Position numbers and translations under genes: made by a program
In this document: positions 1-64,000 of the stretch, piece by piece
Position numbering within the stretch: position 1 is the stretch's first letter
How the letters are laid out: every line of letters begins with the position of its first letter
The notes under the pieces: model-generated
Told to the model about the DNA's origin: nothing
Databases searched by the model: none
The model's input: the letters and a program-made list of their open reading frames with translations, nothing else
From: Pseudotamlana agarivorans
Lineage (GTDB): Bacteria; Bacteroidota; Bacteroidia; Flavobacteriales; Flavobacteriaceae
Length of the DNA stretch: 64,000 bases
Assembly: GCF_018860245.1 (NCBI RefSeq)
Contig: NZ_JAHKPD010000020.1
Span: 1 to 64,000 of the forward strand
Direction of reading: 5' to 3'

Positions 1-2
1 TG

Positions 3-77
3 TTGGGACGCATAACACCAATGGAAAAATGGAATGCTGATAAGCATCTAATTGTGATGAAAAAATTAACAGCTTAA
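3..77 (+). CDS. C-terminal end of an unidentified protein (5' end outside window)
   Basis: An open frame enters from the left edge and stops at TAA 75-77. It encodes about 24 residues ending in KKLTA. Only 14 bases separate it from the end of the convergent truncated oxidoreductase. The fragment is too short for a family assignment. The frame could also be chance, but codon use looks ordinary and no other frame is open here. Confidence 0.4.
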   Translation: MGRITPMEKWNADKHLIVMKKLTA

Positions 78-91
78 TTAATAATCCAAAT

Positions 92-565
92 TTAAAAGAT
101 TACTCTTGTTTTACAGGGGCCAAAACAACCGTAGGTTTTGTTTTCAATAAGGTCAAGAACATAGTTGTAATGTGGTAGGAAATAGGTCCAAAGTGCCTCC
201 ATTAAAAGAACGTTTTTCTCTTTTGCTTTGAAAACCATTTCTTGAACTTCTTCTGAGTTCATAGCAAATGGTTTTTCGCAAAGGACAGCGATACCCTGGT
301 CTAAACTCATTAGCGTATTCTCCTTATGAAAAGTATGTGGTGTCGCGATGTAAACGGCGTCAATATTAGGGTCTTCAACTAATGATTTATAACTATCATA
401 ACTTTTAGTGGCATTAAATTTTTCCGCGAAAGCGTTTGCTTTTTCTTGAGTTCTTGAGGCTACAGCATAAAGTTTTGCTCCAGGAACAGTTTGTAAGTCT
501 GTAGCAAATTTATTAGCGATTTTTCCAAGGCCTATAATGCCCCAATTAATTGTTTTCTGCTCCAA
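92..565 (-). pseudogene. Truncated Gfo/Idh/MocA-family oxidoreductase (N-terminal NAD-binding half only)
   Basis: The 157 residues give a complete Rossmann half: GIIGLGKIANKFA at residues 9-21, and the family signature CEKPFAMN near residues 95-102. Full-length members run about 320-330 residues. Here the similarity to family sequences ends after ENKTYG, followed by eleven unrelated residues and a stop, so the whole C-terminal substrate and oligomerisation domain is missing. The start overlaps the end of the upstream symporter gene by 20 bases, so it was the last gene of that operon. An intact relative would oxidise or reduce a sugar or polyol with NAD(P). I read it as a 3' deletion remnant. 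A short functional protein is less likely. Confidence 0.75.
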
Positions 566-2267
566 TGGCTTTATTATTTGGTAATATATATTGAAGGATA
601 CATGCCAAGGTGATCACGATTAGGCAACCTACAAAATTTAACCATAAAAAAGGTAGGTTTATGTGTTCATATTCATTTAATAAGAATAGGCTAATTACTA
701 AAATCTGTGTGATTAAAGCAGCTACAAATACAGCATTTCCTTTAACAAACTTAAAGAAAAATGCCAACAAGAAAATACCAAGCACGTTACCGTAAAATAT
801 AGAGCCAATAATGTTTACCAGCTGAATTAAATTTTCAGCAAGGTTAGCTACACAAGCGATAGCTATAGCGATGAGCCCCCAACCAAAAGTGAACCATTTT
901 GAGGCTTTTACCATGGCCTCTTCGGTTTTCTCACTGGCATTACGTTTGTATAAATCCATGGTGGTTGTAGAGCCTAAGGCGTTTAATTCACTAGCTGTGC
1001 TAGACATAGCAGCACTTAATATCACAGCTAGTAATAAACCAATTAATCCGCGAGGTAGGTTGTTTAATATGAAATGAATAAATACATAATCTTTGTCGTT
1101 ACTTTCTACTTTTATTCCCTTACTATCTGAAGCCTTATTGATGAGTACGCGAGCTTCATCTCGAATATCGTCATGTACTTGATTGGCAATAGCCATGTAT
1201 TTTGTAGCGTTTTCATTTTCTGAAGCGATAAAAGACTTTATAATTTTTTGCTTATCGTTAAAAACGGACTTCTGTTCCTGTTGAAGGATTTGATAGGCTT
1301 CTGCGTATTCTGAATTTAAAACCACTTCCGTTGCTGTAGGGTTGAAGTTTACTGGCGACTCATTAAACTGATAAAAAACAAAAACCATAACCCCTACAAG
1401 TAGAATGAAAAACTGCATAGGAATTTTTAAAAGGCCATTGAAAATTAATCCCAATTGCATTTCTTTCACAGATTTCCCTGAAAGGTAACGCTGCACCTGA
1501 CTTTGGTCTGTACCGAAATAGGAAAGCATTAAAAAGGTTCCACCAATAATGCCACTCCAAAATGTATAGCGGTTATTTAAATCGAATGAAAAATCTAAGA
1601 CTTCCATCTTTCCACTGGCTCCAGCAATATCTAATGCTTTTTTAAAGGTAATGTCTTGCGGAAGTTTATCTACAATCAAGAAAAATGCGACTAACATTCC
1701 GAAGAAGATAACGACCATTTGATGTTTTTGAGTCACGTTAACCGCACGGGTTCCTCCAGAAACCGTGTAAATAATAACGAGTAAACCAATGATAATATTT
1801 AAGGTTAGTAGATCCCAGCCTAAAACAACCGATAAGATAATGGCGGGTGCAAAAATGGTAATCCCTGCGGCTAATCCACGTTGAATAAGAAATAGAATAG
1901 CGGCTAAGGTTCGTGTTTTTAAATCGAAACGTTTTTCTAGAAATTCGTAGGCTGTATAGACTTTAAGACGATAGTACAAGGGGATAAAAACCATGCAAAT
2001 AACAACCATGGCAATAGGTAACCCGAAATAAAATTGCACAAAGCCCATACCATCATTAAAAGCTTGTCCGGGAGTGGATAAAAAGGTAATAGCACTCGCT
2101 TGAGTTGCCATAACCGATAAACCGATAGTCCACCATTTTGATGTGTTTCCTCCACGTAAATAATCTGTAACGTTCTTACTGCCTCGTGTTTGCCAAGTAC
2201 CATACCCAACAATGGTAATTAATGTGGTACATAAAACAGTCCAGTCAATCCAACTTAAAGTTTGCAT
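546..2267 (-). CDS. Sodium:solute symporter (SSS family)
   Basis: This 573-residue polytopic membrane protein has the SSS fold. Recognisable segments are GYGTWQTRGSKNVTDYLRGG near residues 21-40, the SVMATQASAITFLSTPGQ stretch of TM2-3, and SGGTRAV near residue 170. The middle, about residues 310-400, carries a hydrophilic helical insertion after the FNESPVNFNP segment, as in several Bacteroidetes members. It probably couples Na+ entry to uptake of a sugar, sialic-acid-like or amino-sugar substrate; the substrate cannot be read from sequence. It starts 3 bases after the 36-residue peptide gene and just downstream of a PIG-L deacetylase, so all are likely one transcript. The neighbours hint at an acetylated amino sugar or glycoconjugate. 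Confidence 0.88.
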   Translation of the reverse strand: MQTLSWIDWTVLCTTLITIVGYGTWQTRGSKNVTDYLRGGNTSKWWTIGLSVMATQASAITFLSTPGQAFNDGMGFVQFYFGLPIAMVVICMVFIPLYYRLKVYTAYEFLEKRFDLKTRTLAAILFLIQRGLAAGITIFAPAIILSVVLGWDLLTLNIIIGLLVIIYTVSGGTRAVNVTQKHQMVVIFFGMLVAFFLIVDKLPQDITFKKALDIAGASGKMEVLDFSFDLNNRYTFWSGIIGGTFLMLSYFGTDQSQVQRYLSGKSVKEMQLGLIFNGLLKIPMQFFILLVGVMVFVFYQFNESPVNFNPTATEVVLNSEYAEAYQILQQEQKSVFNDKQKIIKSFIASENENATKYMAIANQVHDDIRDEARVLINKASDSKGIKVESNDKDYVFIHFILNNLPRGLIGLLLAVILSAAMSSTASELNALGSTTTMDLYKRNASEKTEEAMVKASKWFTFGWGLIAIAIACVANLAENLIQLVNIIGSIFYGNVLGIFLLAFFFKFVKGNAVFVAALITQILVISLFLLNEYEHINLPFLWLNFVGCLIVITLACILQYILPNNKAIGAENN

Positions 2268-2270
2268 GTT

Positions 2271-2381
2271 TTAAAAGGATTTTGTGATGAAGTAAAAAGC
2301 AATAAAATAAAGGGCGTTGGCAACTAAGACAACAGTATAAAGTTTGAGCCAAGTTTGTTTTGGTGGTTCTTCGTTATCCAT
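2271..2381 (-). CDS. 36-residue single-span membrane peptide between PIG-L and symporter genes
   Basis: The peptide starts MDNEEPPKQTWLKLYTVVLV and ends FITKSF. It has an acidic N-terminus, one hydrophobic helix of about 20 residues and a short basic tail. The ATG lies 7 bases after the PIG-L stop, and the TAA is 3 bases before the symporter ATG. This tight fit without other open frames argues for a real gene. A role as a small accessory subunit of the symporter, like the DUF4212 partner seen near 45 kb, is inference. It is not recognisably related to that family. Confidence 0.7.
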   Translation of the reverse strand: MDNEEPPKQTWLKLYTVVLVANALYFIAFYFITKSF

Positions 2382-2388
2382 AATGTGG

Positions 2389-4905
2389 TTAATTTTCAGG
2401 TTGATTCATGTCGCCTTTCCCTAAAGACAGCATGTTTGCAAATAAACGATAAGCGCCAGAAACGCCAGCGGGAAATTCTCTAAAGAAGCTTAGGCCTGTA
2501 TAAATATAGTAGCCCTTTCCGTGTTTTGCGACAAGTAAGCTTCCTTTTTTATGAGACTCTTTTTTGTCATGTAGCTCTAAAATGGGGGTGAATTTTTTGC
2601 TCCATGAGTCTGGGAAGTATAAGCCACGCTCTTGAGTCCAGCCTTCAAAATCTTTTTGAGTGATTTTATTTGGGTAGTTTAAAACCGGGTGATTTGGTTT
2701 TAAAAACCGTACTTCTGCATTTTCATCGGTTACACGATCTCTTGATAGCTCCAATTTGTATGGTGCAATGTTTTCAACTTTTAATCCACGATTGGTGTTG
2801 TATTGCACGATCATATTTCCGCCTTGAGCGACAAAATCGAATAATTGTTGCTGTTTAAACTGCAAATCATCAAGGGTATTGTAAGCGCGAATACCTACAA
2901 CTACCGCATCAAATTTATTTAATGTTTCGGGTGTAATTTCTTCTGGTTTTAAAAACTCAACTTGATAACCAATTTGTTCTAAGCTTTCTGGAACAACATC
3001 CCCTGCGCCTTGAATGTATGCGATGTAATGGCCCTTTTTCTGAATATCTAAACGCACTACTTTGCTTTCGCTTGGTAATAAAACCGTTTGCTGTGGAATA
3101 TGACTATAATTAATTTCGATTAGTTCCTTGCTATAGGCTTCGTTACCAACGTGAACAATCGGTTTTATATGGCCTTCGCTACCATTTTTTGGAGGAACAA
3201 CTGTAAAAGTGAAATTTTGATCTTCGCCTTTGTGAGCGATAGACACTTTTTGAGATTTAGGGGAAATTTGCCAATCTGAAGGGTGCTGAATTTCTATAGT
3301 ACCCTCTAAGTTATCATGACCAGCTTTAACAATCACATTAATTTGTCGTTTTTCATCGGAATTAAAAATGATGACTTTTTCAGGGATTGCAGCTGAAGCT
3401 TCGGGGATGATTTCAAATGGGCGGTATAATTCGCCTTTATCGGGTTTGGAGTAACGCTGAATCACATCTTTTGTGATGGTAAAGGGCACATTGTTGATGA
3501 GTAAATTAAAATCAACTTGATAAGCTCTAGGTGTTTCAGGTAGGCCGATTAAGTTTTCATCCTCGACATGATACATGCCTAAACTGCCTTTTTTGTTTAG
3601 CCAATAAGGTGTTGTAGGTTTTTGATTTTCGTGTATTTTAAGAGTTTCATTGAAGTTGTATTTAATATTGTTTTTTAGTGCAATGTTTTTTGAAATATTA
3701 ATGTCTTTTGAAGTTTTAAACCCTACAAGAGTTATAGCAACGTCGCTTCTGTTTAGTACTTCAATATTTAAATTTACAGCTTCTTTAGGCGTGGCCCAGT
3801 TTGTTTCCGCGGAAGCTTCTAAATATAAGCCAGAACACATTTCAATAATATGAATAAGTTCTTTAGATTTTTGTGTTTTCCAATGTTCATCTTCAACATT
3901 TTGTAGCATTTTATAGGCTTCTACAAGTTGCGGCACGTGTGCTGCTGGATTTTTAAAGTTGAAGTTTTTTTCAACATCATATAAAATAGTTCCAATCGCA
4001 TTGCCGCCTTTAATCCTATTCCAAGTAGTTTCGATACCTTCAAAAATATCATCGTTATTTTTTAACGGATCTCCTTTTAGAAATTCAATATATTCTTGTT
4101 GTGTGCCGCGTTGCGTTAAATTTCCAAAACCTTGACATAAATGTTGACTTCTAGCTATCGCCGCTACTTCGTTATTAGATAAACCTTTTAATGGGTAATA
4201 AGTACCAATATCAAAACTAATCATGTCGCTTTTATCGGCTTTGTCAAATTTATCTTGTCCGCCATAAAACCAATGGCTGGTATTAAAAAATAAGCGTTTT
4301 GGTTGCCATAAATGTGTTCTGTTTAATTGATTAGGGAATGCTGTTTTGTCGTTTGCAAGTTCGAAGGCTTCAACACTAAGTAGCGCTGACCCTGTGTGAT
4401 GACCGTGCGTGGTTCCCGGGCTTCTGTGGTCAAAACGGTTAATGATAATATCTGGTTGAAAGGTTCTAATAGCCAAAACCACATCGCTTAATACGTCGTC
4501 TTTATCCCAAATTTCGAAAGTTTCATCGGGGTGTTTTGAATATCCAAAATCGTTTGCTCTTGTAAACAATTGTTCGCCTCCATCTACACGACGCGCGGCA
4601 AGTAATTCTTGAGTTCTTAAAACACCTAACAATTCTCTAATATCGGAACCTATTAAATTTTGTCCGCCATCACCACGTGTTAACGATAAGTATGCAGTTC
4701 TGGCTTTTACATGGTTAGACATGTATGAAATTAAGCGGGTGTTTTCATCATCTGGATGTGCGGCCACATATAAAACAGAACCTAAAAAATTAAGTTTTTG
4801 AATGGACTCATAAATTTGAGAAGCATTGCTTTTTATAGGGGTTTGTGTGTAGGTAATTGATAGCGAAAATAAGGCTATCATTAAAGAAAGTAGATTTTTA
4901 TTCAT
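2389..4905 (-). CDS. Secreted PIG-L family deacetylase with C-terminal GATase-like domain
   Basis: The 838-residue protein begins with a signal peptide (residues 1-20, ending SITYT). The PIG-L/LmbE domain follows: zinc motif AHPDDE at residues 49-54 and HGHH at 167-170. These proteins hydrolyse N-acetyl groups from GlcNAc-type sugars. The middle third looks like beta-sandwich sequence (for example GTIEIQHPSDW). Residues from about 620 form a class-I glutamine-amidotransferase-like flavodoxin fold (VVVGIRAYNT). The domain set is common in Bacteroidetes but its substrate is unknown. It is the first gene of the operon with the membrane peptide and the Na+ symporter, which suggests extracytoplasmic deacetylation followed by uptake. 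Confidence 0.85.
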   Translation of the reverse strand: MNKNLLSLMIALFSLSITYTQTPIKSNASQIYESIQKLNFLGSVLYVAAHPDDENTRLISYMSNHVKARTAYLSLTRGDGGQNLIGSDIRELLGVLRTQELLAARRVDGGEQLFTRANDFGYSKHPDETFEIWDKDDVLSDVVLAIRTFQPDIIINRFDHRSPGTTHGHHTGSALLSVEAFELANDKTAFPNQLNRTHLWQPKRLFFNTSHWFYGGQDKFDKADKSDMISFDIGTYYPLKGLSNNEVAAIARSQHLCQGFGNLTQRGTQQEYIEFLKGDPLKNNDDIFEGIETTWNRIKGGNAIGTILYDVEKNFNFKNPAAHVPQLVEAYKMLQNVEDEHWKTQKSKELIHIIEMCSGLYLEASAETNWATPKEAVNLNIEVLNRSDVAITLVGFKTSKDINISKNIALKNNIKYNFNETLKIHENQKPTTPYWLNKKGSLGMYHVEDENLIGLPETPRAYQVDFNLLINNVPFTITKDVIQRYSKPDKGELYRPFEIIPEASAAIPEKVIIFNSDEKRQINVIVKAGHDNLEGTIEIQHPSDWQISPKSQKVSIAHKGEDQNFTFTVVPPKNGSEGHIKPIVHVGNEAYSKELIEINYSHIPQQTVLLPSESKVVRLDIQKKGHYIAYIQGAGDVVPESLEQIGYQVEFLKPEEITPETLNKFDAVVVGIRAYNTLDDLQFKQQQLFDFVAQGGNMIVQYNTNRGLKVENIAPYKLELSRDRVTDENAEVRFLKPNHPVLNYPNKITQKDFEGWTQERGLYFPDSWSKKFTPILELHDKKESHKKGSLLVAKHGKGYYIYTGLSFFREFPAGVSGAYRLFANMLSLGKGDMNQPEN

Positions 4906-5031
4906 TTTGGTTGTTAACTAAAAAATCAAATATAAAAAGTTGAAGGCTGGATAGCTAGGTTTTAATGTTTCTTTAACGGTTTGGAATGGTGATTTAGAAC
5001 TGCTGAAGTCGTATGCCAATATGAGTTAATT

Positions 5032-6108
5032 TTATAGCCATTTCTTGCGTTTAAAATAGAAGAGCATCCCCAAGAACAAGAAGATCATGACACCCCAAAC
5101 TACAAAATAACCATACTTAGAATTGAGTTCTGGCATGTGTTGAAAGTTCATGCCATAAACACCCGCAATAAAGGTTAAGGGGATAAAAATCGAAGCCATA
5201 ATGGTAAGTACTTTCATGACTTCATTCATTTTGTTACTGATACTCGTCATGTACATGTCCATTAAACTCGCAGCCATTTCGCGATTGATATCGATGCTTT
5301 CGGAAACTTGAATTAAATGGTCGTAGATATCCCTAAAAAAGGTTATGGTCTTTTTTTCGATAAGCGGATTTTCATTTTTATCAATCTTTATAAGCATCTC
5401 TCTGAGAGGAAAAATAACACGTCGCATTCTTAAGATCTCATGTTTTAAATCACGAATATGCCTACTGGTATCGTCGTTTACATTTCCGGTGAAAATAGCG
5501 TCTTCAAAATTTTCAACCTTTTCACCTAAAACTTCAATTATGGTAAAGTAATGATCTACAATGGCGTCAATTAGAATGTATAGTAGATAGTCGGAACCTA
5601 AAGATCTTGCTCGCCCTTTTCCTGCTTTTATTCGTGCTCTAACGGCATCAAATACATCACCTTCAGATTCTTGAAAGGATAGGACGTAGTTTTTACCTAA
5701 AACAAAACTAACCTGCTCAGAAACAATATTTTCTTCATCATCATCGGTGTGATAGAGCATTTTTAGTACAACAAAAATATAGTCACCATAATCGTCAAGT
5801 TTAGGGCGCTGCGGAATACTAACAATATCCTCAATAACTAATGGGTGTAGGTTAAAGTGATTACCTAAATTAGTGATGGCATTAACGTGATTTAAACCGT
5901 TCAAATTCACCCAAGTAACGGAGTCGGAATTTTTAAAATTATAGCTCTCTTCAACAGAGTTTAACTCTGTTATGTTACAGCGTTGTTGGTTATAATCAAA
6001 AGCTTCAATAAATAGTTTTTCCTTAGCGCGTTCCCCTGTGTAAATAGCACTACCTGGTGCTTGCCCTAATTTCTTTTTAGAATGTTGTCTTTTGGATTTT
6101 TTAGCCAT
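5032..6108 (-). CDS. corA: CorA magnesium/cobalt channel
   Basis: CorA forms a pentameric inner-membrane channel for Mg2+ and Co2+. The signature YGMNF is present (GMN at residues 319-321 of 358), followed by the acidic loop MPEL, a second transmembrane helix and the basic tail KRKKWL. The N-terminal 290 residues are the cytoplasmic alpha/beta funnel domain (VTWVNLNGLNH). I start at ATG 6108 (MAKKSKRQH). A longer frame beginning at GTG 6141 would place the start codon inside a terminator hairpin. The gene stands alone. Confidence 0.93.
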   Translation of the reverse strand: MAKKSKRQHSKKKLGQAPGSAIYTGERAKEKLFIEAFDYNQQRCNITELNSVEESYNFKNSDSVTWVNLNGLNHVNAITNLGNHFNLHPLVIEDIVSIPQRPKLDDYGDYIFVVLKMLYHTDDDEENIVSEQVSFVLGKNYVLSFQESEGDVFDAVRARIKAGKGRARSLGSDYLLYILIDAIVDHYFTIIEVLGEKVENFEDAIFTGNVNDDTSRHIRDLKHEILRMRRVIFPLREMLIKIDKNENPLIEKKTITFFRDIYDHLIQVSESIDINREMAASLMDMYMTSISNKMNEVMKVLTIMASIFIPLTFIAGVYGMNFQHMPELNSKYGYFVVWGVMIFLFLGMLFYFKRKKWL

Positions 6109-6133
6109 ATAAGTTGATGTTTGTTGTAATTCA

Positions 6134-6163
6134 AAAGACACTTGATAAAAGTAAAGTGTCTTT
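6134..6163 (-). terminator. Hairpin terminator after the lipoprotein gene
   Basis: There is a perfect 10-bp stem, AAAGACACTT (6134-6143) with AAGTGTCTTT (6154-6163), and a 10-base loop. It begins 6 bases after the end of the upstream minus-strand lipoprotein gene. The minus-strand T run is short (TTTT). On the plus strand it is followed by gtttttt, so it may work in both directions. Confidence 0.6.
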
Positions 6164-6169
6164 GTTTTT

Positions 6170-7126
6170 TTAATCTAAAAGTAATACTGTTCTTAATTTT
6201 TCATTTTTATTGTGGTTCTTTTTCCAATAAGGCGATTTAATGGTTTTTAGTTTGGTTGCTTTTGTTGTAAGAAGGTTCGCTTGCTCCCCGAAGCCACTTT
6301 TAAAACTTTCTTCCCAGCTTAAAATATCAAAAGGGAATTCAGGATTGTATGTGATGCTTAGTGTACGGTTCAGCTCAGGATAATGCATGGAATATGTGTT
6401 TTTATCTATAGAAGCCATAGCCTGAAACGCCTTTATAGGTACGTGTTTTAATCGGGTAAATTCAAGAGATGGAATTACCTGTATTTCTCCAACAGGCAAG
6501 GATTTTGGGTCGATACGCAACTGTGCCCACAATTCGTTTTCTAAAACCGTTTTACCGAGGTTGAATTTTTCATCGGCCTCACCTTCAAAATAGGAGTGTG
6601 AAGTGATTTCAAATTGCTCTCGATTATTTAATTGGTCATATACATGTCCGCACCATTCTTGAATAGAATTTGAAACTTTTAAAGCATGTTGATTATTCGA
6701 AATGGGGTAGAAGACACTCTGCATAATAGAATATGGGTAAATACCAGTATTAAAGTTTTTGGTAGCATTTAATTTTAAGACAGGAACATTTTTAGCGTTT
6801 TTGTTATCGGCTTTAACTTGTTTTAGTGGGAGGAAATCTTCGGTAACAAAAATTAAAACTGCGGTTCCTTCTCGAATTTCACCGTAACGAGCTTGTTCGA
6901 GCTTGTAAGATGAAATTTCAGCTTCACCGGCATACCAGTATTTTTTGAATTCTGAAGATAATACTGTTTTTTGTTTTGTAGTTTCTGTTTTTACTTCAGT
7001 AGTGTTTTCAGAAATTGAAGGAGTTGCAGTTGTTTCGATATGCCCAGACTGGTTGCAAGAATACAAAAAGGCACTCAGCATGACGCTTACAAAACAAATC
7101 TGTGTTTTTATTGAAAATTTTCCCAT
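6170..7126 (-). CDS. Septum-side/periplasmic lipoprotein of unknown function, downstream of maf
   Basis: I choose ATG 7126 because it gives a clean lipoprotein signal: MGKFSIKTQ, a hydrophobic core, then the lipobox LYSC. A longer frame from 7171 overlaps maf and buries the signal. The mature protein (about 300 residues) has a Thr/Glu-rich linker, then a globular region with EFKKYWYAGEAEISSYKLEQ. No catalytic motif is visible. It likely sits in the outer or inner membrane facing the periplasm. It is the last gene of the maf-containing run, and a hairpin terminator follows. I do not recognise the family; the location name reflects only the lipid anchor. Confidence 0.7.
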   Translation of the reverse strand: MGKFSIKTQICFVSVMLSAFLYSCNQSGHIETTATPSISENTTEVKTETTKQKTVLSSEFKKYWYAGEAEISSYKLEQARYGEIREGTAVLIFVTEDFLPLKQVKADNKNAKNVPVLKLNATKNFNTGIYPYSIMQSVFYPISNNQHALKVSNSIQEWCGHVYDQLNNREQFEITSHSYFEGEADEKFNLGKTVLENELWAQLRIDPKSLPVGEIQVIPSLEFTRLKHVPIKAFQAMASIDKNTYSMHYPELNRTLSITYNPEFPFDILSWEESFKSGFGEQANLLTTKATKLKTIKSPYWKKNHNKNEKLRTVLLLD

Positions 7127-7154
7127 TATAACTTTTAACCCTAAAGTTAAGAAG

Positions 7155-7748
7155 TTATTTGCCTTCCGCAATAGCGATTAATGTTTTATAAACAAGATGA
7201 GTAGGCAAGCCCATCACATTAAAATAGGAACCTTCAATTTTAGTGACACCAATTTGACCAATCCAATCTTGAATGCCGTACGCTCCCGCCTTATCAAAAG
7301 GTTTGTCGTTTTTAATGTAATAATTAATTTCTTCGTCGCTTAAAGGTTTAAAAGTTACTTTGGTGATATGGTGTATGGTTTTTTCAAAAGTTGTGGTTGT
7401 AAAAGATACGGAAGTGATTACTTCGTGGGTGGTATCACTTAGAGATTTTAGTATATTGAAGGCATCTTGAGCATCTACAGGTTTTCCTAAGGCCTTATTG
7501 TCATGCCAAACGATGGTGTCGCTTGTTATTAGAATATCTTGCGGTCGAAGCTCTGCTTTAAAAGGAAGTGCTTTTAGTTGAGACAAATAGTTGCTAATTT
7601 CAAAATGTGTTAACCTTGGCGGATATTCTTCCTTTACGGGTTTTAAGCGAATTTCGAAATCTAGATCTAAATTCTTAAAGAATTCTTGCCTTCTTGGCGA
7701 ACCAGAAGCTAATATAATATGGTGATTTCTTAAGCTGTCTTTAATCAT
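7155..7748 (-). CDS. maf: Maf family nucleotide pyrophosphatase
   Basis: Maf proteins hydrolyse dTTP, UTP or modified nucleoside triphosphates to monophosphates and are linked to septum control. The 197 residues show the family hallmarks: SGSPRR at 15-20, the catalytic SDTIV near residue 73, GKP, and the ending GLPTHLVYKTL. The length is typical. The ATG overlaps the stop of the upstream UbiA-type gene by one base, and the lipoprotein gene follows, so these are one operon. Confidence 0.93.
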   Translation of the reverse strand: MIKDSLRNHHIILASGSPRRQEFFKNLDLDFEIRLKPVKEEYPPRLTHFEISNYLSQLKALPFKAELRPQDILITSDTIVWHDNKALGKPVDAQDAFNILKSLSDTTHEVITSVSFTTTTFEKTIHHITKVTFKPLSDEEINYYIKNDKPFDKAGAYGIQDWIGQIGVTKIEGSYFNVMGLPTHLVYKTLIAIAEGK

Positions 7749-8674
7749 TAATTGAGAATTACGAACTTGTATAAAAGTAAGGAAAGCATTCCGAAAAGCA
7801 TGACTAACTTATAGCTATTACTTAAATGATGGAAATCCTTTTTTGTGGTTGCCGAAAATGTTTTTAGCAGGATATAAATGAGAGGGGTTAGTACAAACAA
7901 TAAGAAATAAATAACAGCTATTTGCTGTTTATATAAAACTGAAGTTACATAATATATAATAACCACTAGAGGGACAAAATTTAAAGCATTCAGTATGTTT
8001 TTTGCACGTTCTCTTCCTATGGCGATTGGAAGGGTATTCATTCCGGCATTATAATCGCCATCAATATCTTCAATATCCTTAGCAATTTCTCGAAGTAAAT
8101 TAATCATGAAAGCGAATACAGCGTAGTCCCAAATGACTTTAAAAAAAGTTAACTGTGTCGTTCTGTTTGAAGGCGACATAACAGGTAGTAAGTCAAAAAC
8201 GCCAACGATTAGGATACTAGAAGCAACAAGTAGTGATATGACTAAATTGCCAATTAAAAGTGTTTGCTTTAAAGTGTTGGCATAAACATAAAGTAAGGCG
8301 GAGATTAATACAAAAATGGTGAAAAAAGGCGCTTTGCCAACAAGATGCGATAAATAATAACCAAGGCTAACACCTATTAAATTTAAGGCTATAAATAGGT
8401 TGTAAGCTGCTTTCTCTGAAATGGTTTTACCAACAATTATTTTATCGGGTTTATTAACGAAATCCGTTTCAATATCATAAATATCATTGATCACATTTCC
8501 AGCAGCGGCAATACAAATTGTTGCAAGTGCTAAAAGTGTGATTCCGAAAAAATCTAAAGCTGTTTCAACGCCAAAAGGTTCTAAAAGCGCATATTTAATT
8601 AAGAATTGCACCAAGGCAATCATGGCAAGGTTTTTCCAGCGTATTAGGTTTAGTATGGCGGTTAGTAGGTTAAT
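7748..8674 (-). CDS. UbiA-family prenyltransferase (geranylgeranylglycerol-phosphate GGT-like); probable AUU start
   Basis: This polytopic UbiA protein has the Asp-rich motifs NDIYDIETDFVNKPDK and, further on, DIEDIDGDYNAGMNTLP. Flavobacterial relatives are usually named geranylgeranylglycerol-phosphate geranylgeranyltransferase and attach isoprenoid chains to polar acceptors in the membrane. The first ATG (8623) would drop the conserved N-terminal helix. The same frame continues upstream as INLLTAILNLIRWKNLAM, which matches the family start, and runs back to a stop at 8678-8680. It contains no ATG, GTG or TTG, only ATT at 8672-8674, so AUU is the best start candidate (308 residues). If ATG 8623 is used, the protein has 291 residues. 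The gene overlaps maf by one base. Confidence 0.85.
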   Translation of the reverse strand: MNLLTAILNLIRWKNLAMIALVQFLIKYALLEPFGVETALDFFGITLLALATICIAAAGNVINDIYDIETDFVNKPDKIIVGKTISEKAAYNLFIALNLIGVSLGYYLSHLVGKAPFFTIFVLISALLYVYANTLKQTLLIGNLVISLLVASSILIVGVFDLLPVMSPSNRTTQLTFFKVIWDYAVFAFMINLLREIAKDIEDIDGDYNAGMNTLPIAIGRERAKNILNALNFVPLVVIIYYVTSVLYKQQIAVIYFLLFVLTPLIYILLKTFSATTKKDFHHLSNSYKLVMLFGMLSLLLYKFVILN

Positions 8675-8680
8675 GGTTTA

Positions 8681-8820
8681 GAATTAAAAATTAAAAGGGA
8701 AAAATGAATAATTAAAGTTAGAGGTTAAATATTAGATGTCAAAAGTCAAAAGTTAATAATTAAAAGTAAAAAATGATGTTTTGCACTAATAATCAATAAT
8801 CATTAATCAATTGTTAACTC
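8681..8820. other. AT-rich low-complexity spacer
   Basis: This 140-base spacer is made of loose repeats of ttaa, aattaaaa and aaagtcaaaagt. No gene or clear promoter is seen. It resembles the degenerate filler at 38523-38606. Confidence 0.4.
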
Positions 8821-9351
8821 CTAATCATAATTCGCTGAAAAATGACCACTCCATTTGCCTTGCACTTTTAGTACTTGTTCAATGACATCGCGAACAGCAC
8901 CTTCGCCACCTTTTTTATGTGAAATATATTTCGAAACGTTCTTTATTTCTGGCACAGCGTCTTGCGGGCAGCAAGGTAAGCCTATGAGTTGCATGACAGG
9001 ATAATCTGGAATATCGTCCCCCATGTATAATACGTTTTCTGGGTTGATGCTATTTTTTTCAAAATAATCATTCAGTTGTTCTATTTTGTTTTTTGCCCCT
9101 AAGTAAATATCCTTTACGCCTAAACCTTGCAAACGTAAACGTACCCCTTCATTTTTACCACCTGAAATCACACAAATGTTATAGCCCTGAGCAGCAGCCG
9201 TATTTATGGCATAACCATCTTTGGTGTGCATGGTGCGTAACATTTCACCACTGGTGGTTACCGTCACGGTTCCGTCCGTTAAAACCCCATCTACATCAAA
9301 AATAAAGGTGGTAATATGTTCTAAATATTCTTTATAGCTTTTTTCTTCCAT
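8821..9351 (-). CDS. HAD phosphatase, KdsC/YrbI-like
   Basis: This 176-residue C0-type HAD phosphatase has the nucleophile motif DVDGVLTDG (Asp19, Asp21), the motif II region VISGGKN, and motif IV GDDIPDYPVM. Length and motifs match the KDO-8-phosphate phosphatase group, which removes phosphate from KDO-8-P in lipopolysaccharide core synthesis. The gene is not next to other kds genes, so another small sugar phosphate is possible. It overlaps the preceding DUF2520 gene by 20 bases, a pair often seen together in Bacteroidetes. Confidence 0.85.
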   Translation of the reverse strand: MEEKSYKEYLEHITTFIFDVDGVLTDGTVTVTTSGEMLRTMHTKDGYAINTAAAQGYNICVISGGKNEGVRLRLQGLGVKDIYLGAKNKIEQLNDYFEKNSINPENVLYMGDDIPDYPVMQLIGLPCCPQDAVPEIKNVSKYISHKKGGEGAVRDVIEQVLKVQGKWSGHFSANYD

Positions 9352-10099
9352 GAGTGGTTTGAATTGAATCGGTTAAGAGTTTGTAAATGTTTTTATGTTC
9401 TTGCTTTTTAAGCAGTTTTAAATGTTTTTTTATGGTTTTTTTGTCGTTTCGTTTTGCTGGACCGGTTTGAGCTTTAAATGGAGACATATCCTGCACTTTT
9501 TTGGCTGTTTCCATAATAAGTGGTTTTAACATATCAAATTCGGCGCCTTCACTTTCGGTAATTTCATGACCAACACGATACAGCTGGTTGGTGAAATTGT
9601 TTACAAATACCGCAGCTAAGTGTAAAACGCGACGTTGATCACTATTTACACGTCTGGTTGGGCTTCCTAAGCTTTGGGCTACTTGTTTTAATAGTGGATA
9701 ACTCTTTTTGTCGATCGTTTCAATGCAAATAGGTACGTTGGCAAAATCGATATTGGCATCTTTACTAAAAGTTTGTAGCGGATAGAGCACACCACGTTTG
9801 TGTTTTTTGTCTAAATCGTACACACTCACGCTTCCAGAAGTATGAACAACCAATTTGTTTTCAAAAGGTAATTTTGAAGAAAGCTCACTAATCACATCGT
9901 CGCTAACCGCGAAAATATACACATCGGCATCTTTAATAGTTTCTAAAGAATCGGTTATTTCAACCTGATTGTTATAAGGTTTTATAGTTTCTAAATTTCT
10001 GTTATACCATTGAATTACAGAAACTTCTTTAGAGGTGTTAAATGCTTTGAATAGGTGCGTAGCTACATTGCCAGCACCAAGAATTATTACTGAAATCAT
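9332..10099 (-). CDS. Rossmann-like/DUF2520 NAD(P)-binding protein
   Basis: The N-terminal half is a dinucleotide-binding fold (VIILGAGNVATHL at residues 4-16). The C-terminal half is the helical DUF2520 domain (RRVLHLAAVFVNNFTNQLY), resembling the dimerisation domain of pyrroline-5-carboxylate and 6-phosphogluconate dehydrogenases. The 255-residue length is typical. The substrate is unknown. It is the first gene of the minus-strand group running through the KdsC-like, UbiA and maf genes, and it diverges from the globin gene, whose ATG lies 57 bases away. Confidence 0.85.
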   Translation of the reverse strand: MISVIILGAGNVATHLFKAFNTSKEVSVIQWYNRNLETIKPYNNQVEITDSLETIKDADVYIFAVSDDVISELSSKLPFENKLVVHTSGSVSVYDLDKKHKRGVLYPLQTFSKDANIDFANVPICIETIDKKSYPLLKQVAQSLGSPTRRVNSDQRRVLHLAAVFVNNFTNQLYRVGHEITESEGAEFDMLKPLIMETAKKVQDMSPFKAQTGPAKRNDKKTIKKHLKLLKKQEHKNIYKLLTDSIQTTHGRKKL

Positions 10100-10144
10100 G
10101 TGGCTAAATTAAGCATTCTTAGTTTATTTAAAAACCTATTAGGC

Positions 10145-10152
10145 TATCTTTG
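10145..10152 (+). promoter_or_regulatory. Candidate -7 element of globin promoter
   Basis: TATCTTTG matches the Bacteroidetes -7 consensus TAnnTTTG. It lies only 4 bases before the globin ATG at 10157, so the transcript would be nearly leaderless. No good -33 TTTG is seen upstream. Confidence 0.5.
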
Positions 10153-10156
10153 TGAT

Positions 10157-10552
10157 ATGGATAAAAAAGATATTAAAACGAGAGAAGATGTGTTTTTGTT
10201 AGTGTCTTCATTTTATGACGCCATTCGTGCCGATGAAGAATTAGGACCCTTTTTTAATAACCTTATAACAGATTGGGAGGCGCATATTGAAAAACTTACC
10301 ACTTTTTGGGAAGCGAGTTTATTCTTAAAAACAAAATATAAAGGCGACCCATTACAAGCGCATATAAAAGTAGATCAAGATAATAATCATATTATTAATG
10401 AACGTCACTTTGGTCTTTGGTTAAACCTTTGGTTTAAAACTATCGACGATCTTTTTGAAGGTGAATATGCTCAAAATGCCAAACACCGTGCTAGAAAAAT
10501 GGGTACTTTTTTATATATGAAAATATTTGAAGCACGACAAAAGGAGCATTAA
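10157..10552 (+). CDS. Truncated haemoglobin (group III type)
   Basis: The 131-residue protein has the 2-over-2 globin pattern: FYDAIRADEELGPFF in the B-C-E region, the proximal histidine in NERHFGLWLNLWF, and RARKMGTFLYMKI in the last helix. Group III trHbs bind O2 or NO and are linked to nitrosative stress or low-oxygen metabolism. I use ATG 10157 (MDKKDIKTRED). A longer frame from GTG 10100 would run through the promoter and overlap the divergent gene's start. The protein is cytoplasmic and the gene stands alone. Confidence 0.88.
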   Translation: MDKKDIKTREDVFLLVSSFYDAIRADEELGPFFNNLITDWEAHIEKLTTFWEASLFLKTKYKGDPLQAHIKVDQDNNHIINERHFGLWLNLWFKTIDDLFEGEYAQNAKHRARKMGTFLYMKIFEARQKEH

Positions 10553-10688
10553 TTATGAGCAATCATTTGTAGAAAATTTTAAGAAATCTGAGTCTCTTGT
10601 ACTTATGGTTTTCTTTGTAATTTGGCAACTTCTGAAGGTTCATTTTGTCCCTAATAAACTCTTTCTTCTTTTTTGAACACTTTAACAA

Positions 10689-10716
10689 TTTGAGTAAACA
10701 TAAATCCTTAAATTTG
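10689..10716 (+). promoter_or_regulatory. Promoter for ccsBA
   Basis: TTTG (10689-10692), a 16-base spacer and TAAATTTG (10709-10716) fit the flavobacterial TTTG/TAnnTTTG pattern, with a slightly short spacer. The ATG follows 26 bases later. Confidence 0.55.
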
Positions 10717-10742
10717 CGCGACCTCAAAAAAGGCTAACAATT

Positions 10743-13700
10743 ATGCAAAAAAAACTCGCCAACATTTTCTTTTCTACCAAATTAACAGCTGTTTTATTTA
10801 TAGTGTTTGCAGCAGCCATGGCGGTAGGAACTTTTTTAGATGCCGGACAAGAAACATCACCTACACCATTTACCCGAAATTTAATTTATAATGCGTGGTG
10901 GTTTGAAGCAATTATGGTGTTTTTCATCATTAATTTTATTGGAAATGTATTCCGTTATAGACTTTATAAGAAGGAAAAATGGGCAACTTTTATACTACAT
11001 TTGTCTTTTATTTTCATCTTGTTAGGTGCTTTTATTACCCGCTATGCGAGTTTTGAGGGGATGATGGCCATTCGTGAAGGTGCTACAGAAAACACGTTTC
11101 TTTCTGCAAAAACATATGTTACAGCTTATATTGATGGGGATTATGAAGTTGATGGTGTACCGCAACGTTTAGCAACCGAGCGTGAAGTCGATTTTTCAGG
11201 TCGCATGGAAAATCATTTTGAAATTGATACCAAATACAATCAACAGCCCGTAAAAATTGAATTAGAAAAATTTATAGTTGGAGCTGAAGAGGATATTATT
11301 CCGAGTGAAAACGGTGAATCCTACCTTAAAATTGTTGAAGCTGGAAGTAACGGTCCGCACAATCATTTCTTAAAAGTAGGTGAAGTGCAGAGTGTTCACG
11401 GCATTCTTTTAGCCTTGAATAAACCAACAGATGGAGCTATCAATATTACTTATAAAAATGACCAATTAACTATCAATTCGCCTTTTGAAGGTGAGTACAT
11501 GACTATGGCCACCATGGCACAAGGTAAATTGGTTAAAGATAGTTTGCAGCCTTTAATTTTACGATCAAGATACGTTATTGGAAATATGCAAATGGTGTTT
11601 CCAAAACCGGTTGTAAAAGGGGAGTTTGATCTGGTTGAAGGTTCCTCGCTCTTGAAAAAAAGTTCTACCGATGGTGTGAAACTACGCATAACTTCCAACG
11701 GAGAATCTAAAACTGTAGGTGTTTTAGGAAACAAAGGCACTAGCGGAACGTTTAAACAAATTAATGTTGGCGGTTTAGATATCGCTTTAAAATATGGTTC
11801 TAAAGTATTAGAATTACCGTTTTCTATTAAATTGAATGATTTTGAAGCGGAGCGTTACCCAGGTACCGAGCGTGGTTACTCAGCATATTCAAGTGAGGTC
11901 ACTGTTATAGATGAAACCCAAGACGATTACGATTATAAGATTTATATGAATAACATTTTAGATCATGGTGGTTATCGCTTTTTTCAATCGAGCTTCGATC
12001 CTGATGAAAAAGGAACTATTCTTTCTGTAAACCATGATTATTGGGGAACTTTAATCACTTACATTGGTTATTTCATGCTTTATTTTGGCTTGTTGGCGAT
12101 TTTATTCAGCAAGCATTCTCGTTTTGGTGATTTAAGACGCCAATTAGAAAAGGTTAAAGCTAAGAAAGCGAAGTTGCTTGCAGTTTTAGTGCTGTGTTTT
12201 GGTTTAACTGCTGTTGCTCAAGATCATGGTCATGGCGAGCATTCTGCTAATGATGGTCACAATCATTCTAAACCAACAAAAGCACAAATAGATTCTATAC
12301 TATATAAAAACATCACACCTAAAGAACACGCTAGTAAGTTTGGAAATTTAGTGATTCAGGATTTAAGCGGAAGGATGATGCCAGTGAATACTTATGCTTC
12401 AGAAATGCTGCGTAAGTTAAGTAAAAGTGATACTTATGAAGATTTTGATGCCAACCAAGTCTTTCTTTCTATTCAAGAGAGTCCGATGTTGTGGTATAAT
12501 GTGCCTATCATTTATCTGAAACCTAAAAAAGGAGATTCTATCAGGCATTTAATTGGAGCTCCAAAAGAAGCCAAATATGTGGCTTTAGCAGATTTCTTTT
12601 CTGAAAGAGGCGAATACAGGTTAGCACCATTTTTAGATGAAGCTTATAAAGCGCAAGTCCCTAACGGATTTCAAAAGGAATTTAAAGAAACCGATCAACG
12701 TGTAAGTTTACTTTACAATGCTATTGAAGGGATGTCTTTAAAAATATTCCCGATTCCAGAGGATGCCAATAATAAGTGGATCTCTAATTATGATTACACA
12801 CAAGACATTACCGTTATTAATGATGAGCTTTACAATAATTTTGTAAAAAACGGTTTTAGAACTTATTTAATGACCTTAAATCAAGCTAAAAAAACTGGCG
12901 ATTACAAGGAAGCTGAAAAACTTTTAACAGCCTTCAAAAAAACGCAGCACCGTTATGGAGGCGAAGTGATGCTTAGTGATGATAAAATTAAAACCGAGGT
13001 ACTTTACAATAAATACGACATCTTTAAAAAGTTGTTTAGCTGGTATTTGTACGCAGGAACGTTCATGTTTATTTTGCTTATTGTTCAAATATTCAACGAC
13101 AAGCGTAAATGGGTAAATACAGGAGTAAATGTTTTTAAATATATCATTCTTGCACTGTTTATTTTACACACGGCAGGTTTAATTGTTAGGTGGTATATTT
13201 CGGGTCACGCGCCCTGGAGTGATGCCTACGAGTCTATGATTTATGTGGCTTGGGCTACCATGTTATTTGGAATTATTTTTGGTAGAAAAAGTGATTTAAC
13301 TATTGCTTCAACAGCATTTGTAACATCAATGATTTTAATGATTGCACATTGGAATTGGATGGACCCAGCTATTGCGAACTTACAACCTGTTTTAAACAGT
13401 TATTGGTTAATGATTCACGTGGCGGTAATTGTAGCGAGTTACGGACCGTTTACCTTAGGTATGATTTTAGGAATCGTATCCTTATTTCTTATGATTTTCA
13501 CGAACAAGTCCAATAAAGTAAAAATGGACTTAAACATAAAAGAGTTGACGGTTATCACAGAAATGGCTTTAACCGTTGGTTTAGTGATGTTAACTATTGG
13601 AAACTTCCTAGGAGGTATGTGGGCCAACGAAAGTTGGGGACGCTACTGGGGTTGGGATCCTAAAGAAACTTGGGCACTTATTAGTATCATGATTTATGCC

Positions 13701-13946
13701 TTTGTGGTACACATGCGCTTAGTTCCTGGACTTCGCGGGCGATGGATCTTCAACTTACTTTCCATTGTGGCGTTTGCAAGTATTATTATGACCTATTTTG
13801 GAGTGAATTTCTATTTAGCAGGGCTACATAGTTATGCGAGTGGCGATCAAATTGTAAGTGTGAAGTTTATTGCTATTGCTTGTGTTTTAGTTGCTATTCT
13901 TGGCTTTTTCTCTTACCGTGGTTATGCTAAGTATTATAAAAAATAA
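10743..13946 (+). CDS. ccsBA: Fused cytochrome c biogenesis protein CcsB-CcsA (System II)
   Basis: This 1067-residue integral membrane protein joins the ResB/CcsB half (about residues 1-470: AVGTFLDAGQ, a four-helix set and a large periplasmic domain) to the CcsA half (about 755-1067). The haem-handling signature WANESWGRYWGWDPKETW lies near residues 959-976, with conserved histidines in WLMIHVAV and FVVHMRL. It exports haem and attaches it to CxxCH apocytochromes. A His-rich stretch (DHGHGEHSANDGHNHS) near residue 500 sits just after a hydrophobic segment at the junction. The fusion is usual in Bacteroidetes. It has its own promoter, and the DM13 lipoprotein gene follows. Confidence 0.95.
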   Translation: MQKKLANIFFSTKLTAVLFIVFAAAMAVGTFLDAGQETSPTPFTRNLIYNAWWFEAIMVFFIINFIGNVFRYRLYKKEKWATFILHLSFIFILLGAFITRYASFEGMMAIREGATENTFLSAKTYVTAYIDGDYEVDGVPQRLATEREVDFSGRMENHFEIDTKYNQQPVKIELEKFIVGAEEDIIPSENGESYLKIVEAGSNGPHNHFLKVGEVQSVHGILLALNKPTDGAINITYKNDQLTINSPFEGEYMTMATMAQGKLVKDSLQPLILRSRYVIGNMQMVFPKPVVKGEFDLVEGSSLLKKSSTDGVKLRITSNGESKTVGVLGNKGTSGTFKQINVGGLDIALKYGSKVLELPFSIKLNDFEAERYPGTERGYSAYSSEVTVIDETQDDYDYKIYMNNILDHGGYRFFQSSFDPDEKGTILSVNHDYWGTLITYIGYFMLYFGLLAILFSKHSRFGDLRRQLEKVKAKKAKLLAVLVLCFGLTAVAQDHGHGEHSANDGHNHSKPTKAQIDSILYKNITPKEHASKFGNLVIQDLSGRMMPVNTYASEMLRKLSKSDTYEDFDANQVFLSIQESPMLWYNVPIIYLKPKKGDSIRHLIGAPKEAKYVALADFFSERGEYRLAPFLDEAYKAQVPNGFQKEFKETDQRVSLLYNAIEGMSLKIFPIPEDANNKWISNYDYTQDITVINDELYNNFVKNGFRTYLMTLNQAKKTGDYKEAEKLLTAFKKTQHRYGGEVMLSDDKIKTEVLYNKYDIFKKLFSWYLYAGTFMFILLIVQIFNDKRKWVNTGVNVFKYIILALFILHTAGLIVRWYISGHAPWSDAYESMIYVAWATMLFGIIFGRKSDLTIASTAFVTSMILMIAHWNWMDPAIANLQPVLNSYWLMIHVAVIVASYGPFTLGMILGIVSLFLMIFTNKSNKVKMDLNIKELTVITEMALTVGLVMLTIGNFLGGMWANESWGRYWGWDPKETWALISIMIYAFVVHMRLVPGLRGRWIFNLLSIVAFASIIMTYFGVNFYLAGLHSYASGDQIVSVKFIAIACVLVAILGFFSYRGYAKYYKK

Positions 13947-14020
13947 CTTTTGTGAAATTTTAGTGTAAAGTTTGAGGTTTTTTCCGACCTATAAAAGAGT
14001 CTAACTATATACTAAATTTT

Positions 14021-14428
14021 ATGAAAACCTATTTTTTACTTTTTTTAAGCGTCATCTGTTTCACAGCCTGCTCATCTGATAATGATGATAGTCCTATGGA
14101 TACGGATGAAATGGAAAGTTCTTATAGTGGGAATTTCGTTTCTGTGGCGCATCCAACTTCTGGGAAGGCTGTCATTAACGAGGAAGAAGCCACTTTGATG
14201 CTCACTAATTTTAAATCGGATGACGGTCCTTCTTTGGAGTTGTACCTGGCAACCGATGCTTCTGCTAGCAAATATGTTAGTTTAGGAGCGCTAAAAGGAT
14301 TAGACGGGAATTATACTTATGACTTGTCGGCTAATACAAATTTAGATTTTTCGGAGTATAACCATGTTATTGTATGGTGTGTTCCTTTTGGCGTGAACTT
14401 TGGGAATGCTATTTTGGAAATGGATTAG
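14021..14428 (+). CDS. DM13-domain lipoprotein
   Basis: The protein starts MKTYFLLFLSVICFTACSS, a lipoprotein signal with lipobox FTAC. After an acidic linker, residues 33-135 form one DM13 domain: YSGNFVSVAHPTSGKAVI, then SLGALKGLDGNYTYDL, and the conserved cysteine in VIVWCVPFGVNFGNAIL. DM13 is thought to be a cytochrome-like or redox-linked domain on cell-surface proteins, but its function is unproven. The location right behind ccsBA fits an extracytoplasmic redox role; that link is inference. Its 3' end overlaps the convergent DUF3307 gene by 4 bases. Confidence 0.85.
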   Translation: MKTYFLLFLSVICFTACSSDNDDSPMDTDEMESSYSGNFVSVAHPTSGKAVINEEEATLMLTNFKSDDGPSLELYLATDASASKYVSLGALKGLDGNYTYDLSANTNLDFSEYNHVIVWCVPFGVNFGNAILEMD

Positions 14429-15141
14429 AACTTATCCATCAAATACTCATAACCCAAAGCAAATAAAATAGCAAGGCCGAAGCTTAACAGCGTACCTATT
14501 AAAACGTATTCTGTTAATTTTCGGTCTTTTGCTTTTGATAAATCTCCGAAACGAAATACCGATTTTGCGGCAATTAAAAAGCCAACACCTTCCCAATGGT
14601 TCGTGATAATGAACATAAATACAAATAAGCGTTCTAGGATACCTATGTAAGCGCCAGCGTCTTTTAGTGACGATTCATTGTCAAAATCACGTAAATCCCA
14701 CTTCGATATGATGGTTTTCATAATTACTGAAGCCACTTGAGTTAAGCAAATGAAACTGGTTATAAATAAGAGTGTTTTTGTTTCAAATAAAAAGTTTAAA
14801 CTTAGGTCGTATGGTTCATAAATACATATAACAAGTGCTATAATTACAAAGTGAGCCAATTGATCTAACCCAAACAAAAGACGGCTATTAACCTGTTTTT
14901 TAAGGTTTAGTTTTAACAGATCAATGCTATAATGTGAAGCAACAATAATTAAAATGCCTAACCAGTAGTTAAAGTTAAATTGCAGAACAATAATTAGTGC
15001 TAAAAAATGCACTAAAATATGCCAATACAGAAATTTCGATTTGTATTTATGTTTTTGTTTATGTTTTACCCATTTGGTTGGTTGAAAAATAAAATCACCA
15101 ATAAGGTGCGCTAAAATCAATTTGAGGGCTAGAATTAGCAT
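14425..15141 (-). CDS. DUF3307 integral membrane protein
   Basis: This 238-residue protein has about six hydrophobic segments and starts MLILALKLILAHLIGDFIFQ. The N-terminal HLIGDF and the HYSIDLLKL and DQLAHF segments are typical of DUF3307. Histidine and aspartate within membrane helices suggest a metal-dependent or hydrolase-like site, but no activity is established. Its start overlaps the end of the SatD-like gene by 7 bases. DUF3307 and SatD proteins are commonly paired in Bacteroidetes, so the two should act together. Confidence 0.8.
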   Translation of the reverse strand: MLILALKLILAHLIGDFIFQPTKWVKHKQKHKYKSKFLYWHILVHFLALIIVLQFNFNYWLGILIIVASHYSIDLLKLNLKKQVNSRLLFGLDQLAHFVIIALVICIYEPYDLSLNFLFETKTLLFITSFICLTQVASVIMKTIISKWDLRDFDNESSLKDAGAYIGILERLFVFMFIITNHWEGVGFLIAAKSVFRFGDLSKAKDRKLTEYVLIGTLLSFGLAILFALGYEYLMDKF

Positions 15142-15737
15142 AAGGTTTGTATTTGATTTTTATAGTAGTTTAGTAATTTATAAAGTTCGTCCAGACCAGC
15201 ACGTTTTAAACCCTGACTGATGTTTCCTTGGGTTTTCCCAAGTGTTTCAGCCAGTTCATTCTGTGTGAATTCGGGGTGTTCTAAAGTTGTTTTTATTAAT
15301 AGAGCCGAGGTGATAGACCAGTGGTTTATGGTAAGCTGTGCTAATTCTAGCATGATATTTATCTGAGTGTCAAAATCTGTAAAAGGTGATTTTATCGCTA
15401 AAGTGGTTTTCTTTAAATCTTCAAAACATTCACCTGAATTCACAAAAGCTTCACCGTTAGATTCTGTGATTTTTTCTGATACAAAAGATTTTTTACCAAG
15501 GCCAATCGCGAGTCTAACATCAATATTTTTAAATTGTTTTATCGTGGCTTTTATAAGCATACAGGCTTGTAGGGCGTCTTGTGGCGCAACTTCCAACTGG
15601 AAACTGTCACCTCGGTAAATTTCCCAAACCGCAGGTGTGGTACCAAATTGATTTAGGATGGATTTAAGTAATTCTAACCAATGGCTTGGTGAGCTTTCTT
15701 TAGAGTTAATAATGTCGCCTGTAATGATGCTTGTCAT
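15135..15737 (-). CDS. SatD-like regulator with C-terminal helix-turn-helix
   Basis: The first 130 residues (TSIITGDIINSKES; YRGDSFQLEV; VRLAIGLGKK) match the SatD family, whose arrangement recalls nucleotide-cyclase-type folds. The last 60 residues form a winged-helix/HTH unit (EFTQNELAETLGKTQGNIS). This makes it a plausible ligand-sensing transcription factor. It is translationally coupled to the DUF3307 membrane protein. The phased inverted repeats at 15793-15870, immediately upstream, are the obvious candidate operator. The sensed signal is unknown. Confidence 0.8.
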   Translation of the reverse strand: MTSIITGDIINSKESSPSHWLELLKSILNQFGTTPAVWEIYRGDSFQLEVAPQDALQACMLIKATIKQFKNIDVRLAIGLGKKSFVSEKITESNGEAFVNSGECFEDLKKTTLAIKSPFTDFDTQINIMLELAQLTINHWSITSALLIKTTLEHPEFTQNELAETLGKTQGNISQGLKRAGLDELYKLLNYYKNQIQTLC

Positions 15738-15792
15738 ATTTTTGAAACCTAATAGGTTATCAAATGTATTCTTTTTTATTTAAAACAACAAA

Positions 15793-15870
15793 TTATTAGT
15801 TAATTGGCTAATAAAATTAATTATTAGTTTTTAAGCTAATATTGTAAAATATCATCTTTTAGGCTAATAA
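15793..15870. promoter_or_regulatory. Phased operator repeats upstream of the SatD/DUF3307 operon and mscL
   Basis: CTAATAA-type half-sites start at 15808, 15836 (CTAATAT) and 15864, exactly 28 bases apart. TTATTAG left halves start at 15793 and 15821, also 28 apart. Each complete unit is TTATTAG-N8-CTAATA. The third unit keeps only its right half. The array lies between the divergent SatD-like gene (start 15737) and mscL (start 15965). Confidence 0.7.
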
Positions 15871-15964
15871 ATTGTTTTTTTGAATTTCTAGTACTGTTTG
15901 TATTTAGTACCTAATATCTTTACCTTTCAAATAAAAATGTTATTAATTAGAAAAAACGGAGCGT

Positions 15965-16408
15965 ATGAAGTTACTCAAAGAATTTAAAGAGTTTGCTGTA
16001 AAAGGCAATATGATGGATATGGCCATCGGGATTATTATTGGTGCATCATTTAATAAAGTAATAGATGTTCTAGTAAAAAAAGTATTTTTGCCACCGCTTT
16101 CTTTATTGACAGATGGCGTGAATTTGGAAGACAAAAAAATCATCCTTAAAGATGCCGTTTTAAATACTTCGGGAGAAGTTTTGAAAACAGAAGTAGCCCT
16201 AGGTTATGGGGCATTAGGTGAAGCTGTAGTCGATTTTTTGGTTGTGGGATTTACCGTGTTTCTTGTTGTTAAATTTATGAATAGACTTAGAAATAAAGCG
16301 CAAGACACTAAAGATAAAACTGTGGCTACACCTAAAGATATCGAGTTGTTATCTAAGTTAACAACACTTATGGAAGAGCAAAATAGCTTATTAAAAACTA
16401 AAGAATAA
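15965..16408 (+). CDS. mscL: Large-conductance mechanosensitive channel MscL
   Basis: This pentameric inner-membrane tension-gated channel releases solutes on osmotic downshock. Residues 1-40 show the N-terminal helix and the TM1 signature FAVKGNMMDMAIGIIIGASF, with TM2 near residues 80-105 (FLVVGFTVFLVVKFMN). The C-terminal amphipathic bundle (IELLSKLTTLMEEQNSLL) follows. The length of 147 residues is normal. It diverges from the SatD-like operon and shares the 28-bp-phased repeat region. Confidence 0.95.
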   Translation: MKLLKEFKEFAVKGNMMDMAIGIIIGASFNKVIDVLVKKVFLPPLSLLTDGVNLEDKKIILKDAVLNTSGEVLKTEVALGYGALGEAVVDFLVVGFTVFLVVKFMNRLRNKAQDTKDKTVATPKDIELLSKLTTLMEEQNSLLKTKE

Positions 16409-16439
16409 TACCGGTTTAAGAACCCATTCTACAAAAATT

Positions 16440-16604
16440 ATGGCAAAAACAGGACGTGAAAAAAACACAAAAAATAAAGCGAAACACTCCAGATTAATGG
16501 AGAAAAAGCAGAATAAGAAAAAGGAAGAAGAAGCAAACAGAAAAGCGCGCCTAAAAGCGATTATTCAAAAAGCCAATGCTGAAAAAGAAAATGGTCAAGC
16601 TTAA
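16440..16604 (+). CDS. 54-residue lysine-rich small protein
   Basis: The small frame starts MAKTGREKNTKNKAKHSRLM and ends EKENGQA. About one third of residues are Lys or Arg and the centre is a charged helix (KKEEEANRKARLKA). It starts 32 bases after mscL and overlaps the convergent HAD gene by 4 bases. I recall similar tiny basic proteins in other flavobacteria. Composition suggests RNA or ribosome contact, but there is no direct evidence. Confidence 0.65.
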   Translation: MAKTGREKNTKNKAKHSRLMEKKQNKKKEEEANRKARLKAIIQKANAEKENGQA

Positions 16605-17257
16605 AAGTGCTCGACCATTTTTTTATAGGTAATATCTTTAAAATCTGAAACCACCAAATCGGCTAGAGTATAATCTTGGTTTTTTGAATGAAAACTATCG
16701 TAGCCCACACAAAAAAGATTGGCGCCTTTGGCAGCTTTTACCCCATTGGTAGAATCTTCAATAACGAAACATTCTTCATTTTTAAAGCCTGTAGCTTCTG
16801 CCGATTTAATGAAAATTTCAGGATGTGGTTTCGACTCTTTTAAATCACCACCACTAAATTTAGCAGAGAAATATTGATGCAAATCAAAGCGATCAAAAAT
16901 TTGATTGATACTTGTCATGGCTGCCGATGAGCCTAAAACAAGTGTTAAACCATTGCTGTGGTAATCTTTTATTAAATCTAACACACCATCAATAAGTCCT
17001 AAAGATGAGTTGTGCTCGAAAAAATATTTAAAATGTTTACGCTTAAGCTGTACTAAAGTTTCTGGAGCTTCTTCCAGGTTAAAATGGTCGCAAAGTTTTT
17101 TACAAATGTTTATGGTAGATTGTCCTGTAAAAGACTGATAAAGCTCGGGAGATACCTCAATACCAACTTCATCAAACATATCGTGATAGGCTTGATTGTG
17201 CATAGGTTCACTATCAATTATTACCCCGTCCATATCAAAAATAACTGCTTTTAACAT
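16601..17257 (-). CDS. HAD hydrolase, beta-phosphoglucomutase-like
   Basis: This 218-residue subfamily IA HAD protein has motif I DMDGVIIDSEP (Asp8, Asp10), a helical cap, motif II LGSSA, the Lys in SKPHPEIF, and motif IV IEDSTNGVKAAKGA. Sequences of this type act on small sugar phosphates, as beta-phosphoglucomutases or 2-deoxyglucose-6-P phosphatases. The exact substrate cannot be read. It stands alone and is convergent with the lysine-rich small gene. Confidence 0.85.
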   Translation of the reverse strand: MLKAVIFDMDGVIIDSEPMHNQAYHDMFDEVGIEVSPELYQSFTGQSTINICKKLCDHFNLEEAPETLVQLKRKHFKYFFEHNSSLGLIDGVLDLIKDYHSNGLTLVLGSSAAMTSINQIFDRFDLHQYFSAKFSGGDLKESKPHPEIFIKSAEATGFKNEECFVIEDSTNGVKAAKGANLFCVGYDSFHSKNQDYTLADLVVSDFKDITYKKMVEHF

Positions 17258-17482
17258 CGTATTTTTTTTTGTAAATATACTAAGATTTCATAGGGTAATT
17301 AAGGACTTTATTCGATAATTCGAAGGCTCATTTCCGCGAAAGCGTTGGTTTTATATTTTCATGAATAAGTATATAAATAAAACACAAAACTTAAAATATG
17401 ACGATTTAGAATCAAAATTATCTAGACCTTTGTAACTTACAGGAATTATACGAGTTAATTCTATCATTTAAATTGAAGCATC

Positions 17483-18361
17483 ATCAAAACAAATTCAAAT
17501 TTTCATAATAAGAATAAGCATAAATCAGGTTATAATTTAGACGCCTTAAGAGCCGTTTTTCCGGAGTTGGAGGCCTATGTTTTCGAAAATAAATACGGTA
17601 CACAAACTATAGATTTTGCAAATCCGAAAGCGGTAAAAGCCTTAAATAAGGCATTATTATTTCAGCATTACAATATTAAATATTGGGAGTTTCCGGATAC
17701 GAATTTATGTCCGCCCATTCCTGGTCGTGCAGATTATATCCATCATATCGCGAGTTTACTAGCCAAATCTGACACAAAAGAACCAATTAAGGTTTTAGAT
17801 ATAGGTACAGGAGCCAGTTGTATTTATCCTATTTTGGGGCACGCCGAATACGGTTGGCATTTCGTAGGTACCGATATCGATAAAAAATCGTTAGAATATG
17901 CTCAAAAAATTGTTGATAAAAATGATTTAGGAGAGGCTATTGAGTTGCGGAAACAAGACGCTGCTTCTTTAATTTTTAAAGGGGTGATTAATGAAAACGA
18001 TCAATTTTCAGCTTCTATATGTAATCCACCATTTTTTAAGTCGGAAGAAGAAGCCTTGGAAGCTACAGAAAGAAAATTAAAAGGGTTGAACAAAGCAGGA
18101 GGTAAGCCCGTTAGAAATTTCTCTGGTACACAAAATGAATTGTGGTACAAAGGCGGTGAGAAAGCCTTTCTTCATAATTATCTTTATGAAAGTTCGCTGT
18201 TTAAAGACCAATGCAAGTGGTTTACAACCTTAGTTTCTAAAAAAGATTTGGTAAAGGGCATGCGTGTTTCGTTGAAAAAGTTAGGTGCTACAGATGTTAA
18301 AATCATTCCTATGGGACAAGGGAATAAGGTTTCTAGAATTTTAGCGTGGACGTTTGAGTAG
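17483..18361 (+). CDS. rlmF: 23S rRNA (adenine1618-N6)-methyltransferase RlmF; start uncertain
   Basis: RlmF methylates A1618 of 23S rRNA with SAM. Evident motifs are LCPPIPGRADYIHH, the SAM loop VLDIGTGASCIYPI and the catalytic NPPF (in SICNPPFFKSEEE). The first common start codon is TTG 17567, but the frame is open back to 17477 and encodes FHNKNKHKSGYNLDALRAVF. This aligns with the LHPRNxHxxxYD N-terminus of the family, so it belongs to the protein. No ATG, GTG or TTG precedes it. ATC at 17480 or 17483 is the only near-cognate choice (292 residues from 17483; E. coli RlmF has 308). An error or mutation in the start codon is the alternative. Confidence 0.85.
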   Translation: MKTNSNFHNKNKHKSGYNLDALRAVFPELEAYVFENKYGTQTIDFANPKAVKALNKALLFQHYNIKYWEFPDTNLCPPIPGRADYIHHIASLLAKSDTKEPIKVLDIGTGASCIYPILGHAEYGWHFVGTDIDKKSLEYAQKIVDKNDLGEAIELRKQDAASLIFKGVINENDQFSASICNPPFFKSEEEALEATERKLKGLNKAGGKPVRNFSGTQNELWYKGGEKAFLHNYLYESSLFKDQCKWFTTLVSKKDLVKGMRVSLKKLGATDVKIIPMGQGNKVSRILAWTFE

Positions 18362-18468
18362 CTTTTTACTTTGATTTATTTGAAAGGAATACTTTAATTT
18401 TAAGACTGTTTCTTTAGCAAGATCATTGAAATTAAAGATTATTAATTTGTGATTATAAATACAAATAC

Positions 18469-19185
18469 ATGAAATTAGATATTCTAGCCATTGGCGCGCA
18501 TCCAGATGATGTTGAATTAGGCTGTGGGGCAACCATTGCCAAAGAAGTTGCTCATGGTAAAAAAGTTGGTATTGTTGATTTAACAAGAGGCGAGCTAGGT
18601 ACTAGAGGTACAGCTGAAACTAGAAAAGTTGAAGCTGCAGACGCTGCAGATATATTAGGTGTTGCGGTTAGAGAAAATTTAGGATTTGCTGATGCTTTTT
18701 TTGTAAACGATAAAGATCATCAATTGGAAATCATTAAAATGATTAGAAAATACAGGCCAGATATGGTGTTGTGTAATGCCATCGATGATCGCCACATCGA
18801 TCACGGTAAAGCAAGTAAATTAGTTAGTGATGCTTGTTTTTTAAGCGGATTAACTAAAATAGAAACCACCAACGATGGGTTTTTACAAGAGCAATGGCGT
18901 CCAAAATTTGTATACCACTACATACAATGGAAAAATATTGTACCAGACGTTGTCGTTGATGTTTCTGGGTTTATTGATAAAAAGATGGAGGCGGTATTAG
19001 CTTATAAAACCCAATTCTTTAATCCGAGTATCAAAGGACCTGAAACCCCAATTTCTAGCGCGAACTTTACTGATAGCGTCATTTATAGAGCTAGAGACCT
19101 TGGTAGGTTAGTAGGCGTAGAGCATGCCGAAGGTTTTACCGTCGAGCGTTATGCTGCAATTGATAGTTTGTTCGATTTAAAGTAG
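18469..19185 (+). CDS. bshB1: Bacillithiol biosynthesis deacetylase BshB1
   Basis: The 238-residue zinc deacetylase of the LmbE/PIG-L fold has AHPDDVE at residues 10-16, TRGELGTRG near residues 44-52 and the third-ligand motif HIDHGKAS. This motif set is typical of BshB1, which removes acetate from GlcNAc-malate in bacillithiol synthesis. Bacillithiol is the usual low-molecular-weight thiol of flavobacteria. The enzyme is cytoplasmic with no signal peptide. The other bsh genes are not in the window. Confidence 0.93.
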   Translation: MKLDILAIGAHPDDVELGCGATIAKEVAHGKKVGIVDLTRGELGTRGTAETRKVEAADAADILGVAVRENLGFADAFFVNDKDHQLEIIKMIRKYRPDMVLCNAIDDRHIDHGKASKLVSDACFLSGLTKIETTNDGFLQEQWRPKFVYHYIQWKNIVPDVVVDVSGFIDKKMEAVLAYKTQFFNPSIKGPETPISSANFTDSVIYRARDLGRLVGVEHAEGFTVERYAAIDSLFDLK

Positions 19186-19240
19186 TTAGCTTTTTGGATA
19201 AAATTTTTTTTAAATTTTGTGTAAAATTTTTAAAAAAGTC

Positions 19241-19272
19241 TTTGCTGATAACGCTTAAAACGTTTACATTTG
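19241..19272 (+). promoter_or_regulatory. Promoter of tRNA-His
   Basis: TTTG (19241-19244), a 20-base spacer and TACATTTG (19265-19272) are an excellent match to the flavobacterial promoter. The mature tRNA begins 28 bases downstream. Confidence 0.8.
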
Positions 19273-19300
19273 CACACGCATTACAAAATGCAGTTACACG

Positions 19301-19374
19301 GTGGTTGTAGCTCAGTTGGTTAGAGCATTGGTTTGTGGTACCAAGGGTCGCCGGTTCGAATCCGGTCTTCCACC
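19301..19374 (+). tRNA. trnH: tRNA-His (GTG anticodon)
   Basis: A cloverleaf can be folded: D arm GCTC/GAGC; anticodon stem TTGGT/ACCAA with loop TTGTGGT, giving anticodon GTG (His); and T arm GCCGG-TTCGAAT-CCGGT. A G stands at 19300, available as the G-1 typical of tRNA-His. CCA is not encoded. In my alignment the acceptor stem GTGGTTG/CTTCCAC has two U-U oppositions, at 5:68 and 6:67. The gene has its own promoter and a strong terminator. Confidence 0.93.
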
Positions 19375-19381
19375 CAAAAGT

Positions 19382-19415
19382 AAAAGCCTTTCAAGAAATT
19401 GAAAGGCTTTTTTTG
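19382..19415 (+). terminator. Rho-independent terminator after tRNA-His
   Basis: A perfect 13-bp stem AAAAGCCTTTCAA/TTGAAAGGCTTTT with loop GAAA is followed directly by more T residues. It begins 8 bases after the tRNA. Confidence 0.9.
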
Positions 19416-19451
19416 TGTCTAGATTTTACTTAAAAAAGCACCTATTTTTAA

Positions 19452-19503
19452 AAGATTTAAAAAAAGATTTATCCCAAAAAGGTATAAATCTATTTTAAAT
19501 CTT
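19452..19503. promoter_or_regulatory. Inverted repeat upstream of the CarH-like regulator
   Basis: Four copies of AAGATTTA-type octamers lie as two inverted pairs: 19452-19459 and 19464-19471 in one orientation, 19485-19492 (TAAATCTA) and 19496-19503 (TAAATCTT) in the other. Together they make 21-base arms with few mismatches. The right arm touches the -7 element TAACTTTG at 19503. This is a candidate autoregulatory operator; an RNA hairpin is not expected, since it lies upstream of the transcript start. Confidence 0.55.
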
Positions 19504-19510
19504 AACTTTG
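19503..19510 (+). promoter_or_regulatory. Candidate -7 element of the CarH-like gene
   Basis: TAACTTTG fits TAnnTTTG and lies 21 bases before the TTG start at 19532. No convincing -33 TTTG is seen; the inverted repeat occupies that space. Confidence 0.5.
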
Positions 19511-19531
19511 TTTATTAAAAATGAAATATAG

Positions 19532-20425
19532 TTGAACAATATTAAAAAAGATTTTACGATAAAAGATCTTGAGAATCTCTCAGGAATAAAAGCACATACC
19601 ATTCGTATTTGGGAGAAAAGGTATAACCTATTATCACCCCAAAGAACAGACACCAACATTAGGCATTATTCTTCAGGAAGCTTACAGAAATTATTAAATG
19701 TTGCTTTACTTAATAAGAACAATTATAAGATCTCTAAAATAGCTGAGATGTCTGATGAAACCATAAAGGTGAAGTCTAGGGAGCTTGCTATTAAGACAGC
19801 TACCAGCGATGAAGCTATAAACGCTTTTAAGTTATCTATGTTTGAGTTTGATAAAGTCTTGTTTAACAGTACTTATAATAAATTACTTCATAAGAAAACC
19901 TTCCGTGAAATCTTCAAAGATGTGTTTGTGCCTTTTCTGGATCATATTGGTTTATTATGGCAAACTGAAACGCTAATCCCTGCACACGAGCATTTTATAT
20001 CTAATTTGATCTCTCAAAAAATTCAGATTAATATAGATGTTTTAGAATCTACGGTATTAAATTCTAAGGCGATTTACGTGTTGTTTTTACCCGATAATGA
20101 AATCCATGAACTGGGATTGATGTTCTTAAATTACGAATTAACTTTAAGAGGGCATCGTACCATTTATCTCGGACAAAGTTTACCATTAAATAATTTAGAT
20201 TACTTTTTTGAATGTGAAGACGCCATTAGTTTCGTGACTTCTTTAACTGTTCAGCCTTATGACGATAAGGTTGTAGATTATTTTAGAGCATTAGAATCGG
20301 CATTAAAAGATACTAAGCATAACTTAATAGCCTTTGGAAAAAAAACTAGCCTTGTAAATGATCTACAATTTGAAGGCAATATCACTATATATCCATCACT
20401 TCTTGAGCTGTTAAAAGCACTATAA
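19532..20425 (+). CDS. MerR-family regulator with cobalamin-binding domain (CarH/LitR-like photoreceptor)
   Basis: The N-terminal MerR HTH is clear (FTIKDLENLSGIKAHTIRIW, residues 8-27). Residues about 95-170 match the helical four-bundle of B12-binding domains, with Trp143 and Glu153-His154 forming W-x9-E-H. Residues 175-297 are the Rossmann B12 domain, with E190-I-H192-E-L-G195 as the E-x-H-x-x-G cobalt-ligand loop. CarH proteins bind adenosylcobalamin, hold DNA as tetramers in the dark, and release it when light breaks the Co-C bond. Residue 144 is Gln; as I recall, Thermus CarH has His132 at this position. The start is TTG 19532, since no in-frame ATG precedes Met73. It directly precedes the carotenoid/photolyase genes. 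Confidence 0.9.
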   Translation: MNNIKKDFTIKDLENLSGIKAHTIRIWEKRYNLLSPQRTDTNIRHYSSGSLQKLLNVALLNKNNYKISKIAEMSDETIKVKSRELAIKTATSDEAINAFKLSMFEFDKVLFNSTYNKLLHKKTFREIFKDVFVPFLDHIGLLWQTETLIPAHEHFISNLISQKIQINIDVLESTVLNSKAIYVLFLPDNEIHELGLMFLNYELTLRGHRTIYLGQSLPLNNLDYFFECEDAISFVTSLTVQPYDDKVVDYFRALESALKDTKHNLIAFGKKTSLVNDLQFEGNITIYPSLLELLKAL

Positions 20426-20458
20426 TATATTTTGTAAAATAATTTTGTTTAACATTAT

Positions 20459-20490
20459 TTTGTTTTGTTTAAACAAAATATATATCTTTG
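20459..20490 (+). promoter_or_regulatory. Promoter of the carotenoid/photoprotection operon with embedded palindromic operator
   Basis: TTTG (20459-20462), a 20-base spacer and TATCTTTG (20483-20490) form a canonical promoter. The spacer holds the perfect 16-bp palindrome TTTTGTTTAAACAAAA (20463-20478). Related half-sites are TTTTGTTTAA at 20443 (20 bp upstream) and the inverted pair TTGTTTAA 20536 / TTAAACAAAA 20560 in the leader. An operator between the -33 and -7 boxes is the hallmark of MerR-family control. The leader before the FAS1 ATG is about 135 bases. Confidence 0.75.
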
Positions 20491-20631
20491 ACTATGTTTT
20501 GATGATCAGAACATATTTTTTTATCTAATCTAAAATTGTTTAATCTTTTTTAGTTTTTATTAAACAAAAGTCTAGGTTACCCAAAATGGACTATAAAAAA
20601 TAGAGTAGGTCTTAATTAAAAAATAAAAACC

Positions 20632-21603
20632 ATGTTAATTAAAAACCAGATTCCCGCAATTGCAATGTGCTTATTATTAAGCTTTAGCTTTTTAACATCA
20701 TGTAGTAGTGATGACGATGGCAATGAAGAACCTATGCCTAAAACCATAGTGGATATCGCTGTAGCAACACCAGATTTAAGTATTTTAGTTGCAGCCTTAG
20801 AGCGTGCAGATTTAGTTGATGCATTAAATGGCGACGGACCTTTTACCGTGTTTGCGCCTAATAATACCGCCTTTATTGAATTATTAGATTCTAATCCAGA
20901 TTGGGATGGCCTAGAAGATATTCCTGTAGCTACCTTAAAATCTGTGTTACTATTTCATGTATTGAATGCTAAAGTTATGGCTTCCGATTTATCGAACACT
21001 TATGTGAATACCATGGCTATGGGACCGAATGACGAAGCTTTATCATTACAAGTAGAAACATCTGGAGCAGTTGAGTTTAATGGAGATGCTAAACCTTTAA
21101 CAACTGATATTATGGCGTCTAACGGCGTGATACATACCATTGATAAAGTGATGCTTCCACCTAATATTGTATCTTTAGCATTAAACAATGCTGTATTTTC
21201 AACATTAGTGGCTGCATTAACCGACAGTAGACATACTACAGATTTTGTGTCTGTACTGTCTGGAAACGGGCCATTTACAGTTTTTGCACCAACAAATGAT
21301 GCTTTTCAGGCCTTATTAGATTCAAACCCTGCATGGAGTGGATTAGGAGATATTCCTATAGCAACTTTAGACGCTGTTTTAAAATATCATGTAGTGAATG
21401 GGGCTAATGTTCAATCAGATCAATTGTCTAACGGAGATATCACAATGCTAAGTGGAGGTATGATTACTATTGATTTATCTAGTGGTGCTCAAATCATGAC
21501 ATCAAGTAGTCAAACAGTTGATATTATTGTTGGTGAGGCTACTAGCGATGTGCAAGGAACAAATGGTGTTATTCATGCGGTAAATATGGTGCTTTTACCA
21601 TAA
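20632..21603 (+). CDS. Lipoprotein with two FAS1 (fasciclin) domains
   Basis: The lipoprotein signal ends LLSFSFLTSC, followed by an Asp-rich spacer. Two FAS1 domains of about 140 residues follow (about 35-175 and 178-323). Each has the hallmark FTVFAPNNTAF or FTVFAPTNDAF and the H2 motif GVIHTIDKVMLPP or GVIHAVNMVLLP. FAS1 proteins mediate adhesion or bind lipophilic ligands, and some FAS1 relatives carry carotenoids. It is the first gene behind the palindromic promoter and lies 51 bases before crtI, so it is probably cotranscribed. A role in carotenoid display or surface adhesion is inference. Confidence 0.88.
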   Translation: MLIKNQIPAIAMCLLLSFSFLTSCSSDDDGNEEPMPKTIVDIAVATPDLSILVAALERADLVDALNGDGPFTVFAPNNTAFIELLDSNPDWDGLEDIPVATLKSVLLFHVLNAKVMASDLSNTYVNTMAMGPNDEALSLQVETSGAVEFNGDAKPLTTDIMASNGVIHTIDKVMLPPNIVSLALNNAVFSTLVAALTDSRHTTDFVSVLSGNGPFTVFAPTNDAFQALLDSNPAWSGLGDIPIATLDAVLKYHVVNGANVQSDQLSNGDITMLSGGMITIDLSSGAQIMTSSSQTVDIIVGEATSDVQGTNGVIHAVNMVLLP

Positions 21604-21654
21604 TAATTAAGAGAGCGTTTATTTAAGTAGAACATTTAATTAAAGAAAAAAATA

Positions 21655-23136
21655 TTGAAAAAAAGCATCTACATCATTGGTTCGGGTTTTTCAGCCTTAT
21701 CAGCCTCATGTTATCTTGCACAAGCTGGGTATCAAGTGATTGTTTTGGAAAAAAATAAAACAATAGGAGGTCGAGCGAGGCAATTGTTAAAAAACGGATT
21801 TACTTTCGATATTGGCCCAACTTGGTATTGGATGCCAGATGTTTTTGAGAAATTCTTTGCAGATTTTGGTAAAAAGCCTTCAGATTTTTATGAGTTAGAA
21901 AAATTAACACCTGCCTATCAAGTCTATTTTGATAAAGCCGATTCTATTACGATTCCAGGAAATCTAGAAGCTATTTATAAGGTTTTTGAAGAAGAAGAAA
22001 AAGGCAGTTCAAAACATCTGAAGGCTTTTCTTAAATCTGCCGCTTATAATTACGATGTGTCTATAAATGATTTGGTTTATAAACCGGGTGCTTCGCCTTT
22101 AGAATTGGTGACTCCAGTAACGATAGGTAAAATTACTCAGTTTTTTTCAACCATAAGAAAGCAAGTTAGAAAACATATTAAGAGTAAAAAACTCATTCAA
22201 ATCTTGGAATTCCCTGTGTTATTTCTAGGAGCTAAGCCAAGTAACACCCCTGCTTTTTACAATTTTATGAATTATGCAGATTTCGGATTAGGAACTTGGC
22301 ATCCTAAAGGCGGTATGTATAAAGTTATTGAGGCCATGGTTGACTTAGCAACATCGCTAGGTGTTGAATTTAGAACAGAAGCCAATGTTCAGGAAATTAA
22401 AGTAAATACTGAAGGCCAGGTAAATGGACTTGTGGTAAATGATGAGTTAATCGAAACGAAAATGGTTTTAAGTGGTGCCGATTACCATCATACAGAAACC
22501 TTGTTACCCGAATCATTTAGGCAATACACAGAAAAATACTGGGATAATAAAGTCTTTGCGCCATCCTCGCTATTGTTTTATGTGGGCTTTGATAAAAAAC
22601 TGGATCAGGTAAGTCATCATACACTTTTTTTCGATACCGATTTTGATGCGCATGCTAAAACAATTTATGATAATCCAAGCTGGCCAGAAAAGCCATTATT
22701 TTATGCTAGTTTTCCCTCTATTACAGATGCTAGTTTTGCTCCAGAAAATCAGGAAGCTGCAACTTTTCTAATTCCGTTGGCTCCTGGTATAAAGGACACG
22801 CCTAAAATACGTGAGCATTATTTTAAACTCATTATAGATAGGTTAGAGAAACTTACCAATCAAAAGGTTGAAGCGCATATTCTGTTTAAAGAAAGTTTCT
22901 GTGTAAACGATTTTATAAAAGACTATAATTCATATAAAGGTAATGCCTACGGATTGGCAAATATTCTAACACAAACAGCTTTTTTAAGACCAAAAATTAA
23001 AAGTAAAAAAGTGACAGGCTTATTTTTTACAGGTCAACTAACGGTTCCTGGACCCGGGGTTCCTCCATCATTAATTTCGGGTAAAATAGCCTCAGATTCA
23101 ATTTTAAAAACTTACAAGAATGAAACAATTATTTGA
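21655..23136 (+). CDS. crtI: Phytoene desaturase CrtI
   Basis: The 493-residue FAD enzyme begins with the dinucleotide fold IIGSGFSALSASCYLAQAG and ends with the CrtI signature FFTGQLTVPGPGVPPSLISG. It converts phytoene to lycopene. The start is TTG 21655, placed so the FAD motif begins at residue 7. It overlaps crtB by 17 bases. The length is normal for bacterial CrtI. It is membrane-associated rather than membrane-spanning. Confidence 0.95.
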   Translation: MKKSIYIIGSGFSALSASCYLAQAGYQVIVLEKNKTIGGRARQLLKNGFTFDIGPTWYWMPDVFEKFFADFGKKPSDFYELEKLTPAYQVYFDKADSITIPGNLEAIYKVFEEEEKGSSKHLKAFLKSAAYNYDVSINDLVYKPGASPLELVTPVTIGKITQFFSTIRKQVRKHIKSKKLIQILEFPVLFLGAKPSNTPAFYNFMNYADFGLGTWHPKGGMYKVIEAMVDLATSLGVEFRTEANVQEIKVNTEGQVNGLVVNDELIETKMVLSGADYHHTETLLPESFRQYTEKYWDNKVFAPSSLLFYVGFDKKLDQVSHHTLFFDTDFDAHAKTIYDNPSWPEKPLFYASFPSITDASFAPENQEAATFLIPLAPGIKDTPKIREHYFKLIIDRLEKLTNQKVEAHILFKESFCVNDFIKDYNSYKGNAYGLANILTQTAFLRPKIKSKKVTGLFFTGQLTVPGPGVPPSLISGKIASDSILKTYKNETII

Positions 23137-23962
23137 TGATGTTTCTTACTCGTGCAGTAAGTTAGTCACCCAGAAATACAGTACATCGTTTACTTTAGCC
23201 ACTAGAATGTTGGCGCCTAAAATACGTGCAGACATCTATAATATTTATGGTTTCGTTCGCTTTGCAGATGAAATAGTAGACTCCTTTCACGATTACAACA
23301 AAGAGCAATTATTTTTAGAGTTTGAGAACGAATATTATGAGTCAAAATCTAGAGGCATCAGTCTTAACCCGATTATAAATTCATTTATTCATACGGTTAA
23401 TAAATATGATATTCCAGATGATTTGGTAAGGGCTTTTTTAAAGAGCATGAAAGCAGATTTGTATAAAACCAGATATGTTTCTGATGATGAGTACAAGGCT
23501 TATATTTACGGTTCTGCAGACGTTGTAGGACTTATGTGTTTAAAGGTTTTTGTGAATGGTGACCAAGAAAAATACGATGCGCTTAAATTTGCTGCCATGC
23601 GCTTGGGGTCTGCCTTTCAAAAAGTGAATTTTTTACGTGATTTAAAAGATGACTATGAAGTTTTAAATCGCTCATATTTTCCGAACATAAATTTTTCATC
23701 CTTAGACGATAGCTCTAAAGAGTCAATTATTAAAGAAATTGAGGAAGATTTTGATTTTGCTTTCCAAAACGGGGTTTTAAAACTTCCTGTTGAAGCTAAA
23801 TTTGGAGTTTATATGGCTTATCGTTATTATTTGAGATTACTAAAAAAATTAAAAAACGTATCTTTTTCTGAGATTATGGAAACTCGAATTAGGGTTTCTA
23901 ATACGATGAAAATAAATTTGTTAGCAAGAAGTTACGTGAAGTATAAATTAAATATCATTTAA
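23120..23962 (+). CDS. crtB: Phytoene synthase CrtB
   Basis: The 280-residue trans-isoprenyl diphosphate synthase condenses two geranylgeranyl-PP into phytoene. Both Asp-rich motifs are present: DEIVD (in FVRFADEIVDSF) and DLKDD (in VNFLRDLKDDYEV). A YxxxSF-type N-terminus (KYSTSFTLATRML) is also seen. It overlaps crtI, and its TAA shares a base with the next gene's ATG. No crtE (GGPP synthase) is in the window, so the precursor must be made elsewhere. Confidence 0.95.
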   Translation: MKQLFDDVSYSCSKLVTQKYSTSFTLATRMLAPKIRADIYNIYGFVRFADEIVDSFHDYNKEQLFLEFENEYYESKSRGISLNPIINSFIHTVNKYDIPDDLVRAFLKSMKADLYKTRYVSDDEYKAYIYGSADVVGLMCLKVFVNGDQEKYDALKFAAMRLGSAFQKVNFLRDLKDDYEVLNRSYFPNINFSSLDDSSKESIIKEIEEDFDFAFQNGVLKLPVEAKFGVYMAYRYYLRLLKKLKNVSFSEIMETRIRVSNTMKINLLARSYVKYKLNII

Positions 23963-24399
23963 TGACTTTGTTTCTTTTCCATATATTTATGATGCTTGTA
24001 CCAAATATGAATGAGCCAGATTTTATTGAAGAATATCATTCGGCTTTAACTAAAGTAAAAGAGCAGCAATTTATTGCTAAGTATGAAAGTAGCAGCAATA
24101 TTGATATTCAAGCATATGTGATTTCATTTAAAATGAAGCAAGCAAAATATGAGTTGATGCCTTGGAATAAAATGAAAGTTTTTAGTACGTATAAAAATCA
24201 ATTAGAAAAGCTCATTTCTGAACATTCGGAAAATGTACATTTAAGATATGTTCGATTAGTAATTCAAGAAAATGTACCGGTAATTTTAAATTATAGTTCC
24301 GACATTGAAAATGATAAAGCCTATTTAATTAAAATGATGAAACTTCAAGATAATACCGATTATCTTGATCCTTACATCACAAAAAACACGTCAATATGA
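23962..24399 (+). CDS. Unknown protein encoded inside the carotenoid operon
   Basis: This 145-residue protein has a hydrophobic N-terminus (MTLFLFHIFMMLVPNMNEP), possibly a signal or membrane anchor, then a mostly helical hydrophilic body (AYVISFKMKQAKYELMPWNKM; HLRYVRLVIQENVP). Its ATG overlaps the crtB stop and its stop overlaps the crtZ ATG by 4 bases, so it is translationally coupled on both sides. I do not recognise a family. Its position between phytoene synthase and the hydroxylase suggests an accessory or assembly factor for the pathway; that is inference. Confidence 0.75.
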   Translation: MTLFLFHIFMMLVPNMNEPDFIEEYHSALTKVKEQQFIAKYESSSNIDIQAYVISFKMKQAKYELMPWNKMKVFSTYKNQLEKLISEHSENVHLRYVRLVIQENVPVILNYSSDIENDKAYLIKMMKLQDNTDYLDPYITKNTSI

Positions 24400-24851
24400 A
24401 CGGATTTGTTTTTTTAGGAATTACATTATTAACCTTCGTTGTTATGGAAGGTGTGACTTGGTGTACGCATAAATATGTCATGCATGGTTTTGGTTGGTTT
24501 TTGCATGAAGATCATCATCAACCAGGTTATCCGCATGCTTTCGAGAAAAATGATGCCTTTTTTGTTGTTTTTGCGATTCCAAGTATACTATTGTTTTACT
24601 TCGGAATTAGACCAGAATTAAACGTCCTTTTCTTTATCGGATTAGGGATTTTCTGTTACGGAGTCGCTTATTTTTTAATTCATGATGTCTTGATTCATAA
24701 GCGGTTTAATTGGTTTAAAAACACAAAAAATCAATACCTAAAAGGTTTAAGAAAAGCACATAGAATACACCATAAACATTTGGATAAACCCGATGGTGAA
24801 TGTTTTGGTATGTTGTTCGTGCCTTTTAAATATTTTAAGAAATCACAGTGA
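24396..24851 (+). CDS. crtZ: Beta-carotene hydroxylase CrtZ
   Basis: This 151-residue membrane di-iron hydroxylase of the fatty-acid hydroxylase superfamily has all histidine clusters: HKYVMH, HEDHH, HDVLIH and HRIHH. It adds 3-OH groups to the rings of beta-carotene to give zeaxanthin. Four hydrophobic segments are visible. It overlaps its neighbours on both sides by 4 bases. Confidence 0.95.
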   Translation: MNGFVFLGITLLTFVVMEGVTWCTHKYVMHGFGWFLHEDHHQPGYPHAFEKNDAFFVVFAIPSILLFYFGIRPELNVLFFIGLGIFCYGVAYFLIHDVLIHKRFNWFKNTKNQYLKGLRKAHRIHHKHLDKPDGECFGMLFVPFKYFKKSQ

Positions 24852-25546
24852 ATATATACTTGTATTTAATTCTAAATTTAGGAAGCTTAAGCATCCCTCT
24901 GCTTTATAGTATTTTTGAGAAAAAATTTCATTTCATTCAGTATTTTAAAGCAGCATGTTTTAGTATACTGATTGTAGCTGTTCCTTTTTTAATTTGGGAT
25001 GCCTTATTTACAAAAATGGGGATTTGGGGTTTTAATCCAGATTACCACTTGTCTTATTTGATTTTTAACATGCCCTTTGAAGAATGCTTGTTTTTCTTTT
25101 GTATTCCTTATGCTTGTTTGTTTACTTATGAAGTGATTCGGTATTATTTTCCCACCTTTAAATTATCAAAAGCGGCAACGATACTAGTTGGTTTGCAGTT
25201 ATTAATTCTAACTGGGACTTTGCTGATTTTCAATTTCGGAAAATGGTACACTACCGTTAACTTCATGTTTTTTATCATTTTAACTTTATACGGACTAAAA
25301 TATCACCTAGAAACCTTAAGGTCCTATTTGCCAGTGTTTGCAATAATTTTAGTGCCATTTTTTTTAGTGAACGGGGTGCTTACAGGTAGTTTTATTGAAT
25401 CACCTGTTGTTTGGTATGATGATTCTGAAAATCTAGGATTTCGTTTGTTTACGATTCCTTTTGAAGATGTTTTTTACGCTTTTAATATGTTGTTTTCTGT
25501 GCAATTAATTTTTAATTTTTTTATAAGAAAATACTATGATAAATAA
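24848..25546 (+). CDS. Lycopene cyclase (fused CrtYcd-type membrane protein)
   Basis: The 232-residue polytopic protein has two lycopene-cyclase-domain repeats. The first has PFEECLFFFCIPYACLF, the second PFEDVFYAFNMLFSVQL. This is the CrtYc+CrtYd arrangement of heterodimeric cyclases fused in one chain, different from the soluble FAD-type CrtY. It cyclises lycopene to beta-carotene. The start is GTG 24848, overlapping the crtZ stop, and the 3' end overlaps tspO by 11 bases. Confidence 0.9.
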   Translation: MNIYLYLILNLGSLSIPLLYSIFEKKFHFIQYFKAACFSILIVAVPFLIWDALFTKMGIWGFNPDYHLSYLIFNMPFEECLFFFCIPYACLFTYEVIRYYFPTFKLSKAATILVGLQLLILTGTLLIFNFGKWYTTVNFMFFIILTLYGLKYHLETLRSYLPVFAIILVPFFLVNGVLTGSFIESPVVWYDDSENLGFRLFTIPFEDVFYAFNMLFSVQLIFNFFIRKYYDK

Positions 25547-26009
25547 CAAATACATACGATTTATAATCTTTATAGCTGCTAATTTTTTAGCCTTAGGTGT
25601 TGGCGTTATTTTGATGGATAATGGTCCGCAATCCGAGTGGTACACTTCGCTTAATCAAGCACCATGGACGCCTCCTAATTGGGCTTTTGGTGCTGCATGG
25701 TTTACGATTATGTTTCTCTTTTCGTTTTATATGACAAGGTTGAGCTTTCAATTTCAGCTATTAAATAAATATCTAGTATCAATATATAGTTTGCAATGGG
25801 TATTAAATGTGAGTTGGAATTATATATTCTTCAATAAACAGGAGGTTTTCATTGGATTGATGGTTATTACTTTGCTCTGGTTACTAATTGGATATTTTAC
25901 CTTCAAATTCATTAAAAAACTAAATTGGTATACACTATTAATTCTACCTTATTTAATTTGGATGAGCATCGCTACCAGTTTGAATGCCTATATATTGTTT
26001 AATAATTAA
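25536..26009 (+). CDS. tspO: TspO/MBR tryptophan-rich sensory protein
   Basis: The 157-residue protein has five predicted helices and the TspO signatures GPQSEWYTSLNQAPWTPPNW and NVSWNYIFF. TspO binds porphyrins and can promote their light-dependent breakdown. In photosynthetic bacteria it tunes pigment gene expression with oxygen and light. Its place in a putative light-induced operon fits porphyrin photoprotection. It overlaps the cyclase gene. Confidence 0.92.
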   Translation: MINNKYIRFIIFIAANFLALGVGVILMDNGPQSEWYTSLNQAPWTPPNWAFGAAWFTIMFLFSFYMTRLSFQFQLLNKYLVSIYSLQWVLNVSWNYIFFNKQEVFIGLMVITLLWLLIGYFTFKFIKKLNWYTLLILPYLIWMSIATSLNAYILFNN

Positions 26010-26018
26010 ATCATTCAC

Positions 26019-27449
26019 ATGAAAATTCTCGTTACAGGAACTACTGGGTATATAGCAAAGCGGTTAATACCGATTTTGCTAGAAAATAACCATACGTTAG
26101 TTTGTTGTGTGCGAGATTTAAATAGAACACCTTCAGAATTTAATAAACATCCTTCAGTTGAATTTTTAAAAATTGATTTCTTAAAGCCTTCAGAAGTCAA
26201 ATTTCCTGAAGACTTAGATGCCGCATATTATCTCATTCATTCTATGGCAACAAGCGGTTCTGATTTTGAAGATCTAGAAAAAACCTGCGCTGAAAACTTT
26301 AAAAGTCTTATTGAACGCACCTCATGTAAGCAGGTACTTTATTTAAGTGGGATCGTAAATGGCGATGTTTTATCTAAGCATTTAAAATCAAGGCTTCAGG
26401 TTGAAGAAACACTGCGTTCGAAGCATTATAACCTAACAACCTTTAGAGCAGGAATCATTGTAGGAAGTGGGAGTGCCTCTTTTGAAATTATTAGAGACCT
26501 GGTTGAAAAACTACCAGTAATGGTTACACCTAAATGGTTAAATACAAAAACACAACCCATTGCCATTCGTGATGTTTTAAGTTTTTTAGAAAAGGCATTA
26601 GGCCATGAAAAAACGTATGGTAAATCATTTGATATTTGTGGTCCTGAAATTCTAACCTACAAGGAGATGTTACTTCAATTTGCTGAAGTTAGAGGTTTTA
26701 AACGTTACATCATGACCTTACCGGTGCTAACTCCAAAACTGTCTTCCTATTGGCTGTATTTTGTGACATCAACGTCATTTAAGCTAGCACAAGCCTTAGT
26801 TGATAGTATGAAGGTTGAAGTGATTGCTAAACCCAATAATATCAATGCCATTATAGGTGTAAATCCTATAGATTATAAAACTTCCGTTGCATTGGCGTTT
26901 CAAATTATAGAGCAAAATACAGTGGTGTCTAGTTGGAAAGACGCCATTAGTAGTGGCGTTATTCATAATCAGTTGAGTGAGCATGTTCAAATACCGCAAT
27001 TTGGTTGTTTTAAAGATGTACGTTCTAGAAAGATTAAAAATGAAGAAAAGACTATGCTTAAAATATGGTCCATTGGCGGTAAAAATGGATGGTATAAACT
27101 CAACGGCTTATGGAAGCTTAGAGGATTTATAGATCAAATATTTGGAGGTGTTGGTTTGCGAAGAGGTAGGAGGGATGATTCAGACTTAAGAGCTGGGGAT
27201 GCTTTAGATTTTTGGCGGGTTTTATTGGCAGATAAAGAACAGAAAAGACTATTGCTTTTTGCTGAAATGAAACTACCTGGAGAAGCTTGGTTAGAGTTTG
27301 AAATTATTGAAGGAATCTTGCATCAGCGGGCCGTTTTCAGACCAAAAGGGCTTTTAGGAAGAATGTATTGGTACGCCGTACTACCTTTTCATGCTTTTGT
27401 GTTTAAAGGAATGATTGATGAATTAGTGGCCACTAGAAAAACAGGATAA
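26019..27449 (+). CDS. SDR-type NAD(P)-binding protein with DUF2867 domain
   Basis: Residues 1-300 are an atypical short-chain dehydrogenase (VTGTTGYIAKRLIPIL at 5-20; AYYLIHSMATSG). The C-terminal 150 residues (GLRRGRRDDSDLRAGDALDFW) match DUF2867. The 476-residue fused form is often encoded beside photolyases and SRPBCC proteins. The substrate is unknown. It begins 9 bases after tspO, and its stop overlaps the next ATG (TAATG). Confidence 0.85.
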   Translation: MKILVTGTTGYIAKRLIPILLENNHTLVCCVRDLNRTPSEFNKHPSVEFLKIDFLKPSEVKFPEDLDAAYYLIHSMATSGSDFEDLEKTCAENFKSLIERTSCKQVLYLSGIVNGDVLSKHLKSRLQVEETLRSKHYNLTTFRAGIIVGSGSASFEIIRDLVEKLPVMVTPKWLNTKTQPIAIRDVLSFLEKALGHEKTYGKSFDICGPEILTYKEMLLQFAEVRGFKRYIMTLPVLTPKLSSYWLYFVTSTSFKLAQALVDSMKVEVIAKPNNINAIIGVNPIDYKTSVALAFQIIEQNTVVSSWKDAISSGVIHNQLSEHVQIPQFGCFKDVRSRKIKNEEKTMLKIWSIGGKNGWYKLNGLWKLRGFIDQIFGGVGLRRGRRDDSDLRAGDALDFWRVLLADKEQKRLLLFAEMKLPGEAWLEFEIIEGILHQRAVFRPKGLLGRMYWYAVLPFHAFVFKGMIDELVATRKTG

Positions 27450-27949
27450 TGAGTAAAAATAAGGATATCGAAATTTTTAATTTTAACATACATGTAAACC
27501 CAAACAAATGGTATCAAATCAGTGATACTGTTATGGGTGGTGTTTCTAATTCTAGCATGTTAGTTGATGAAAATGGTCATGGTGTATTTTCCGGTAATGT
27601 ATCGCTGGAAAATAATGGTGGGTTTACAATGACACGTTTGCCTGTAAAAATAAACATCACAGCGCATCATAAAAAAATAGAGTTACATCTAATTGGTGAT
27701 GGTAAAACCTACCAGTTTAGAATAAAATCTACAAGTTCTCAGTTTTATTGGTATATACAGTCTTTTGAAGCTAAAAAAGGCGAACAGAAAGTAGAACTTC
27801 TTCTAAAAGATTTTTATCCATCCTATCGCGGTAATACATTGAAATTGGATAATTTTTCGGCAGATTCCATAAAGGAAATAGCTTTTTTTATTGGGAACAA
27901 AAAAGATGAATCGTTCAATTTAGTTATCGATAAAATTTTATTGAAATAA
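27449..27949 (+). CDS. CIA30-family protein
   Basis: The 166-residue beta-sandwich protein has WYQISDTVMGGVSNSSM at residues 22-38, the core signature of the CIA30 (complex I intermediate-associated) domain, which resembles a carbohydrate-binding galectin-like fold. Bacterial members are uncharacterised and often linked to SDR proteins. No signal peptide is present. It is translationally coupled to the SDR gene. Confidence 0.82.
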   Translation: MSKNKDIEIFNFNIHVNPNKWYQISDTVMGGVSNSSMLVDENGHGVFSGNVSLENNGGFTMTRLPVKINITAHHKKIELHLIGDGKTYQFRIKSTSSQFYWYIQSFEAKKGEQKVELLLKDFYPSYRGNTLKLDNFSADSIKEIAFFIGNKKDESFNLVIDKILLK

Positions 27950-27982
27950 TTATATCAGTTATAAAACTCAAGTGAAGTTAAT

Positions 27983-28468
27983 ATGATGCTATTCAAAAAA
28001 CATTCAGGAATATACACGCTTTATACAGAACAAACTTTAAATATTTCGTTAGAAGAAGCTTGGGCATTTTTTAGTGATCCGAAAAATTTGGCCAAAATTA
28101 CGCCTCCAAAAATGGGTTTTGAAATCACTTCAGAAGTAGATAAAACAGCTTATCCCGGACAAATAATAACCTATAATATAGGTGTTTTTCCTGGGGTTCT
28201 ACAAAGTTGGGTTACTGAAATAACCGAAGTGAAAAGGCATGAATTTTTTATAGATGAACAACGCTTTGGTCCTTACAAAATGTGGCATCATGAACATTTT
28301 TTTGAAAAAGTTTCTTACGGGAAAACGCTCATGCGAGATAAGGTGTCTTATAAATTACCTTTTGGTTTTTTAGGGCGCTTAGCGCATCGTGTGTATGTGA
28401 AAAATGAATTAAAAACTATTTTCAATTATAGATATAGCATCTTAGAAGCACGATTCAATGGAAAATAA
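27983..28468 (+). CDS. SRPBCC-family (START/Bet v1-like) protein
   Basis: The 161-residue protein begins IYTLYTEQTLNISLEEAWAFFSDPKNLAKITPP, split here as a hydrophobic-ligand-cavity fold with the usual SRPBCC N-terminal strand and helix, and continues with FGPYKMWHHEHFFE. Members near photolyase genes are often misnamed cell division inhibitors. A bound lipid or pigment is possible. Its end overlaps the photolyase start by 11 bases. Confidence 0.82.
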   Translation: MMLFKKHSGIYTLYTEQTLNISLEEAWAFFSDPKNLAKITPPKMGFEITSEVDKTAYPGQIITYNIGVFPGVLQSWVTEITEVKRHEFFIDEQRFGPYKMWHHEHFFEKVSYGKTLMRDKVSYKLPFGFLGRLAHRVYVKNELKTIFNYRYSILEARFNGK

Positions 28469-29753
28469 AATAGCTGTTTTTTGGTTTCGCCGTGATTTAC
28501 GTTTGGAAGATAACGTAGGGCTTCATCATGCTTTAAATTCTGGGTATAAAGTATTACCAATTTTTATTTTTGATGAAGAAATCATAAGTACTTTACCTAA
28601 ACAAGACGCTCGAATTACATTTATACATGATAGTTTAAAAGACATAGATGATCGGCTTAAAGCTATTGGTCGTTCGCTTCAAGTTCTAAAAGGGAAGCCT
28701 TTGGAGGTTTGGGGGGAACTGATTTCAGATTATAATATTGCGGAAGTCTTTTTTAATAAAGACTATGAACCTTATGCCTTAAAAAGAGATGAGGGTGTGA
28801 AGTCTTTGCTTAAGTCCCACGACATAGAAATGCATGCTTATAAAGATCAAGTAATTTTTGAAGGGGATGAAGTATTAAAAGCAGACCAAACACCTTATAC
28901 GGTTTATACACCTTATAAAAATCTGTGGTTAAAACAATTTGATGCTAAAAAGCATACTAAAACATATGATTGTAAAACTTCGGAGTACAATTTTTTAAAA
29001 CTAGATATAAATTTCCCAGCACTTGAAAGTTTTGGTTTTTCTGAAAGTTCTATTAAAGTAAAAGCATATAATCTTGATGATTTAAATGAATATGATACCG
29101 TTAGAGATTATCCAGCCTTAGATAAAACTTCTAATTTATCGCCTTACTTGCGGTTTGGGTTAGTGAGTATTCGAGCTATTGTAACCCATGCTTTAAATAC
29201 CAATGCCGTTTTTTTAAGCGAACTTATTTGGCGGGAATTTTTTATGCAAATATTATTTCATTTTCCTAAAGTTGTTACCCAAAATTTTAAACAAAAATAT
29301 GATGCTGTTGTTTGGAGAAATCATGAGGTAGATTTTAAAAAATGGTGTAATGGGCAAACAGGTTACCCATTAGTTGATGCTGGTATGCGCGAATTGAATG
29401 AAACCGGATACATGCACAATAGGGTACGTATGATTACAGCAGGATTTCTCTGTAAACATTTATTAATTGATTGGCGGTGGGGTGAAGCCTACTTTGCAGA
29501 AAAATTATTAGATTTTGAGTTAGCTTCCAATAATGGGAACTGGCAATGGGCTGCAGGAACTGGATGTGATGCTGCTCCATATTTCAGAATATTTAACCCG
29601 ACCACTCAAATTCAAAAATTTGATAAAAACCTAGAATACATAAAAAAATGGGTTCCAGAATTTCAAGAGTTAACTTATCCCTTACCAATAATAGATCACA
29701 AGGAAGCACGAGAAAGGTGTTTAAAGGTGTATCGTGACGCTCTTAATAGTTAG
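28458..29753 (+). CDS. phr: Deoxyribodipyrimidine photolyase/cryptochrome family
   Basis: The 431-residue flavoprotein has an N-terminal antenna domain (FWFRRDLRLEDNVGL) and a C-terminal FAD domain (LSPYLRFGLVSIRA; ELIWREFFMQ; GYPLVDAGMREL; HNRVRMITAGFL; NNGNWQWAAGTGCDAAPYFR). The motifs are those of class I CPD photolyases, which repair UV pyrimidine dimers with blue light. A purely sensory cryptochrome cannot be excluded. It is the last gene of the light-linked operon and is followed by a strong terminator. Confidence 0.92.
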   Translation: MENKIAVFWFRRDLRLEDNVGLHHALNSGYKVLPIFIFDEEIISTLPKQDARITFIHDSLKDIDDRLKAIGRSLQVLKGKPLEVWGELISDYNIAEVFFNKDYEPYALKRDEGVKSLLKSHDIEMHAYKDQVIFEGDEVLKADQTPYTVYTPYKNLWLKQFDAKKHTKTYDCKTSEYNFLKLDINFPALESFGFSESSIKVKAYNLDDLNEYDTVRDYPALDKTSNLSPYLRFGLVSIRAIVTHALNTNAVFLSELIWREFFMQILFHFPKVVTQNFKQKYDAVVWRNHEVDFKKWCNGQTGYPLVDAGMRELNETGYMHNRVRMITAGFLCKHLLIDWRWGEAYFAEKLLDFELASNNGNWQWAAGTGCDAAPYFRIFNPTTQIQKFDKNLEYIKKWVPEFQELTYPLPIIDHKEARERCLKVYRDALNS

Positions 29754-29765
29754 TTTTATTCCATA

Positions 29766-29806
29766 AAAAAGCTGTTTAAAAAGTAATACTTTCTAAACAG
29801 CTTTTT
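29766..29806. terminator. Bidirectional terminator after the photolyase gene
   Basis: A perfect 13-bp stem AAAAAGCTGTTTA (29766-29778) / TAAACAGCTTTTT (29794-29806) has a 15-base loop. The A and T runs at its ends allow termination on both strands, serving the photolyase and the convergent M28 peptidase genes. Confidence 0.85.
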
Positions 29807-29828
29807 AAGTTTTATAATTGAATAGATA

Positions 29829-30839
29829 TTAGTCTAATTTCACGGGATTCTCTCGATTAGCAAGTTCCCAAGCTGTATAAAACACTAAACGCGTACGGGT
29901 TTCTAAAAACTCATAATTAATTTTATCTGGCGTATCACTTGGTTTGTGGTAATCATCATGTGTTCCGTTAAAATAGAAAATCACAGGAATGTTATGTTTC
30001 GCAAAGTTGTAGTGATCTGAACGGTAGTAAAAACGGTTTGGGTCGTTTTCATCATTATAGGTGTAATCTAAATCTAAATTCACGTATTTTTTATTTACAG
30101 CTTCAGAAACATCATGTAATTCTTGACTCAGCTTGTCCGATCCAATAAGGTATAAGTAGTTATCACCACCTTCATGTTTATCATCAACACGACCAATCAT
30201 ATCAATGTTTAAATCGGTTACGGTATTTTCTAAAGGAAAAATAGGTTCGACATCGGTATAATATTTAGACCCTTGTAAACCAATTTCTTCAGCAGTTACG
30301 TGTAAAAATAATATAGAACGTTTTGGACCTTTGCCGTCTAATTCAGCTGCTTTAAAAGCTTTGGCTATTTCTAAAATGGCAACAGTTCCAGAGCCATCAT
30401 CATCAGCACCGTTATTAATATCGCCGTTTGAAGAGACTCCAATATGATCTAAGTGTGCCGAAATGACCAAAATTTCATCTGGCTTTTCAGATCCTTTGAT
30501 ATAGGCCAACACATTTTCAGAATCTTTAGTTCCAGAAGGAAGAAAGGAAGCTGGAACTTTTTGAAAATAATTACCTTCAGCAATAGGGGAAGGGATGTTG
30601 TTAGCTACGTAAAAATCTTTTAAAAATTCTACGGCTTTCTTTTGTCCAGGTTCTCCAGTTCCGCGTCCTTCAAATTCATCAGAAGCATAAATATAAAGGT
30701 TCTTTTTAAGGTTTTTCGCTGTAATTTTTTCAGCATAAGTTTCGGCCGAATTACTTGTGGTTTCTGTTTTGTTCTGAGATTTTCCGTTACACGACGTGAA
30801 TAAAAGTGAGATGCAAATAAGTGTCAATAAATTTTTCAA
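29829..30839 (-). CDS. M28-family metallopeptidase lipoprotein
   Basis: The 336-residue protein starts with a lipoprotein signal (lipobox LFTSC, residue 17) and a Ser/Thr linker. The M28 co-catalytic zinc site is evident: SAHLDHIG, NGADDDGSG, the catalytic pair in TAEEIGLQGS, DMIG, and a late His in FYYRSDHYNF. The relatives are exported aminopeptidases. The gene is single with a terminator at its 3' end. Confidence 0.9.
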   Translation of the reverse strand: MKNLLTLICISLLFTSCNGKSQNKTETTSNSAETYAEKITAKNLKKNLYIYASDEFEGRGTGEPGQKKAVEFLKDFYVANNIPSPIAEGNYFQKVPASFLPSGTKDSENVLAYIKGSEKPDEILVISAHLDHIGVSSNGDINNGADDDGSGTVAILEIAKAFKAAELDGKGPKRSILFLHVTAEEIGLQGSKYYTDVEPIFPLENTVTDLNIDMIGRVDDKHEGGDNYLYLIGSDKLSQELHDVSEAVNKKYVNLDLDYTYNDENDPNRFYYRSDHYNFAKHNIPVIFYFNGTHDDYHKPSDTPDKINYEFLETRTRLVFYTAWELANRENPVKLD

Positions 30840-31016
30840 AGGGTATCGAATTTAAAATTGTGAAGCTATATTACAAAAATGAATTTATTGAAATTCTATT
30901 TCAACTTATTTTAACAGTTCTAATGAATAATATTCTGCACTGTTCTTTAAATTATTATCATTTTGAGAAAAAAAGATAGAGTGACAAATATCAGTATCCA
31001 TAACTTTTTTATAAAT

Positions 31017-31024
31017 TACATTTG
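31017..31024 (+). promoter_or_regulatory. Candidate -7 element of the AspT/YidE-type transporter gene
   Basis: TACATTTG fits TAnnTTTG and lies 24 bases before the ATG at 31049. No clear TTTG is found about 20 bases upstream. Confidence 0.5.
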
Positions 31025-31048
31025 TAACTTGAATAAAAATTATAATTA

Positions 31049-32638
31049 ATGGAGTTTTTAAACGCGACGTATCTAGCCTTATTTTTAATTATCTGTATCG
31101 GATTTATTATAGGAAACATTAAAATTAAAGGCATATCGTTAGATGTTTCTGCTATAATTTTCGTGGCGTTGCTTTTTGGTCATTTTGGTGTTGAGCTTCC
31201 TGATATTTTACAAAAAATCGGATTAATTTTATTCATATATACAATAGGATTACAAGCAGGGCCTGGGTTTTTCGATTCTTTTAAGGAAAATGGTAAAAAC
31301 TTAGTTACTATTGCTGCTTTGGTTGTTGTTTCTGCTGCCGTAATTACTTTTCTAGCTATAGAGTTTATGGGTATCGATAAATCTATTGCTATAGGCTTAA
31401 TGGCCGGTGCTTTAACGAGTACACCTGGTTTAGCAACTGCTATTGATGTCACCCAATCACCATTAGCCTCTATTGGTTATGGTATTGCTTATCCTTTTGG
31501 AGTAATAGGTGTTATTTTGTTTGTGAAATTGTATCCTAAAATATTCAGAATAAATCTTGTTAAAGAAGAAGAGGATTATGAAGAAAAAGCCCATGGTCAT
31601 TTTGAAGTAATTACACGATGTAATTTTTTAGTTGAACATGAAAGCGTTATTGGTAGAACGATTGAAGACCTACAAATTGGTACGATGACCAAAGGTGTTG
31701 TTTCGAGAGTGAAACATAAAAATTCGGCTTTCGTGCCTCAAAAAGATACCATTCTACATAAGGGTGATTATATCAGAGTCGTAGGCACGGAAGAAGCTCT
31801 AAAACGAGTAGAGTTATTAATTGGCCCTAAATCTGATGTTGAAATTTCGTTTGGGGAAGAATATATTGTGCAATCATATTTAGTTACCAAAACAGAGTTA
31901 GTTAATAAGACCCTAGGGGAATTAAACCTTAAGGATAATTTTAATGCTACCATTACAAGAGTAAGAAGGAGTGGTATTGATTTATCGCCTCGACTTTCAT
32001 TAAAGCTTCAAATTGGTGATAAACTGATGATATCTAGTCAGAAAAGTAGCTCTAAACATATTTCGAAATTAATAGGTGATAATAAAAGTAAATTATCGGA
32101 TACCGATTTTTTCCCTTTGGCCTTAGGTATAGTAATAGGTATTCTAGTAGGAGGTGTTTCTTTGTCTTTTGGCGATGCATTTACCTTTAATTTAGGATTA
32201 ACAGGTGGGGTGCTTATTGTGGCCATGATTTTAGGTAGAATAGGAAAAACCGGAAGTATGCTATGGGTTATGAGTGGAAACTCGAACCATTTATTACGTC
32301 AATTTGGTTTGATGTTGTTTTTAGCTGTGGTTGGAACAAAAGCAGGAGCTACCTTAGTAGAAACATATTTGCAATATGGTATTAAATTGTTTTTAATAGG
32401 TGGTTTAATCACTTTCATACCTATGGTATTGGCAGCCGTTGTCGCTCGTATGTTTTTTAAAATTAACATCTTAACACTTTTAGGAACTTTAACGGGGTCT
32501 ATGACAAGTACTCCGGGATTAGCTGCTGTAGATACGATGACAAAAACCGATGCGCCTTCTGTTGCTTATGCTACAGTTTACCCTATTGCCATGGTGCTTT
32601 TAATTATTTGTGCGCAAATTTTAGGATTGATATTTTAA
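31049..32638 (+). CDS. AspT/YidE-type putative transporter with two TrkA-C domains
   Basis: The 529-residue protein has the AAE-transporter plan. Two homologous membrane blocks (about 1-165 and 350-529) each carry the repeated motif GALTSTPGLA or GSMTSTPGLA. Between them are two TrkA-C/RCK-C domains (about 190-345) that may sense a small ligand. Characterised members exchange aspartate/alanine or export dicarboxylates; the substrate here is unknown. The stop touches the stop of the convergent lrgB gene with no spacer. Confidence 0.88.
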   Translation: MEFLNATYLALFLIICIGFIIGNIKIKGISLDVSAIIFVALLFGHFGVELPDILQKIGLILFIYTIGLQAGPGFFDSFKENGKNLVTIAALVVVSAAVITFLAIEFMGIDKSIAIGLMAGALTSTPGLATAIDVTQSPLASIGYGIAYPFGVIGVILFVKLYPKIFRINLVKEEEDYEEKAHGHFEVITRCNFLVEHESVIGRTIEDLQIGTMTKGVVSRVKHKNSAFVPQKDTILHKGDYIRVVGTEEALKRVELLIGPKSDVEISFGEEYIVQSYLVTKTELVNKTLGELNLKDNFNATITRVRRSGIDLSPRLSLKLQIGDKLMISSQKSSSKHISKLIGDNKSKLSDTDFFPLALGIVIGILVGGVSLSFGDAFTFNLGLTGGVLIVAMILGRIGKTGSMLWVMSGNSNHLLRQFGLMLFLAVVGTKAGATLVETYLQYGIKLFLIGGLITFIPMVLAAVVARMFFKINILTLLGTLTGSMTSTPGLAAVDTMTKTDAPSVAYATVYPIAMVLLIICAQILGLIF

Positions 32639-33352
32639 TTAAAACGTCATCCAAATATCTAGGAAATCTATAATGTAAGGCGCTAAAATGGCGGTTAGAA
32701 TGCCGTTAACAATAAGTCCGATACTGGATAGGGCACCAAAATTCCCGCTGATTTGCATGGATTTAGAAGCGCCAAGTACGTGTGCGGCTGTTCCCATGGA
32801 AATTCCTTGAGAAATGGAGCTTTTAATGCGTGTTAACTTCATGATTTCATAACCGAAAATAGAACCTACTATTCCAAATAAAATAACGACCGATGCAGTT
32901 AAGGGAGGTATACCTCCTAAAGTTTTAGAAACTTCCATAGCTATGGGTGTTGTTACCGATTTTGGGGCTAATGAAAATATGATTTCTTTCGGAGCTCCTA
33001 AAGCCTTTGCAATTAATACTACAGAAACAATCCCTGCAATACAACCAACCAACTGTGAAATAATAATTGGAATCGCCTGCTTTTTTATTTTTCCTAACTG
33101 CTGATATAAAGGAACACCCAGGGCAACAATAGCAGGTTTTAATAAAAATTCTATCATGCGACTTCCTTCATGGTAAGCTGTGAAATCTATATCAAAAAGA
33201 AGTAGAAATCCAATAATAAGAATGATGGCAACTAAAACAGGATTGAGAAAAATAGTTTTTGTTTTTCTTTGAATACTCTGAGCGACAAAATAGGCTAAGA
33301 AAGTTAGGGTGAGTATAAAAATTTCAGAATTCAAAATAGCATCCATACACAT
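32639..33352 (-). CDS. lrgB: LrgB/CidB-family membrane protein
   Basis: The 237-residue polytopic protein has the family motifs PAIVALGVPLYQQL, SLAPKSVTTPIAMEVSKTLGG and MGTAAHVLGASKSMQ. LrgB-type proteins, with LrgA, export 3-phosphoglycerate or pyruvate-like acids or modulate murein hydrolases, depending on species. It follows lrgA by 3 bases. Met1 or Met3 are both possible starts. Confidence 0.9.
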   Translation of the reverse strand: MCMDAILNSEIFILTLTFLAYFVAQSIQRKTKTIFLNPVLVAIILIIGFLLLFDIDFTAYHEGSRMIEFLLKPAIVALGVPLYQQLGKIKKQAIPIIISQLVGCIAGIVSVVLIAKALGAPKEIIFSLAPKSVTTPIAMEVSKTLGGIPPLTASVVILFGIVGSIFGYEIMKLTRIKSSISQGISMGTAAHVLGASKSMQISGNFGALSSIGLIVNGILTAILAPYIIDFLDIWMTF

Positions 33353-33355
33353 TGA

Positions 33356-33718
33356 TTAAGAATTTTTGTTCCTTTTAAAAGTGTTTTTATGTCTCATGAA
33401 TAATTGATGCGTCCATCCTGTACAAGCAAAAACGATTATGGTTCCTAAGGTTGAAGCTATAATTATAGGCCAAAAAGAGGCTTGGATTAAATCCAAATAC
33501 AACATAATCGCAACACCTGGTGGCACAAAAAAGAAGGCCATATATTTGGTTAAAAAGCTACTTAATCCGTTAACCCATTTTAATTTAACCCACCCCATTT
33601 CTAAGGAAACTGTAAGTAGTAACATGCCGATAATACTGGAGGGCATCTTTATTCCTGTTAGATGAACAACAACTTCTCCAAAAAGTAAACAGCCGAGTAT
33701 GATTACCACTTGTCTCAT
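33356..33718 (-). CDS. lrgA: LrgA/CidA-family holin-like protein
   Basis: The 120-residue protein has four predicted helices (LLFGEVVVHLTGIKMPSSIIG; FFVPPGVAIM), the CidA/LrgA signature, and a basic C-terminus (KNTFKRNKN). It pairs with LrgB as a two-part membrane system. It lies first in the tight lrgA-lrgB unit. Confidence 0.9.
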   Translation of the reverse strand: MRQVVIILGCLLFGEVVVHLTGIKMPSSIIGMLLLTVSLEMGWVKLKWVNGLSSFLTKYMAFFFVPPGVAIMLYLDLIQASFWPIIIASTLGTIIVFACTGWTHQLFMRHKNTFKRNKNS

Positions 33719-33765
33719 AGCATAGAAATGAATATTATAAATTGTTTAGTTTTTTAATGATGGGT

Positions 33766-34110
33766 CTAATCTTTAAGGTCTAACGCTTCATTATCCTGAT
33801 TTTCTAAAGTCTCATGCGATGCATCTTTGGGTTTAGTTTCGGTGGTATTTAGTGTTTCTGTATTAGACATTTTGGTTTCTGTAAAAAAAGACTTGTAAGT
33901 ACTTAGCCCCAAGGCTAACAATGAAAGTAAAATAGAAAATTGAATAATTTTTTTGACTTCACCCGTCTTTTTAGATAAATAAAAAGCGATAAATCCAAAA
34001 ATAAGTGCTGCTAGAGTGGGGTAAATAGCAAAGTTTGAGCTTGGTAAAACCGCTAATACACTAGCTAAAACAGCCATGATAAATGCAAGAATAGTGCATA
34101 TTTTTTTCAT
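33766..34110 (-). CDS. Small membrane protein of unknown function
   Basis: The 114-residue protein has three predicted helices in the first 75 residues, separated by a basic loop (YLSKKTGEVKK). An acidic, Thr/Glu-rich tail (TETKPKDASHETLENQDNE) is probably disordered. No family is recognised. It lies 47 bases upstream of lrgA on the same strand, so cotranscription is possible. Confidence 0.7.
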   Translation of the reverse strand: MKKICTILAFIMAVLASVLAVLPSSNFAIYPTLAALIFGFIAFYLSKKTGEVKKIIQFSILLSLLALGLSTYKSFFTETKMSNTETLNTTETKPKDASHETLENQDNEALDLKD

Positions 34111-34290
34111 TTGAATTGTTTTTAGTTTTAATTATTGAAACAAACTCACTTCACTATAATTGGTTTCAAAACGATTTATTTTGTGTGCTATCAAGCTCTA
34201 TATTGGCATCAAAAATACAATGTCTTGTTTTATCTCACTAATTTTTAAACCATCTAAATACGAAGTATGACACATAAATTTACGCATAAA

Positions 34291-34322
34291 AAAAACAGCA
34301 TTAAAAAAGTAATGCTGTTTTT
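34291..34322 (-). terminator. Terminator after dnaN
   Basis: A perfect 13-bp stem AAAAACAGCATTA (34291-34303) / TAATGCTGTTTTT (34310-34322) has a 6-base loop. On the minus strand it is followed by a long T run. It lies 40 bases past the dnaN stop. The 250-base gap 34111-34361 otherwise holds no gene that I see. Confidence 0.85.
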
Positions 34323-34361
34323 AGGGTTCTGAAAGTTTTCAGAATATTGTAAATGCGTGAA

Positions 34362-35480
34362 TTAACTGTTTAGCATTACAGGCATGACAAGCATGGTTAC
34401 TTGCTCACCTTCATCTAAACCATCAACAGGTGTTAAAATACCCGCGCGGTTAGGCATGCTCATTTCTAATTGTACATCGTCTGCATTTAAGTTGTTAAGC
34501 ATTTCGGTTAAAAAACGTGAGTTAAAACCAATTTGCATATCATCACCTTGATAATCACAAGTTAAACGCTCCTCTGCTTTGTTGCTGTAATCAATGTCTT
34601 CCGCAGAAATATTAAGTTCGGCACCAGCAATTTTTAAACGAATTTGATGCGTTGTTTTGTTAGAGAAAATGCTAACACGACGTACCGAGTTTAAAAATTG
34701 ATTTCTGCTAATCACTAATTTGTTCGGGTTTTCTTTAGGAATTACCGCTTCATAATTAGGATATTTACCATCAATTAAACGACAAATTAATTCTGAGTTT
34801 TCAAAAGTGAACTTCGCGTTAGATTCGTTGTATTCAATAGAAACTTCATCTTCACTAGCTGCTAAAATACCTTTTAAAAGATTTAAAGGTTTCTTAGGCA
34901 TAATGAATTCAGCCACTTGATTTGCTTTAATATCTTCTCTTGTATATTTAACTAATTTATGCGCATCGGTAGCTACAAATGTTAGTCCTTCAGTAGAAAA
35001 CTGAAAAAACACGCCACTCATTACCGGACGTAAATCATCGTTTCCAGCCGCAAAAATAGTTTTACTAATCGCTGTGGCAAGTACATCGCCAGTAACCACT
35101 GTTTTACTAGGGTCTTCTAAGGCAACAGCTTTTGGGAATTCTTTACCATCAGCGTATGCTAAGGCGTATTTACCATGGTTTGAGCTAATTTCAATGGTGT
35201 TATTATCTTCAACAACAAAAGTTAAAGGTTGCTCAGGAAAGGTTTTTAAAGTATCTAATAATAAACGAGCAGGTATCGCAATGCTACCTTCGCTATCACT
35301 TTCAACATCTAATTTAGAAGCCATAGTCGTTTCTAAATCACTAGCAGAAACTGTAAGTGCGTTATGGTCTAATTCAAATAAAAAATTATCTAAAATAGGT
35401 AAGGTGTTTGAACTGTTAATTACACCACCTAAAACCTGTAATTGTTTTAATAAATAAGTACTTGATACTATAAATTTCAT
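34362..35480 (-). CDS. dnaN: DNA polymerase III beta subunit (sliding clamp)
   Basis: The 372-residue three-domain clamp has MKFIVSSTYLLKQLQVLGGV at the N-terminus, RPVMSGVFFQF and FVATDAHKLVKYT in domain 2, and the C-terminal peptide-binding region ending TMLVMPVML. It tethers polymerases to DNA. It is not next to dnaA here, as is common in Bacteroidetes. It is a single gene with its own leader and terminator. Confidence 0.97.
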   Translation of the reverse strand: MKFIVSSTYLLKQLQVLGGVINSSNTLPILDNFLFELDHNALTVSASDLETTMASKLDVESDSEGSIAIPARLLLDTLKTFPEQPLTFVVEDNNTIEISSNHGKYALAYADGKEFPKAVALEDPSKTVVTGDVLATAISKTIFAAGNDDLRPVMSGVFFQFSTEGLTFVATDAHKLVKYTREDIKANQVAEFIMPKKPLNLLKGILAASEDEVSIEYNESNAKFTFENSELICRLIDGKYPNYEAVIPKENPNKLVISRNQFLNSVRRVSIFSNKTTHQIRLKIAGAELNISAEDIDYSNKAEERLTCDYQGDDMQIGFNSRFLTEMLNNLNADDVQLEMSMPNRAGILTPVDGLDEGEQVTMLVMPVMLNS

Positions 35481-35526
35481 GTGAGGATATTATATTTTCT
35501 AAACGGATTGTTAATGTGTTTTTAGA

Positions 35527-35615
35527 GATTTACAGTTTTGTAAATCAACTAATAACTTTGTGAGCATTAAACAAATGGCTTAGTTTTTATTGTCATTATG
35601 CTTCATACAAATATA
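35527..35615 (-). promoter_or_regulatory. dnaN promoter region with leader hairpin
   Basis: On the minus strand TATATTTG (35608-35615) matches the -7 consensus. Downstream in the leader, GATTTACA (35527-35534) and TGTAAATC (35539-35546) form an 8-bp hairpin with a 4-base loop. The 10-mer TTCTAAACGG occurs on both sides, near 35497 and 35617. The leader would be about 120 bases. Confidence 0.45.
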
Positions 35616-35654
35616 TTCTAAACGGCTTATATTTGGAAACAAACTTATTAACAT

Positions 35655-37322
35655 TTAAGCGGCGTATTTTTTCTTCCTAATGTAGTTAAAGGCAAAACCA
35701 AAAATAGCTAATAAAACCAATGGTAATAGGATATTAATGAGCTGCCACTTGGTTTTTTCTTCAGTTATTTTTTGCTGATTTAGGAAGGTTACTGCGATAT
35801 CCTTCGATCGAATGTTTATAAGTCCGTTATCATCTAAGAGATAATTAACGGCATTAAGCAAAAATTCTTTGTTACCATAGGTTTGCCCAGTCCATCGGTC
35901 GAAACCTAATTCCTGTGGCGTATTCCTAATCACATCATTTTTTATAATGTCACCATCTGCAATAATAATCATCTTGGTAGGAATACTTTTATCTTTGGTT
36001 TTGGAGCCCTTAAACGGTTTTATACGATTACTGTAAACCGATTGAAATTCGCCTTCTAATAGTACGGCTAAATTTTGGTTTCCGTCGTTAAAAACTTGGG
36101 GGTTTTGTTCTTTAGTAACCAGTTCTAAACTTACTTTTCGAGGTGTGCCTTCTAGCTTAGTTAAAGGGGCCGACTGTAAAAGTATCGTTTTGCTGATATT
36201 ATTTTTAAGCGTGTCAATTTGGTTCGAAAAATCAAACTTAACTAAGTTAATATTATTCACAATGGGATGGTCGCTATTGCTGCCTGCTAATGGGGAATAA
36301 GGCCATTGTAAATGTTGAAATTGAGATTGACTACCTTCACCCATAGCTAACGTAATTGGTGCCGAATAAAGCGTACTCACTATTTCTGGATTGATACGAG
36401 CCCCGTATTTAAAAAAGAAATCGGTTAAGTTTAAATCTCTTGGAATAGCAACATTGCTGCCATTAGCGTTATACAAACTATCTTTTTCCATGATAACTGC
36501 ATCGATAAGCCATAAACTTTTACCGCCATTCATGGTGAATTGATCTAATACCAGTTTTTCAGCTTCCGAAAAGGCTTCTGTTGGTTTTGCTGAAATAATT
36601 AAATCGTAAGTCCCAAGATCCGAAAGCGTTTTTTGAGGATTCTTAGCAACGCTATCTAATGTGAAAGGCGCAATGAAATAATATTCACCAATTTTCTTAA
36701 CAAAATCGGCTATGTATTTATCTTCAAGTTGTTTGTTACCTTTTAGGATGGCGATTTTTTGTTTTTTCGGACGTGTAAGTTTACTAAAACCATCCGCGAA
36801 AGCGTATTCTAAATGCTGTACAGAGTTTGAAACCAATTCTTGTTGTGTCGCACCAATTTTATTTTTTACTAGCGGAATGGTAACTGTTTGGTCCTTGTAA
36901 CTGGCTAAAGCCCAGGGAAAAATGATAGCTTTAGATGATTTTCCACTTTCGGTAACACTCAATTGCATTGGTGTTAATCCGCGTTGTGTTAATTGTTGAA
37001 TATTACGCTCGCGAGTAGCGTCATCTTCAATCGGGTTTATAAAGTTGAAAATGATGTTGTTGTTTTCGGCCGAAAACTCCTCAAGAATTTGTTGTGTTTC
37101 TTTCTTTAAGCGCCTAAATTCAGAAGGGAAATCATCGCCTTCTAAAAACACATCAACGATAATTGGAGCTTCGATATCTTCAATGAGATTTATGGCAGAA
37201 GGACTTAAAGTATAGCGTTTGTCTGATGTTAGGTCAAAACGTTCAAAAACTTTGCTGCTTAAAAAGTTAATCGCAATTAAAGCGATAACAAGAATTAATA
37301 TGTGTTTTATATTACTATTCAA
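35655..37322 (-). CDS. gldG: Gliding-motility ABC transporter substrate-binding-like protein GldG
   Basis: The 555-residue protein has one N-terminal membrane helix, then VFERFDLTSDKRYTLSPSAI, the ABC-type uncharacterised (DUF4350-like) periplasmic domain, and a C-terminal helix with basic tail (FNYIRKKKYAA). GldG works with GldF and the ATPase GldA in gliding and type IX-linked motility. Its start overlaps the preceding 161-residue gene by 8 bases. gldA is not in the window. Confidence 0.92.
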   Translation of the reverse strand: MNSNIKHILILVIALIAINFLSSKVFERFDLTSDKRYTLSPSAINLIEDIEAPIIVDVFLEGDDFPSEFRRLKKETQQILEEFSAENNNIIFNFINPIEDDATRERNIQQLTQRGLTPMQLSVTESGKSSKAIIFPWALASYKDQTVTIPLVKNKIGATQQELVSNSVQHLEYAFADGFSKLTRPKKQKIAILKGNKQLEDKYIADFVKKIGEYYFIAPFTLDSVAKNPQKTLSDLGTYDLIISAKPTEAFSEAEKLVLDQFTMNGGKSLWLIDAVIMEKDSLYNANGSNVAIPRDLNLTDFFFKYGARINPEIVSTLYSAPITLAMGEGSQSQFQHLQWPYSPLAGSNSDHPIVNNINLVKFDFSNQIDTLKNNISKTILLQSAPLTKLEGTPRKVSLELVTKEQNPQVFNDGNQNLAVLLEGEFQSVYSNRIKPFKGSKTKDKSIPTKMIIIADGDIIKNDVIRNTPQELGFDRWTGQTYGNKEFLLNAVNYLLDDNGLINIRSKDIAVTFLNQQKITEEKTKWQLINILLPLVLLAIFGFAFNYIRKKKYAA

Positions 37323-37800
37323 AGGTCTTTTCTAATTGATAGGTTCTTAGCGCGGTAACTTTATCGTCTTCAAAATTTAGTTCAATACACTCCTGACTGT
37401 TATTAAAAGCTCCAGGTTCGAAGCCTAAATTATAATTCCATTTTTCAGGAGAATTTGCTTTTAGGTTATCATCCCAGCCAAACCATTCACTTGCACCAAG
37501 AAGATTTTTTACTTCTTTTTTTTGCTTTCCGATAAGGAGGCTATCTTGAATGATATTATCTAACATTTCAAAACGTAATTCCGGATTTTTTTCCCAGGCT
37601 TTGGCATTAAAATATTTCTCATGATGGTAGTTACTAAATATATTAACAATTGGATAGAATATATAAAAATAGGCTAGTGGAGCCAAAACCAAGCTCACCA
37701 AAAAAGTAAGCCATTTACGCTTATCTATGGTGTTTACAAACAACCAAACTAGCACAAATACGACTAGCATTGAAATGATAAAAATGGGTGTTAAAATCAT
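37315..37800 (-). CDS. Membrane-anchored BamE/SmpA-like protein between gldF and gldG
   Basis: The 161-residue protein has two N-terminal helices (residues 1-24 and 31-55) and then a soluble domain. That domain, IGKQKKEVKNLLGASEWFGW, WNYNLGFEPGAF and ECIELNFEDDKVTAL, has the order of the BamE/SmpA fold (helix-helix-strands with GxxxxxVxxLLG). Similarity is by pattern only. Its ATG overlaps the gldF stop by 4 bases and its end overlaps gldG, so it is expressed with the gliding pair. It may be an assembly partner of GldFG; that is inference. Confidence 0.75.
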   Translation of the reverse strand: MILTPIFIISMLVVFVLVWLFVNTIDKRKWLTFLVSLVLAPLAYFYIFYPIVNIFSNYHHEKYFNAKAWEKNPELRFEMLDNIIQDSLLIGKQKKEVKNLLGASEWFGWDDNLKANSPEKWNYNLGFEPGAFNNSQECIELNFEDDKVTALRTYQLEKTFE

Positions 37801-38516
37801 GCGTTGGCTTTATTCAAATTTAGTTTGGTTAACATTAAAAAGAAAATGGTTACACTAACAAAATAGATGATATCACGGGTGTCTAGAACGCCTCGACTCA
37901 TGCTTTTAAAGTGAGCACTCATACCTAATTGATTTATAAAATCAGTAGAAGCGAAATCGGCAATCCCTTCAAAACCAATATAAAACAAAAAACAAATAAA
38001 AACGGCTGTTATAAAAGCCACAATTTGATTATCTGATAATGTAGATGAAAACACACCAATGGCGGTATAAGCAGCCACTAAAAATAGGAGTCCGAAATAA
38101 GACCCTAAAGTACTGCCCATATCTAAGTTGCCAACAGGGTTTCCTAGTTGGTAAACCGTGTAAACATAAAGTAACGTTGGTAAAAGTGCTATTAAAATAA
38201 GTAAAAAGGCTCCGAAATATTTCCCTAAAACAATGTTGAATAAAGAAATGGGTTTGGTAAGTAATAACTCTAGAGTACCTTGTTTCTTTTCATCTGAAAA
38301 ACTACGCATGGTAACCGCTGGAATTAAGAAAATTAAAATCCATGGCGCTAATAAAAAAAACGAGGATAACTCTGCAAAACCATAATCCATAATATTGAAT
38401 TCTCCTTTAAACAACCATAGGAAAAGTCCGTTTAGTGTTAAAAAAATAGCAATCACCAAGTAGCCAATAGGTGAGGCAAAAAATGAATTTATTTCTTTTC
38501 TTAAAATTGCTAACAT
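37797..38516 (-). CDS. gldF: Gliding-motility ABC transporter permease GldF
   Basis: The 239-residue permease has six hydrophobic segments and starts MLAILRKEINSFFASPIGYL. The loop AVTMRSFSDEKKQGTLELLLTKP is diagnostic for this ABC-2 type group. It is the first gene of gldF-X-gldG, all with overlapping ends. Confidence 0.93.
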   Translation of the reverse strand: MLAILRKEINSFFASPIGYLVIAIFLTLNGLFLWLFKGEFNIMDYGFAELSSFFLLAPWILIFLIPAVTMRSFSDEKKQGTLELLLTKPISLFNIVLGKYFGAFLLILIALLPTLLYVYTVYQLGNPVGNLDMGSTLGSYFGLLFLVAAYTAIGVFSSTLSDNQIVAFITAVFICFLFYIGFEGIADFASTDFINQLGMSAHFKSMSRGVLDTRDIIYFVSVTIFFLMLTKLNLNKANA

Positions 38517-38522
38517 TTATTT

Positions 38523-38606
38523 AGTTAATAGTTAATAGTTATTGGTTGTTAGTTGTTGGTTTTTTGATATTTTTAGTCAATAGTCAATAGTCAATAGTCA
38601 ATAGTC
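38523..38606. repeat. Heptamer tandem repeats
   Basis: AGTCAAT is repeated four times plus AGTC at 38575-38606. A related AGTTAAT repeat is at 38523-38540, with degenerate versions between. It sits in the spacer upstream of gldF. Its size suggests slippage; a function is not evident. Confidence 0.8.
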
Positions 38607-38640
38607 TTCCGTCTTCCTCACAAACATAAGGTTTTAATTA

Positions 38641-39543
38641 TTATTCGAAATCCGAAAGTTTATGAATATTTTGAGGGTATTCCACATCGTCTAACTTAAT
38701 CGGATTTGGAATAAATTTAATACTTACCGAGTCCATAATTCCAAGTCCTAAAAGAGTAGAGGCGCTGCCCACTGTTTCAGTATTACTTTTATAAACGGCA
38801 ATTTCTAAAAAATTCCCTGAATTAAAAACGACCAAGCGTCTACCTTCGTCGTGCCTTTTATTTTCTGGGATTTCAAAATTAACAATGTCACTGTATTTTT
38901 GATATATTTTTTTAAACGTATAATGGCGTGCAGTAATTTCAAAAGCTCGACCTTTTTGTATACTCTCAAAAAAGTTACGTTTAATATTAGTGACTACGTT
39001 ACCATAATTATCAATATAAATAACGCTACCAATTATTTGAGTTTTGTCCTCTTTAACAAAAGGCTTTATGTTTTTTATAGGTTTAATTTCTGCAATTTTT
39101 TTACCAATAACATCAAGCGTTCCGCCGCGAGCAATATGGCAAGCGACTTGTACAAAAACATCTAAAACCGTAAAACTACTTCTTATTTTATCATGAATGT
39201 TAATTTCAACAATTTCTTCAGGTGCAATTTCAGAGCAAATCATGCTCATAATACCATTATTTGCACATACAAAATAATGCCCATTCAGTTTAAGGGCAAT
39301 ATGTTTGTTTTCAGCATTTAATTCTGAATCAATTCCTATAATATGTATGGTACCTTTAGGGAAATTATGATAGGCATTTTGAATAATGTATGCCGCTTCA
39401 GGAATGTTAAAAGGGGATACAGCATGAGAGATATCAACAATGTTTACATCAGAAAGTTCACTATAGATAGCACCTCGTGTAGCGCCAGCAAAGTAATCTT
39501 TCTCCCCAAAATCAGTTGTTAGTGTAATTATTGCCATTGGCAA
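38641..39543 (-). CDS. SAM hydroxide adenosyltransferase (DUF62, chlorinase/fluorinase fold)
   Basis: The 300-residue protein has the N-terminal ITLTTDFGEKDYFAGATRG and the C-terminal YIDNYGNVVTNI. These are the signatures of the DUF62 family related to SAM fluorinases. Characterised prokaryotic members hydrolyse SAM to adenosine and methionine. No halogenase-specific loop is apparent. The start may be Met1 or Met3. It stands alone. Confidence 0.88.
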   Translation of the reverse strand: MPMAIITLTTDFGEKDYFAGATRGAIYSELSDVNIVDISHAVSPFNIPEAAYIIQNAYHNFPKGTIHIIGIDSELNAENKHIALKLNGHYFVCANNGIMSMICSEIAPEEIVEINIHDKIRSSFTVLDVFVQVACHIARGGTLDVIGKKIAEIKPIKNIKPFVKEDKTQIIGSVIYIDNYGNVVTNIKRNFFESIQKGRAFEITARHYTFKKIYQKYSDIVNFEIPENKRHDEGRRLVVFNSGNFLEIAVYKSNTETVGSASTLLGLGIMDSVSIKFIPNPIKLDDVEYPQNIHKLSDFE

Positions 39544-39747
39544 ATTGTTGATATGTTTTTAATGTTTGGTCGCTCAATTTTACTTAAATTTGAGAGAGAC
39601 ATGAATGTGATACAAACCTACAAATTTTCATTTTCGTTTTAATAAATTAAATGAAAAATGTGTGTTCTTAAAACCATATTTACTAAATTACATAGATATC
39701 ATATATTGAAATAACTATACTTTTAATTTTAACCTAAAACCACGCCT

Positions 39748-40701
39748 TTGAACGAAATTATCATCGAACTTGAAGAGATTTCTCCAAAAGAGTTTTTTGG
39801 AGCACAAAACACGAATATTGAACTTCTAAAAAAGTATTTTCCAAAATTAAAAATTGTAGCACGAGGCACTAAAATTAAAGCGTTTGGCGATGAAGAGTTG
39901 CTAGAGGAATTTGATAGGCGTCTTACCATGCTTTTAAAACATTTCGCAAAGTATAATAAACTAGACGAAAATGTTATAGAGCGCGTTTTAACGAGCCAGA
40001 GTAGTGACGATTACAAAACCTCCGAAAAAAGTGGCGAAGTTATAGTCCACGGTGTAGGAGGTAAGTTAATTAAAGCACAAACACCAAACCAGCGTAAAAT
40101 GGTGGAGCTTATGCGTAAAAACGATATGGTTTTTGCTATTGGTCCCGCAGGTACTGGAAAAACTTATACAGGTGTTGCTTTGGCCGTACAAGCATTAAAA
40201 AACAAGGAAGTTAAGCGTATCATTTTAACACGCCCGGCTGTTGAGGCTGGCGAAAATTTAGGTTTCCTTCCTGGTGATTTAAAGGAAAAATTAGATCCGT
40301 ACATGCAACCATTATACGATGCTTTACGCGATATGATTGCTCCAGAAAAATTGGCACATTACATCGAAAACGGTACCATTCAAATTGCACCATTAGCCTT
40401 TATGCGTGGTCGAACTTTAGATAATGCCTTTGTTATTTTAGATGAAGGACAGAATACCACGCATGCACAAATGAAAATGTTTTTAACCCGTATGGGGAAA
40501 AACGCAAAATTTTTATTAACTGGCGATCCAGGGCAAATTGATTTACCACGCCGTACCATTTCTGGACTAAAAGAGGCTTTACTTATCCTGAAAAACGTAG
40601 AAGGTGTAGGCATGATCTTTTTAGACGATAAAGATGTAATTCGCCATAAACTCGTTAAAAAAGTGATCGAAGCTTATAAAAGTATAGAAAATGCCGATTA
40701 A
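39748..40701 (+). CDS. phoH: PhoH-family ATPase (PhoH-like)
   Basis: The 317-residue protein has an N-terminal KH-like region (EEISPKEFFGAQN) and a P-loop ATPase domain with Walker A GPAGTGKT at residues 132-139 and Walker B FVILDEGQNT. PhoH proteins are linked to RNA metabolism. TTG 39748 is the start that begins the conserved N-terminus. It lies upstream of purC, separated by a long hairpin. Confidence 0.9.
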   Translation: MNEIIIELEEISPKEFFGAQNTNIELLKKYFPKLKIVARGTKIKAFGDEELLEEFDRRLTMLLKHFAKYNKLDENVIERVLTSQSSDDYKTSEKSGEVIVHGVGGKLIKAQTPNQRKMVELMRKNDMVFAIGPAGTGKTYTGVALAVQALKNKEVKRIILTRPAVEAGENLGFLPGDLKEKLDPYMQPLYDALRDMIAPEKLAHYIENGTIQIAPLAFMRGRTLDNAFVILDEGQNTTHAQMKMFLTRMGKNAKFLLTGDPGQIDLPRRTISGLKEALLILKNVEGVGMIFLDDKDVIRHKLVKKVIEAYKSIENAD

Positions 40702-40736
40702 TTTTTTTAGAAGCATAAACCTGCTTTCCGCTATAT

Positions 40737-40782
40737 CTTTTTCACTCTTTATACCATTACATTGGTATAAAGGGTAAAAAAG
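40737..40782. other. Long hairpin between phoH and purC
   Basis: A 20-bp stem with one mismatch and one G-T pair is closed by the loop TTACAT. The inner perfect arms are CTTTATACCA (40747-40756) and TGGTATAAAG (40763-40772); the outer arms are CTTTTTCACT and GGTAAAAAAG. No T run follows the stem on either strand, but one is built into the outer arm. It could be a terminator, an RNA stability element or a DNA palindrome. Confidence 0.6.
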
Positions 40783-40845
40783 GATGCCGCTGCAATCAGG
40801 GCTAGGGCTGCATAACTTATTTTAAGATTTATCAACCAAAATGAA

Positions 40846-40853
40846 TAACTTTG
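40846..40853 (+). promoter_or_regulatory. Candidate -7 element of purC
   Basis: TAACTTTG matches TAnnTTTG and lies 46 bases before the purC ATG. No TTTG is seen at the usual upstream distance. Confidence 0.5.
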
Positions 40854-40899
40854 CACTTCATTTATAAAGAAAAATAAATTCTGCAACAAAAGTACCATA

Positions 40900-41847
40900 A
40901 TGAATAATACAATAACAGATACTAATTTCAATTTTCCAGGTCAAAAAAGTATTTACAAAGGAAAAGTAAGAGCCGTTTACAACATCAATGATGAAGAATT
41001 GGTTATGGTGGCTACCGACAGGCTTTCTGCATTCGATGTGGTGATGCCAAAAGGCATTCCTTATAAAGGACAAATACTTAATCAAATTGCCACAAAAATG
41101 ATGGCAGCAACCGAAGATTTAGTACCAAACTGGTTAACAGCAACACCAGATCCTAACGTGGCTGTAGGGCATTTATGCGAGCCTTTCAAAGTAGAAATGG
41201 TAATTCGTGGTTATATGTCTGGGCATGCAGCGCGCGAATACAAAGCTGGAAAACGGATGCTTTGTGGTGTGCCAATGCCTGAAGGGATGAAGGAAAATGA
41301 TGCTTTTCCAGAGCCTATAATTACACCTGCGACAAAAGCTGAAATGGGCGATCATGACGAAGATATTTCTAGAGAGGATATTTTGAAAAAAGGTATTGTT
41401 TCAGAAGTAGATTATATCGTGCTTGAGGATTATACCCGTAAGTTATTCCAACGTGGTTCTGAAATTGCCGCTTCAAGAGGTTTAATTTTAGTAGATACTA
41501 AATATGAATTCGGAAAAACTAAAGACGGTAAAATAGTATTAATTGATGAAATACACACGCCAGATTCGTCTCGTTATTTCTATGCTGAAGGTTATCAAGA
41601 GCGCCAAGATAACGGCGAGTCGCAAAAGCAGTTAAGTAAAGAGTTTGTTCGCCAATGGTTAATTTCGAATAACTTTCAAGGTTTAGAAGGGCAAACGGTT
41701 CCGGTTATGAGCGATGAATATATTCAAACTGTTAGCGATCGTTATATAGAGCTTTACGAAAACATTACAGGTGAAACTTTTGTAAAAGCTGATGTTAGTA
41801 ATATTGAGGAACGAATTGAAGCTAATGTTTTAGCGTATTTGAAGTAG
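40900..41847 (+). CDS. purC: SAICAR synthetase PurC
   Basis: The 315-residue enzyme condenses CAIR with aspartate in purine synthesis. Motifs are [11 protein letters not shown] and [20 protein letters not shown] at the N-terminus, VRGYMSGHA-type [16 protein letters not shown], and [13 protein letters not shown]. It is the longer class with the N-terminal extension. It has its own promoter and a strong terminator. Confidence 0.97.
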
Positions 41848-41874
41848 TATAAGTTTACTTTATATATTATAAAT

Positions 41875-41912
41875 AAAAATCTCCGTAGGTTATTCCTGCG
41901 GAGATTTTTTTT
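41875..41912 (+). terminator. Terminator after purC
   Basis: The stem AAATCTCCGTAGG / CCTGCGGAGATTT (one T-G pair) has loop TTATT and is followed by a run of T. It starts 30 bases after the stop. Confidence 0.9.
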
Positions 41913-41991
41913 GTTTTCTGTTCAAAGTTTCAGGTTACCATTGCTTAGAAAGGAAGAGGTTTTTTCCATTCGAGTTTTTAGTTTCAATAAC

Positions 41992-42187
41992 GTTTACACA
42001 ATTCAACGCATAAACGATTAAACAAATAAACAAGCCTTCATTTTATCAATAAAAATTAATTAATATTCAATTTTTCAGTCTCCCGTACTCGGTCATCTGT
42101 TTTCCGTCAATTTCAATAACCTTCAAGTAGCTTCTCATTCCCCATTTTAACGTCGGTTACACAGTTAAACGTATAAACAGTTAAACA
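41992..42187. repeat. Imperfect 33-bp direct repeats in the purC-carbonic anhydrase gap
   Basis: Two copies, 41992-42024 and 42155-42187, match at 27 of 33 positions, each built around TTACACA...AACG.ATAAAC..TTAAACA. The 351-base gap 41848-42198 otherwise holds the purC terminator and no open gene. The second copy ends 12 bases before the end of the carbonic anhydrase gene. Confidence 0.6.
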
Positions 42188-42198
42188 TTACTTAAAAG

Positions 42199-42996
42199 CT
42201 AAAAGTGATACTGAACAATACGGTCGTTCAAGGGTTGTTCATTTCTATAATTGTTAATAGGCATATTCTCTTTAAGTTTTAAAACTTCCTCAACAGATAA
42301 TATTACCGGTTCTTTAAAAACCACCCAATTGATACTTTCTGTGCAAGGCGGTGTGGTAAATGAGCCCCCGTAAGAGTAATATTCTTTGTCTTTAAGTGGA
42401 AAGCTAGACAAATCAACACTTTCATGAATTTCCTTTTTAGCCCCTGATTCTAAAGGTAAAAAGCTTTCGAAAAACTCAAACAACTGACTTTCTTCGCCTT
42501 CTTTACCTAAAATTGCTAAAACAGTCACTTTTCCAGATTTACTGGTATGCACTAAATGAATTTCAATAGGGTAAATAATGCCATCTATTTTATGCTCTGA
42601 AGGTTCATGAAAATGAATTTGCTTCAAACAATAGCGCTCATTTTTATAATCTATATAGTCTCCAGCTTCAAAGTCAAACTGAATGGAATGTCCGTTGTTT
42701 TCAACATCATTAACTATAGTATTCGGCTTGTATTCAAACTTTAGTTCATTTTCAACATGAATCGAATCGGCCTTTATATGAATGATGTTTATTGGCGATT
42801 GTTGATGTCCGTTGCAATCTGAGTTTTTTTCAATTTCGGCCCAATGCTCAGGAGATGTTTCACCATTATAACTCCAATGTTTATTCGTGTCGTGATGTTG
42901 TGCTAAAATCGGTTCCTTATGTTTTTCAAGTTGGTTACAAGAAAATGAAAATAAAGTAATAAGCACAATTAGGATGTTGTACGGTTTAGTTTGCAT
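42199..42996 (-). CDS. Alpha-class carbonic anhydrase lipoprotein
   Basis: The 265-residue protein has a lipoprotein signal with lipobox LFSFSC. The alpha-CA domain follows, with zinc ligands in IHFHEPSEH and EIHLVH, HWSYNG near the start, QQSPINI, and FTTPPCTESINW. It hydrates CO2 in the periplasm or at the cell surface. Residues for the Zn site and the Glu gatekeeper are all present. It is a single gene. Confidence 0.93.
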   Translation of the reverse strand: MQTKPYNILIVLITLFSFSCNQLEKHKEPILAQHHDTNKHWSYNGETSPEHWAEIEKNSDCNGHQQSPINIIHIKADSIHVENELKFEYKPNTIVNDVENNGHSIQFDFEAGDYIDYKNERYCLKQIHFHEPSEHKIDGIIYPIEIHLVHTSKSGKVTVLAILGKEGEESQLFEFFESFLPLESGAKKEIHESVDLSSFPLKDKEYYSYGGSFTTPPCTESINWVVFKEPVILSVEEVLKLKENMPINNYRNEQPLNDRIVQYHF

Positions 42997-43137
42997 AACT
43001 GATTTGTTAAAATTAATTATAGTGGTAAAATTAAGCGCTATTGATCAAGTTAAAACTGACATTTGTTAGGTTTGGCTATGAAATTCTTTAAAAGTTATTA
43101 ACTACAACGTTTTATTAACGGATATTACAGAATCATG

Positions 43138-43293
43138 TTAAGTGCCAAAAAACGGATTTTTTATTTTCTGAATGCTGTCCACTTGTGACTCAATTCTTTG
43201 TCTATTGTTTATAATATCGTTGGTTGTAATGTGTGAATACCGGTACTTAGCAGAGTCGATAATGTTGCTGGTACTACTAAGACATTCGCGCAT
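43138..43293 (-). CDS. 51-residue small protein downstream of the TfoX-N gene
   Basis: The frame starts MRECLSSTSNIIDSAKYRYS and ends IQKIKNPFFGT. It begins 20 bases after the TfoX-N stop on the same strand. It is polar and probably helical, with no signal or membrane segment. The frame remains open upstream as KEKEIDITNTLQ, so a non-standard upstream start is possible. No family is recognised. It fills most of the gap between 42997 and 43313. Confidence 0.45.
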   Translation of the reverse strand: MRECLSSTSNIIDSAKYRYSHITTNDIINNRQRIESQVDSIQKIKNPFFGT

Positions 43294-43313
43294 TTGAAGG
43301 GTATTTGTAATGT

Positions 43314-43685
43314 CTATTTCTTTTTCCTTTTAGGCTTACTGGCTTTGGCTAGTGGGTTGAATTTTAAACATAAAGATATCCAGTAGTTTAATTCGGTTTC
43401 CGAATCAATACCAGCTTCGGTTATAAAAATATAACCACGCATTGGGCGTCCCGTAAAATCCATAGGGAGACACTCTTTTTTGTTCAATTCCGTGAGGTAG
43501 GCTTCTTCTCCTATTCGCGCCATTAATAAGCTGCTCTCACTGGTTTTGTCGATGTGAATACCACATAACATTTTATTATCTACCTTAAAACATAAGCCGC
43601 CCATCATTTTAAGTTCATCAAAAATAACATGCATATCTTTTAATTGGCGTCTTATTCTATCTGCTAAAAATTCATCGTATGCCAT
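43314..43685 (-). CDS. TfoX N-terminal domain protein
   Basis: The 123-residue protein has the TfoX-N pattern: ADRIRRQL, VIFDELKMMGGLCFKVDNKMLCGI, and MDFTGRPMRGYIFI, ending in a Lys-rich tail. In gammaproteobacteria TfoX controls competence. Stand-alone N-terminal domains in Bacteroidetes have no proven role. It lies 6 bases after the DUF1624 gene, so the two are likely cotranscribed. Confidence 0.85.
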   Translation of the reverse strand: MAYDEFLADRIRRQLKDMHVIFDELKMMGGLCFKVDNKMLCGIHIDKTSESSLLMARIGEEAYLTELNKKECLPMDFTGRPMRGYIFITEAGIDSETELNYWISLCLKFNPLAKASKPKRKKK

Positions 43686-43691
43686 AGTGGT

Positions 43692-44801
43692 TTATTTTTT
43701 TATTTTATCGGTTGCTTTCCGTACTAATTTATAAACAAAAGCATTGGGTTTAGCATAATGAAAGGAAATAAAACAAACCACTATCATAAACATTAAAGCG
43801 CCTATAACAGCTTCAGTAGGATCTAGCGATTTGTTTAAATAACGTTTTAAGCCGTAACCAGTAAAACTTCCGTAAAGTAAAATAAAATGAATGACGTAGA
43901 TAGATAAAGTCTTTTCTCCAATTTTAGATATGATAGATTGTTTTAAAAAACGCTCTAAACTATAAAAAATACTGAAAATGATTAATACATCGCCCAATCT
44001 CGAAAATAAATAATTAAAGTTGGCACTTCGTTCTAAAAGGGTAATTCCTGTAATATCAGATAAATAAAACATAAAGGAAGACGATCCATAAATAAGAAAC
44101 ACGCCTACTGTAAAAAATGAAGCAATAGTCAATTGTTTAAAAAGGTTTTTGTGGACATGCCTAAAAAATATTGTCGATAAGAAAGCGCCAAAAGCCGAAT
44201 AACCAAACCATGGTAAAATAGTAAAAACAGAACCATTGCTTTTCGTCATATAATTCGCGAAAAATCGTGGTACATTTTCTAAAGTAAGTGTTCTATAAAG
44301 GGGCTCGGTAATAAAAATTAAACACCCAATTACAAACAGAACAATAGAGAAGATATAGCTGTGTTTTTTTAAAATTACATGGAGTCCTACAAGTAGAATT
44401 AATGATAAACCAATGCACTGCAAAACGTCTATCACCAAAAAGTAAGGATTAAAATAACCTTTAAACCAGCTAAACAGATTTGCTCTTAAACTATAACCAA
44501 TTAATATGAGGAGTAAACCACGAAATATCCCTTTCTTTATTCGAGGCTTGTCGTTGCCTTTAGCATACGCTCGCAACAATAAATAAGTAAAGACCAGACC
44601 AGAAATCGTGAAAAACATTGGGGCTGTAACCCCTCTAAAGTAAGTCCAAATATTAAAAAACAAATTATTCGAATCTCTATAAATGGGGTCTAATAAAGTA
44701 TCAATAAAATGCCCTTGAAGCATCATTAAAATAGCAAAAGCTCTAACGGCATCAATAAAGTACAGACGATTAGTTTGCAATAGATTTTTGTTTGGTTGCA
44801 T
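43692..44801 (-). CDS. DUF1624/heparan-alpha-glucosaminide acetyltransferase-like membrane protein
   Basis: The 369-residue polytopic protein has about ten helices. The N-terminal signature RLYFIDAVRAFAILMMLQGH carries the catalytic-type His, followed by TAPMFFTISGLVFTYLLL. Relatives transfer acyl groups across the membrane to sugars. The acceptor is unknown. It is the first gene of a run with the TfoX-N gene. Confidence 0.82.
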   Translation of the reverse strand: MQPNKNLLQTNRLYFIDAVRAFAILMMLQGHFIDTLLDPIYRDSNNLFFNIWTYFRGVTAPMFFTISGLVFTYLLLRAYAKGNDKPRIKKGIFRGLLLILIGYSLRANLFSWFKGYFNPYFLVIDVLQCIGLSLILLVGLHVILKKHSYIFSIVLFVIGCLIFITEPLYRTLTLENVPRFFANYMTKSNGSVFTILPWFGYSAFGAFLSTIFFRHVHKNLFKQLTIASFFTVGVFLIYGSSSFMFYLSDITGITLLERSANFNYLFSRLGDVLIIFSIFYSLERFLKQSIISKIGEKTLSIYVIHFILLYGSFTGYGLKRYLNKSLDPTEAVIGALMFMIVVCFISFHYAKPNAFVYKLVRKATDKIKK

Positions 44802-44941
44802 GCAAAGATACCTTAAAAATTAAATCTCATAACGCACTTAAGATAATATATAGTAAGTAACATATGCTACTAAACTTTATCGTGTTTAAAATTATTTGAT
44901 TTATAGGAATTAACATTGTAAATACTATATTAGCATTTCTT

Positions 44942-44973
44942 ATTATTTAAATTGATATAATTGTTTAAATAAT
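44942..44973. promoter_or_regulatory. Inverted repeat upstream of the acetate module
   Basis: Perfect 10-bp arms ATTATTTAAA (44942-44951) and TTTAAATAAT (44964-44973) are separated by 12 bases. It lies about 100 bases before the DUF4212 start, so it is a candidate operator. The rest of the 273-base gap shows no gene. Confidence 0.45.
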
Positions 44974-45074
44974 GGTGCTTTTATAATGAATTTACCAATC
45001 GTTAGAGAATAAGCATAAACCATTAAGCATGATCAGGTTTTAATAGATAAGTACTAACTAAACTCAACTAAATA

Positions 45075-45329
45075 ATGGCAAAAAATAATGCGAAAGCCTA
45101 TTGGAAAGAAAACATTAGGTACGTACTCATACTTTTGAGTATATGGTTTGTAGTCTCTTATGGTCTAGGGATTATTTTAAAAGATACACTTAACACTATT
45201 AAAATCGGCGGATTTAAACTTGGTTTTTGGTTTGCCCAACAAGGTGCTATTTATGTCTTTGTAGTTCTCATATTTGTTTATGTACGTTTAATGAATAAAC
45301 TAGATAAAAAATATGGTTATGATAAATAG
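45075..45329 (+). CDS. DUF4212 small subunit of sodium/solute symporter
   Basis: The 84-residue protein has two membrane helices and the DUF4212 pattern AYWKENIRYVLILLSIWFVV and GFWFAQQGAIYVFVVLIFVY. These proteins are encoded right before a large SSS subunit in acetate-type uptake systems. Its 3' end overlaps the symporter gene by 17 bases. Confidence 0.92.
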   Translation: MAKNNAKAYWKENIRYVLILLSIWFVVSYGLGIILKDTLNTIKIGGFKLGFWFAQQGAIYVFVVLIFVYVRLMNKLDKKYGYDK

Positions 45330-47046
45330 TTTGGCATTATTCGCGGCTATGGATGTCCAAACTTGGACCTATATTTTAGTCGGCATTACCTTTGCTCTTT
45401 ATATTGGTATTGCCATCTGGTCGAGAGCAGGATCTACAAAAGAATTTTATGTTGCAGGTGGAGGGGTTTCTCCATTAGCAAACGGTATGGCTACAGCTGC
45501 CGATTGGATGAGCGCCGCGTCCTTTATTTCCATGGCTGGTATTATTTCCTTCGCTGGTTACGATGGCGCAGTTTATTTGATGGGCTGGACCGGAGGTTAT
45601 GTACTTTTAGCGCTATTATTAGCACCATATTTAAGAAAGTTTGGAAAATTTACGGTTCCCGATTTTATTGGAGATCGTTATTATTCCAATACGGCACGTT
45701 TGGTAGGCGTAATTTGTGCCCTTTTAGTGTCTTTCACCTATGTGGCAGGACAAATGCGTGGGGTTGGCTTAGTGTTTTCAAGGTTTTTAGAAGTTGATAT
45801 CAATACTGGTGTTATTATTGGGATGATAATCGTGCTTTTTTATGCAGTTTTAGGAGGGATGAAAGGCATCACATATACCCAAGTAGCACAATATTGTGTT
45901 TTGATATTTGCTTTTATGGTACCCGCTATTTTTATATCTATACAAATGACAGGGAATCCTATTCCGCAATTAGGTTTTGGTGGAAAGTTAAATGATGGTT
46001 CTGGCATGTATCTTTTGGATAAACTCGATGGTTTAAGTACCGATTTAGGCTTTGCGGAATACACCGAAGGTTCTAAATCGTTAGTTGATGTATTTGCCAT
46101 AACCTTGGCTTTAATGGTAGGAACTGCAGGATTACCACATGTTATTGTACGTTTCTTTACCGTAAAGCGCGTTAAAGATGCCCGTAAATCAGCTGGGCTT
46201 GCGTTATTGCTAATTGCCATTTTATATACCACAGCTCCTGCTGTTTCTGTATTTGCAAGAACAAATTTAATTGAAACGGTTTCTAATAAACCGTATTTAT
46301 CTATGCCAGAATGGTTTAAAAAGTGGGAAACAACAGGTTTAATAACTTTTGAGGATAAAAACAAGGATGGCACGATTCAATATTTTGCCGATAAATCTAA
46401 AAATGAATTGGTGGTCGATAATGATATTATGGTTTTAGCAAATCCTGAAATAGCACAACTACCAAACTGGGTGATCGCCTTAGTGGCGGCGGGTTCTTTA
46501 GCTGCGGCCTTATCGACAGCAGCGGGATTATTATTGGTAATTTCATCTTCGGTTTCTCACGATTTAATTAAAAAAATGATTAATCCTGATATTTCTGAAA
46601 AAGGTGAATTAATTGCTGCACGTTTATCGGCTGTAATCGCAGTTTGCGTTGCTGGTTATTTCGGAATTAATCCTCCAGGTTTTGTCGCTGCAACGGTGGC
46701 CTTGGCCTTTGGATTGGCTGCCGCATCCTTTTTTCCTGCGATTATTCTGGGGATTTTTTATAAGCGAATGAATAAAGAAGGTGCTATCGCTGGTATGGTG
46801 GTAGGTATTGCATCGATGCTATTTTACATGATGAAATACAGGTTGGGCTGGTTTGATGATACTTTACCAGATAAAAGTAACTGGTGGTTTGGTATTTCGC
46901 CGGAAGGATTTGGAACTGTAGCCATGATTTTAAATTTTGTGGTTTCTATCGTCATTATGAAATTTACACCCGCACCTCCAGAGGATGTTCAAGACATTGT
47001 AGAAAACATTAGAATACCAAGTGGAGCAGGAGAGGCCACGCATTAA
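45313..47046 (+). CDS. Sodium:solute symporter large subunit (acetate permease-like)
   Basis: The 577-residue SSS protein has 13-14 helices. The signatures EFYVAGGGVSPLANGMATAA, DWMSAASFISMAGI and GTAGLPHVIVRFFTVKRVKDAR match the ActP-like subfamily paired with DUF4212. Substrates are probably acetate or other short-chain acids, with Na+. It lies upstream of acs, in line with acetate assimilation. Confidence 0.92.
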   Translation: MVMINSLALFAAMDVQTWTYILVGITFALYIGIAIWSRAGSTKEFYVAGGGVSPLANGMATAADWMSAASFISMAGIISFAGYDGAVYLMGWTGGYVLLALLLAPYLRKFGKFTVPDFIGDRYYSNTARLVGVICALLVSFTYVAGQMRGVGLVFSRFLEVDINTGVIIGMIIVLFYAVLGGMKGITYTQVAQYCVLIFAFMVPAIFISIQMTGNPIPQLGFGGKLNDGSGMYLLDKLDGLSTDLGFAEYTEGSKSLVDVFAITLALMVGTAGLPHVIVRFFTVKRVKDARKSAGLALLLIAILYTTAPAVSVFARTNLIETVSNKPYLSMPEWFKKWETTGLITFEDKNKDGTIQYFADKSKNELVVDNDIMVLANPEIAQLPNWVIALVAAGSLAAALSTAAGLLLVISSSVSHDLIKKMINPDISEKGELIAARLSAVIAVCVAGYFGINPPGFVAATVALAFGLAAASFFPAIILGIFYKRMNKEGAIAGMVVGIASMLFYMMKYRLGWFDDTLPDKSNWWFGISPEGFGTVAMILNFVVSIVIMKFTPAPPEDVQDIVENIRIPSGAGEATH

Positions 47047-47183
47047 TAGTTGAATTGGTTAGATTTGTCTACACTTGAGTGTAATCCGTAGAAAAAAATT
47101 AGAGAAACGATATTAAATTTATAATTTGGGGAACGCTTAAATTCTGATAAAATTTGAGTTAAAAACTAAAACTAATTAGATAC

Positions 47184-49091
47184 ATGAGTAATTATCACAT
47201 AAAACATTTAGAAGAATATTATCAAGTTTATAGAAAATCGATTAGAGAGCCAGAAAATTTTTGGGAAGAAGTTGCCGAAGAGCACTTCATGTGGCGGAAA
47301 AAATGGGATACCGTTTTAAGTTGGGACTTTAGTAAACCCGAAATTAAATGGTTTGAAGGGGCCGAACTTAATATTACCGAGAACTGTATTGATAGACACC
47401 TATCAACACGAGGGGATAAAACAGCGATTTTATTTGAACCCAATAACCCCAATGACCCTGCCGAACATATTTCATATAAGCAACTCCATACTAGGGTTAA
47501 TAAATTTGCTAATGTTTTAAAATCTAAAGGCATTATAAAGGGCGATCGTGTTTGTATTTATTTACCAATGATTCCTGAATTGGCCATTTCTGTATTGGCT
47601 TGTGCCCGAATAGGTGCGATTCATTCGGTGGTTTTTGCAGGATTTTCATCTACAGCACTTTCTACTAGAATTAATGATAGTGATTGTAAAATGGTAATTA
47701 CGAGTGATGGCTCTTATAGAGGCGCAAAAACTATCGATTTGAAGGGTATTGTTGATGATGCTTTAGAAGATTGTCCGGGAATTGAATCTGTTTTAGTAGC
47801 CAAACGTATTCATTCTGATATCGCGATGAAAGCTGGTCGTGATGAATGGTTACAACCACTTTTAGATAATGCTTCAGGCGATTGCAAAGCTGAAATCATG
47901 AACTCAGAAGACCCTTTGTTTATTTTATATACTTCGGGATCTACAGGGAAACCAAAGGGTATGGTGCATACTACAGGTGGTTATATGGTTTATACGGCAT
48001 ACACGTTTAAAAATGTGTTCCAGTATAGAGAAAATGATGTGTATTGGTGTACCGCCGATATTGGTTGGATTACGGGACACAGCTACATTGTTTACGGACC
48101 ACTAGCAAACGGAGCAACTTCTGTGATGTTTGAAGGGGTTCCTAGTTACCCTGATTTCGGTCGTTTTTGGGAAATCGTTGAAAAACATAAAGTCACCCAG
48201 TTTTATACGGCACCAACGGCCATTCGTGCTTTAGCTAAGGAAGGTGTCGATTTAGTAGAAAAACGTGATTTGTCTTCTTTAAAAGTATTAGGGTCTGTTG
48301 GAGAGCCTATTAATGAAGAAGCTTGGCACTGGTACAACGATAATGTTGGAAAAAAGAATAGCCCAATTGTAGATACTTGGTGGCAAACTGAAACAGGAGG
48401 TATAATGATTTCTCCAATTCCTTTTGTAACACCTACAAAACCAACCTATGCGACTTTACCATTTATTGGTATCCAACCCGCACTAATGGATGAAACTGGG
48501 CAGGAGCTTAAAGGAAATCAAGTGGAAGGTCGTTTATGTATTAAATTCCCGTGGCCAAGTATGGCTAGAACCATTTGGAATAATCACGAACGTTATAAGG
48601 AAACTTATTTTTCAGCTTATGAAAATAAATACTTTACTGGCGATGGTGCTTTGCGTGACGAAGTAGGCTACTACCGTATTACAGGTCGTGTAGATGATGT
48701 TATTATTGTTTCTGGACATAACTTAGGGACAGCTCCAATTGAAGATGCTATTAATGAACACCCAGCGGTGTCAGAATCTGCAGTTGTAGGTTTCCCACAT
48801 GATATTAAAGGAAATGCACTTTATGGTTACGTAATTTTAAAGGATACTGGTGAAAGTAGAGACCAGAATAATGTTCGAAAGGAAATTAATCAAATGATTA
48901 CAGAGCATATTGGTCCGATTGCGAAATTAGATAAAATCCAATTTACTGTAGGTTTACCAAAAACACGTTCTGGAAAAATTATGCGTCGTATTTTACGTAA
49001 AATAGCGTGTCAAGATATTAGTAATTTAGGTGATACTAGTACGTTGTTAAACCCAGAGGTTGTTCAGGAAATTATAGATAATGCACTATAA
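47184..49091 (+). CDS. acs: Acetyl-CoA synthetase
   Basis: The 635-residue AMP-forming enzyme has the P-loop-like core TSGSTGKPKGMVHTTGGY near residue 250, the A4/A5 region DTWWQTETGG, and the C-terminal acetylation motif PKTRSGKIMRRIL, whose Lys is the usual Pat target. It activates acetate to acetyl-CoA. It follows the acetate-type symporter by 137 bases. Confidence 0.96.
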   Translation: MSNYHIKHLEEYYQVYRKSIREPENFWEEVAEEHFMWRKKWDTVLSWDFSKPEIKWFEGAELNITENCIDRHLSTRGDKTAILFEPNNPNDPAEHISYKQLHTRVNKFANVLKSKGIIKGDRVCIYLPMIPELAISVLACARIGAIHSVVFAGFSSTALSTRINDSDCKMVITSDGSYRGAKTIDLKGIVDDALEDCPGIESVLVAKRIHSDIAMKAGRDEWLQPLLDNASGDCKAEIMNSEDPLFILYTSGSTGKPKGMVHTTGGYMVYTAYTFKNVFQYRENDVYWCTADIGWITGHSYIVYGPLANGATSVMFEGVPSYPDFGRFWEIVEKHKVTQFYTAPTAIRALAKEGVDLVEKRDLSSLKVLGSVGEPINEEAWHWYNDNVGKKNSPIVDTWWQTETGGIMISPIPFVTPTKPTYATLPFIGIQPALMDETGQELKGNQVEGRLCIKFPWPSMARTIWNNHERYKETYFSAYENKYFTGDGALRDEVGYYRITGRVDDVIIVSGHNLGTAPIEDAINEHPAVSESAVVGFPHDIKGNALYGYVILKDTGESRDQNNVRKEINQMITEHIGPIAKLDKIQFTVGLPKTRSGKIMRRILRKIACQDISNLGDTSTLLNPEVVQEIIDNAL

Positions 49092-49143
49092 AGAAAGTGA
49101 TATTTAAATGGTTGTTTTTAGGTTGTGTTAAAGTACTCAATCC

Positions 49144-49176
49144 CGTCATTCTGAACTTGTTTCAGAATCTCATGAC
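49144..49176 (+). repeat. REP-like element, copy A
   Basis: This extragenic element contains the hairpin ATTCTGAA (49148-49155)-CTTGT-TTCAGAAT (49161-49168). I recognise GTCATTCTGAAC...TTCAGAATCTCA as a dispersed repeat of several bacterial phyla. Copy B lies inverted at 49731-49762. Confidence 0.8.
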
Positions 49177-49213
49177 AGTAAGTTAAGTGGAATTGTCGCA
49201 TAACGAAAATATT

Positions 49214-49636
49214 ATGAAAAAACATATAGAAGCAAATCCCGAATCTGGAAAGAAATTCTATCAAGACTTTCACGATAAAGGAAAAATTGTAATGCTCAAC
49301 TTATTAAAATTCAGAGAAAAAGCGGACTATACAAACTTGGCGCAAATAAAACCGGATGGAGAAGTAAGCGGTAAAGATGCCTATCAATTGTACATGAAAA
49401 ATACTTTAACTGAATTAAGAAAAGCAGGTAGCCGAATAATCTATTATGGAGAAAGTAATGATTTTCTAATCGGACCTGAATCTGAAAAATGGGATGCCAT
49501 TTTGATTGTTGAACACGAATCTGTATTAAAGTTTATAGAGTTTGCTCAAAACAAAGATTATTTAATAAATGCTGGCCACAGAACTGCGGGGTTGGAAGAT
49601 TCTCGACTTTTACCATCAACAGAAATAGAAATGTAG
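49214..49636 (+). CDS. DUF1330-like small protein
   Basis: The 140-residue protein has the dimeric alpha/beta-barrel pattern of DUF1330 (KIVMLNLLKF, then YYGESNDFLIGPE, WDAILIVEHESVLKFIEF). ATG 49214 is preferred over GTG 49187, which lies near the REP-like element. Function is unknown. Inverted REP-like copies flank the gene, and it separates acs from the exonuclease gene. Confidence 0.8.
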   Translation: MKKHIEANPESGKKFYQDFHDKGKIVMLNLLKFREKADYTNLAQIKPDGEVSGKDAYQLYMKNTLTELRKAGSRIIYYGESNDFLIGPESEKWDAILIVEHESVLKFIEFAQNKDYLINAGHRTAGLEDSRLLPSTEIEM

Positions 49637-49730
49637 ATCTACATATCGTCTAAAATGCAGTGATTATTTGAGCCAGAACAAAGCTCTTAGCTTAATAGCT
49701 TTACGGTCTATGCGAAACTGTTGCTCGAAT

Positions 49731-49762
49731 GATGAGATTCTGAATCAAGTTCAGAATGACGA
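49731..49762 (-). repeat. REP-like element, copy B (inverted)
   Basis: On the plus strand, ATTCTGAA (49737-49744)-TCAAG-TTCAGAAT (49750-49757) is the reverse complement of copy A apart from one base in the loop. It lies just past the 3' end of the exonuclease gene. Confidence 0.8.
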
Positions 49763-49780
49763 GGTTTTGATATAGCTTTT

Positions 49781-50446
49781 TTATTTAGGAAGCAAATAAC
49801 CCCAGTTAAGATGTTTTCTTTTGTCTAAACGAGAAAGGGTTTTTAAAAAAATTAAGGCAGTAATAAGCGCATCGCCAGTGGCGGTGTGCCTGTCTACTAA
49901 AGGCACATTCAGTTCTTTGGCGAGCTCATCCAAAGTAAATGGTTGGTCTTCATCCTTATAAAGCAGATGCACCGATTTTTTAAAAAGATGGCCGGTATCA
50001 ATGAATTTATTTTTCAGTTTGCCTAAACCATGTCTTTCCAACATTTTATTAATCATGTTTCGATCAAAATTGGCATGATGCGCTATCAAAACATCACTTT
50101 TAATATAATTTAAAAACGATTTAATAGCGTCTAATTCGGTTTGCTTCTCAACGTTACTGTTTTTTAAAATCCCATGTATTTTTACAGATTCAGCCTTAAA
50201 GACGTCTTGTTTGATGTAAAGCTCAAGAGATTTACTGACTTCAATTTTCTTATTTATAAAGGACACCGCTCCAATAGATAATACACGGTCTTCATTGAAA
50301 TCAAAACCTGTTGTTTCTGTATCAAAAGCAACGAATCTTGTTGTTTTGATGTCTTTATTCATTTGAGTTTTAAAACCTTCAAGATATTCTAACCAAAAGT
50401 CTGGGTAGTTACTTTTTTTTTCAGAAAACCAATTAAATACGCCCAT
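49781..50446 (-). CDS. DnaQ-like 3'-5' exonuclease
   Basis: The 221-residue DEDDh exonuclease has FDTETTGF (Asp42, Glu44), LIAHHANFDRNM and DRHTATGDALIT. The size matches the PolC-like/epsilon-type stand-alone proteins. It is encoded one base after the cNMP/CBS/DUF294 gene. This pair often accompanies acetate-uptake genes. Confidence 0.9.
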   Translation of the reverse strand: MGVFNWFSEKKSNYPDFWLEYLEGFKTQMNKDIKTTRFVAFDTETTGFDFNEDRVLSIGAVSFINKKIEVSKSLELYIKQDVFKAESVKIHGILKNSNVEKQTELDAIKSFLNYIKSDVLIAHHANFDRNMINKMLERHGLGKLKNKFIDTGHLFKKSVHLLYKDEDQPFTLDELAKELNVPLVDRHTATGDALITALIFLKTLSRLDKRKHLNWGYLLPK

Positions 50447-50447
50447 G

Positions 50448-52367
50448 TTACATAAAGTTTTTTAAATCGAAACGTATTTTGAGTACTTCCTGGATTTCAT
50501 GAACGGGTTTTAAACAACGTCTTAATTTTAGTTGCTCTTCTTTCGTGAGACTATCAATGTCTATGAATTTCCCAGAATCATTATGCAGAATGCCTTGCTT
50601 CGTTTTAAATTTAGAAAGCGCCTTAAAGGCGTAAGAGCACGAGTGGTAAAGGGCTTTACTATTCGGGTCTAAAATTGCTAATTGCTCAAAACGATCTGAA
50701 GTATTGTTTATGCCCTTGATATGGTTTTGTAGCGTGAGTAAACGTGCCGCATCTACCAACGGCATTATCGTTCTGTTTTTTATATTGAATAGGTCTTTTT
50801 GTTCTCTGCTTTTTTCAACAGCAAATTGTTTAAAGAACCCTAATGGAGATGGGTTTTTAATGGCGTCACGACCTAAAAACTTAAAAAATATCGAGGTTTG
50901 CTCTAAGGCTTTGTAAATGGCATCCGAAAGTTCTTCAGCGAGCGCATCTTCACCATAAATAGGGCTGAAATCAAAAAATATGGAAGAAAGCAGAATGGCT
51001 TTTTCATCGGGGTGTAAAATCCAATCTTCAAACTGGCTTTTCCATTGTGAAATTGAAATACACCATTTAGGGTTACTCGCCATCATATCGGCTTCACAAT
51101 ATTCAAAACCTACTTTATTAAGCGATTTTGTAACAAGCTTAGCCAGTTCAAGAAAGTAAGTTTGAGTTTCTTCGTATTTATCGCTTGAAACATCCTCAAA
51201 AATAATAGCATTGTCTTGATCTGTAAAAAGCATTTGCTCTTTTCTGCCTTGACTCCCTAAGGCAATCCATGAAAATTTTACTGGCGGATTAGTTGGCATT
51301 TTTTTCAATGCAATTTCTATAGCACGAACCGTAACAGCATCGTTTACTTGAGCAATAATCTTTACAATGTGGTTAACCGGAATGTTTTGTTCCAAGTAGT
51401 TTTTAAGTAAACTATTGGCTTTTAATCTCGCTGAACGTAATTTTTTTGTGCGATTTGCTCTTTTGATTTCCTTTAAAATAACCGTAGGGTTATTACCTAA
51501 AGTAGCTAAAACATCATGGTGATTTAAAACTCCCACGAGTTTCGTGTTCACTGTCCCATCTTTAGTTATACATAAATGTCCAATATGATGTTTAATCATT
51601 TGAAGCTGTCCATCGGCTACCGTTAAATCCTTTTTTGAGGTAATAACAGGGGATGTCATAATATTACTCACGGCGGTTTCAATAGGAAATAAGCCAGTTG
51701 CTATTTTGTTTTTTATATCACTATTGGTAATGATACCAACAGGTTTATCATGATCGTCAATGACTATAATACATCCAATTTTGTGATCCCTCATTTTGAT
51801 AGCGGCATCTTTTAAAGTGGAGTTTAAATGACAAGTAATGGGTTTTTTTGTGTAATTGGCAGTTTGAAAGTTCACAATATCTTGCGAACTGTTAGGTAAA
51901 TAATCTACAAATATTTTACCGTTTTCTTCAGCAGTATACGGGTCGTAAGCATTTGTAGCAAAAGCTGTAATTAAAAATTTATTAATGCGCGCGTTGTTTT
52001 TGGTAACAGATGTAAATTTATTAATTGGTATAGCATAAACTATAGATTCTTCATTGGCCGTAGCCGATAACTTATAGTTTTCTTTTGCAATTAATGGTCG
52101 GATACCAAAAACATCGCCGGCATCACTTATATTGATGATTTCTTGGGTGTTATCTAAGGTAGTATGTGATAATTTTACACCACCATTTCTAACCATATAA
52201 AAATCTGATTTTGCAGCATCGCCTTTACCAAATAATGTATCGCCTTTTTCCAAGTAAATTATAGAAACTTCCTTTGAAATTTCGAACAAATCCTGGGTGC
52301 TTAATAGGTTAAATGGAGGATATTTAATTAAAAAATCAAGTACGCGTTCTGCAATAGAGTTTTTCAT
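50448..52367 (-). CDS. cNMP-binding/CBS/DUF294 nucleotidyltransferase-like protein
   Basis: The 639-residue protein has, in order, a cyclic-nucleotide-binding domain (about 15-135), two CBS domains (about 175-295: AIKMRDHKIGCIIVIDD, GVLNHHDVL), a DUF294 nucleotidyltransferase (GSQGRKEQMLFTDQDNA near 370-387) and a DUF294 C-terminal helical domain. It has the GlnD-like GS-x-D..D pattern. It is likely a signal-sensing regulator of the nearby transport or acs system; the target is unknown. Confidence 0.88.
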   Translation of the reverse strand: MKNSIAERVLDFLIKYPPFNLLSTQDLFEISKEVSIIYLEKGDTLFGKGDAAKSDFYMVRNGGVKLSHTTLDNTQEIINISDAGDVFGIRPLIAKENYKLSATANEESIVYAIPINKFTSVTKNNARINKFLITAFATNAYDPYTAEENGKIFVDYLPNSSQDIVNFQTANYTKKPITCHLNSTLKDAAIKMRDHKIGCIIVIDDHDKPVGIITNSDIKNKIATGLFPIETAVSNIMTSPVITSKKDLTVADGQLQMIKHHIGHLCITKDGTVNTKLVGVLNHHDVLATLGNNPTVILKEIKRANRTKKLRSARLKANSLLKNYLEQNIPVNHIVKIIAQVNDAVTVRAIEIALKKMPTNPPVKFSWIALGSQGRKEQMLFTDQDNAIIFEDVSSDKYEETQTYFLELAKLVTKSLNKVGFEYCEADMMASNPKWCISISQWKSQFEDWILHPDEKAILLSSIFFDFSPIYGEDALAEELSDAIYKALEQTSIFFKFLGRDAIKNPSPLGFFKQFAVEKSREQKDLFNIKNRTIMPLVDAARLLTLQNHIKGINNTSDRFEQLAILDPNSKALYHSCSYAFKALSKFKTKQGILHNDSGKFIDIDSLTKEEQLKLRRCLKPVHEIQEVLKIRFDLKNFM

Positions 52368-52392
52368 GGGGTATGGTTAACACCTGGTTTTA

Positions 52393-53007
52393 TTATATAA
52401 GTTTAAAGTCTAATAATAATTCTCCTTCAACAGAAGCTTGTAAATGATCTCCTTTTACATTTTGGCCAGCACCAGTTGCAGGTGTTCCTGTAAATATTAA
52501 GTCGCCAGGCTCTAAAGTCATAAATTTTGATACGTAAGCGATAATTTCAACAAAATTGTAAATCATATCACTTGTATTTCCAACTTGTTTTTCTTCACCG
52601 TTAATTAGTAAGTTGAAATTGATGTCGTTTAAATCTGAAAAATTAGAAACCGGTTTAAAACCAGCCACGGGAGATGCACCATCAAACCCTTTTGCTAAAG
52701 CCCAAGGTCCTTTATTTTCTCTACTAGCTCCAAGAACATCTTTGGCTGTGTAATCAATACCAATACCAATTTCACTTATGTAAGAGGCTGCATGAGCTTC
52801 AGAGATATCTTTACCTTGTTTACCAATTTTTGCGACTAATTCTACTTCGAAAATTAATTGTTCTGTAATTGCTGGAAAAACAATGTCTGCGTTGTTTTCA
52901 ACTAATGTGCTTTCCGCCTTTAAAAAGATGGTTTGTGCGCCAGTTTTAAGGGCTGTAACTTCACTTTTGTCATTTACGTAGTTTTTACCAATGCCTATAA
53001 TTTTCAT
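52393..53007 (-). CDS. Fumarylacetoacetate hydrolase family protein
   Basis: The 204-residue protein has the FAH metal site (FEVELV; GIDYTAKDVL), KGFDGASPVAGF, and the typical GDLIFTGTPATGAG near the C-terminus. The short length matches acylpyruvate hydrolase (FAHD1)-type enzymes. The substrate is unproven. It is a single gene. Confidence 0.9.
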   Translation of the reverse strand: MKIIGIGKNYVNDKSEVTALKTGAQTIFLKAESTLVENNADIVFPAITEQLIFEVELVAKIGKQGKDISEAHAASYISEIGIGIDYTAKDVLGASRENKGPWALAKGFDGASPVAGFKPVSNFSDLNDINFNLLINGEEKQVGNTSDMIYNFVEIIAYVSKFMTLEPGDLIFTGTPATGAGQNVKGDHLQASVEGELLLDFKLI

Positions 53008-53217
53008 GATTTTTTATAATTTAAATTGTTAATTTTCTGGACATAAAAGTAATGAATTAAGCTATTTCTCGTCTTACATTTTGTATTAATTTTTAAAACG
53101 CAAGGGTTAAAGAATCATTGTTTTTTTACTAATAAACACAGATTTTAAATTGACTTTTTTAATGATAGATTAACTTCTCAGTAAAAAAACATAACTTGCA
53201 GCACTCAATATATTACT

Positions 53218-54990
53218 ATGAAACACCTTCAAGATAGCACTACAAATACGAACAAAAAAAAGTCTAAAGTCACCATGACTCAAGCTTTTAAAACCATTAT
53301 TTGGCCAAGGCGTAATCTTGTGTTTATTGGGTTGATTTTAATAGTAATTAGAAGTTTAGCGGGATTGGTATTACCATGGCAGAGTAAGGTGCTTTTGGAT
53401 GAGGTGGTGCCAAATAATGATCCATCCCAGTTATATACATTAATAGCCATTGTATTAGTAGCAATTTTAGTGCAAGCCATAACTTCCTTCGCATTAACAC
53501 AAATTTTAAGTGTTCAGGCTCAATATTTAATAAGTGAATTAAGGGCTCAAGTTCAGAAAAAAGTATTGTCATTGCCTATTAGTTTTTTCGATAATAACAA
53601 AACGGGTGGTATGGTTTCTAGAATAATGAGTGATGTAGAGGGTGTTAGAAATTTAATAGGAACAGGATTAGTTCAACTTGTGGGCGGTACGTTTACGGCC
53701 ATTGTTTCTTTAGTGATTTTGATAAAGTTAAATGCTTGGATGACCCTTTTTGTATTTGTACCTCTGTCCATTTTTGGATATATCGCCTTACGTGCTTTCA
53801 AATATATTCGACCTGTTTTTAGGGTACGAGGTAAGATTAATGCGGAAGTAAAAGGGCGATTAACTGAAACTTTAGCAGGGGTTCGAGTAATTAAAGCTTT
53901 TAATGCTGAAGCACAAGAAAATCTTGTTTTTGAAAAAGGTGTTGAACGTTTATTTAAAAATGTAAAAAAGAGTTTAACAGCTACGGCTATTATGACGAGC
54001 TCTTCAACTTTTTTGATAGGTGTTGCTACTACAGGAATTATGGGTATAGGTGGCTATTATATGATGCAAGGTGAAATGACCACAGGTGATTTTCTTTTCT
54101 TTACCTTGGTGCTTGGTTTTATGATTGCCCCAATCGTTCAAATGAGCAATATTGGGAGTCAGTTAACAGAAGCCCTGGCAGGTTTAGACCGTACGGAAGA
54201 GCTCATGAATATGACAGCCGAAGAAGATAACGCATCACGAACCGTTCGGCTCAATAAACTAATAGGAGACGTTGAATTTAATAACGTGTCTTTTGCTTAT
54301 GAAGCTGGTAAACCCGTACTTCATAATGTTAGTTTTAAAGCGCCAGCAGGTACGGTTACTGCTTTGGTGGGGAGTTCTGGCTCTGGGAAGTCTACTATTG
54401 CAGGTTTGTCTGCTACGTTTTTAAATCCGAATACAGGAGAAGTTTTAATAGATAATCAAGATTTATCTAAGGTAAAACTGAGCAGTTTTAGAAAACATTT
54501 AGGTGTCGTTTTACAAGATGAATTTTTATTTGAAGGCACTATTAGAGAAAATATTCTTTTTCCACGACCTAATGCTACCGAAGCAGAATTACAAAATGCT
54601 ATAAAAGCCGCATATGTTAACGAATTTACAGATCGTTTTGATGATGGGTTAGAAACTTTAATAGGAGAACGCGGTGTGAAACTATCAGGGGGGCAGCGTC
54701 AGCGATTAGCTATTGCAAGAGCAATTTTGGCAGATCCTAAACTTATTATTTTAGATGAAGCGACCTCTAATTTAGATACTGAAAGTGAGGCTTTAATTCA
54801 GAAGAGTTTAAATGAATTGGTGAAAGATAGAACGACAATCGTGATTGCTCACCGTTTAAGTACCATTAGAAAGGCCGATCAAATTTTAGTTATTGAAGCA
54901 GGACACATCGTGGAACGTGGTACGCATGACGAGTTGATTGCCAATAATGGAAGATATTATGATTTATACACCTATCAAGCTAAAATATAA
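53218..54990 (+). CDS. ABC exporter, fused permease-ATPase (MsbA/lipid-A type)
   Basis: The 590-residue half transporter has six membrane helices in residues 30-330, then the ATPase with Walker A GSSGSGKST near 385-393, signature LSGGQRQRL near 490, and Walker B LIILDEATSNLDTES. It resembles lipid or drug exporters. It is the first gene with DinB, which overlaps by one base. Confidence 0.93.
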   Translation: MKHLQDSTTNTNKKKSKVTMTQAFKTIIWPRRNLVFIGLILIVIRSLAGLVLPWQSKVLLDEVVPNNDPSQLYTLIAIVLVAILVQAITSFALTQILSVQAQYLISELRAQVQKKVLSLPISFFDNNKTGGMVSRIMSDVEGVRNLIGTGLVQLVGGTFTAIVSLVILIKLNAWMTLFVFVPLSIFGYIALRAFKYIRPVFRVRGKINAEVKGRLTETLAGVRVIKAFNAEAQENLVFEKGVERLFKNVKKSLTATAIMTSSSTFLIGVATTGIMGIGGYYMMQGEMTTGDFLFFTLVLGFMIAPIVQMSNIGSQLTEALAGLDRTEELMNMTAEEDNASRTVRLNKLIGDVEFNNVSFAYEAGKPVLHNVSFKAPAGTVTALVGSSGSGKSTIAGLSATFLNPNTGEVLIDNQDLSKVKLSSFRKHLGVVLQDEFLFEGTIRENILFPRPNATEAELQNAIKAAYVNEFTDRFDDGLETLIGERGVKLSGGQRQRLAIARAILADPKLIILDEATSNLDTESEALIQKSLNELVKDRTTIVIAHRLSTIRKADQILVIEAGHIVERGTHDELIANNGRYYDLYTYQAKI

Positions 54991-55514
54991 TGACCATGAA
55001 AGTAACAGATTTAGAGACTTCCGAGTATAATATTTATTACAAAACCTATATCGATAAAGTGCCCAAAAGCTCAAAATTAATTGATGGATTTGAGTGTGGA
55101 CGTGAAGCAGTCGTAAGCTGTTTTAGAAGCGTCCCTGATGATAAACTCTATTACAGTTATGCTCCCGGTAAATGGACGGTAAAAGAGGTTTTTCAGCACA
55201 TTATTGATACGGAACGGGTTTTTAGCTACCGTTGCTTTTGTTTAGCCAGACAGGAAAAAACGCCACTTCCAGGATACGAGCAAGATGATTATGTGCCGCC
55301 TTCAAAAGCAAATGCAAAATCTATGGATGATTTGATAGAAGAATATGAAGCTGTTCGTAGAAACACCATCGTACTTTTAAAAAGTTTATCAGAAGCAGAT
55401 TTAAAATGTGTTGGAACCGCTAGTGGTGGTAATATGTCGGCAAGAGCGGCAGCCTTTATTATTTTGGGTCATGAAATACACCATTTAGGTGTTATGAAAC
55501 AGCATTATATTTAA
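54990..55514 (+). CDS. DinB-family protein
   Basis: The 174-residue helical-bundle protein has metal-binding histidines in EVFQHIIDTERVFSYR and GHEIHHLGVMKQHY, the DinB/YfiT pattern. Bacillithiol- or thiol-dependent transferases belong to this fold, and bshB1 in the window shows that bacillithiol is present, but this gene's activity is unknown. It overlaps the ABC gene by one base and the convergent pump by 4. Confidence 0.85.
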   Translation: MTMKVTDLETSEYNIYYKTYIDKVPKSSKLIDGFECGREAVVSCFRSVPDDKLYYSYAPGKWTVKEVFQHIIDTERVFSYRCFCLARQEKTPLPGYEQDDYVPPSKANAKSMDDLIEEYEAVRRNTIVLLKSLSEADLKCVGTASGGNMSARAAAFIILGHEIHHLGVMKQHYI

Positions 55515-56716
55515 GATTCAACGGTTTGGTTTTTACGTTTCATAATTGTAAAAACTAGTAGTGATAATATACCAAAAATAGAGAACCCTATAAAAATAGG
55601 AAGTACAGAATGTTTTACGAAACCACCTATATAATTAGCAATAGGTACAGCCATAACAGTAGATAAAAAGCCATTTATCGCGGCACCTATGCCTGCAATG
55701 TGACCAATTGGTTGCATGGCAATGGCTCTTAAATTTCCGAAAAGGAAACCAACCGCGAAAAACTGTAAAGCAAAAAAGCTTAATAATATAAAAATATTAG
55801 GGTTGTTTCCAGACCAAAAAAGAATGACATAAAGCACAGAAACTACGGCATAACCAATGGTAGCTACATGAGCTATACGCCACATCCCGTATTTTTCAAC
55901 TAAGCGGCTGTTCATAAAAGTAGCCAGTCCTATTGAAATCGCTAAACTCGCAAATATGTACGGGAACATTTCTGCCAAGTTGTATTGTTCTTGGAAAATT
56001 TGCTGGGCGGTACTTAAATAAACCATAAAAGAACCTGTTATAAATCCAGAAACCAGTGTAAAGGCAACGGCTTCTTTTTCTCTAAAAAAAGCTTTTGTAC
56101 CATTAATAAAAAGTCCGGGTGTAAATTTTATTCGTTTTTCTATTGGGAGTGTTTCTGGTTGTCTTAGCCAAAACCAAAACATTACGATTACTCCAAAAAT
56201 AAGATTGAAATAAAAAATGGATTTCCAACTAAAATAGACCATTAATAAATGTCCGATCGTTGGAGCTATAACCGGAACGAGTATAAAGAACATGACTACG
56301 ATAGACACTATTTTAGCCATAAAATCGCCTTCAAAAGAATCACGAATCATGGATAGTGATAAACTTCTAGGGGAAGACAAGCCTATTCCTTGTAAAATGC
56401 GACCAACAATCATCACCTCAAAACTTTCCGTAGTGACGCAAATAATACTGGCTATTATAAATACTGAAAAGCCAATGAATACAATAGGTTTTCTTCCGAA
56501 GCTATCTGATAATGGTCCAAAAATAAGTTGTCCGAAACCAATGCCAAGAAAAATCATGGTAATTAGTAGTTGGTTATCACTAGCGTCTATCACATTTAAA
56601 TGCCTACCAATTTCAGGAAGAGCAGGGAGTAAAGCGTCGATAGATAAAGCGACGATAGACATTAACGAAGCCATTAATGCGACAAACTCAATTTTAAAAT
56701 GTTGTGATTTTTGCAT
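55511..56716 (-). CDS. Bcr/CflA-family MFS drug-efflux transporter
   Basis: The 401-residue protein has 12 helices. The N-terminal MSIVALSIDALLPALPEIGR and GFGQLIFGPLSDSFGRKPIV are typical of Bcr/CflA. The motif A loop is in place. It is likely an H+-driven exporter of small drugs. It is convergent with dinB. Confidence 0.92.
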   Translation of the reverse strand: MQKSQHFKIEFVALMASLMSIVALSIDALLPALPEIGRHLNVIDASDNQLLITMIFLGIGFGQLIFGPLSDSFGRKPIVFIGFSVFIIASIICVTTESFEVMIVGRILQGIGLSSPRSLSLSMIRDSFEGDFMAKIVSIVVMFFILVPVIAPTIGHLLMVYFSWKSIFYFNLIFGVIVMFWFWLRQPETLPIEKRIKFTPGLFINGTKAFFREKEAVAFTLVSGFITGSFMVYLSTAQQIFQEQYNLAEMFPYIFASLAISIGLATFMNSRLVEKYGMWRIAHVATIGYAVVSVLYVILFWSGNNPNIFILLSFFALQFFAVGFLFGNLRAIAMQPIGHIAGIGAAINGFLSTVMAVPIANYIGGFVKHSVLPIFIGFSIFGILSLLVFTIMKRKNQTVES

Positions 56717-56951
56717 GACGCAAAAGTAAATTAATTGAGCACCATAATTGTTAACTTAACGATATATTAAGACAATGCTAGTATTGTTTAATATGATATT
56801 TTGGACAAAATTAAGTTATAAATGGTAGGACTATTCATGCTATGAAGCCTCCAAAATAACCCATTTAGAATAGGCCCTAGAATACTTTTAGAACTTTCGA
56901 GTTAGATAAAGAGTAACAAAGTAAAATACTTTACTAAACGCCTAGTTTCAA

Positions 56952-58115
56952 TTATTCCGTTTTAGTGATGGTTATCCGCTTTTTTATTTTAAATTCTCCA
57001 TCGGTAATGACGGCCATAAATAAATAAGTTCCTTTCTCAGTGAGTGTTACAACGGGAGTTTTGGTATTTGGATTGTTGTTTTCGAAGTATACTTTAGGTC
57101 CTTTTTTTAGAAGCCATGTAATTTCTGGATATACATCATCCCCATCGGTATCGCTAATCTCAGCAATAAAATTCACGGTGTTTTTGGAATCATAATCCGT
57201 TTGGATAGTTACCTTAGGAGGTAAGTTTATTTCTGTGTTTTTTGATAAACTTTTTTGAGGTATTTTTGAGTTATCCTCAATCCCTGCTGCCCATAATACA
57301 ATTCTCTGAGCAAATTCTTTATTATCGGAATGTGTTATTTGACTACCATCACCAGCATTCCACATCATGTTTCTATCAAATAAACCTAAAACCCTTCCTT
57401 TGTTAATTTCTGCTATTGCCAGTGTAACATCAGTATTTGGGTTAAAAATACCATCTATTTTGTTTACCTTTAATTCTCCTCCTAATCCAGCATCTTGTGC
57501 TTTTGCCAAAACCTTAGCCGGAGAACTAATCCTTACAAAGCTAACCCCTTCGCCTCTAAAACGAATGCCACCATTTTTATTATAATTATTAATAAAATGA
57601 TCTTTCTCGTATGTTGTAATAAGGTAATTACCACCTCCGTTATCTGTTAGAAAATGCATTCCGAACGCTTCGGTAATTTGGTTGTCAGAATCTCTTCCTA
57701 AAGTATTGTCTATACCAACATGCTTGTAATGTCCGCCAAAAGCGCTATCAGACCAAACTATGAGTCCGCCACCTTGTTTAACCCAATTATGAACAGCTTT
57801 AATTTCTGTTTTCGAGAATACTTTTTGATTAGAACCTAAAATAAGAACATCTACATTTTTTAAAAAATCCGTATCAAAAGTAGTTGAAGCATCATATACT
57901 TCTGTAATATTGACACCTGTTTCTTCAAGGGCTTCCTTAAATTGACTCATGCCATATCGTCCTTCATCTATTAATCTCATTTGATGAAAAGGATGTTCCT
58001 TCCCTGATGGAATGATACCCGTTTCAGATACATCTCCGTATACATAAACAATATTTTGTGCTATTAAAACTTGAGTCAGTAAAAAGAGTAACGTTGTTGA
58101 AAGTGTTTTGATCAT
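56952..58115 (-). CDS. Secreted ThuA/GATase-like protein with C-terminal PKD-like domain
   Basis: The 387-residue protein has a signal peptide (MIKTLSTTLLFLLTQVLIAQ), then a class-I GATase-like domain (VDVLILGSNQKVF; WVKQGGGLIVWSDSAF). A predicted active Cys is absent. Residues about 300-387 form a cadherin/PKD-like beta domain (DTDGDDVYPEITWLL). ThuA-type proteins link to sugar use in Bacteroidetes; the function here is unknown. It is a single gene. Confidence 0.78.
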   Translation of the reverse strand: MIKTLSTTLLFLLTQVLIAQNIVYVYGDVSETGIIPSGKEHPFHQMRLIDEGRYGMSQFKEALEETGVNITEVYDASTTFDTDFLKNVDVLILGSNQKVFSKTEIKAVHNWVKQGGGLIVWSDSAFGGHYKHVGIDNTLGRDSDNQITEAFGMHFLTDNGGGNYLITTYEKDHFINNYNKNGGIRFRGEGVSFVRISSPAKVLAKAQDAGLGGELKVNKIDGIFNPNTDVTLAIAEINKGRVLGLFDRNMMWNAGDGSQITHSDNKEFAQRIVLWAAGIEDNSKIPQKSLSKNTEINLPPKVTIQTDYDSKNTVNFIAEISDTDGDDVYPEITWLLKKGPKVYFENNNPNTKTPVVTLTEKGTYLFMAVITDGEFKIKKRITITKTE

Positions 58116-58541
58116 AATTTAATTTGTTGTTGGGTCAGGTAACATATCATTTAAATGGCTACGTTTAATTTCCTCCATCGCTGAAATAATTAGTTGCTAA
58201 TTGCGATTTAAGGTATTGTCAAATTTATCAATTTTAAAGATCGTTTTTACCACAATTTTAGGTATTTCACTTAGAATTTTAAAAAAGGGCGCTTTTAGAG
58301 GTGTTTTTAAGAGATTATCATTTAAAGGGGGGGCTCTTTCTTAGCAGGAAATAACTAAGTTTATATAATTCGATAGGAGTGTTTTGTTATGGGCCTATAA
58401 AAATGAACAGGTGCCTTATTGATATAACGTTAAAAGTCTCATAAAGAGCGTTAAAAACAGTATTAAATCTGCTAAGTCTTCTTTTAATTATGAATTAGGT
58501 TGTAATTTTATATAAAATGGTTTTTTAAACTCAAACATGTT
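58116..58541. other. 426-base gap with no gene seen
   Basis: No open frame with coding character is seen on either strand. There is a G run (gggggggc near 58327) and short AT repeats. The TetR gene's promoter should lie at its right end but no TAnnTTTG match was found. Confidence 0.5.
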
Positions 58542-59198
58542 ATGGCAAAAAAGAAAACACTTACCGGAGAACAGCTTGTTAATTTATATATGGATTATGT
58601 TTTAGAACACAATAAGGTGCCCAAAACAGTATATGCTTTTGCAAAACATAATAATTTTGAAGAGCAGATATTCTATACTTTTTATGGATCGTTTGAAGCG
58701 CTTGAATCGCATATATTTAAAATGTTCTTTGAGAACACATTAAAACTACTTCATGAAAGTGAAAATTATCAATCTTTTGATGCAAGAGGCAAACTATTAA
58801 GCTTTTATTTTACATTTTTTGAAAACCTAACAGCCAATAGAAGCTTTGTTTTATTTGCTTTAAATAAGCATGAAAACAAGCTGAAAAATCTAAAATGCTT
58901 ATCTAAATTAAGACAAGAATTTAAAGATTATATAGGAAGTTTAGAGATTGAAACCATTGAAACAAAGCAAGAAAAAATAGATAAGTTTCAGCAGCAAGGT
59001 TTAATGGAAAGTGCTTGGGTGCAACTTCTAGTAACCCTTAAATTTTGGATGGAAGATAGCTCACCTTCCTTTGAAAAGACAGATGTTTTTATTGAAAAAT
59101 CTGTAAATACAAGTTTTGATTTCTTGGATGTAGCACCACTTAAAAGTTTGATGGATTTGGGGAAATTTTTGTTTAAGGAAAAAGTGCAAATGCAATAA
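58542..59198 (+). CDS. TetR-family regulator
   Basis: The 218-residue protein has an N-terminal HTH (KTVYAFAKHNNFEEQIFYTF) in the TetR position and a helical ligand-binding region. It lies 8 bases before the ABC1-kinase gene, so it is likely a coregulated pair, possibly autoregulated. The ligand is unknown. Confidence 0.85.
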   Translation: MAKKKTLTGEQLVNLYMDYVLEHNKVPKTVYAFAKHNNFEEQIFYTFYGSFEALESHIFKMFFENTLKLLHESENYQSFDARGKLLSFYFTFFENLTANRSFVLFALNKHENKLKNLKCLSKLRQEFKDYIGSLEIETIETKQEKIDKFQQQGLMESAWVQLLVTLKFWMEDSSPSFEKTDVFIEKSVNTSFDFLDVAPLKSLMDLGKFLFKEKVQMQ

Positions 59199-59206
59199 AA
59201 ACAATT

Positions 59207-60511
59207 ATGAAAGCAATTAATAAAATTCCTGTTTCTAAAATAGAACGCGCTTCAAAATTAGTGTCTACTGGAGCCAAAATAGGCGTGAACTACATAAAGT
59301 ATTATGGTGATAAAATCACGAAATCTGAGTTTGAAGCCAAGGAAAAGTTAAATGAAAATAATGCGTCTGATATTTACGACGGACTAAAACAGCTTAAAGG
59401 AAGTGCTTTAAAAGTAGCTCAAATGTTAAGCATGGAAAAAAGTATCATGCCGCAAGCTTACGTTGAGAAATTCTCGTTAGCTCAATTTTCTGTACCGCCA
59501 CTTTCTCCGCCATTAGTTTTAAAAACGTTTAAAAAATACTTTGATAAATTACCAGAAGACTTATTCGATGCGTTTGATTTGAATTCTGTTAATGCCGCGA
59601 GTATAGGGCAAGTGCACATTGCTGAAAAAGAAGGCAAAAAGCTAGCTGTTAAAATTCAATATCCGGGTGTTGCAGATAGTATTGCTTCAGATTTGGCAAT
59701 GGTTAAACCTATTGCAATGAGTATGTTTAATATAAAAGGTGAAGGTTCAGATAAATATTTTAAGGAAATTGAAGGCAAACTCCTAGAAGAAACAGATTAT
59801 ATCTTAGAGGTTAAACAAAGTAAAGAAATCTCTGAAGCTTGTAAACACATTCCGCATTTAATATTCCCAAAATATTACAAGCAATGGTCGTCTGAACGCA
59901 TTATTACAATGGATTATATGGAAGGCGAACACTTATCTGAATTCACAGCATATAATACCGATCAAAAATTGGCCAATCAATTGGGACAAGCACTGTGGAA
60001 TTTTTATATGTTTCAAATTCACAAATTGAAGAAAGTACATGCAGATCCGCATCCAGGGAATTTTTTAGTATCTAAATCAGGCGATTTAATTGCTTTGGAT
60101 TTTGGTTGTATGAAACAGATTCCAGAAGATTTTTATGTGCCTTATTTTGAATTGGCAGATAAAAAAAACATGGGTAATCCAGAGCATTTTAAAGCGAAGC
60201 TATACGAACTTGAAATTTTAAGAACTGACGACACAGCCGAAGAAGTTAGTTTCTTTACAGCGATGTTTCATGAAATGTTAACCTTGTTTACCGAGCCATT
60301 ACATCAAGAGTACTTTGACTTCTCAAACGCCGAGTTTTTTGGAAAGATTGCTAATTTGGGTGAGAAATATTCTAAAAACACCCAATTGAGGAAGTTAAAT
60401 GCAAATAGAGGCTCCAAACATTTCATTTATATGAATCGTACATTTTTTGGACTCTATAATTTAATGTTTGATTTAAAAGCACGAAATATAAAAATAAACA
60501 CTCCAGTTTGA
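59207..60511 (+). CDS. ABC1/UbiB-family atypical kinase (AarF-like)
   Basis: The 434-residue protein has the ABC1 fold with NAASIGQVHIA (Ala-rich loop), HADPHPGNFL and LDFGCMKQ (metal-binding DFG). The KxGQ motif reads K69-V-A-Q72, so Gly is Ala. Members support ubiquinone or isoprenoid lipid homeostasis through an ATPase-like activity. It pairs with the TetR gene. Confidence 0.9.
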   Translation: MKAINKIPVSKIERASKLVSTGAKIGVNYIKYYGDKITKSEFEAKEKLNENNASDIYDGLKQLKGSALKVAQMLSMEKSIMPQAYVEKFSLAQFSVPPLSPPLVLKTFKKYFDKLPEDLFDAFDLNSVNAASIGQVHIAEKEGKKLAVKIQYPGVADSIASDLAMVKPIAMSMFNIKGEGSDKYFKEIEGKLLEETDYILEVKQSKEISEACKHIPHLIFPKYYKQWSSERIITMDYMEGEHLSEFTAYNTDQKLANQLGQALWNFYMFQIHKLKKVHADPHPGNFLVSKSGDLIALDFGCMKQIPEDFYVPYFELADKKNMGNPEHFKAKLYELEILRTDDTAEEVSFFTAMFHEMLTLFTEPLHQEYFDFSNAEFFGKIANLGEKYSKNTQLRKLNANRGSKHFIYMNRTFFGLYNLMFDLKARNIKINTPV

Positions 60512-60572
60512 AGTCACGATTTCGGATAGAAAATAGGCAAAAGGCCCTCTAAGGTGGTAATAATATTATTGT

Positions 60573-60580
60573 TAAATTTG
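60573..60580 (+). promoter_or_regulatory. Candidate -7 element of the Crp/Fnr-like gene
   Basis: TAAATTTG lies 20 bases before the ATG 60601. The 12-bp palindrome AATAATATTATT (60559-60570) stands 2 bases upstream. A -33 TTTG is not obvious. Confidence 0.5.
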
Positions 60581-60600
60581 AAGCTTAGTAAACTTTATTG

Positions 60601-61185
60601 ATGAACATACAACCTCTTTTAAATTACATTAAAAACCATGTTACCTTAACAGAAACGGAAGAAGCGATTTTAACTTCAAAAGTAAGTTACCGTAAATATT
60701 TAAAAGGACAGTTTATAGTTCAGCAAGGCGATGTTTGTAAATATGAATGTTTCGTCATTTCTGGTTGCACGAAAACTTTTTATGTTGACGATGAAGGGCA
60801 GGAGCATATCGTAATGTTTTCTGTTGAAGATTGGTGGACCTCAGACATCGGGAGTTTTATTACCCAAACTCCAGCCGATTTCAATGTGCAATGCCTTGAA
60901 AACACAGAGCTTATCATGTTTTCTAGTGATGTTATTGAAGAATTATATGCTGAAATTCCAAAATTAGAGCGTTTTTTCAGGCGCATAATTGAACGCGCGT
61001 TAGTGGCTTCTCAAAAACGAATTATAAGAAGTTTTAGCCTTTCTGCAAAAGAAAGATTTCTGTATTTTAGAAATCAGTATCCACAAATAGAACAACGCAT
61101 TCCGCAGTATATGATCGCCTCATACCTTGGTATCACTAAGGAATTTCTTAGCAAAATCAAGAGTCAAATTATCTTAGAACAATAA
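60601..61185 (+). CDS. Crp/Fnr-family transcription regulator
   Basis: The 194-residue protein has the N-terminal cyclic-nucleotide-binding-like barrel (GQFIVQQGDVCKYECFVISG) and a C-terminal winged helix (YMIASYLGITKEFLSKIKS). No Fe-S Cys cluster is present, so it is not a classic O2 sensor. ATG 60601 is preferred to TTG 60598. It is upstream of the SnoaL and YceI genes, possibly their regulator. Confidence 0.9.
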   Translation: MNIQPLLNYIKNHVTLTETEEAILTSKVSYRKYLKGQFIVQQGDVCKYECFVISGCTKTFYVDDEGQEHIVMFSVEDWWTSDIGSFITQTPADFNVQCLENTELIMFSSDVIEELYAEIPKLERFFRRIIERALVASQKRIIRSFSLSAKERFLYFRNQYPQIEQRIPQYMIASYLGITKEFLSKIKSQIILEQ

Positions 61186-61206
61186 AAGTTAATCTAGATT
61201 AACTTT
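61185..61206. promoter_or_regulatory. Perfect 22-bp palindrome with Fnr-type spacing
   Basis: The arms AAAGTTAAT (61185-61193) and ATTAACTTT (61198-61206) flank CTAG. The core TTAAT-N4-ATTAA follows the Fnr/Crp plan TTGAT-N4-ATCAA with one base changed per half. It overlaps the stop codon of the Crp/Fnr-like gene and lies about 75 bases before the next gene. As RNA it is a 9-bp hairpin, so it may instead be a weak terminator. Confidence 0.55.
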
Positions 61207-61280
61207 ATTTAATAACCTACTTCATTTTATAGCTTCTGCTTGTTTCAGAAATTTGTGTCATAATTATTTCAAGAGGTATT

Positions 61281-61634
61281 ATGAATAAATTAATTGAAAA
61301 CATCAGCAATCTCAACGACATGATTCTTCAAGGAAAAACCTTGGAAGCATTCGATTTGTATTATGATGACGATGTGATTATTCAAGAAAATAATAACCCT
61401 GCCTGTGTGGGGAAAATAGAAAATAGAAAGCGTGAAAAATGTTTTTTTGACTCTATTACCGAATTTCGATGCGCAAAACCATTGCACGTGACTATTGGGG
61501 AACGTATTACCATGGTTGAGTGGCATTTCGATTTTACACATAAAGATTTAGGGGTGAAAAATTATAATAAAGTCGTTGTGCAAGAGTGGCGCGACACAAA
61601 AATTATAAAAGAACGCATTTATTACGGATCATAA
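61281..61634 (+). CDS. SnoaL-like small protein
   Basis: The 117-residue protein follows the NTF2/SnoaL cone pattern (LNDMILQGKTLEAFDLYYDDDVIIQENN; ITMVEWHFDF). Polyketide-cyclase-type SnoaL activity is not implied. It is located between the Crp/Fnr-like and YceI genes, 30 bases before YceI. Confidence 0.82.
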   Translation: MNKLIENISNLNDMILQGKTLEAFDLYYDDDVIIQENNNPACVGKIENRKREKCFFDSITEFRCAKPLHVTIGERITMVEWHFDFTHKDLGVKNYNKVVVQEWRDTKIIKERIYYGS

Positions 61635-61664
61635 ATTAATAACTAACAAGAAAAAAAATTGAAC

Positions 61665-62243
61665 ATGAAAAACACAATTAAAAAATTAGCAGTAGTAGCA
61701 TTAGTAACTGTATTCGCTTCATCTTTTACAGCAGTAGGTGGTGAAAAAAAGACGGTTAAAACAGAAGAGAGTACTATAGTTTGGAAAGGCTATAAAGTAA
61801 CAGGATCTCATGAAGGTACTATTGCTATTAAATCTGGAACCTTAGAGTTTAATAAAGATAAATTAGTAGGTGGTGAATTTGTTATAGATATGACCACTAT
61901 ATCAAGTACCGATTTAGAAGGTGAGTATAAAGGTAAGTTAGACGGACACTTAAAATCTGATGATTTCTTTGGTGTTGAAAAATTCCCAACTTCAAAATTA
62001 GTATTTAAAAAGGTTAAAGCTTCAGGGAAAAACGCTTACAACGTTACAGGAGATTTAACAGTTAAAGGAAAAACACATGCTATTGATTTTACCATTTCTA
62101 TTTACGGAAGTAAAGCAACAGCCTCATTAAAAATTGATAGAACCAAGTATGATATCCGTTACGGTTCAGCAAGTTTTTTTGACGATTTAAAAGATAAAGC
62201 GATTTATGACGAATTTGATATCGTTGCAGATCTAGAGTTTTAA
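61665..62243 (+). CDS. YceI-family periplasmic protein
   Basis: The 192-residue protein has a signal peptide (MKNTIKKLAVVALVTVFASS) and the YceI lipocalin-like barrel: STIVWKGYKVTGSHEGTIAI, HLKSDDFFGVEKFPTSKLVF and LTVKGKTHAIDFTISI. YceI proteins bind isoprenoid lipids such as polyprenyls. ATG 61665 starts the signal peptide. It may be controlled by the upstream Crp/Fnr-like gene. Confidence 0.92.
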   Translation: MKNTIKKLAVVALVTVFASSFTAVGGEKKTVKTEESTIVWKGYKVTGSHEGTIAIKSGTLEFNKDKLVGGEFVIDMTTISSTDLEGEYKGKLDGHLKSDDFFGVEKFPTSKLVFKKVKASGKNAYNVTGDLTVKGKTHAIDFTISIYGSKATASLKIDRTKYDIRYGSASFFDDLKDKAIYDEFDIVADLEF

Positions 62244-62285
62244 TTAAATATATTCCTATTGAAAAAGAGGATTATTAGCGTTTTA

Positions 62286-62308
62286 GGGCACCCCATTAGG
62301 GTGCCTTA
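62286..62308 (+). terminator. Terminator after yceI
   Basis: GC-rich stem GGCACCC (62287-62293) / GGGTGCC (62299-62305) with loop CATTA and a weak following T run (TTATT). Confidence 0.6.
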
Positions 62309-62322
62309 TTACGTTATAAGTT

Positions 62323-62351
62323 TTTGTTAGCGGTTTATAATCTTATCTTTG
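62323..62351 (+). promoter_or_regulatory. Promoter of the helicase-like gene
   Basis: TTTG (62323-62326), 17 bases and TATCTTTG (62344-62351) fit the flavobacterial pattern. The ATG is 22 bases downstream. Confidence 0.7.
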
Positions 62352-62372
62352 TTTTTTCAAAAAATATTTAGC

Positions 62373-62990
62373 ATGTCATTTAAAAAATTCATTGAACCTT
62401 TAAGAGATTCTTTAGAAAGTAAAGGATTTAATGAGCCATTGCCTTTTCAAAAGCAAATATTATCTAAAATAAAAGGCGGAGCAAGCATGTTTTGTATCGC
62501 GCCAAAAGGTTCAGGAAAGACAACGAGTATTGTACTTAGTGTGATTCAGAAATTAAAAGGAGAAGCCTTTGAAGACGCTCCTAGGGCTTTAATTTTTGTG
62601 GAAAACAAACAAGCTGCATTAGATTTAGAATTGGAGTTTAATGCATATCTGCGTGGCACCGATTTACGCGTGTATTGTGCCTATGATGAAAAAAATATAG
62701 ATCATCAACGTGATGAAATTTATGATGGGATAGATGTTGTTATTGCTACACCAAAACGTTTAAATAAGATTTTTTACCTTAACGGAATAAACCTAAACGA
62801 ACTTCAAATGTTTGTTGTTGAAGATGCCGAATTTTTATTTAGAAATCACAATTTTGCAGAGGTTACACGTACACCAGAAAGTATAGACCGTTGTCAGTAT
62901 TTAGTTTTTGCAGAAAAATTTGATAGCCGATTTGAACGTTGGCAAGAGAGTTTCATGTTTAATGCACAACTGGTAAAACTTAAAAAGTAG
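62373..62990 (+). CDS. Single-domain DEAD-box-helicase-like protein
   Basis: The 205-residue protein matches only the first RecA-like domain of DEAD helicases. FNEPLPFQKQIL resembles the Q-motif region, and the P-loop is APKGSGKT at 43-50. Motif II reads V-E-D-A-E (150-153) instead of DEAD, and no motif III SAT or C-terminal domain follows. It may bind RNA without unwinding. ATG 62373 is used because the promoter excludes earlier starts. Confidence 0.82.
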   Translation: MSFKKFIEPLRDSLESKGFNEPLPFQKQILSKIKGGASMFCIAPKGSGKTTSIVLSVIQKLKGEAFEDAPRALIFVENKQAALDLELEFNAYLRGTDLRVYCAYDEKNIDHQRDEIYDGIDVVIATPKRLNKIFYLNGINLNELQMFVVEDAEFLFRNHNFAEVTRTPESIDRCQYLVFAEKFDSRFERWQESFMFNAQLVKLKK

Positions 62991-63104
62991 TAACAATTAT
63001 GAAGGAAGAATAAGCTAATATAGGTATACAGTTTATTTGTCTTTCATTTTTTAGTAAATTTATAAATAGTTTTAATCAGGATGAATTTAAAAAAAAATAA
63101 GGTT

Positions 63105-63614
63105 ATGAAAAAAAATGTTTTATCTATAGTAACAATAATTGCACTTCTTGTTTTTTCTTGTGAAGGACCGCAAGGCCCTCCAGGATATGATGGTGAACCG
63201 GGCTACAATATTGTTGGTCAAACTTATGAAATCGCAAACATTAATTTTTCTTCAAATAAGCTGGATGAACGCTTTACTTTCCCAGAAAGTAATGTTGATG
63301 GAGATGCGGTGTTGGTTTACCGATTAGAAGAAGAAAACAACGGATTAGATGTTTGGGAACCCTTACCTACAGCGACTATTTTCTTTAATGGAGGTGGTTA
63401 TTTTCAGTATCGTTTCAATTATACATTGGGCGATGTTGATATTATTGCAGAAAGTGATGATATTGACGCTGTCGGTGCTGAGTTTACTAAAAATCAAGTG
63501 TTCAGAATTGTGGTTATGCCATCAGATCTAGCCTCTACAGTGGATACCAATAACTTAAATGCAGTTATGAGTCAGTTGAATATTACGGAAGATGATATTC
63601 AAAATATTCAGTAA
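63105..63614 (+). CDS. Lipoprotein with short collagen-like segment
   Basis: The 169-residue protein starts MKKNVLSIVTIIALLVFSC, a lipoprotein signal. The mature part starts with the Gly-X-Y stretch EGPQGPPGYDGEPG, followed by a beta-rich domain (EIANINFSSNKLDERFTF). Related lipoproteins occur in Bacteroidetes, function unknown. ATG 63105 fits the signal better than ATG 63081. Confidence 0.82.
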   Translation: MKKNVLSIVTIIALLVFSCEGPQGPPGYDGEPGYNIVGQTYEIANINFSSNKLDERFTFPESNVDGDAVLVYRLEEENNGLDVWEPLPTATIFFNGGGYFQYRFNYTLGDVDIIAESDDIDAVGAEFTKNQVFRIVVMPSDLASTVDTNNLNAVMSQLNITEDDIQNIQ

Positions 63615-63662
63615 CATCTAACATCTATTTTAATGCAGTTTCTTGGAAATTGTATAAATTTA

Positions 63663-63694
63663 AAATCTCAGATTAATTGTTTAATCTGGGATTT
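63663..63694. terminator. Bidirectional terminator between converging genes
   Basis: A 14-bp stem AAATCTCAGATTAA (63663-63676) / TTAATCTGGGATTT (63681-63694) with one G-U pair and loop TTGT. It lies between the collagen-like lipoprotein and SEC-C genes. Confidence 0.8.
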
Positions 63695-63698
63695 ATTA

Positions 63699-64000
63699 TT
63701 AGTTGTTTAAACAACATTTTTTATGTTTTTTTCCGCTACCACATGGACAAGGGTCATTACGTCCAACTTTGAAGTCTGCTTTAATAGGTATTGCAGTTGA
63801 GTTTAAAAAATGATCATGATAAAGTTGTGAATAATCTTCTTGGTCTTCTTTATATCCGGCCCAAGTAGTAACTACTTGTTCATAGCGTTCTGCTATTGAA
63901 AGGATGTCTCTTTTTTTATCGAAATTTCTTGGTTTCTTGAAATCTTTCTTTACTTCTTGCCAATCTCCACAAATATCAATGGATACGACTTTTTTATCGA
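63699..64000 (-). CDS. SEC-C metal-binding domain protein (5' end outside window)
   Basis: The last 100 residues are in the window. They end in the SEC-C zinc motif [20 protein letters not shown] (CxC...CC), before TAA at 63699. The preceding region ([32 protein letters not shown]) is helical. SEC-C tails are found on SecA and on many proteins of unknown function. This protein is not SecA in the part that I see. Confidence 0.85.

Follow-up and report, generated by a model that had tools for sequence, protein, structure and literature searches.

The 64,000-nucleotide stretch of Pseudotamlana agarivorans DNA analysed here (the window) carries a gene for a MerR-family regulator, followed by a long run of carotenoid and photoprotection genes that starts with a fasciclin (FAS1) gene and ends with a DNA photolyase gene (Table 1). 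The regulator lies directly in front of this FAS1-crt-phr operon, as originally predicted; FAS1 starts 206 bp after the regulator gene, and all genes from FAS1 to the photolyase are on the same strand as the regulator with gaps of at most 51 bp. Homologues of the 145-aa ORF are found in some other crt clusters. About 156 bp separate the regulator from the end of a tRNA-His(gtg) gene ahead of it, and 42 of the 73 main-clade loci described below have a tRNA gene on the regulator's strand no more than 400 bp upstream (36 Leu-gag, 5 His-gtg and 1 Lys-ttt), as if the regulator-crt unit had repeatedly been placed behind tRNA genes.

Table 1. Genes and predicted regulatory sites at the regulator locus (window coordinates).
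Feature	Coordinates	Strand	Remarks
Operator O1 (predicted)	19507..19540		TTTGTTTA-N18-TGAACAAT; half-sites 26 bp apart, start to start
CarH-like MerR regulator	19532..20425	+	297 aa, TTG start; residues: HTH ~8-75, four-helix bundle ~92-172, Rossmann part ~181-297
Operator O2 (predicted)	20444..20477		TTTGTTTA-N18-TAAACAAA; over -33 region of likely FAS1 promoter
Likely FAS1-crt promoter	20460..20490	+	By eye; TTG 20460-20462, 20-bp spacer, TATCTTTG 20483-20490
Operator O3 (predicted)	20535..20568		ATTGTTTA-N18-TAAACAAA; between promoter and FAS1 start
FAS1 (fasciclin) protein	20632..21603	+	Lipoprotein-like N terminus; first operon gene
crtI phytoene desaturase	21655..23136	+	Amino-oxidase family
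crtB phytoene synthase	23120..23962	+	
145-aa ORF	23962..24399	+	No Pfam or NCBIfam match
crtZ-type carotene hydroxylase	24396..24851	+	FA_hydroxylase family
Lycopene cyclase	24848..25546	+	
TspO/MBR	25536..26009	+	
SDR/NmrA with DUF2867	26019..27449	+	Homologue with own operator in L281
CIA30-like protein	27449..27949	+	
SRPBCC-like protein	27983..28468	+	Pfam match slightly below cut-off; homologues with own operator in L273, L282, L285, L289, L299
DNA photolyase	28458..29753	+	

The regulator, a single-copy gene in its genome, combines an N-terminal MerR winged helix-turn-helix (HTH) (PF13411, MerR_1; 6.2e-13) with a four-helix domain (PF02607, B12-binding_2; 1.1e-8); a Pfam search of the 297-aa protein gave no match to PF02310. 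Sequence, Pfam and phmmer agree with the original prediction on where its key elements lie: the MerR HTH, W143-x9-E153-H154 (the Wx9EH motif) in the four-helix bundle, and E190-x-H192-x-x-G195 (ExHx2G, with the axial His). The SxV/T element that follows ExHx2G after x41 is also present, as S237-L-T239. The structure prediction and CarH alignment proposed as a check point the same way, with the predicted model showing the CarH fold in the B12 domain and Thermus CarH (TtCarH) as the top PDB match by phmmer. The VIA list of structure matches was filled by the B12 domain, and the scarcity of MerR-domain chains in it carries no information. The best named protein matches come from Tenacibaculum and Polaribacter (60-72% identity).

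The regulator had a match in 6/6 genus genomes, in 122 of the 149 family genomes searched (only a short HTH stretch in G009 and G028) and in 91 of 149 class genomes (in at least four, the match was confined to short stretches). We took 100 regions around homologues for comparison; the main clade consists of 73 loci, window included. In 70 of these 73, crtI lies within 1.3 kb downstream on the same strand, and in two more crtB is found there instead. The start codon at the matching place, as picked by script, is ATG in 65/73 and TTG in 8/73, including the regulator of the window. W143, E153, H154, E190 and H192 are kept in all 73 main-clade loci, and Wx9EH was found by pattern in 79 of 80 named loci. 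We also aligned 100 Bacteroidota sequences, omitting beforehand one paralogue that has lost the motifs (L163). At a mean column identity of 53%, the only invariant columns in residues 91-297 were G140, W143, E153, H154, E190, H192 and G214. Judged by these alignments, the regulator's motifs are far beyond chance, and seven invariant columns at this mean identity are what a retained AdoCbl pocket would look like. A CarH fold with AdoCbl-capping residues is supported; AdoCbl binding itself is predicted, and we consider it probable.

The omitted paralogue, L163, is one of three regulator copies in its genome (G261). Its HTH is retained, but Trp143 is replaced by Tyr and His192 by Leu; the protein may be an independent CarA-like offshoot within Bacteroidota that does without B12.

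The regulator departs from canonical CarH at several positions. According to a review, CarH homologues are defined by ExHx2Gx41SxV/Tx22-27GG together with Wx9EH (PMC8156234). In the regulator, the last spacer is 29 residues long and is followed by G269-K270 rather than GG; most homologues have K, R, Y, N, H, Q or P at the second of these positions, and only 3/100 have Gly. Ser237 is likewise Ser in only 9/100 homologues. The SignatureFinder set for light-responsive cobalamin domains consists of GxxW, EH, GxxH and GxxxP (PMC11796333); the regulator has the first (G140/W143), second (E153/H154) and last (G214/P218), while GxxH reads N189-x-x-H192 (Gly in 16/100 homologues). Its score against the NCBIfam CarH equivalog NF052513 was 67.8 bits, compared with a cut-off of 400. 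Given the GG and GxxH departures, we do not file the regulator as canonical CarH but regard it as a CarH-like variant; the CarH-type label it was first given stands in the sense of working like CarH, not as strict membership. Proteins of this kind, with broken motifs, would presumably be missed by a search that starts from the InterPro B12-binding entry.

The degenerate GG and GxxH motifs and the missing PF02310 match would also suit B12-independent control of the operon, with the regulator answering another partner or signal, such as redox state or a light-induced antirepressor. Myxococcus CarA, for instance, represses without B12 (PMC8156234). CarA, however, is told from CarH by the loss of the Trp of Wx9EH (PMC9304148), while W143 is present and invariant in the regulator clade; in fact, 100/100 sequences have W, E, H and the axial His, and L163, with W and the axial His lost, shows what released constraint looks like. 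The supply of AdoCbl bears on the same question. A PduO-type adenosyltransferase is encoded in 137 of the 149 family genomes, including that of the window, and is uninformative as a discriminating partner because it is nearly universal in the family. Two genomes with the regulator, G013 and G069 (both 99% complete), had no match to PF01923 or PF02572, which favours B12-independent control and counts against the AdoCbl-dependent repressor that we prefer. On balance, we consider B12-independent control unlikely.

A further departure concerns the cobalt ligand of the light state. Gln144 had been suggested to stand where Thermus CarH has His132, and this proved right: in the phmmer alignment, Gln144 is paired with the His directly after the Wx9EH Trp in TtCarH, numbered His132 (PMC10442372), which is the upper cobalt ligand in the light state. 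The substitution is a property of the clade, with Gln144 kept in 72/73 main-clade loci. His132 is itself said to occur in 'many' myxobacterial CarH homologues rather than in all (PMC9304148). The TtCarH variant H132A was mostly tetrameric in the light in one study, while an earlier report had it disassemble (PMC10442372); if it stays tetrameric, loss of the His in the regulator could weaken the light response. The protein might then bind AdoCbl but act as a sensor of B12 supply or photo-oxidative damage, showing little photoswitching with the second cobalt ligand missing. However, light-responsive SasPcob has Gln at this place and light-responsive CtMerR has Arg (PMC11796333), so Gln144 does not exclude photochemistry, and the candidate regulon described below includes photolyase, carotenoid and rhodopsin genes. 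A sensor of this kind, with little response to light, seems to us quite improbable, and light sensing is what we predict for the regulator.

We next turn to the DNA that the regulator may bind. The stretch 20443-20490, singled out in the original prediction, holds the operator-like site O2. At O1, the left half-site overlaps the -7 box TAACTTTG (19503-19510), and the right half-site overlaps the regulator's start codon and codons 2-3. The Bacteroidota promoter consensus is TTG..TAnnTTTG (PMC3587595). With O1 on the -7 box and start codon, O2 on the -33 region and O3 further downstream, the arrangement fits steric repression and autoregulation. The 20-bp spacer of the likely FAS1-crt promoter was judged against the usual spacing range of such promoters.

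The same geometry recurs across the main clade. The motif TTTGTTTAA, allowing at most one mismatch, occurs near the regulator start (60 bp before to 20 bp after) in 68/73 loci, 49 of them exact, compared with 11% of the 782 further ATG ORFs of these loci; upstream of the regulator, it is fused to the -7 box TAnnTTTG. In 53 of the 70 anchored loci, its inverted partner T..ACAA lies exactly 26 bp further on; the runner-up offset had 5 loci, and the mean over the other offsets was 0.19. This second half-site consists of the start codon and codons 2 and 3 (aTG AAC AAt). The Asn2 codon is AAC in 60/63 loci, although AAC makes up only 32% of the Asn codons elsewhere in the same genes and stands at codon 2 in 12/48 other ORFs, a bias that indicates selection on the DNA of the second half-site. 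The p-value for this bias (2e-26) overstates the case because the loci are related, and shared descent means that the p-values here overstate independence generally. The TtCarH-like arrangement of 11-bp direct repeats was considered and rejected: the 70 anchored main-clade loci showed no direct TTGT..A peak at 11 bp, the spacing of the tandem repeats in a CarH operator. On these alignments, inverted half-sites TTTGTTTA / TRAACAAA exactly 26 bp apart are a new operator geometry.

A second group, B, comprises eight loci with Gly, Ser or Thr at position 144; a B-type regulator also occurs in the genus member G004. In L071 and L141-L144, the B-type gene is divergent to the FAS1-crt cluster. The B half-sites are TTTGTC.A / T.GACAAA, alternating every 26 bp (once 25); L142 carries a run of four, as does L140, where the outermost matches the looser TTTGT..A. 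Among the seven B loci examined for spacing, L141 and L146 had no 26-bp pair. L071, L142 and L143 also have one TTTGTTTAA at -11. The recognition helix reads RIWEKRY in the main-clade rows shown and RKWE.RY in L071 and L140-L144, while L146 has RIWERRY and one TTTGTCCAA. The TtCarH half-site is nAnnTnnACAn, used as 11-bp direct repeats (PMC8156234), and its core TnnACA is kept in both main-clade and B half-sites.

The 26-bp pairs could instead belong to another transcription factor, or be promoter or RNA elements, with the MerR protein acting elsewhere. Their conservation is partly that of the promoter, as the left half-site shares TTTG with the -7 box. Yet the inverted half-site falls outside the promoter, occupying the start codon and codons 2-3. 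The half-sites also vary with the protein, loci with the helix RKWE.RY (L071, L140, L142-L144) having TTTGTC.A-like half-sites at the same spacing, and the core fits the TtCarH half-site. Finally, the sites track the regulator across genomes, even though a few genomes (5/29) have a site and no found regulator. Taken together, a target of some other factor or a mere promoter element seems very improbable, and we continue with the pairs as operators of the regulator.

To follow these sites across genomes, we used a strict pair (WTTGTTYA-N18-TRAACAAW) and, as a control, the reversed pattern. The window's own genome has three strict pairs, only at O1, O2 and O3. Elsewhere in the genus, G001, G002 and G003 have three each and G005 two, all at the regulator locus; G004 has none, and the reversed control has none in the six genus genomes. 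The 149 family genomes contain 342 strict pairs vs 28 for the control. When these genomes are sorted by regulator search score, not by tree, the 110 with a main-type regulator hold 320 vs 19 (at least one site in 104), the 10 with the B type only hold 11 vs 2 (site in 5/10) and the 29 without a regulator hold 11 vs 7 (G139 carries both types and was counted as main; G110, which has a fragment, was counted as B). The six main-type genomes without a strict site count against our explanation, as do the five genomes that have a site although no regulator was found in them. One genome with no regulator found, G084, is 81% complete and has six strict sites, one of them before a rhodopsin gene; its regulator may lie in the missing part of the genome.

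A relaxed pair was found on the 5' side of the regulator in 56 of the 73 main-clade loci, after its stop in 36 and on either side in 62, leaving 11/73 with none. Of the named loci, 73 of 80 were used, namely those not identical to earlier loci; 60 had the pair on the 5' side and 65 on either side. These named loci (L330-L409) also gave twelve extra relaxed matches on the 5' side, near the start codon, whose gap is 26 and whose starts are 34 bp apart. Only 4/20 class-level loci have the pair on either side, so the 26-bp geometry is not general in the class. We also considered the single motif TAnnTTTGTTTAAC as the operator and rejected it: its genome-wide counts equal those of the reversed control (4 vs 4 in G000), showing that the half-site alone defines no regulon, whereas the 26-bp pair does.

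Overall, the first proposal, that a B12 photoreceptor controls the carotenoid and photolyase genes, held up in part. Control is strongly supported by the three sites at the locus with none elsewhere in the genome and by the co-occurrence across 149 genomes, and the CarH fold and AdoCbl-capping residues are supported; AdoCbl binding and light sensing stay predictions. From sequence data, then, the regulator very probably controls the FAS1-crt-phr operon.

To see which other genes the sites precede, we examined 40 regions around sites away from the regulator, taken among the sites listed and containing 45 sites. A homologue of a window-operon gene starts beside the site in 17/40 (FAS1 in 11, SRPBCC in 5 and SDR-DUF2867 in 1), not counting L274 (CIA30 about 1 kb off) and L298 (FAS1 genes not starting at the site), and a photolyase follows further on in 4 of the 5 SRPBCC regions. 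The other 23 regions have no such homologue beside the site, which counts against our explanation. Other genes at distal sites, with families searched on one member per group, encode HSP90 (4), GLPGLI-type proteins (4), DUF2452 (2), MsrA, an NmrA-like SDR and, at two sites, a GHMP kinase resembling mevalonate kinase (below cut-off). In G039, one site precedes a CrtW-like ketolase gene (below cut-off) and another lies between the genes for proteorhodopsin and a Blh dioxygenase. For the remaining genes, among them those for an orotate phosphoribosyltransferase and a sodium symporter, a connection with light is not obvious. The HSP90-type genes are preceded by the 26-bp pair in L260, L262, L275 and L287, with a TetR-type gene opposite in two; this suggests a protein-damage branch of the regulon.

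Rhodopsin genes are also among the candidate targets. A strict pair precedes rhodopsin in 8 of 30 rhodopsin-family loci (matches that include L302, misread; L328, a fragment; and L329, below cut-off), starting 100-160 bp before the matched stretch, and none of the 30 has a strict pair at any other gap from 8 to 28. Six of the eight sites are in main-type genomes, the others being in G084, with no regulator found, and G110, with the fragment. G061 carries a site before rhodopsin; the window's own genome has no rhodopsin match.

A dodecin gene was considered as a second target in the window's own genome and rejected as weak, the spacings being 28 and 24 bp, not 26. The arms TTTGTTTAAC...TTAAACAAA stand just before the dodecin gene in G000 and G003, the only two of 29 dodecin loci with both exact arms (L204 and L208 were read in the wrong place). 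In these two genomes (L172 and L170, 1297-1540 in each), the inverted repeat TTTTGTTTAAC..TTAAACAAAA directly precedes dodecin, and the dodecin gene of G003 has an in-frame stop.

We therefore propose that the regulator belongs to a Flavobacteriaceae clade of CarH-like repressors that bind AdoCbl. Loaded with AdoCbl, the oligomer would in the dark sit on pairs of inverted half-sites, TTTGTTTA / TRAACAAA, spaced 26 bp from start to start, and block RNA polymerase both at the regulator's promoter and start codon (O1) and at the promoter of FAS1-crt-phr (O2 and O3). Light would break the Co-C bond and loosen the oligomer, allowing expression of the carotenoid, TspO, SDR, SRPBCC and photolyase genes. 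Because Gln144 stands where Thermus CarH has His132, the regulator cannot form the bis-His light state of that protein; cobalt held by water or Glu, as reported for CtMerR, is more likely. Binding to O1-O3, dark repression and release by light are all inferred, but as a whole, an AdoCbl-dependent dark repressor of a photoprotection regulon is the mechanism we think likely.

MerR regulators have been noted beside crt genes in relatives before. In strain GF1, a MerR regulator with a B12-binding domain lies upstream of zeaxanthin genes, and the authors who described it suggested photo-oxidative stress as the signal for control (PMC6974559). MerR genes have also been noted before crtI or in the crt cluster of Sediminicola sp. 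YIK13 (PMC4732338) and Nonlabens spongiae (PMC11855829). All three genes are apparently of the same family and in the same place as the regulator, although these papers, in the parts available, note only the gene, with no operator, regulon or test. In the open-access literature, we found no operator, regulon or test for a Bacteroidota CarH-like protein, nor a link of one to proteorhodopsin. What is already known is a B12-binding MerR protein upstream of crt genes in one relative; what is new is the operator. We also considered MliR of Bizionia as a relative and rejected it; it is MerR-like with a coiled coil, and 'cobalamin' does not occur in the available text of its description (PMC9478572).

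Light-induced carotenoids have been reported in this part of the phylum without a known regulator. In Chryseobacterium lacus, no car or lit operon was found in 2020 and a new regulator was proposed (PMC7064467), and in Dokdonia, control of proteorhodopsin expression was said in 2013 to need further work (PMC3587595). The present regulator is a candidate with a precise operator code, which predicts the regulon genome by genome, and its clade offers a natural test of the roles of His132 and the GG motif in B12 photoreceptors. We tentatively suggest, with slightly less than even confidence, that the clade is a distinct class of B12 photoreceptor-repressors, with no bis-His light state, a rebuilt nucleotide-tail site and widely spaced inverted half-sites, and that it provides the light switch so far missing for the proteorhodopsin, retinal and carotenoid genes of marine Flavobacteriaceae.

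Among known systems, the B12 class is class I of the five LitR classes (PMC9758184). TtCarH, which also regulates carotenoid production (PMC7064467), has the same architecture as the regulator, with a MerR DNA-binding domain, four-helix bundle and Rossmann B12 domain (PDB 5c8a, 5c8d, 5c8e, 5c8f and 8c31). The two share Wx9EH, ExHxxG and the half-site core TnnACA at about 20% identity. They differ in that the regulator has Gln where TtCarH has His132, Lys in place of the second GG glycine and inverted half-sites 26 bp apart, whereas TtCarH uses three 11-bp direct repeats. To our knowledge, the photocobilin SasPcob lacks a MerR DNA-binding domain; it has a biliverdin-binding region after its B12 domain (8j2w). 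CtMerR of Chloracidobacterium (PDB 8jbs and 8jbt) keeps the GxxH signature that is NxxH in the regulator. CarA and CarH of Myxococcus xanthus are likewise MerR-B12 repressors of carotenoid genes, and their recognition helix, RxWERRY, resembles RIWEKRY of the regulator. The Myxococcus system, however, has an operator of ~55 bp, two paralogues and the CarS antirepressor, whereas the genome studied here has one copy of the regulator.
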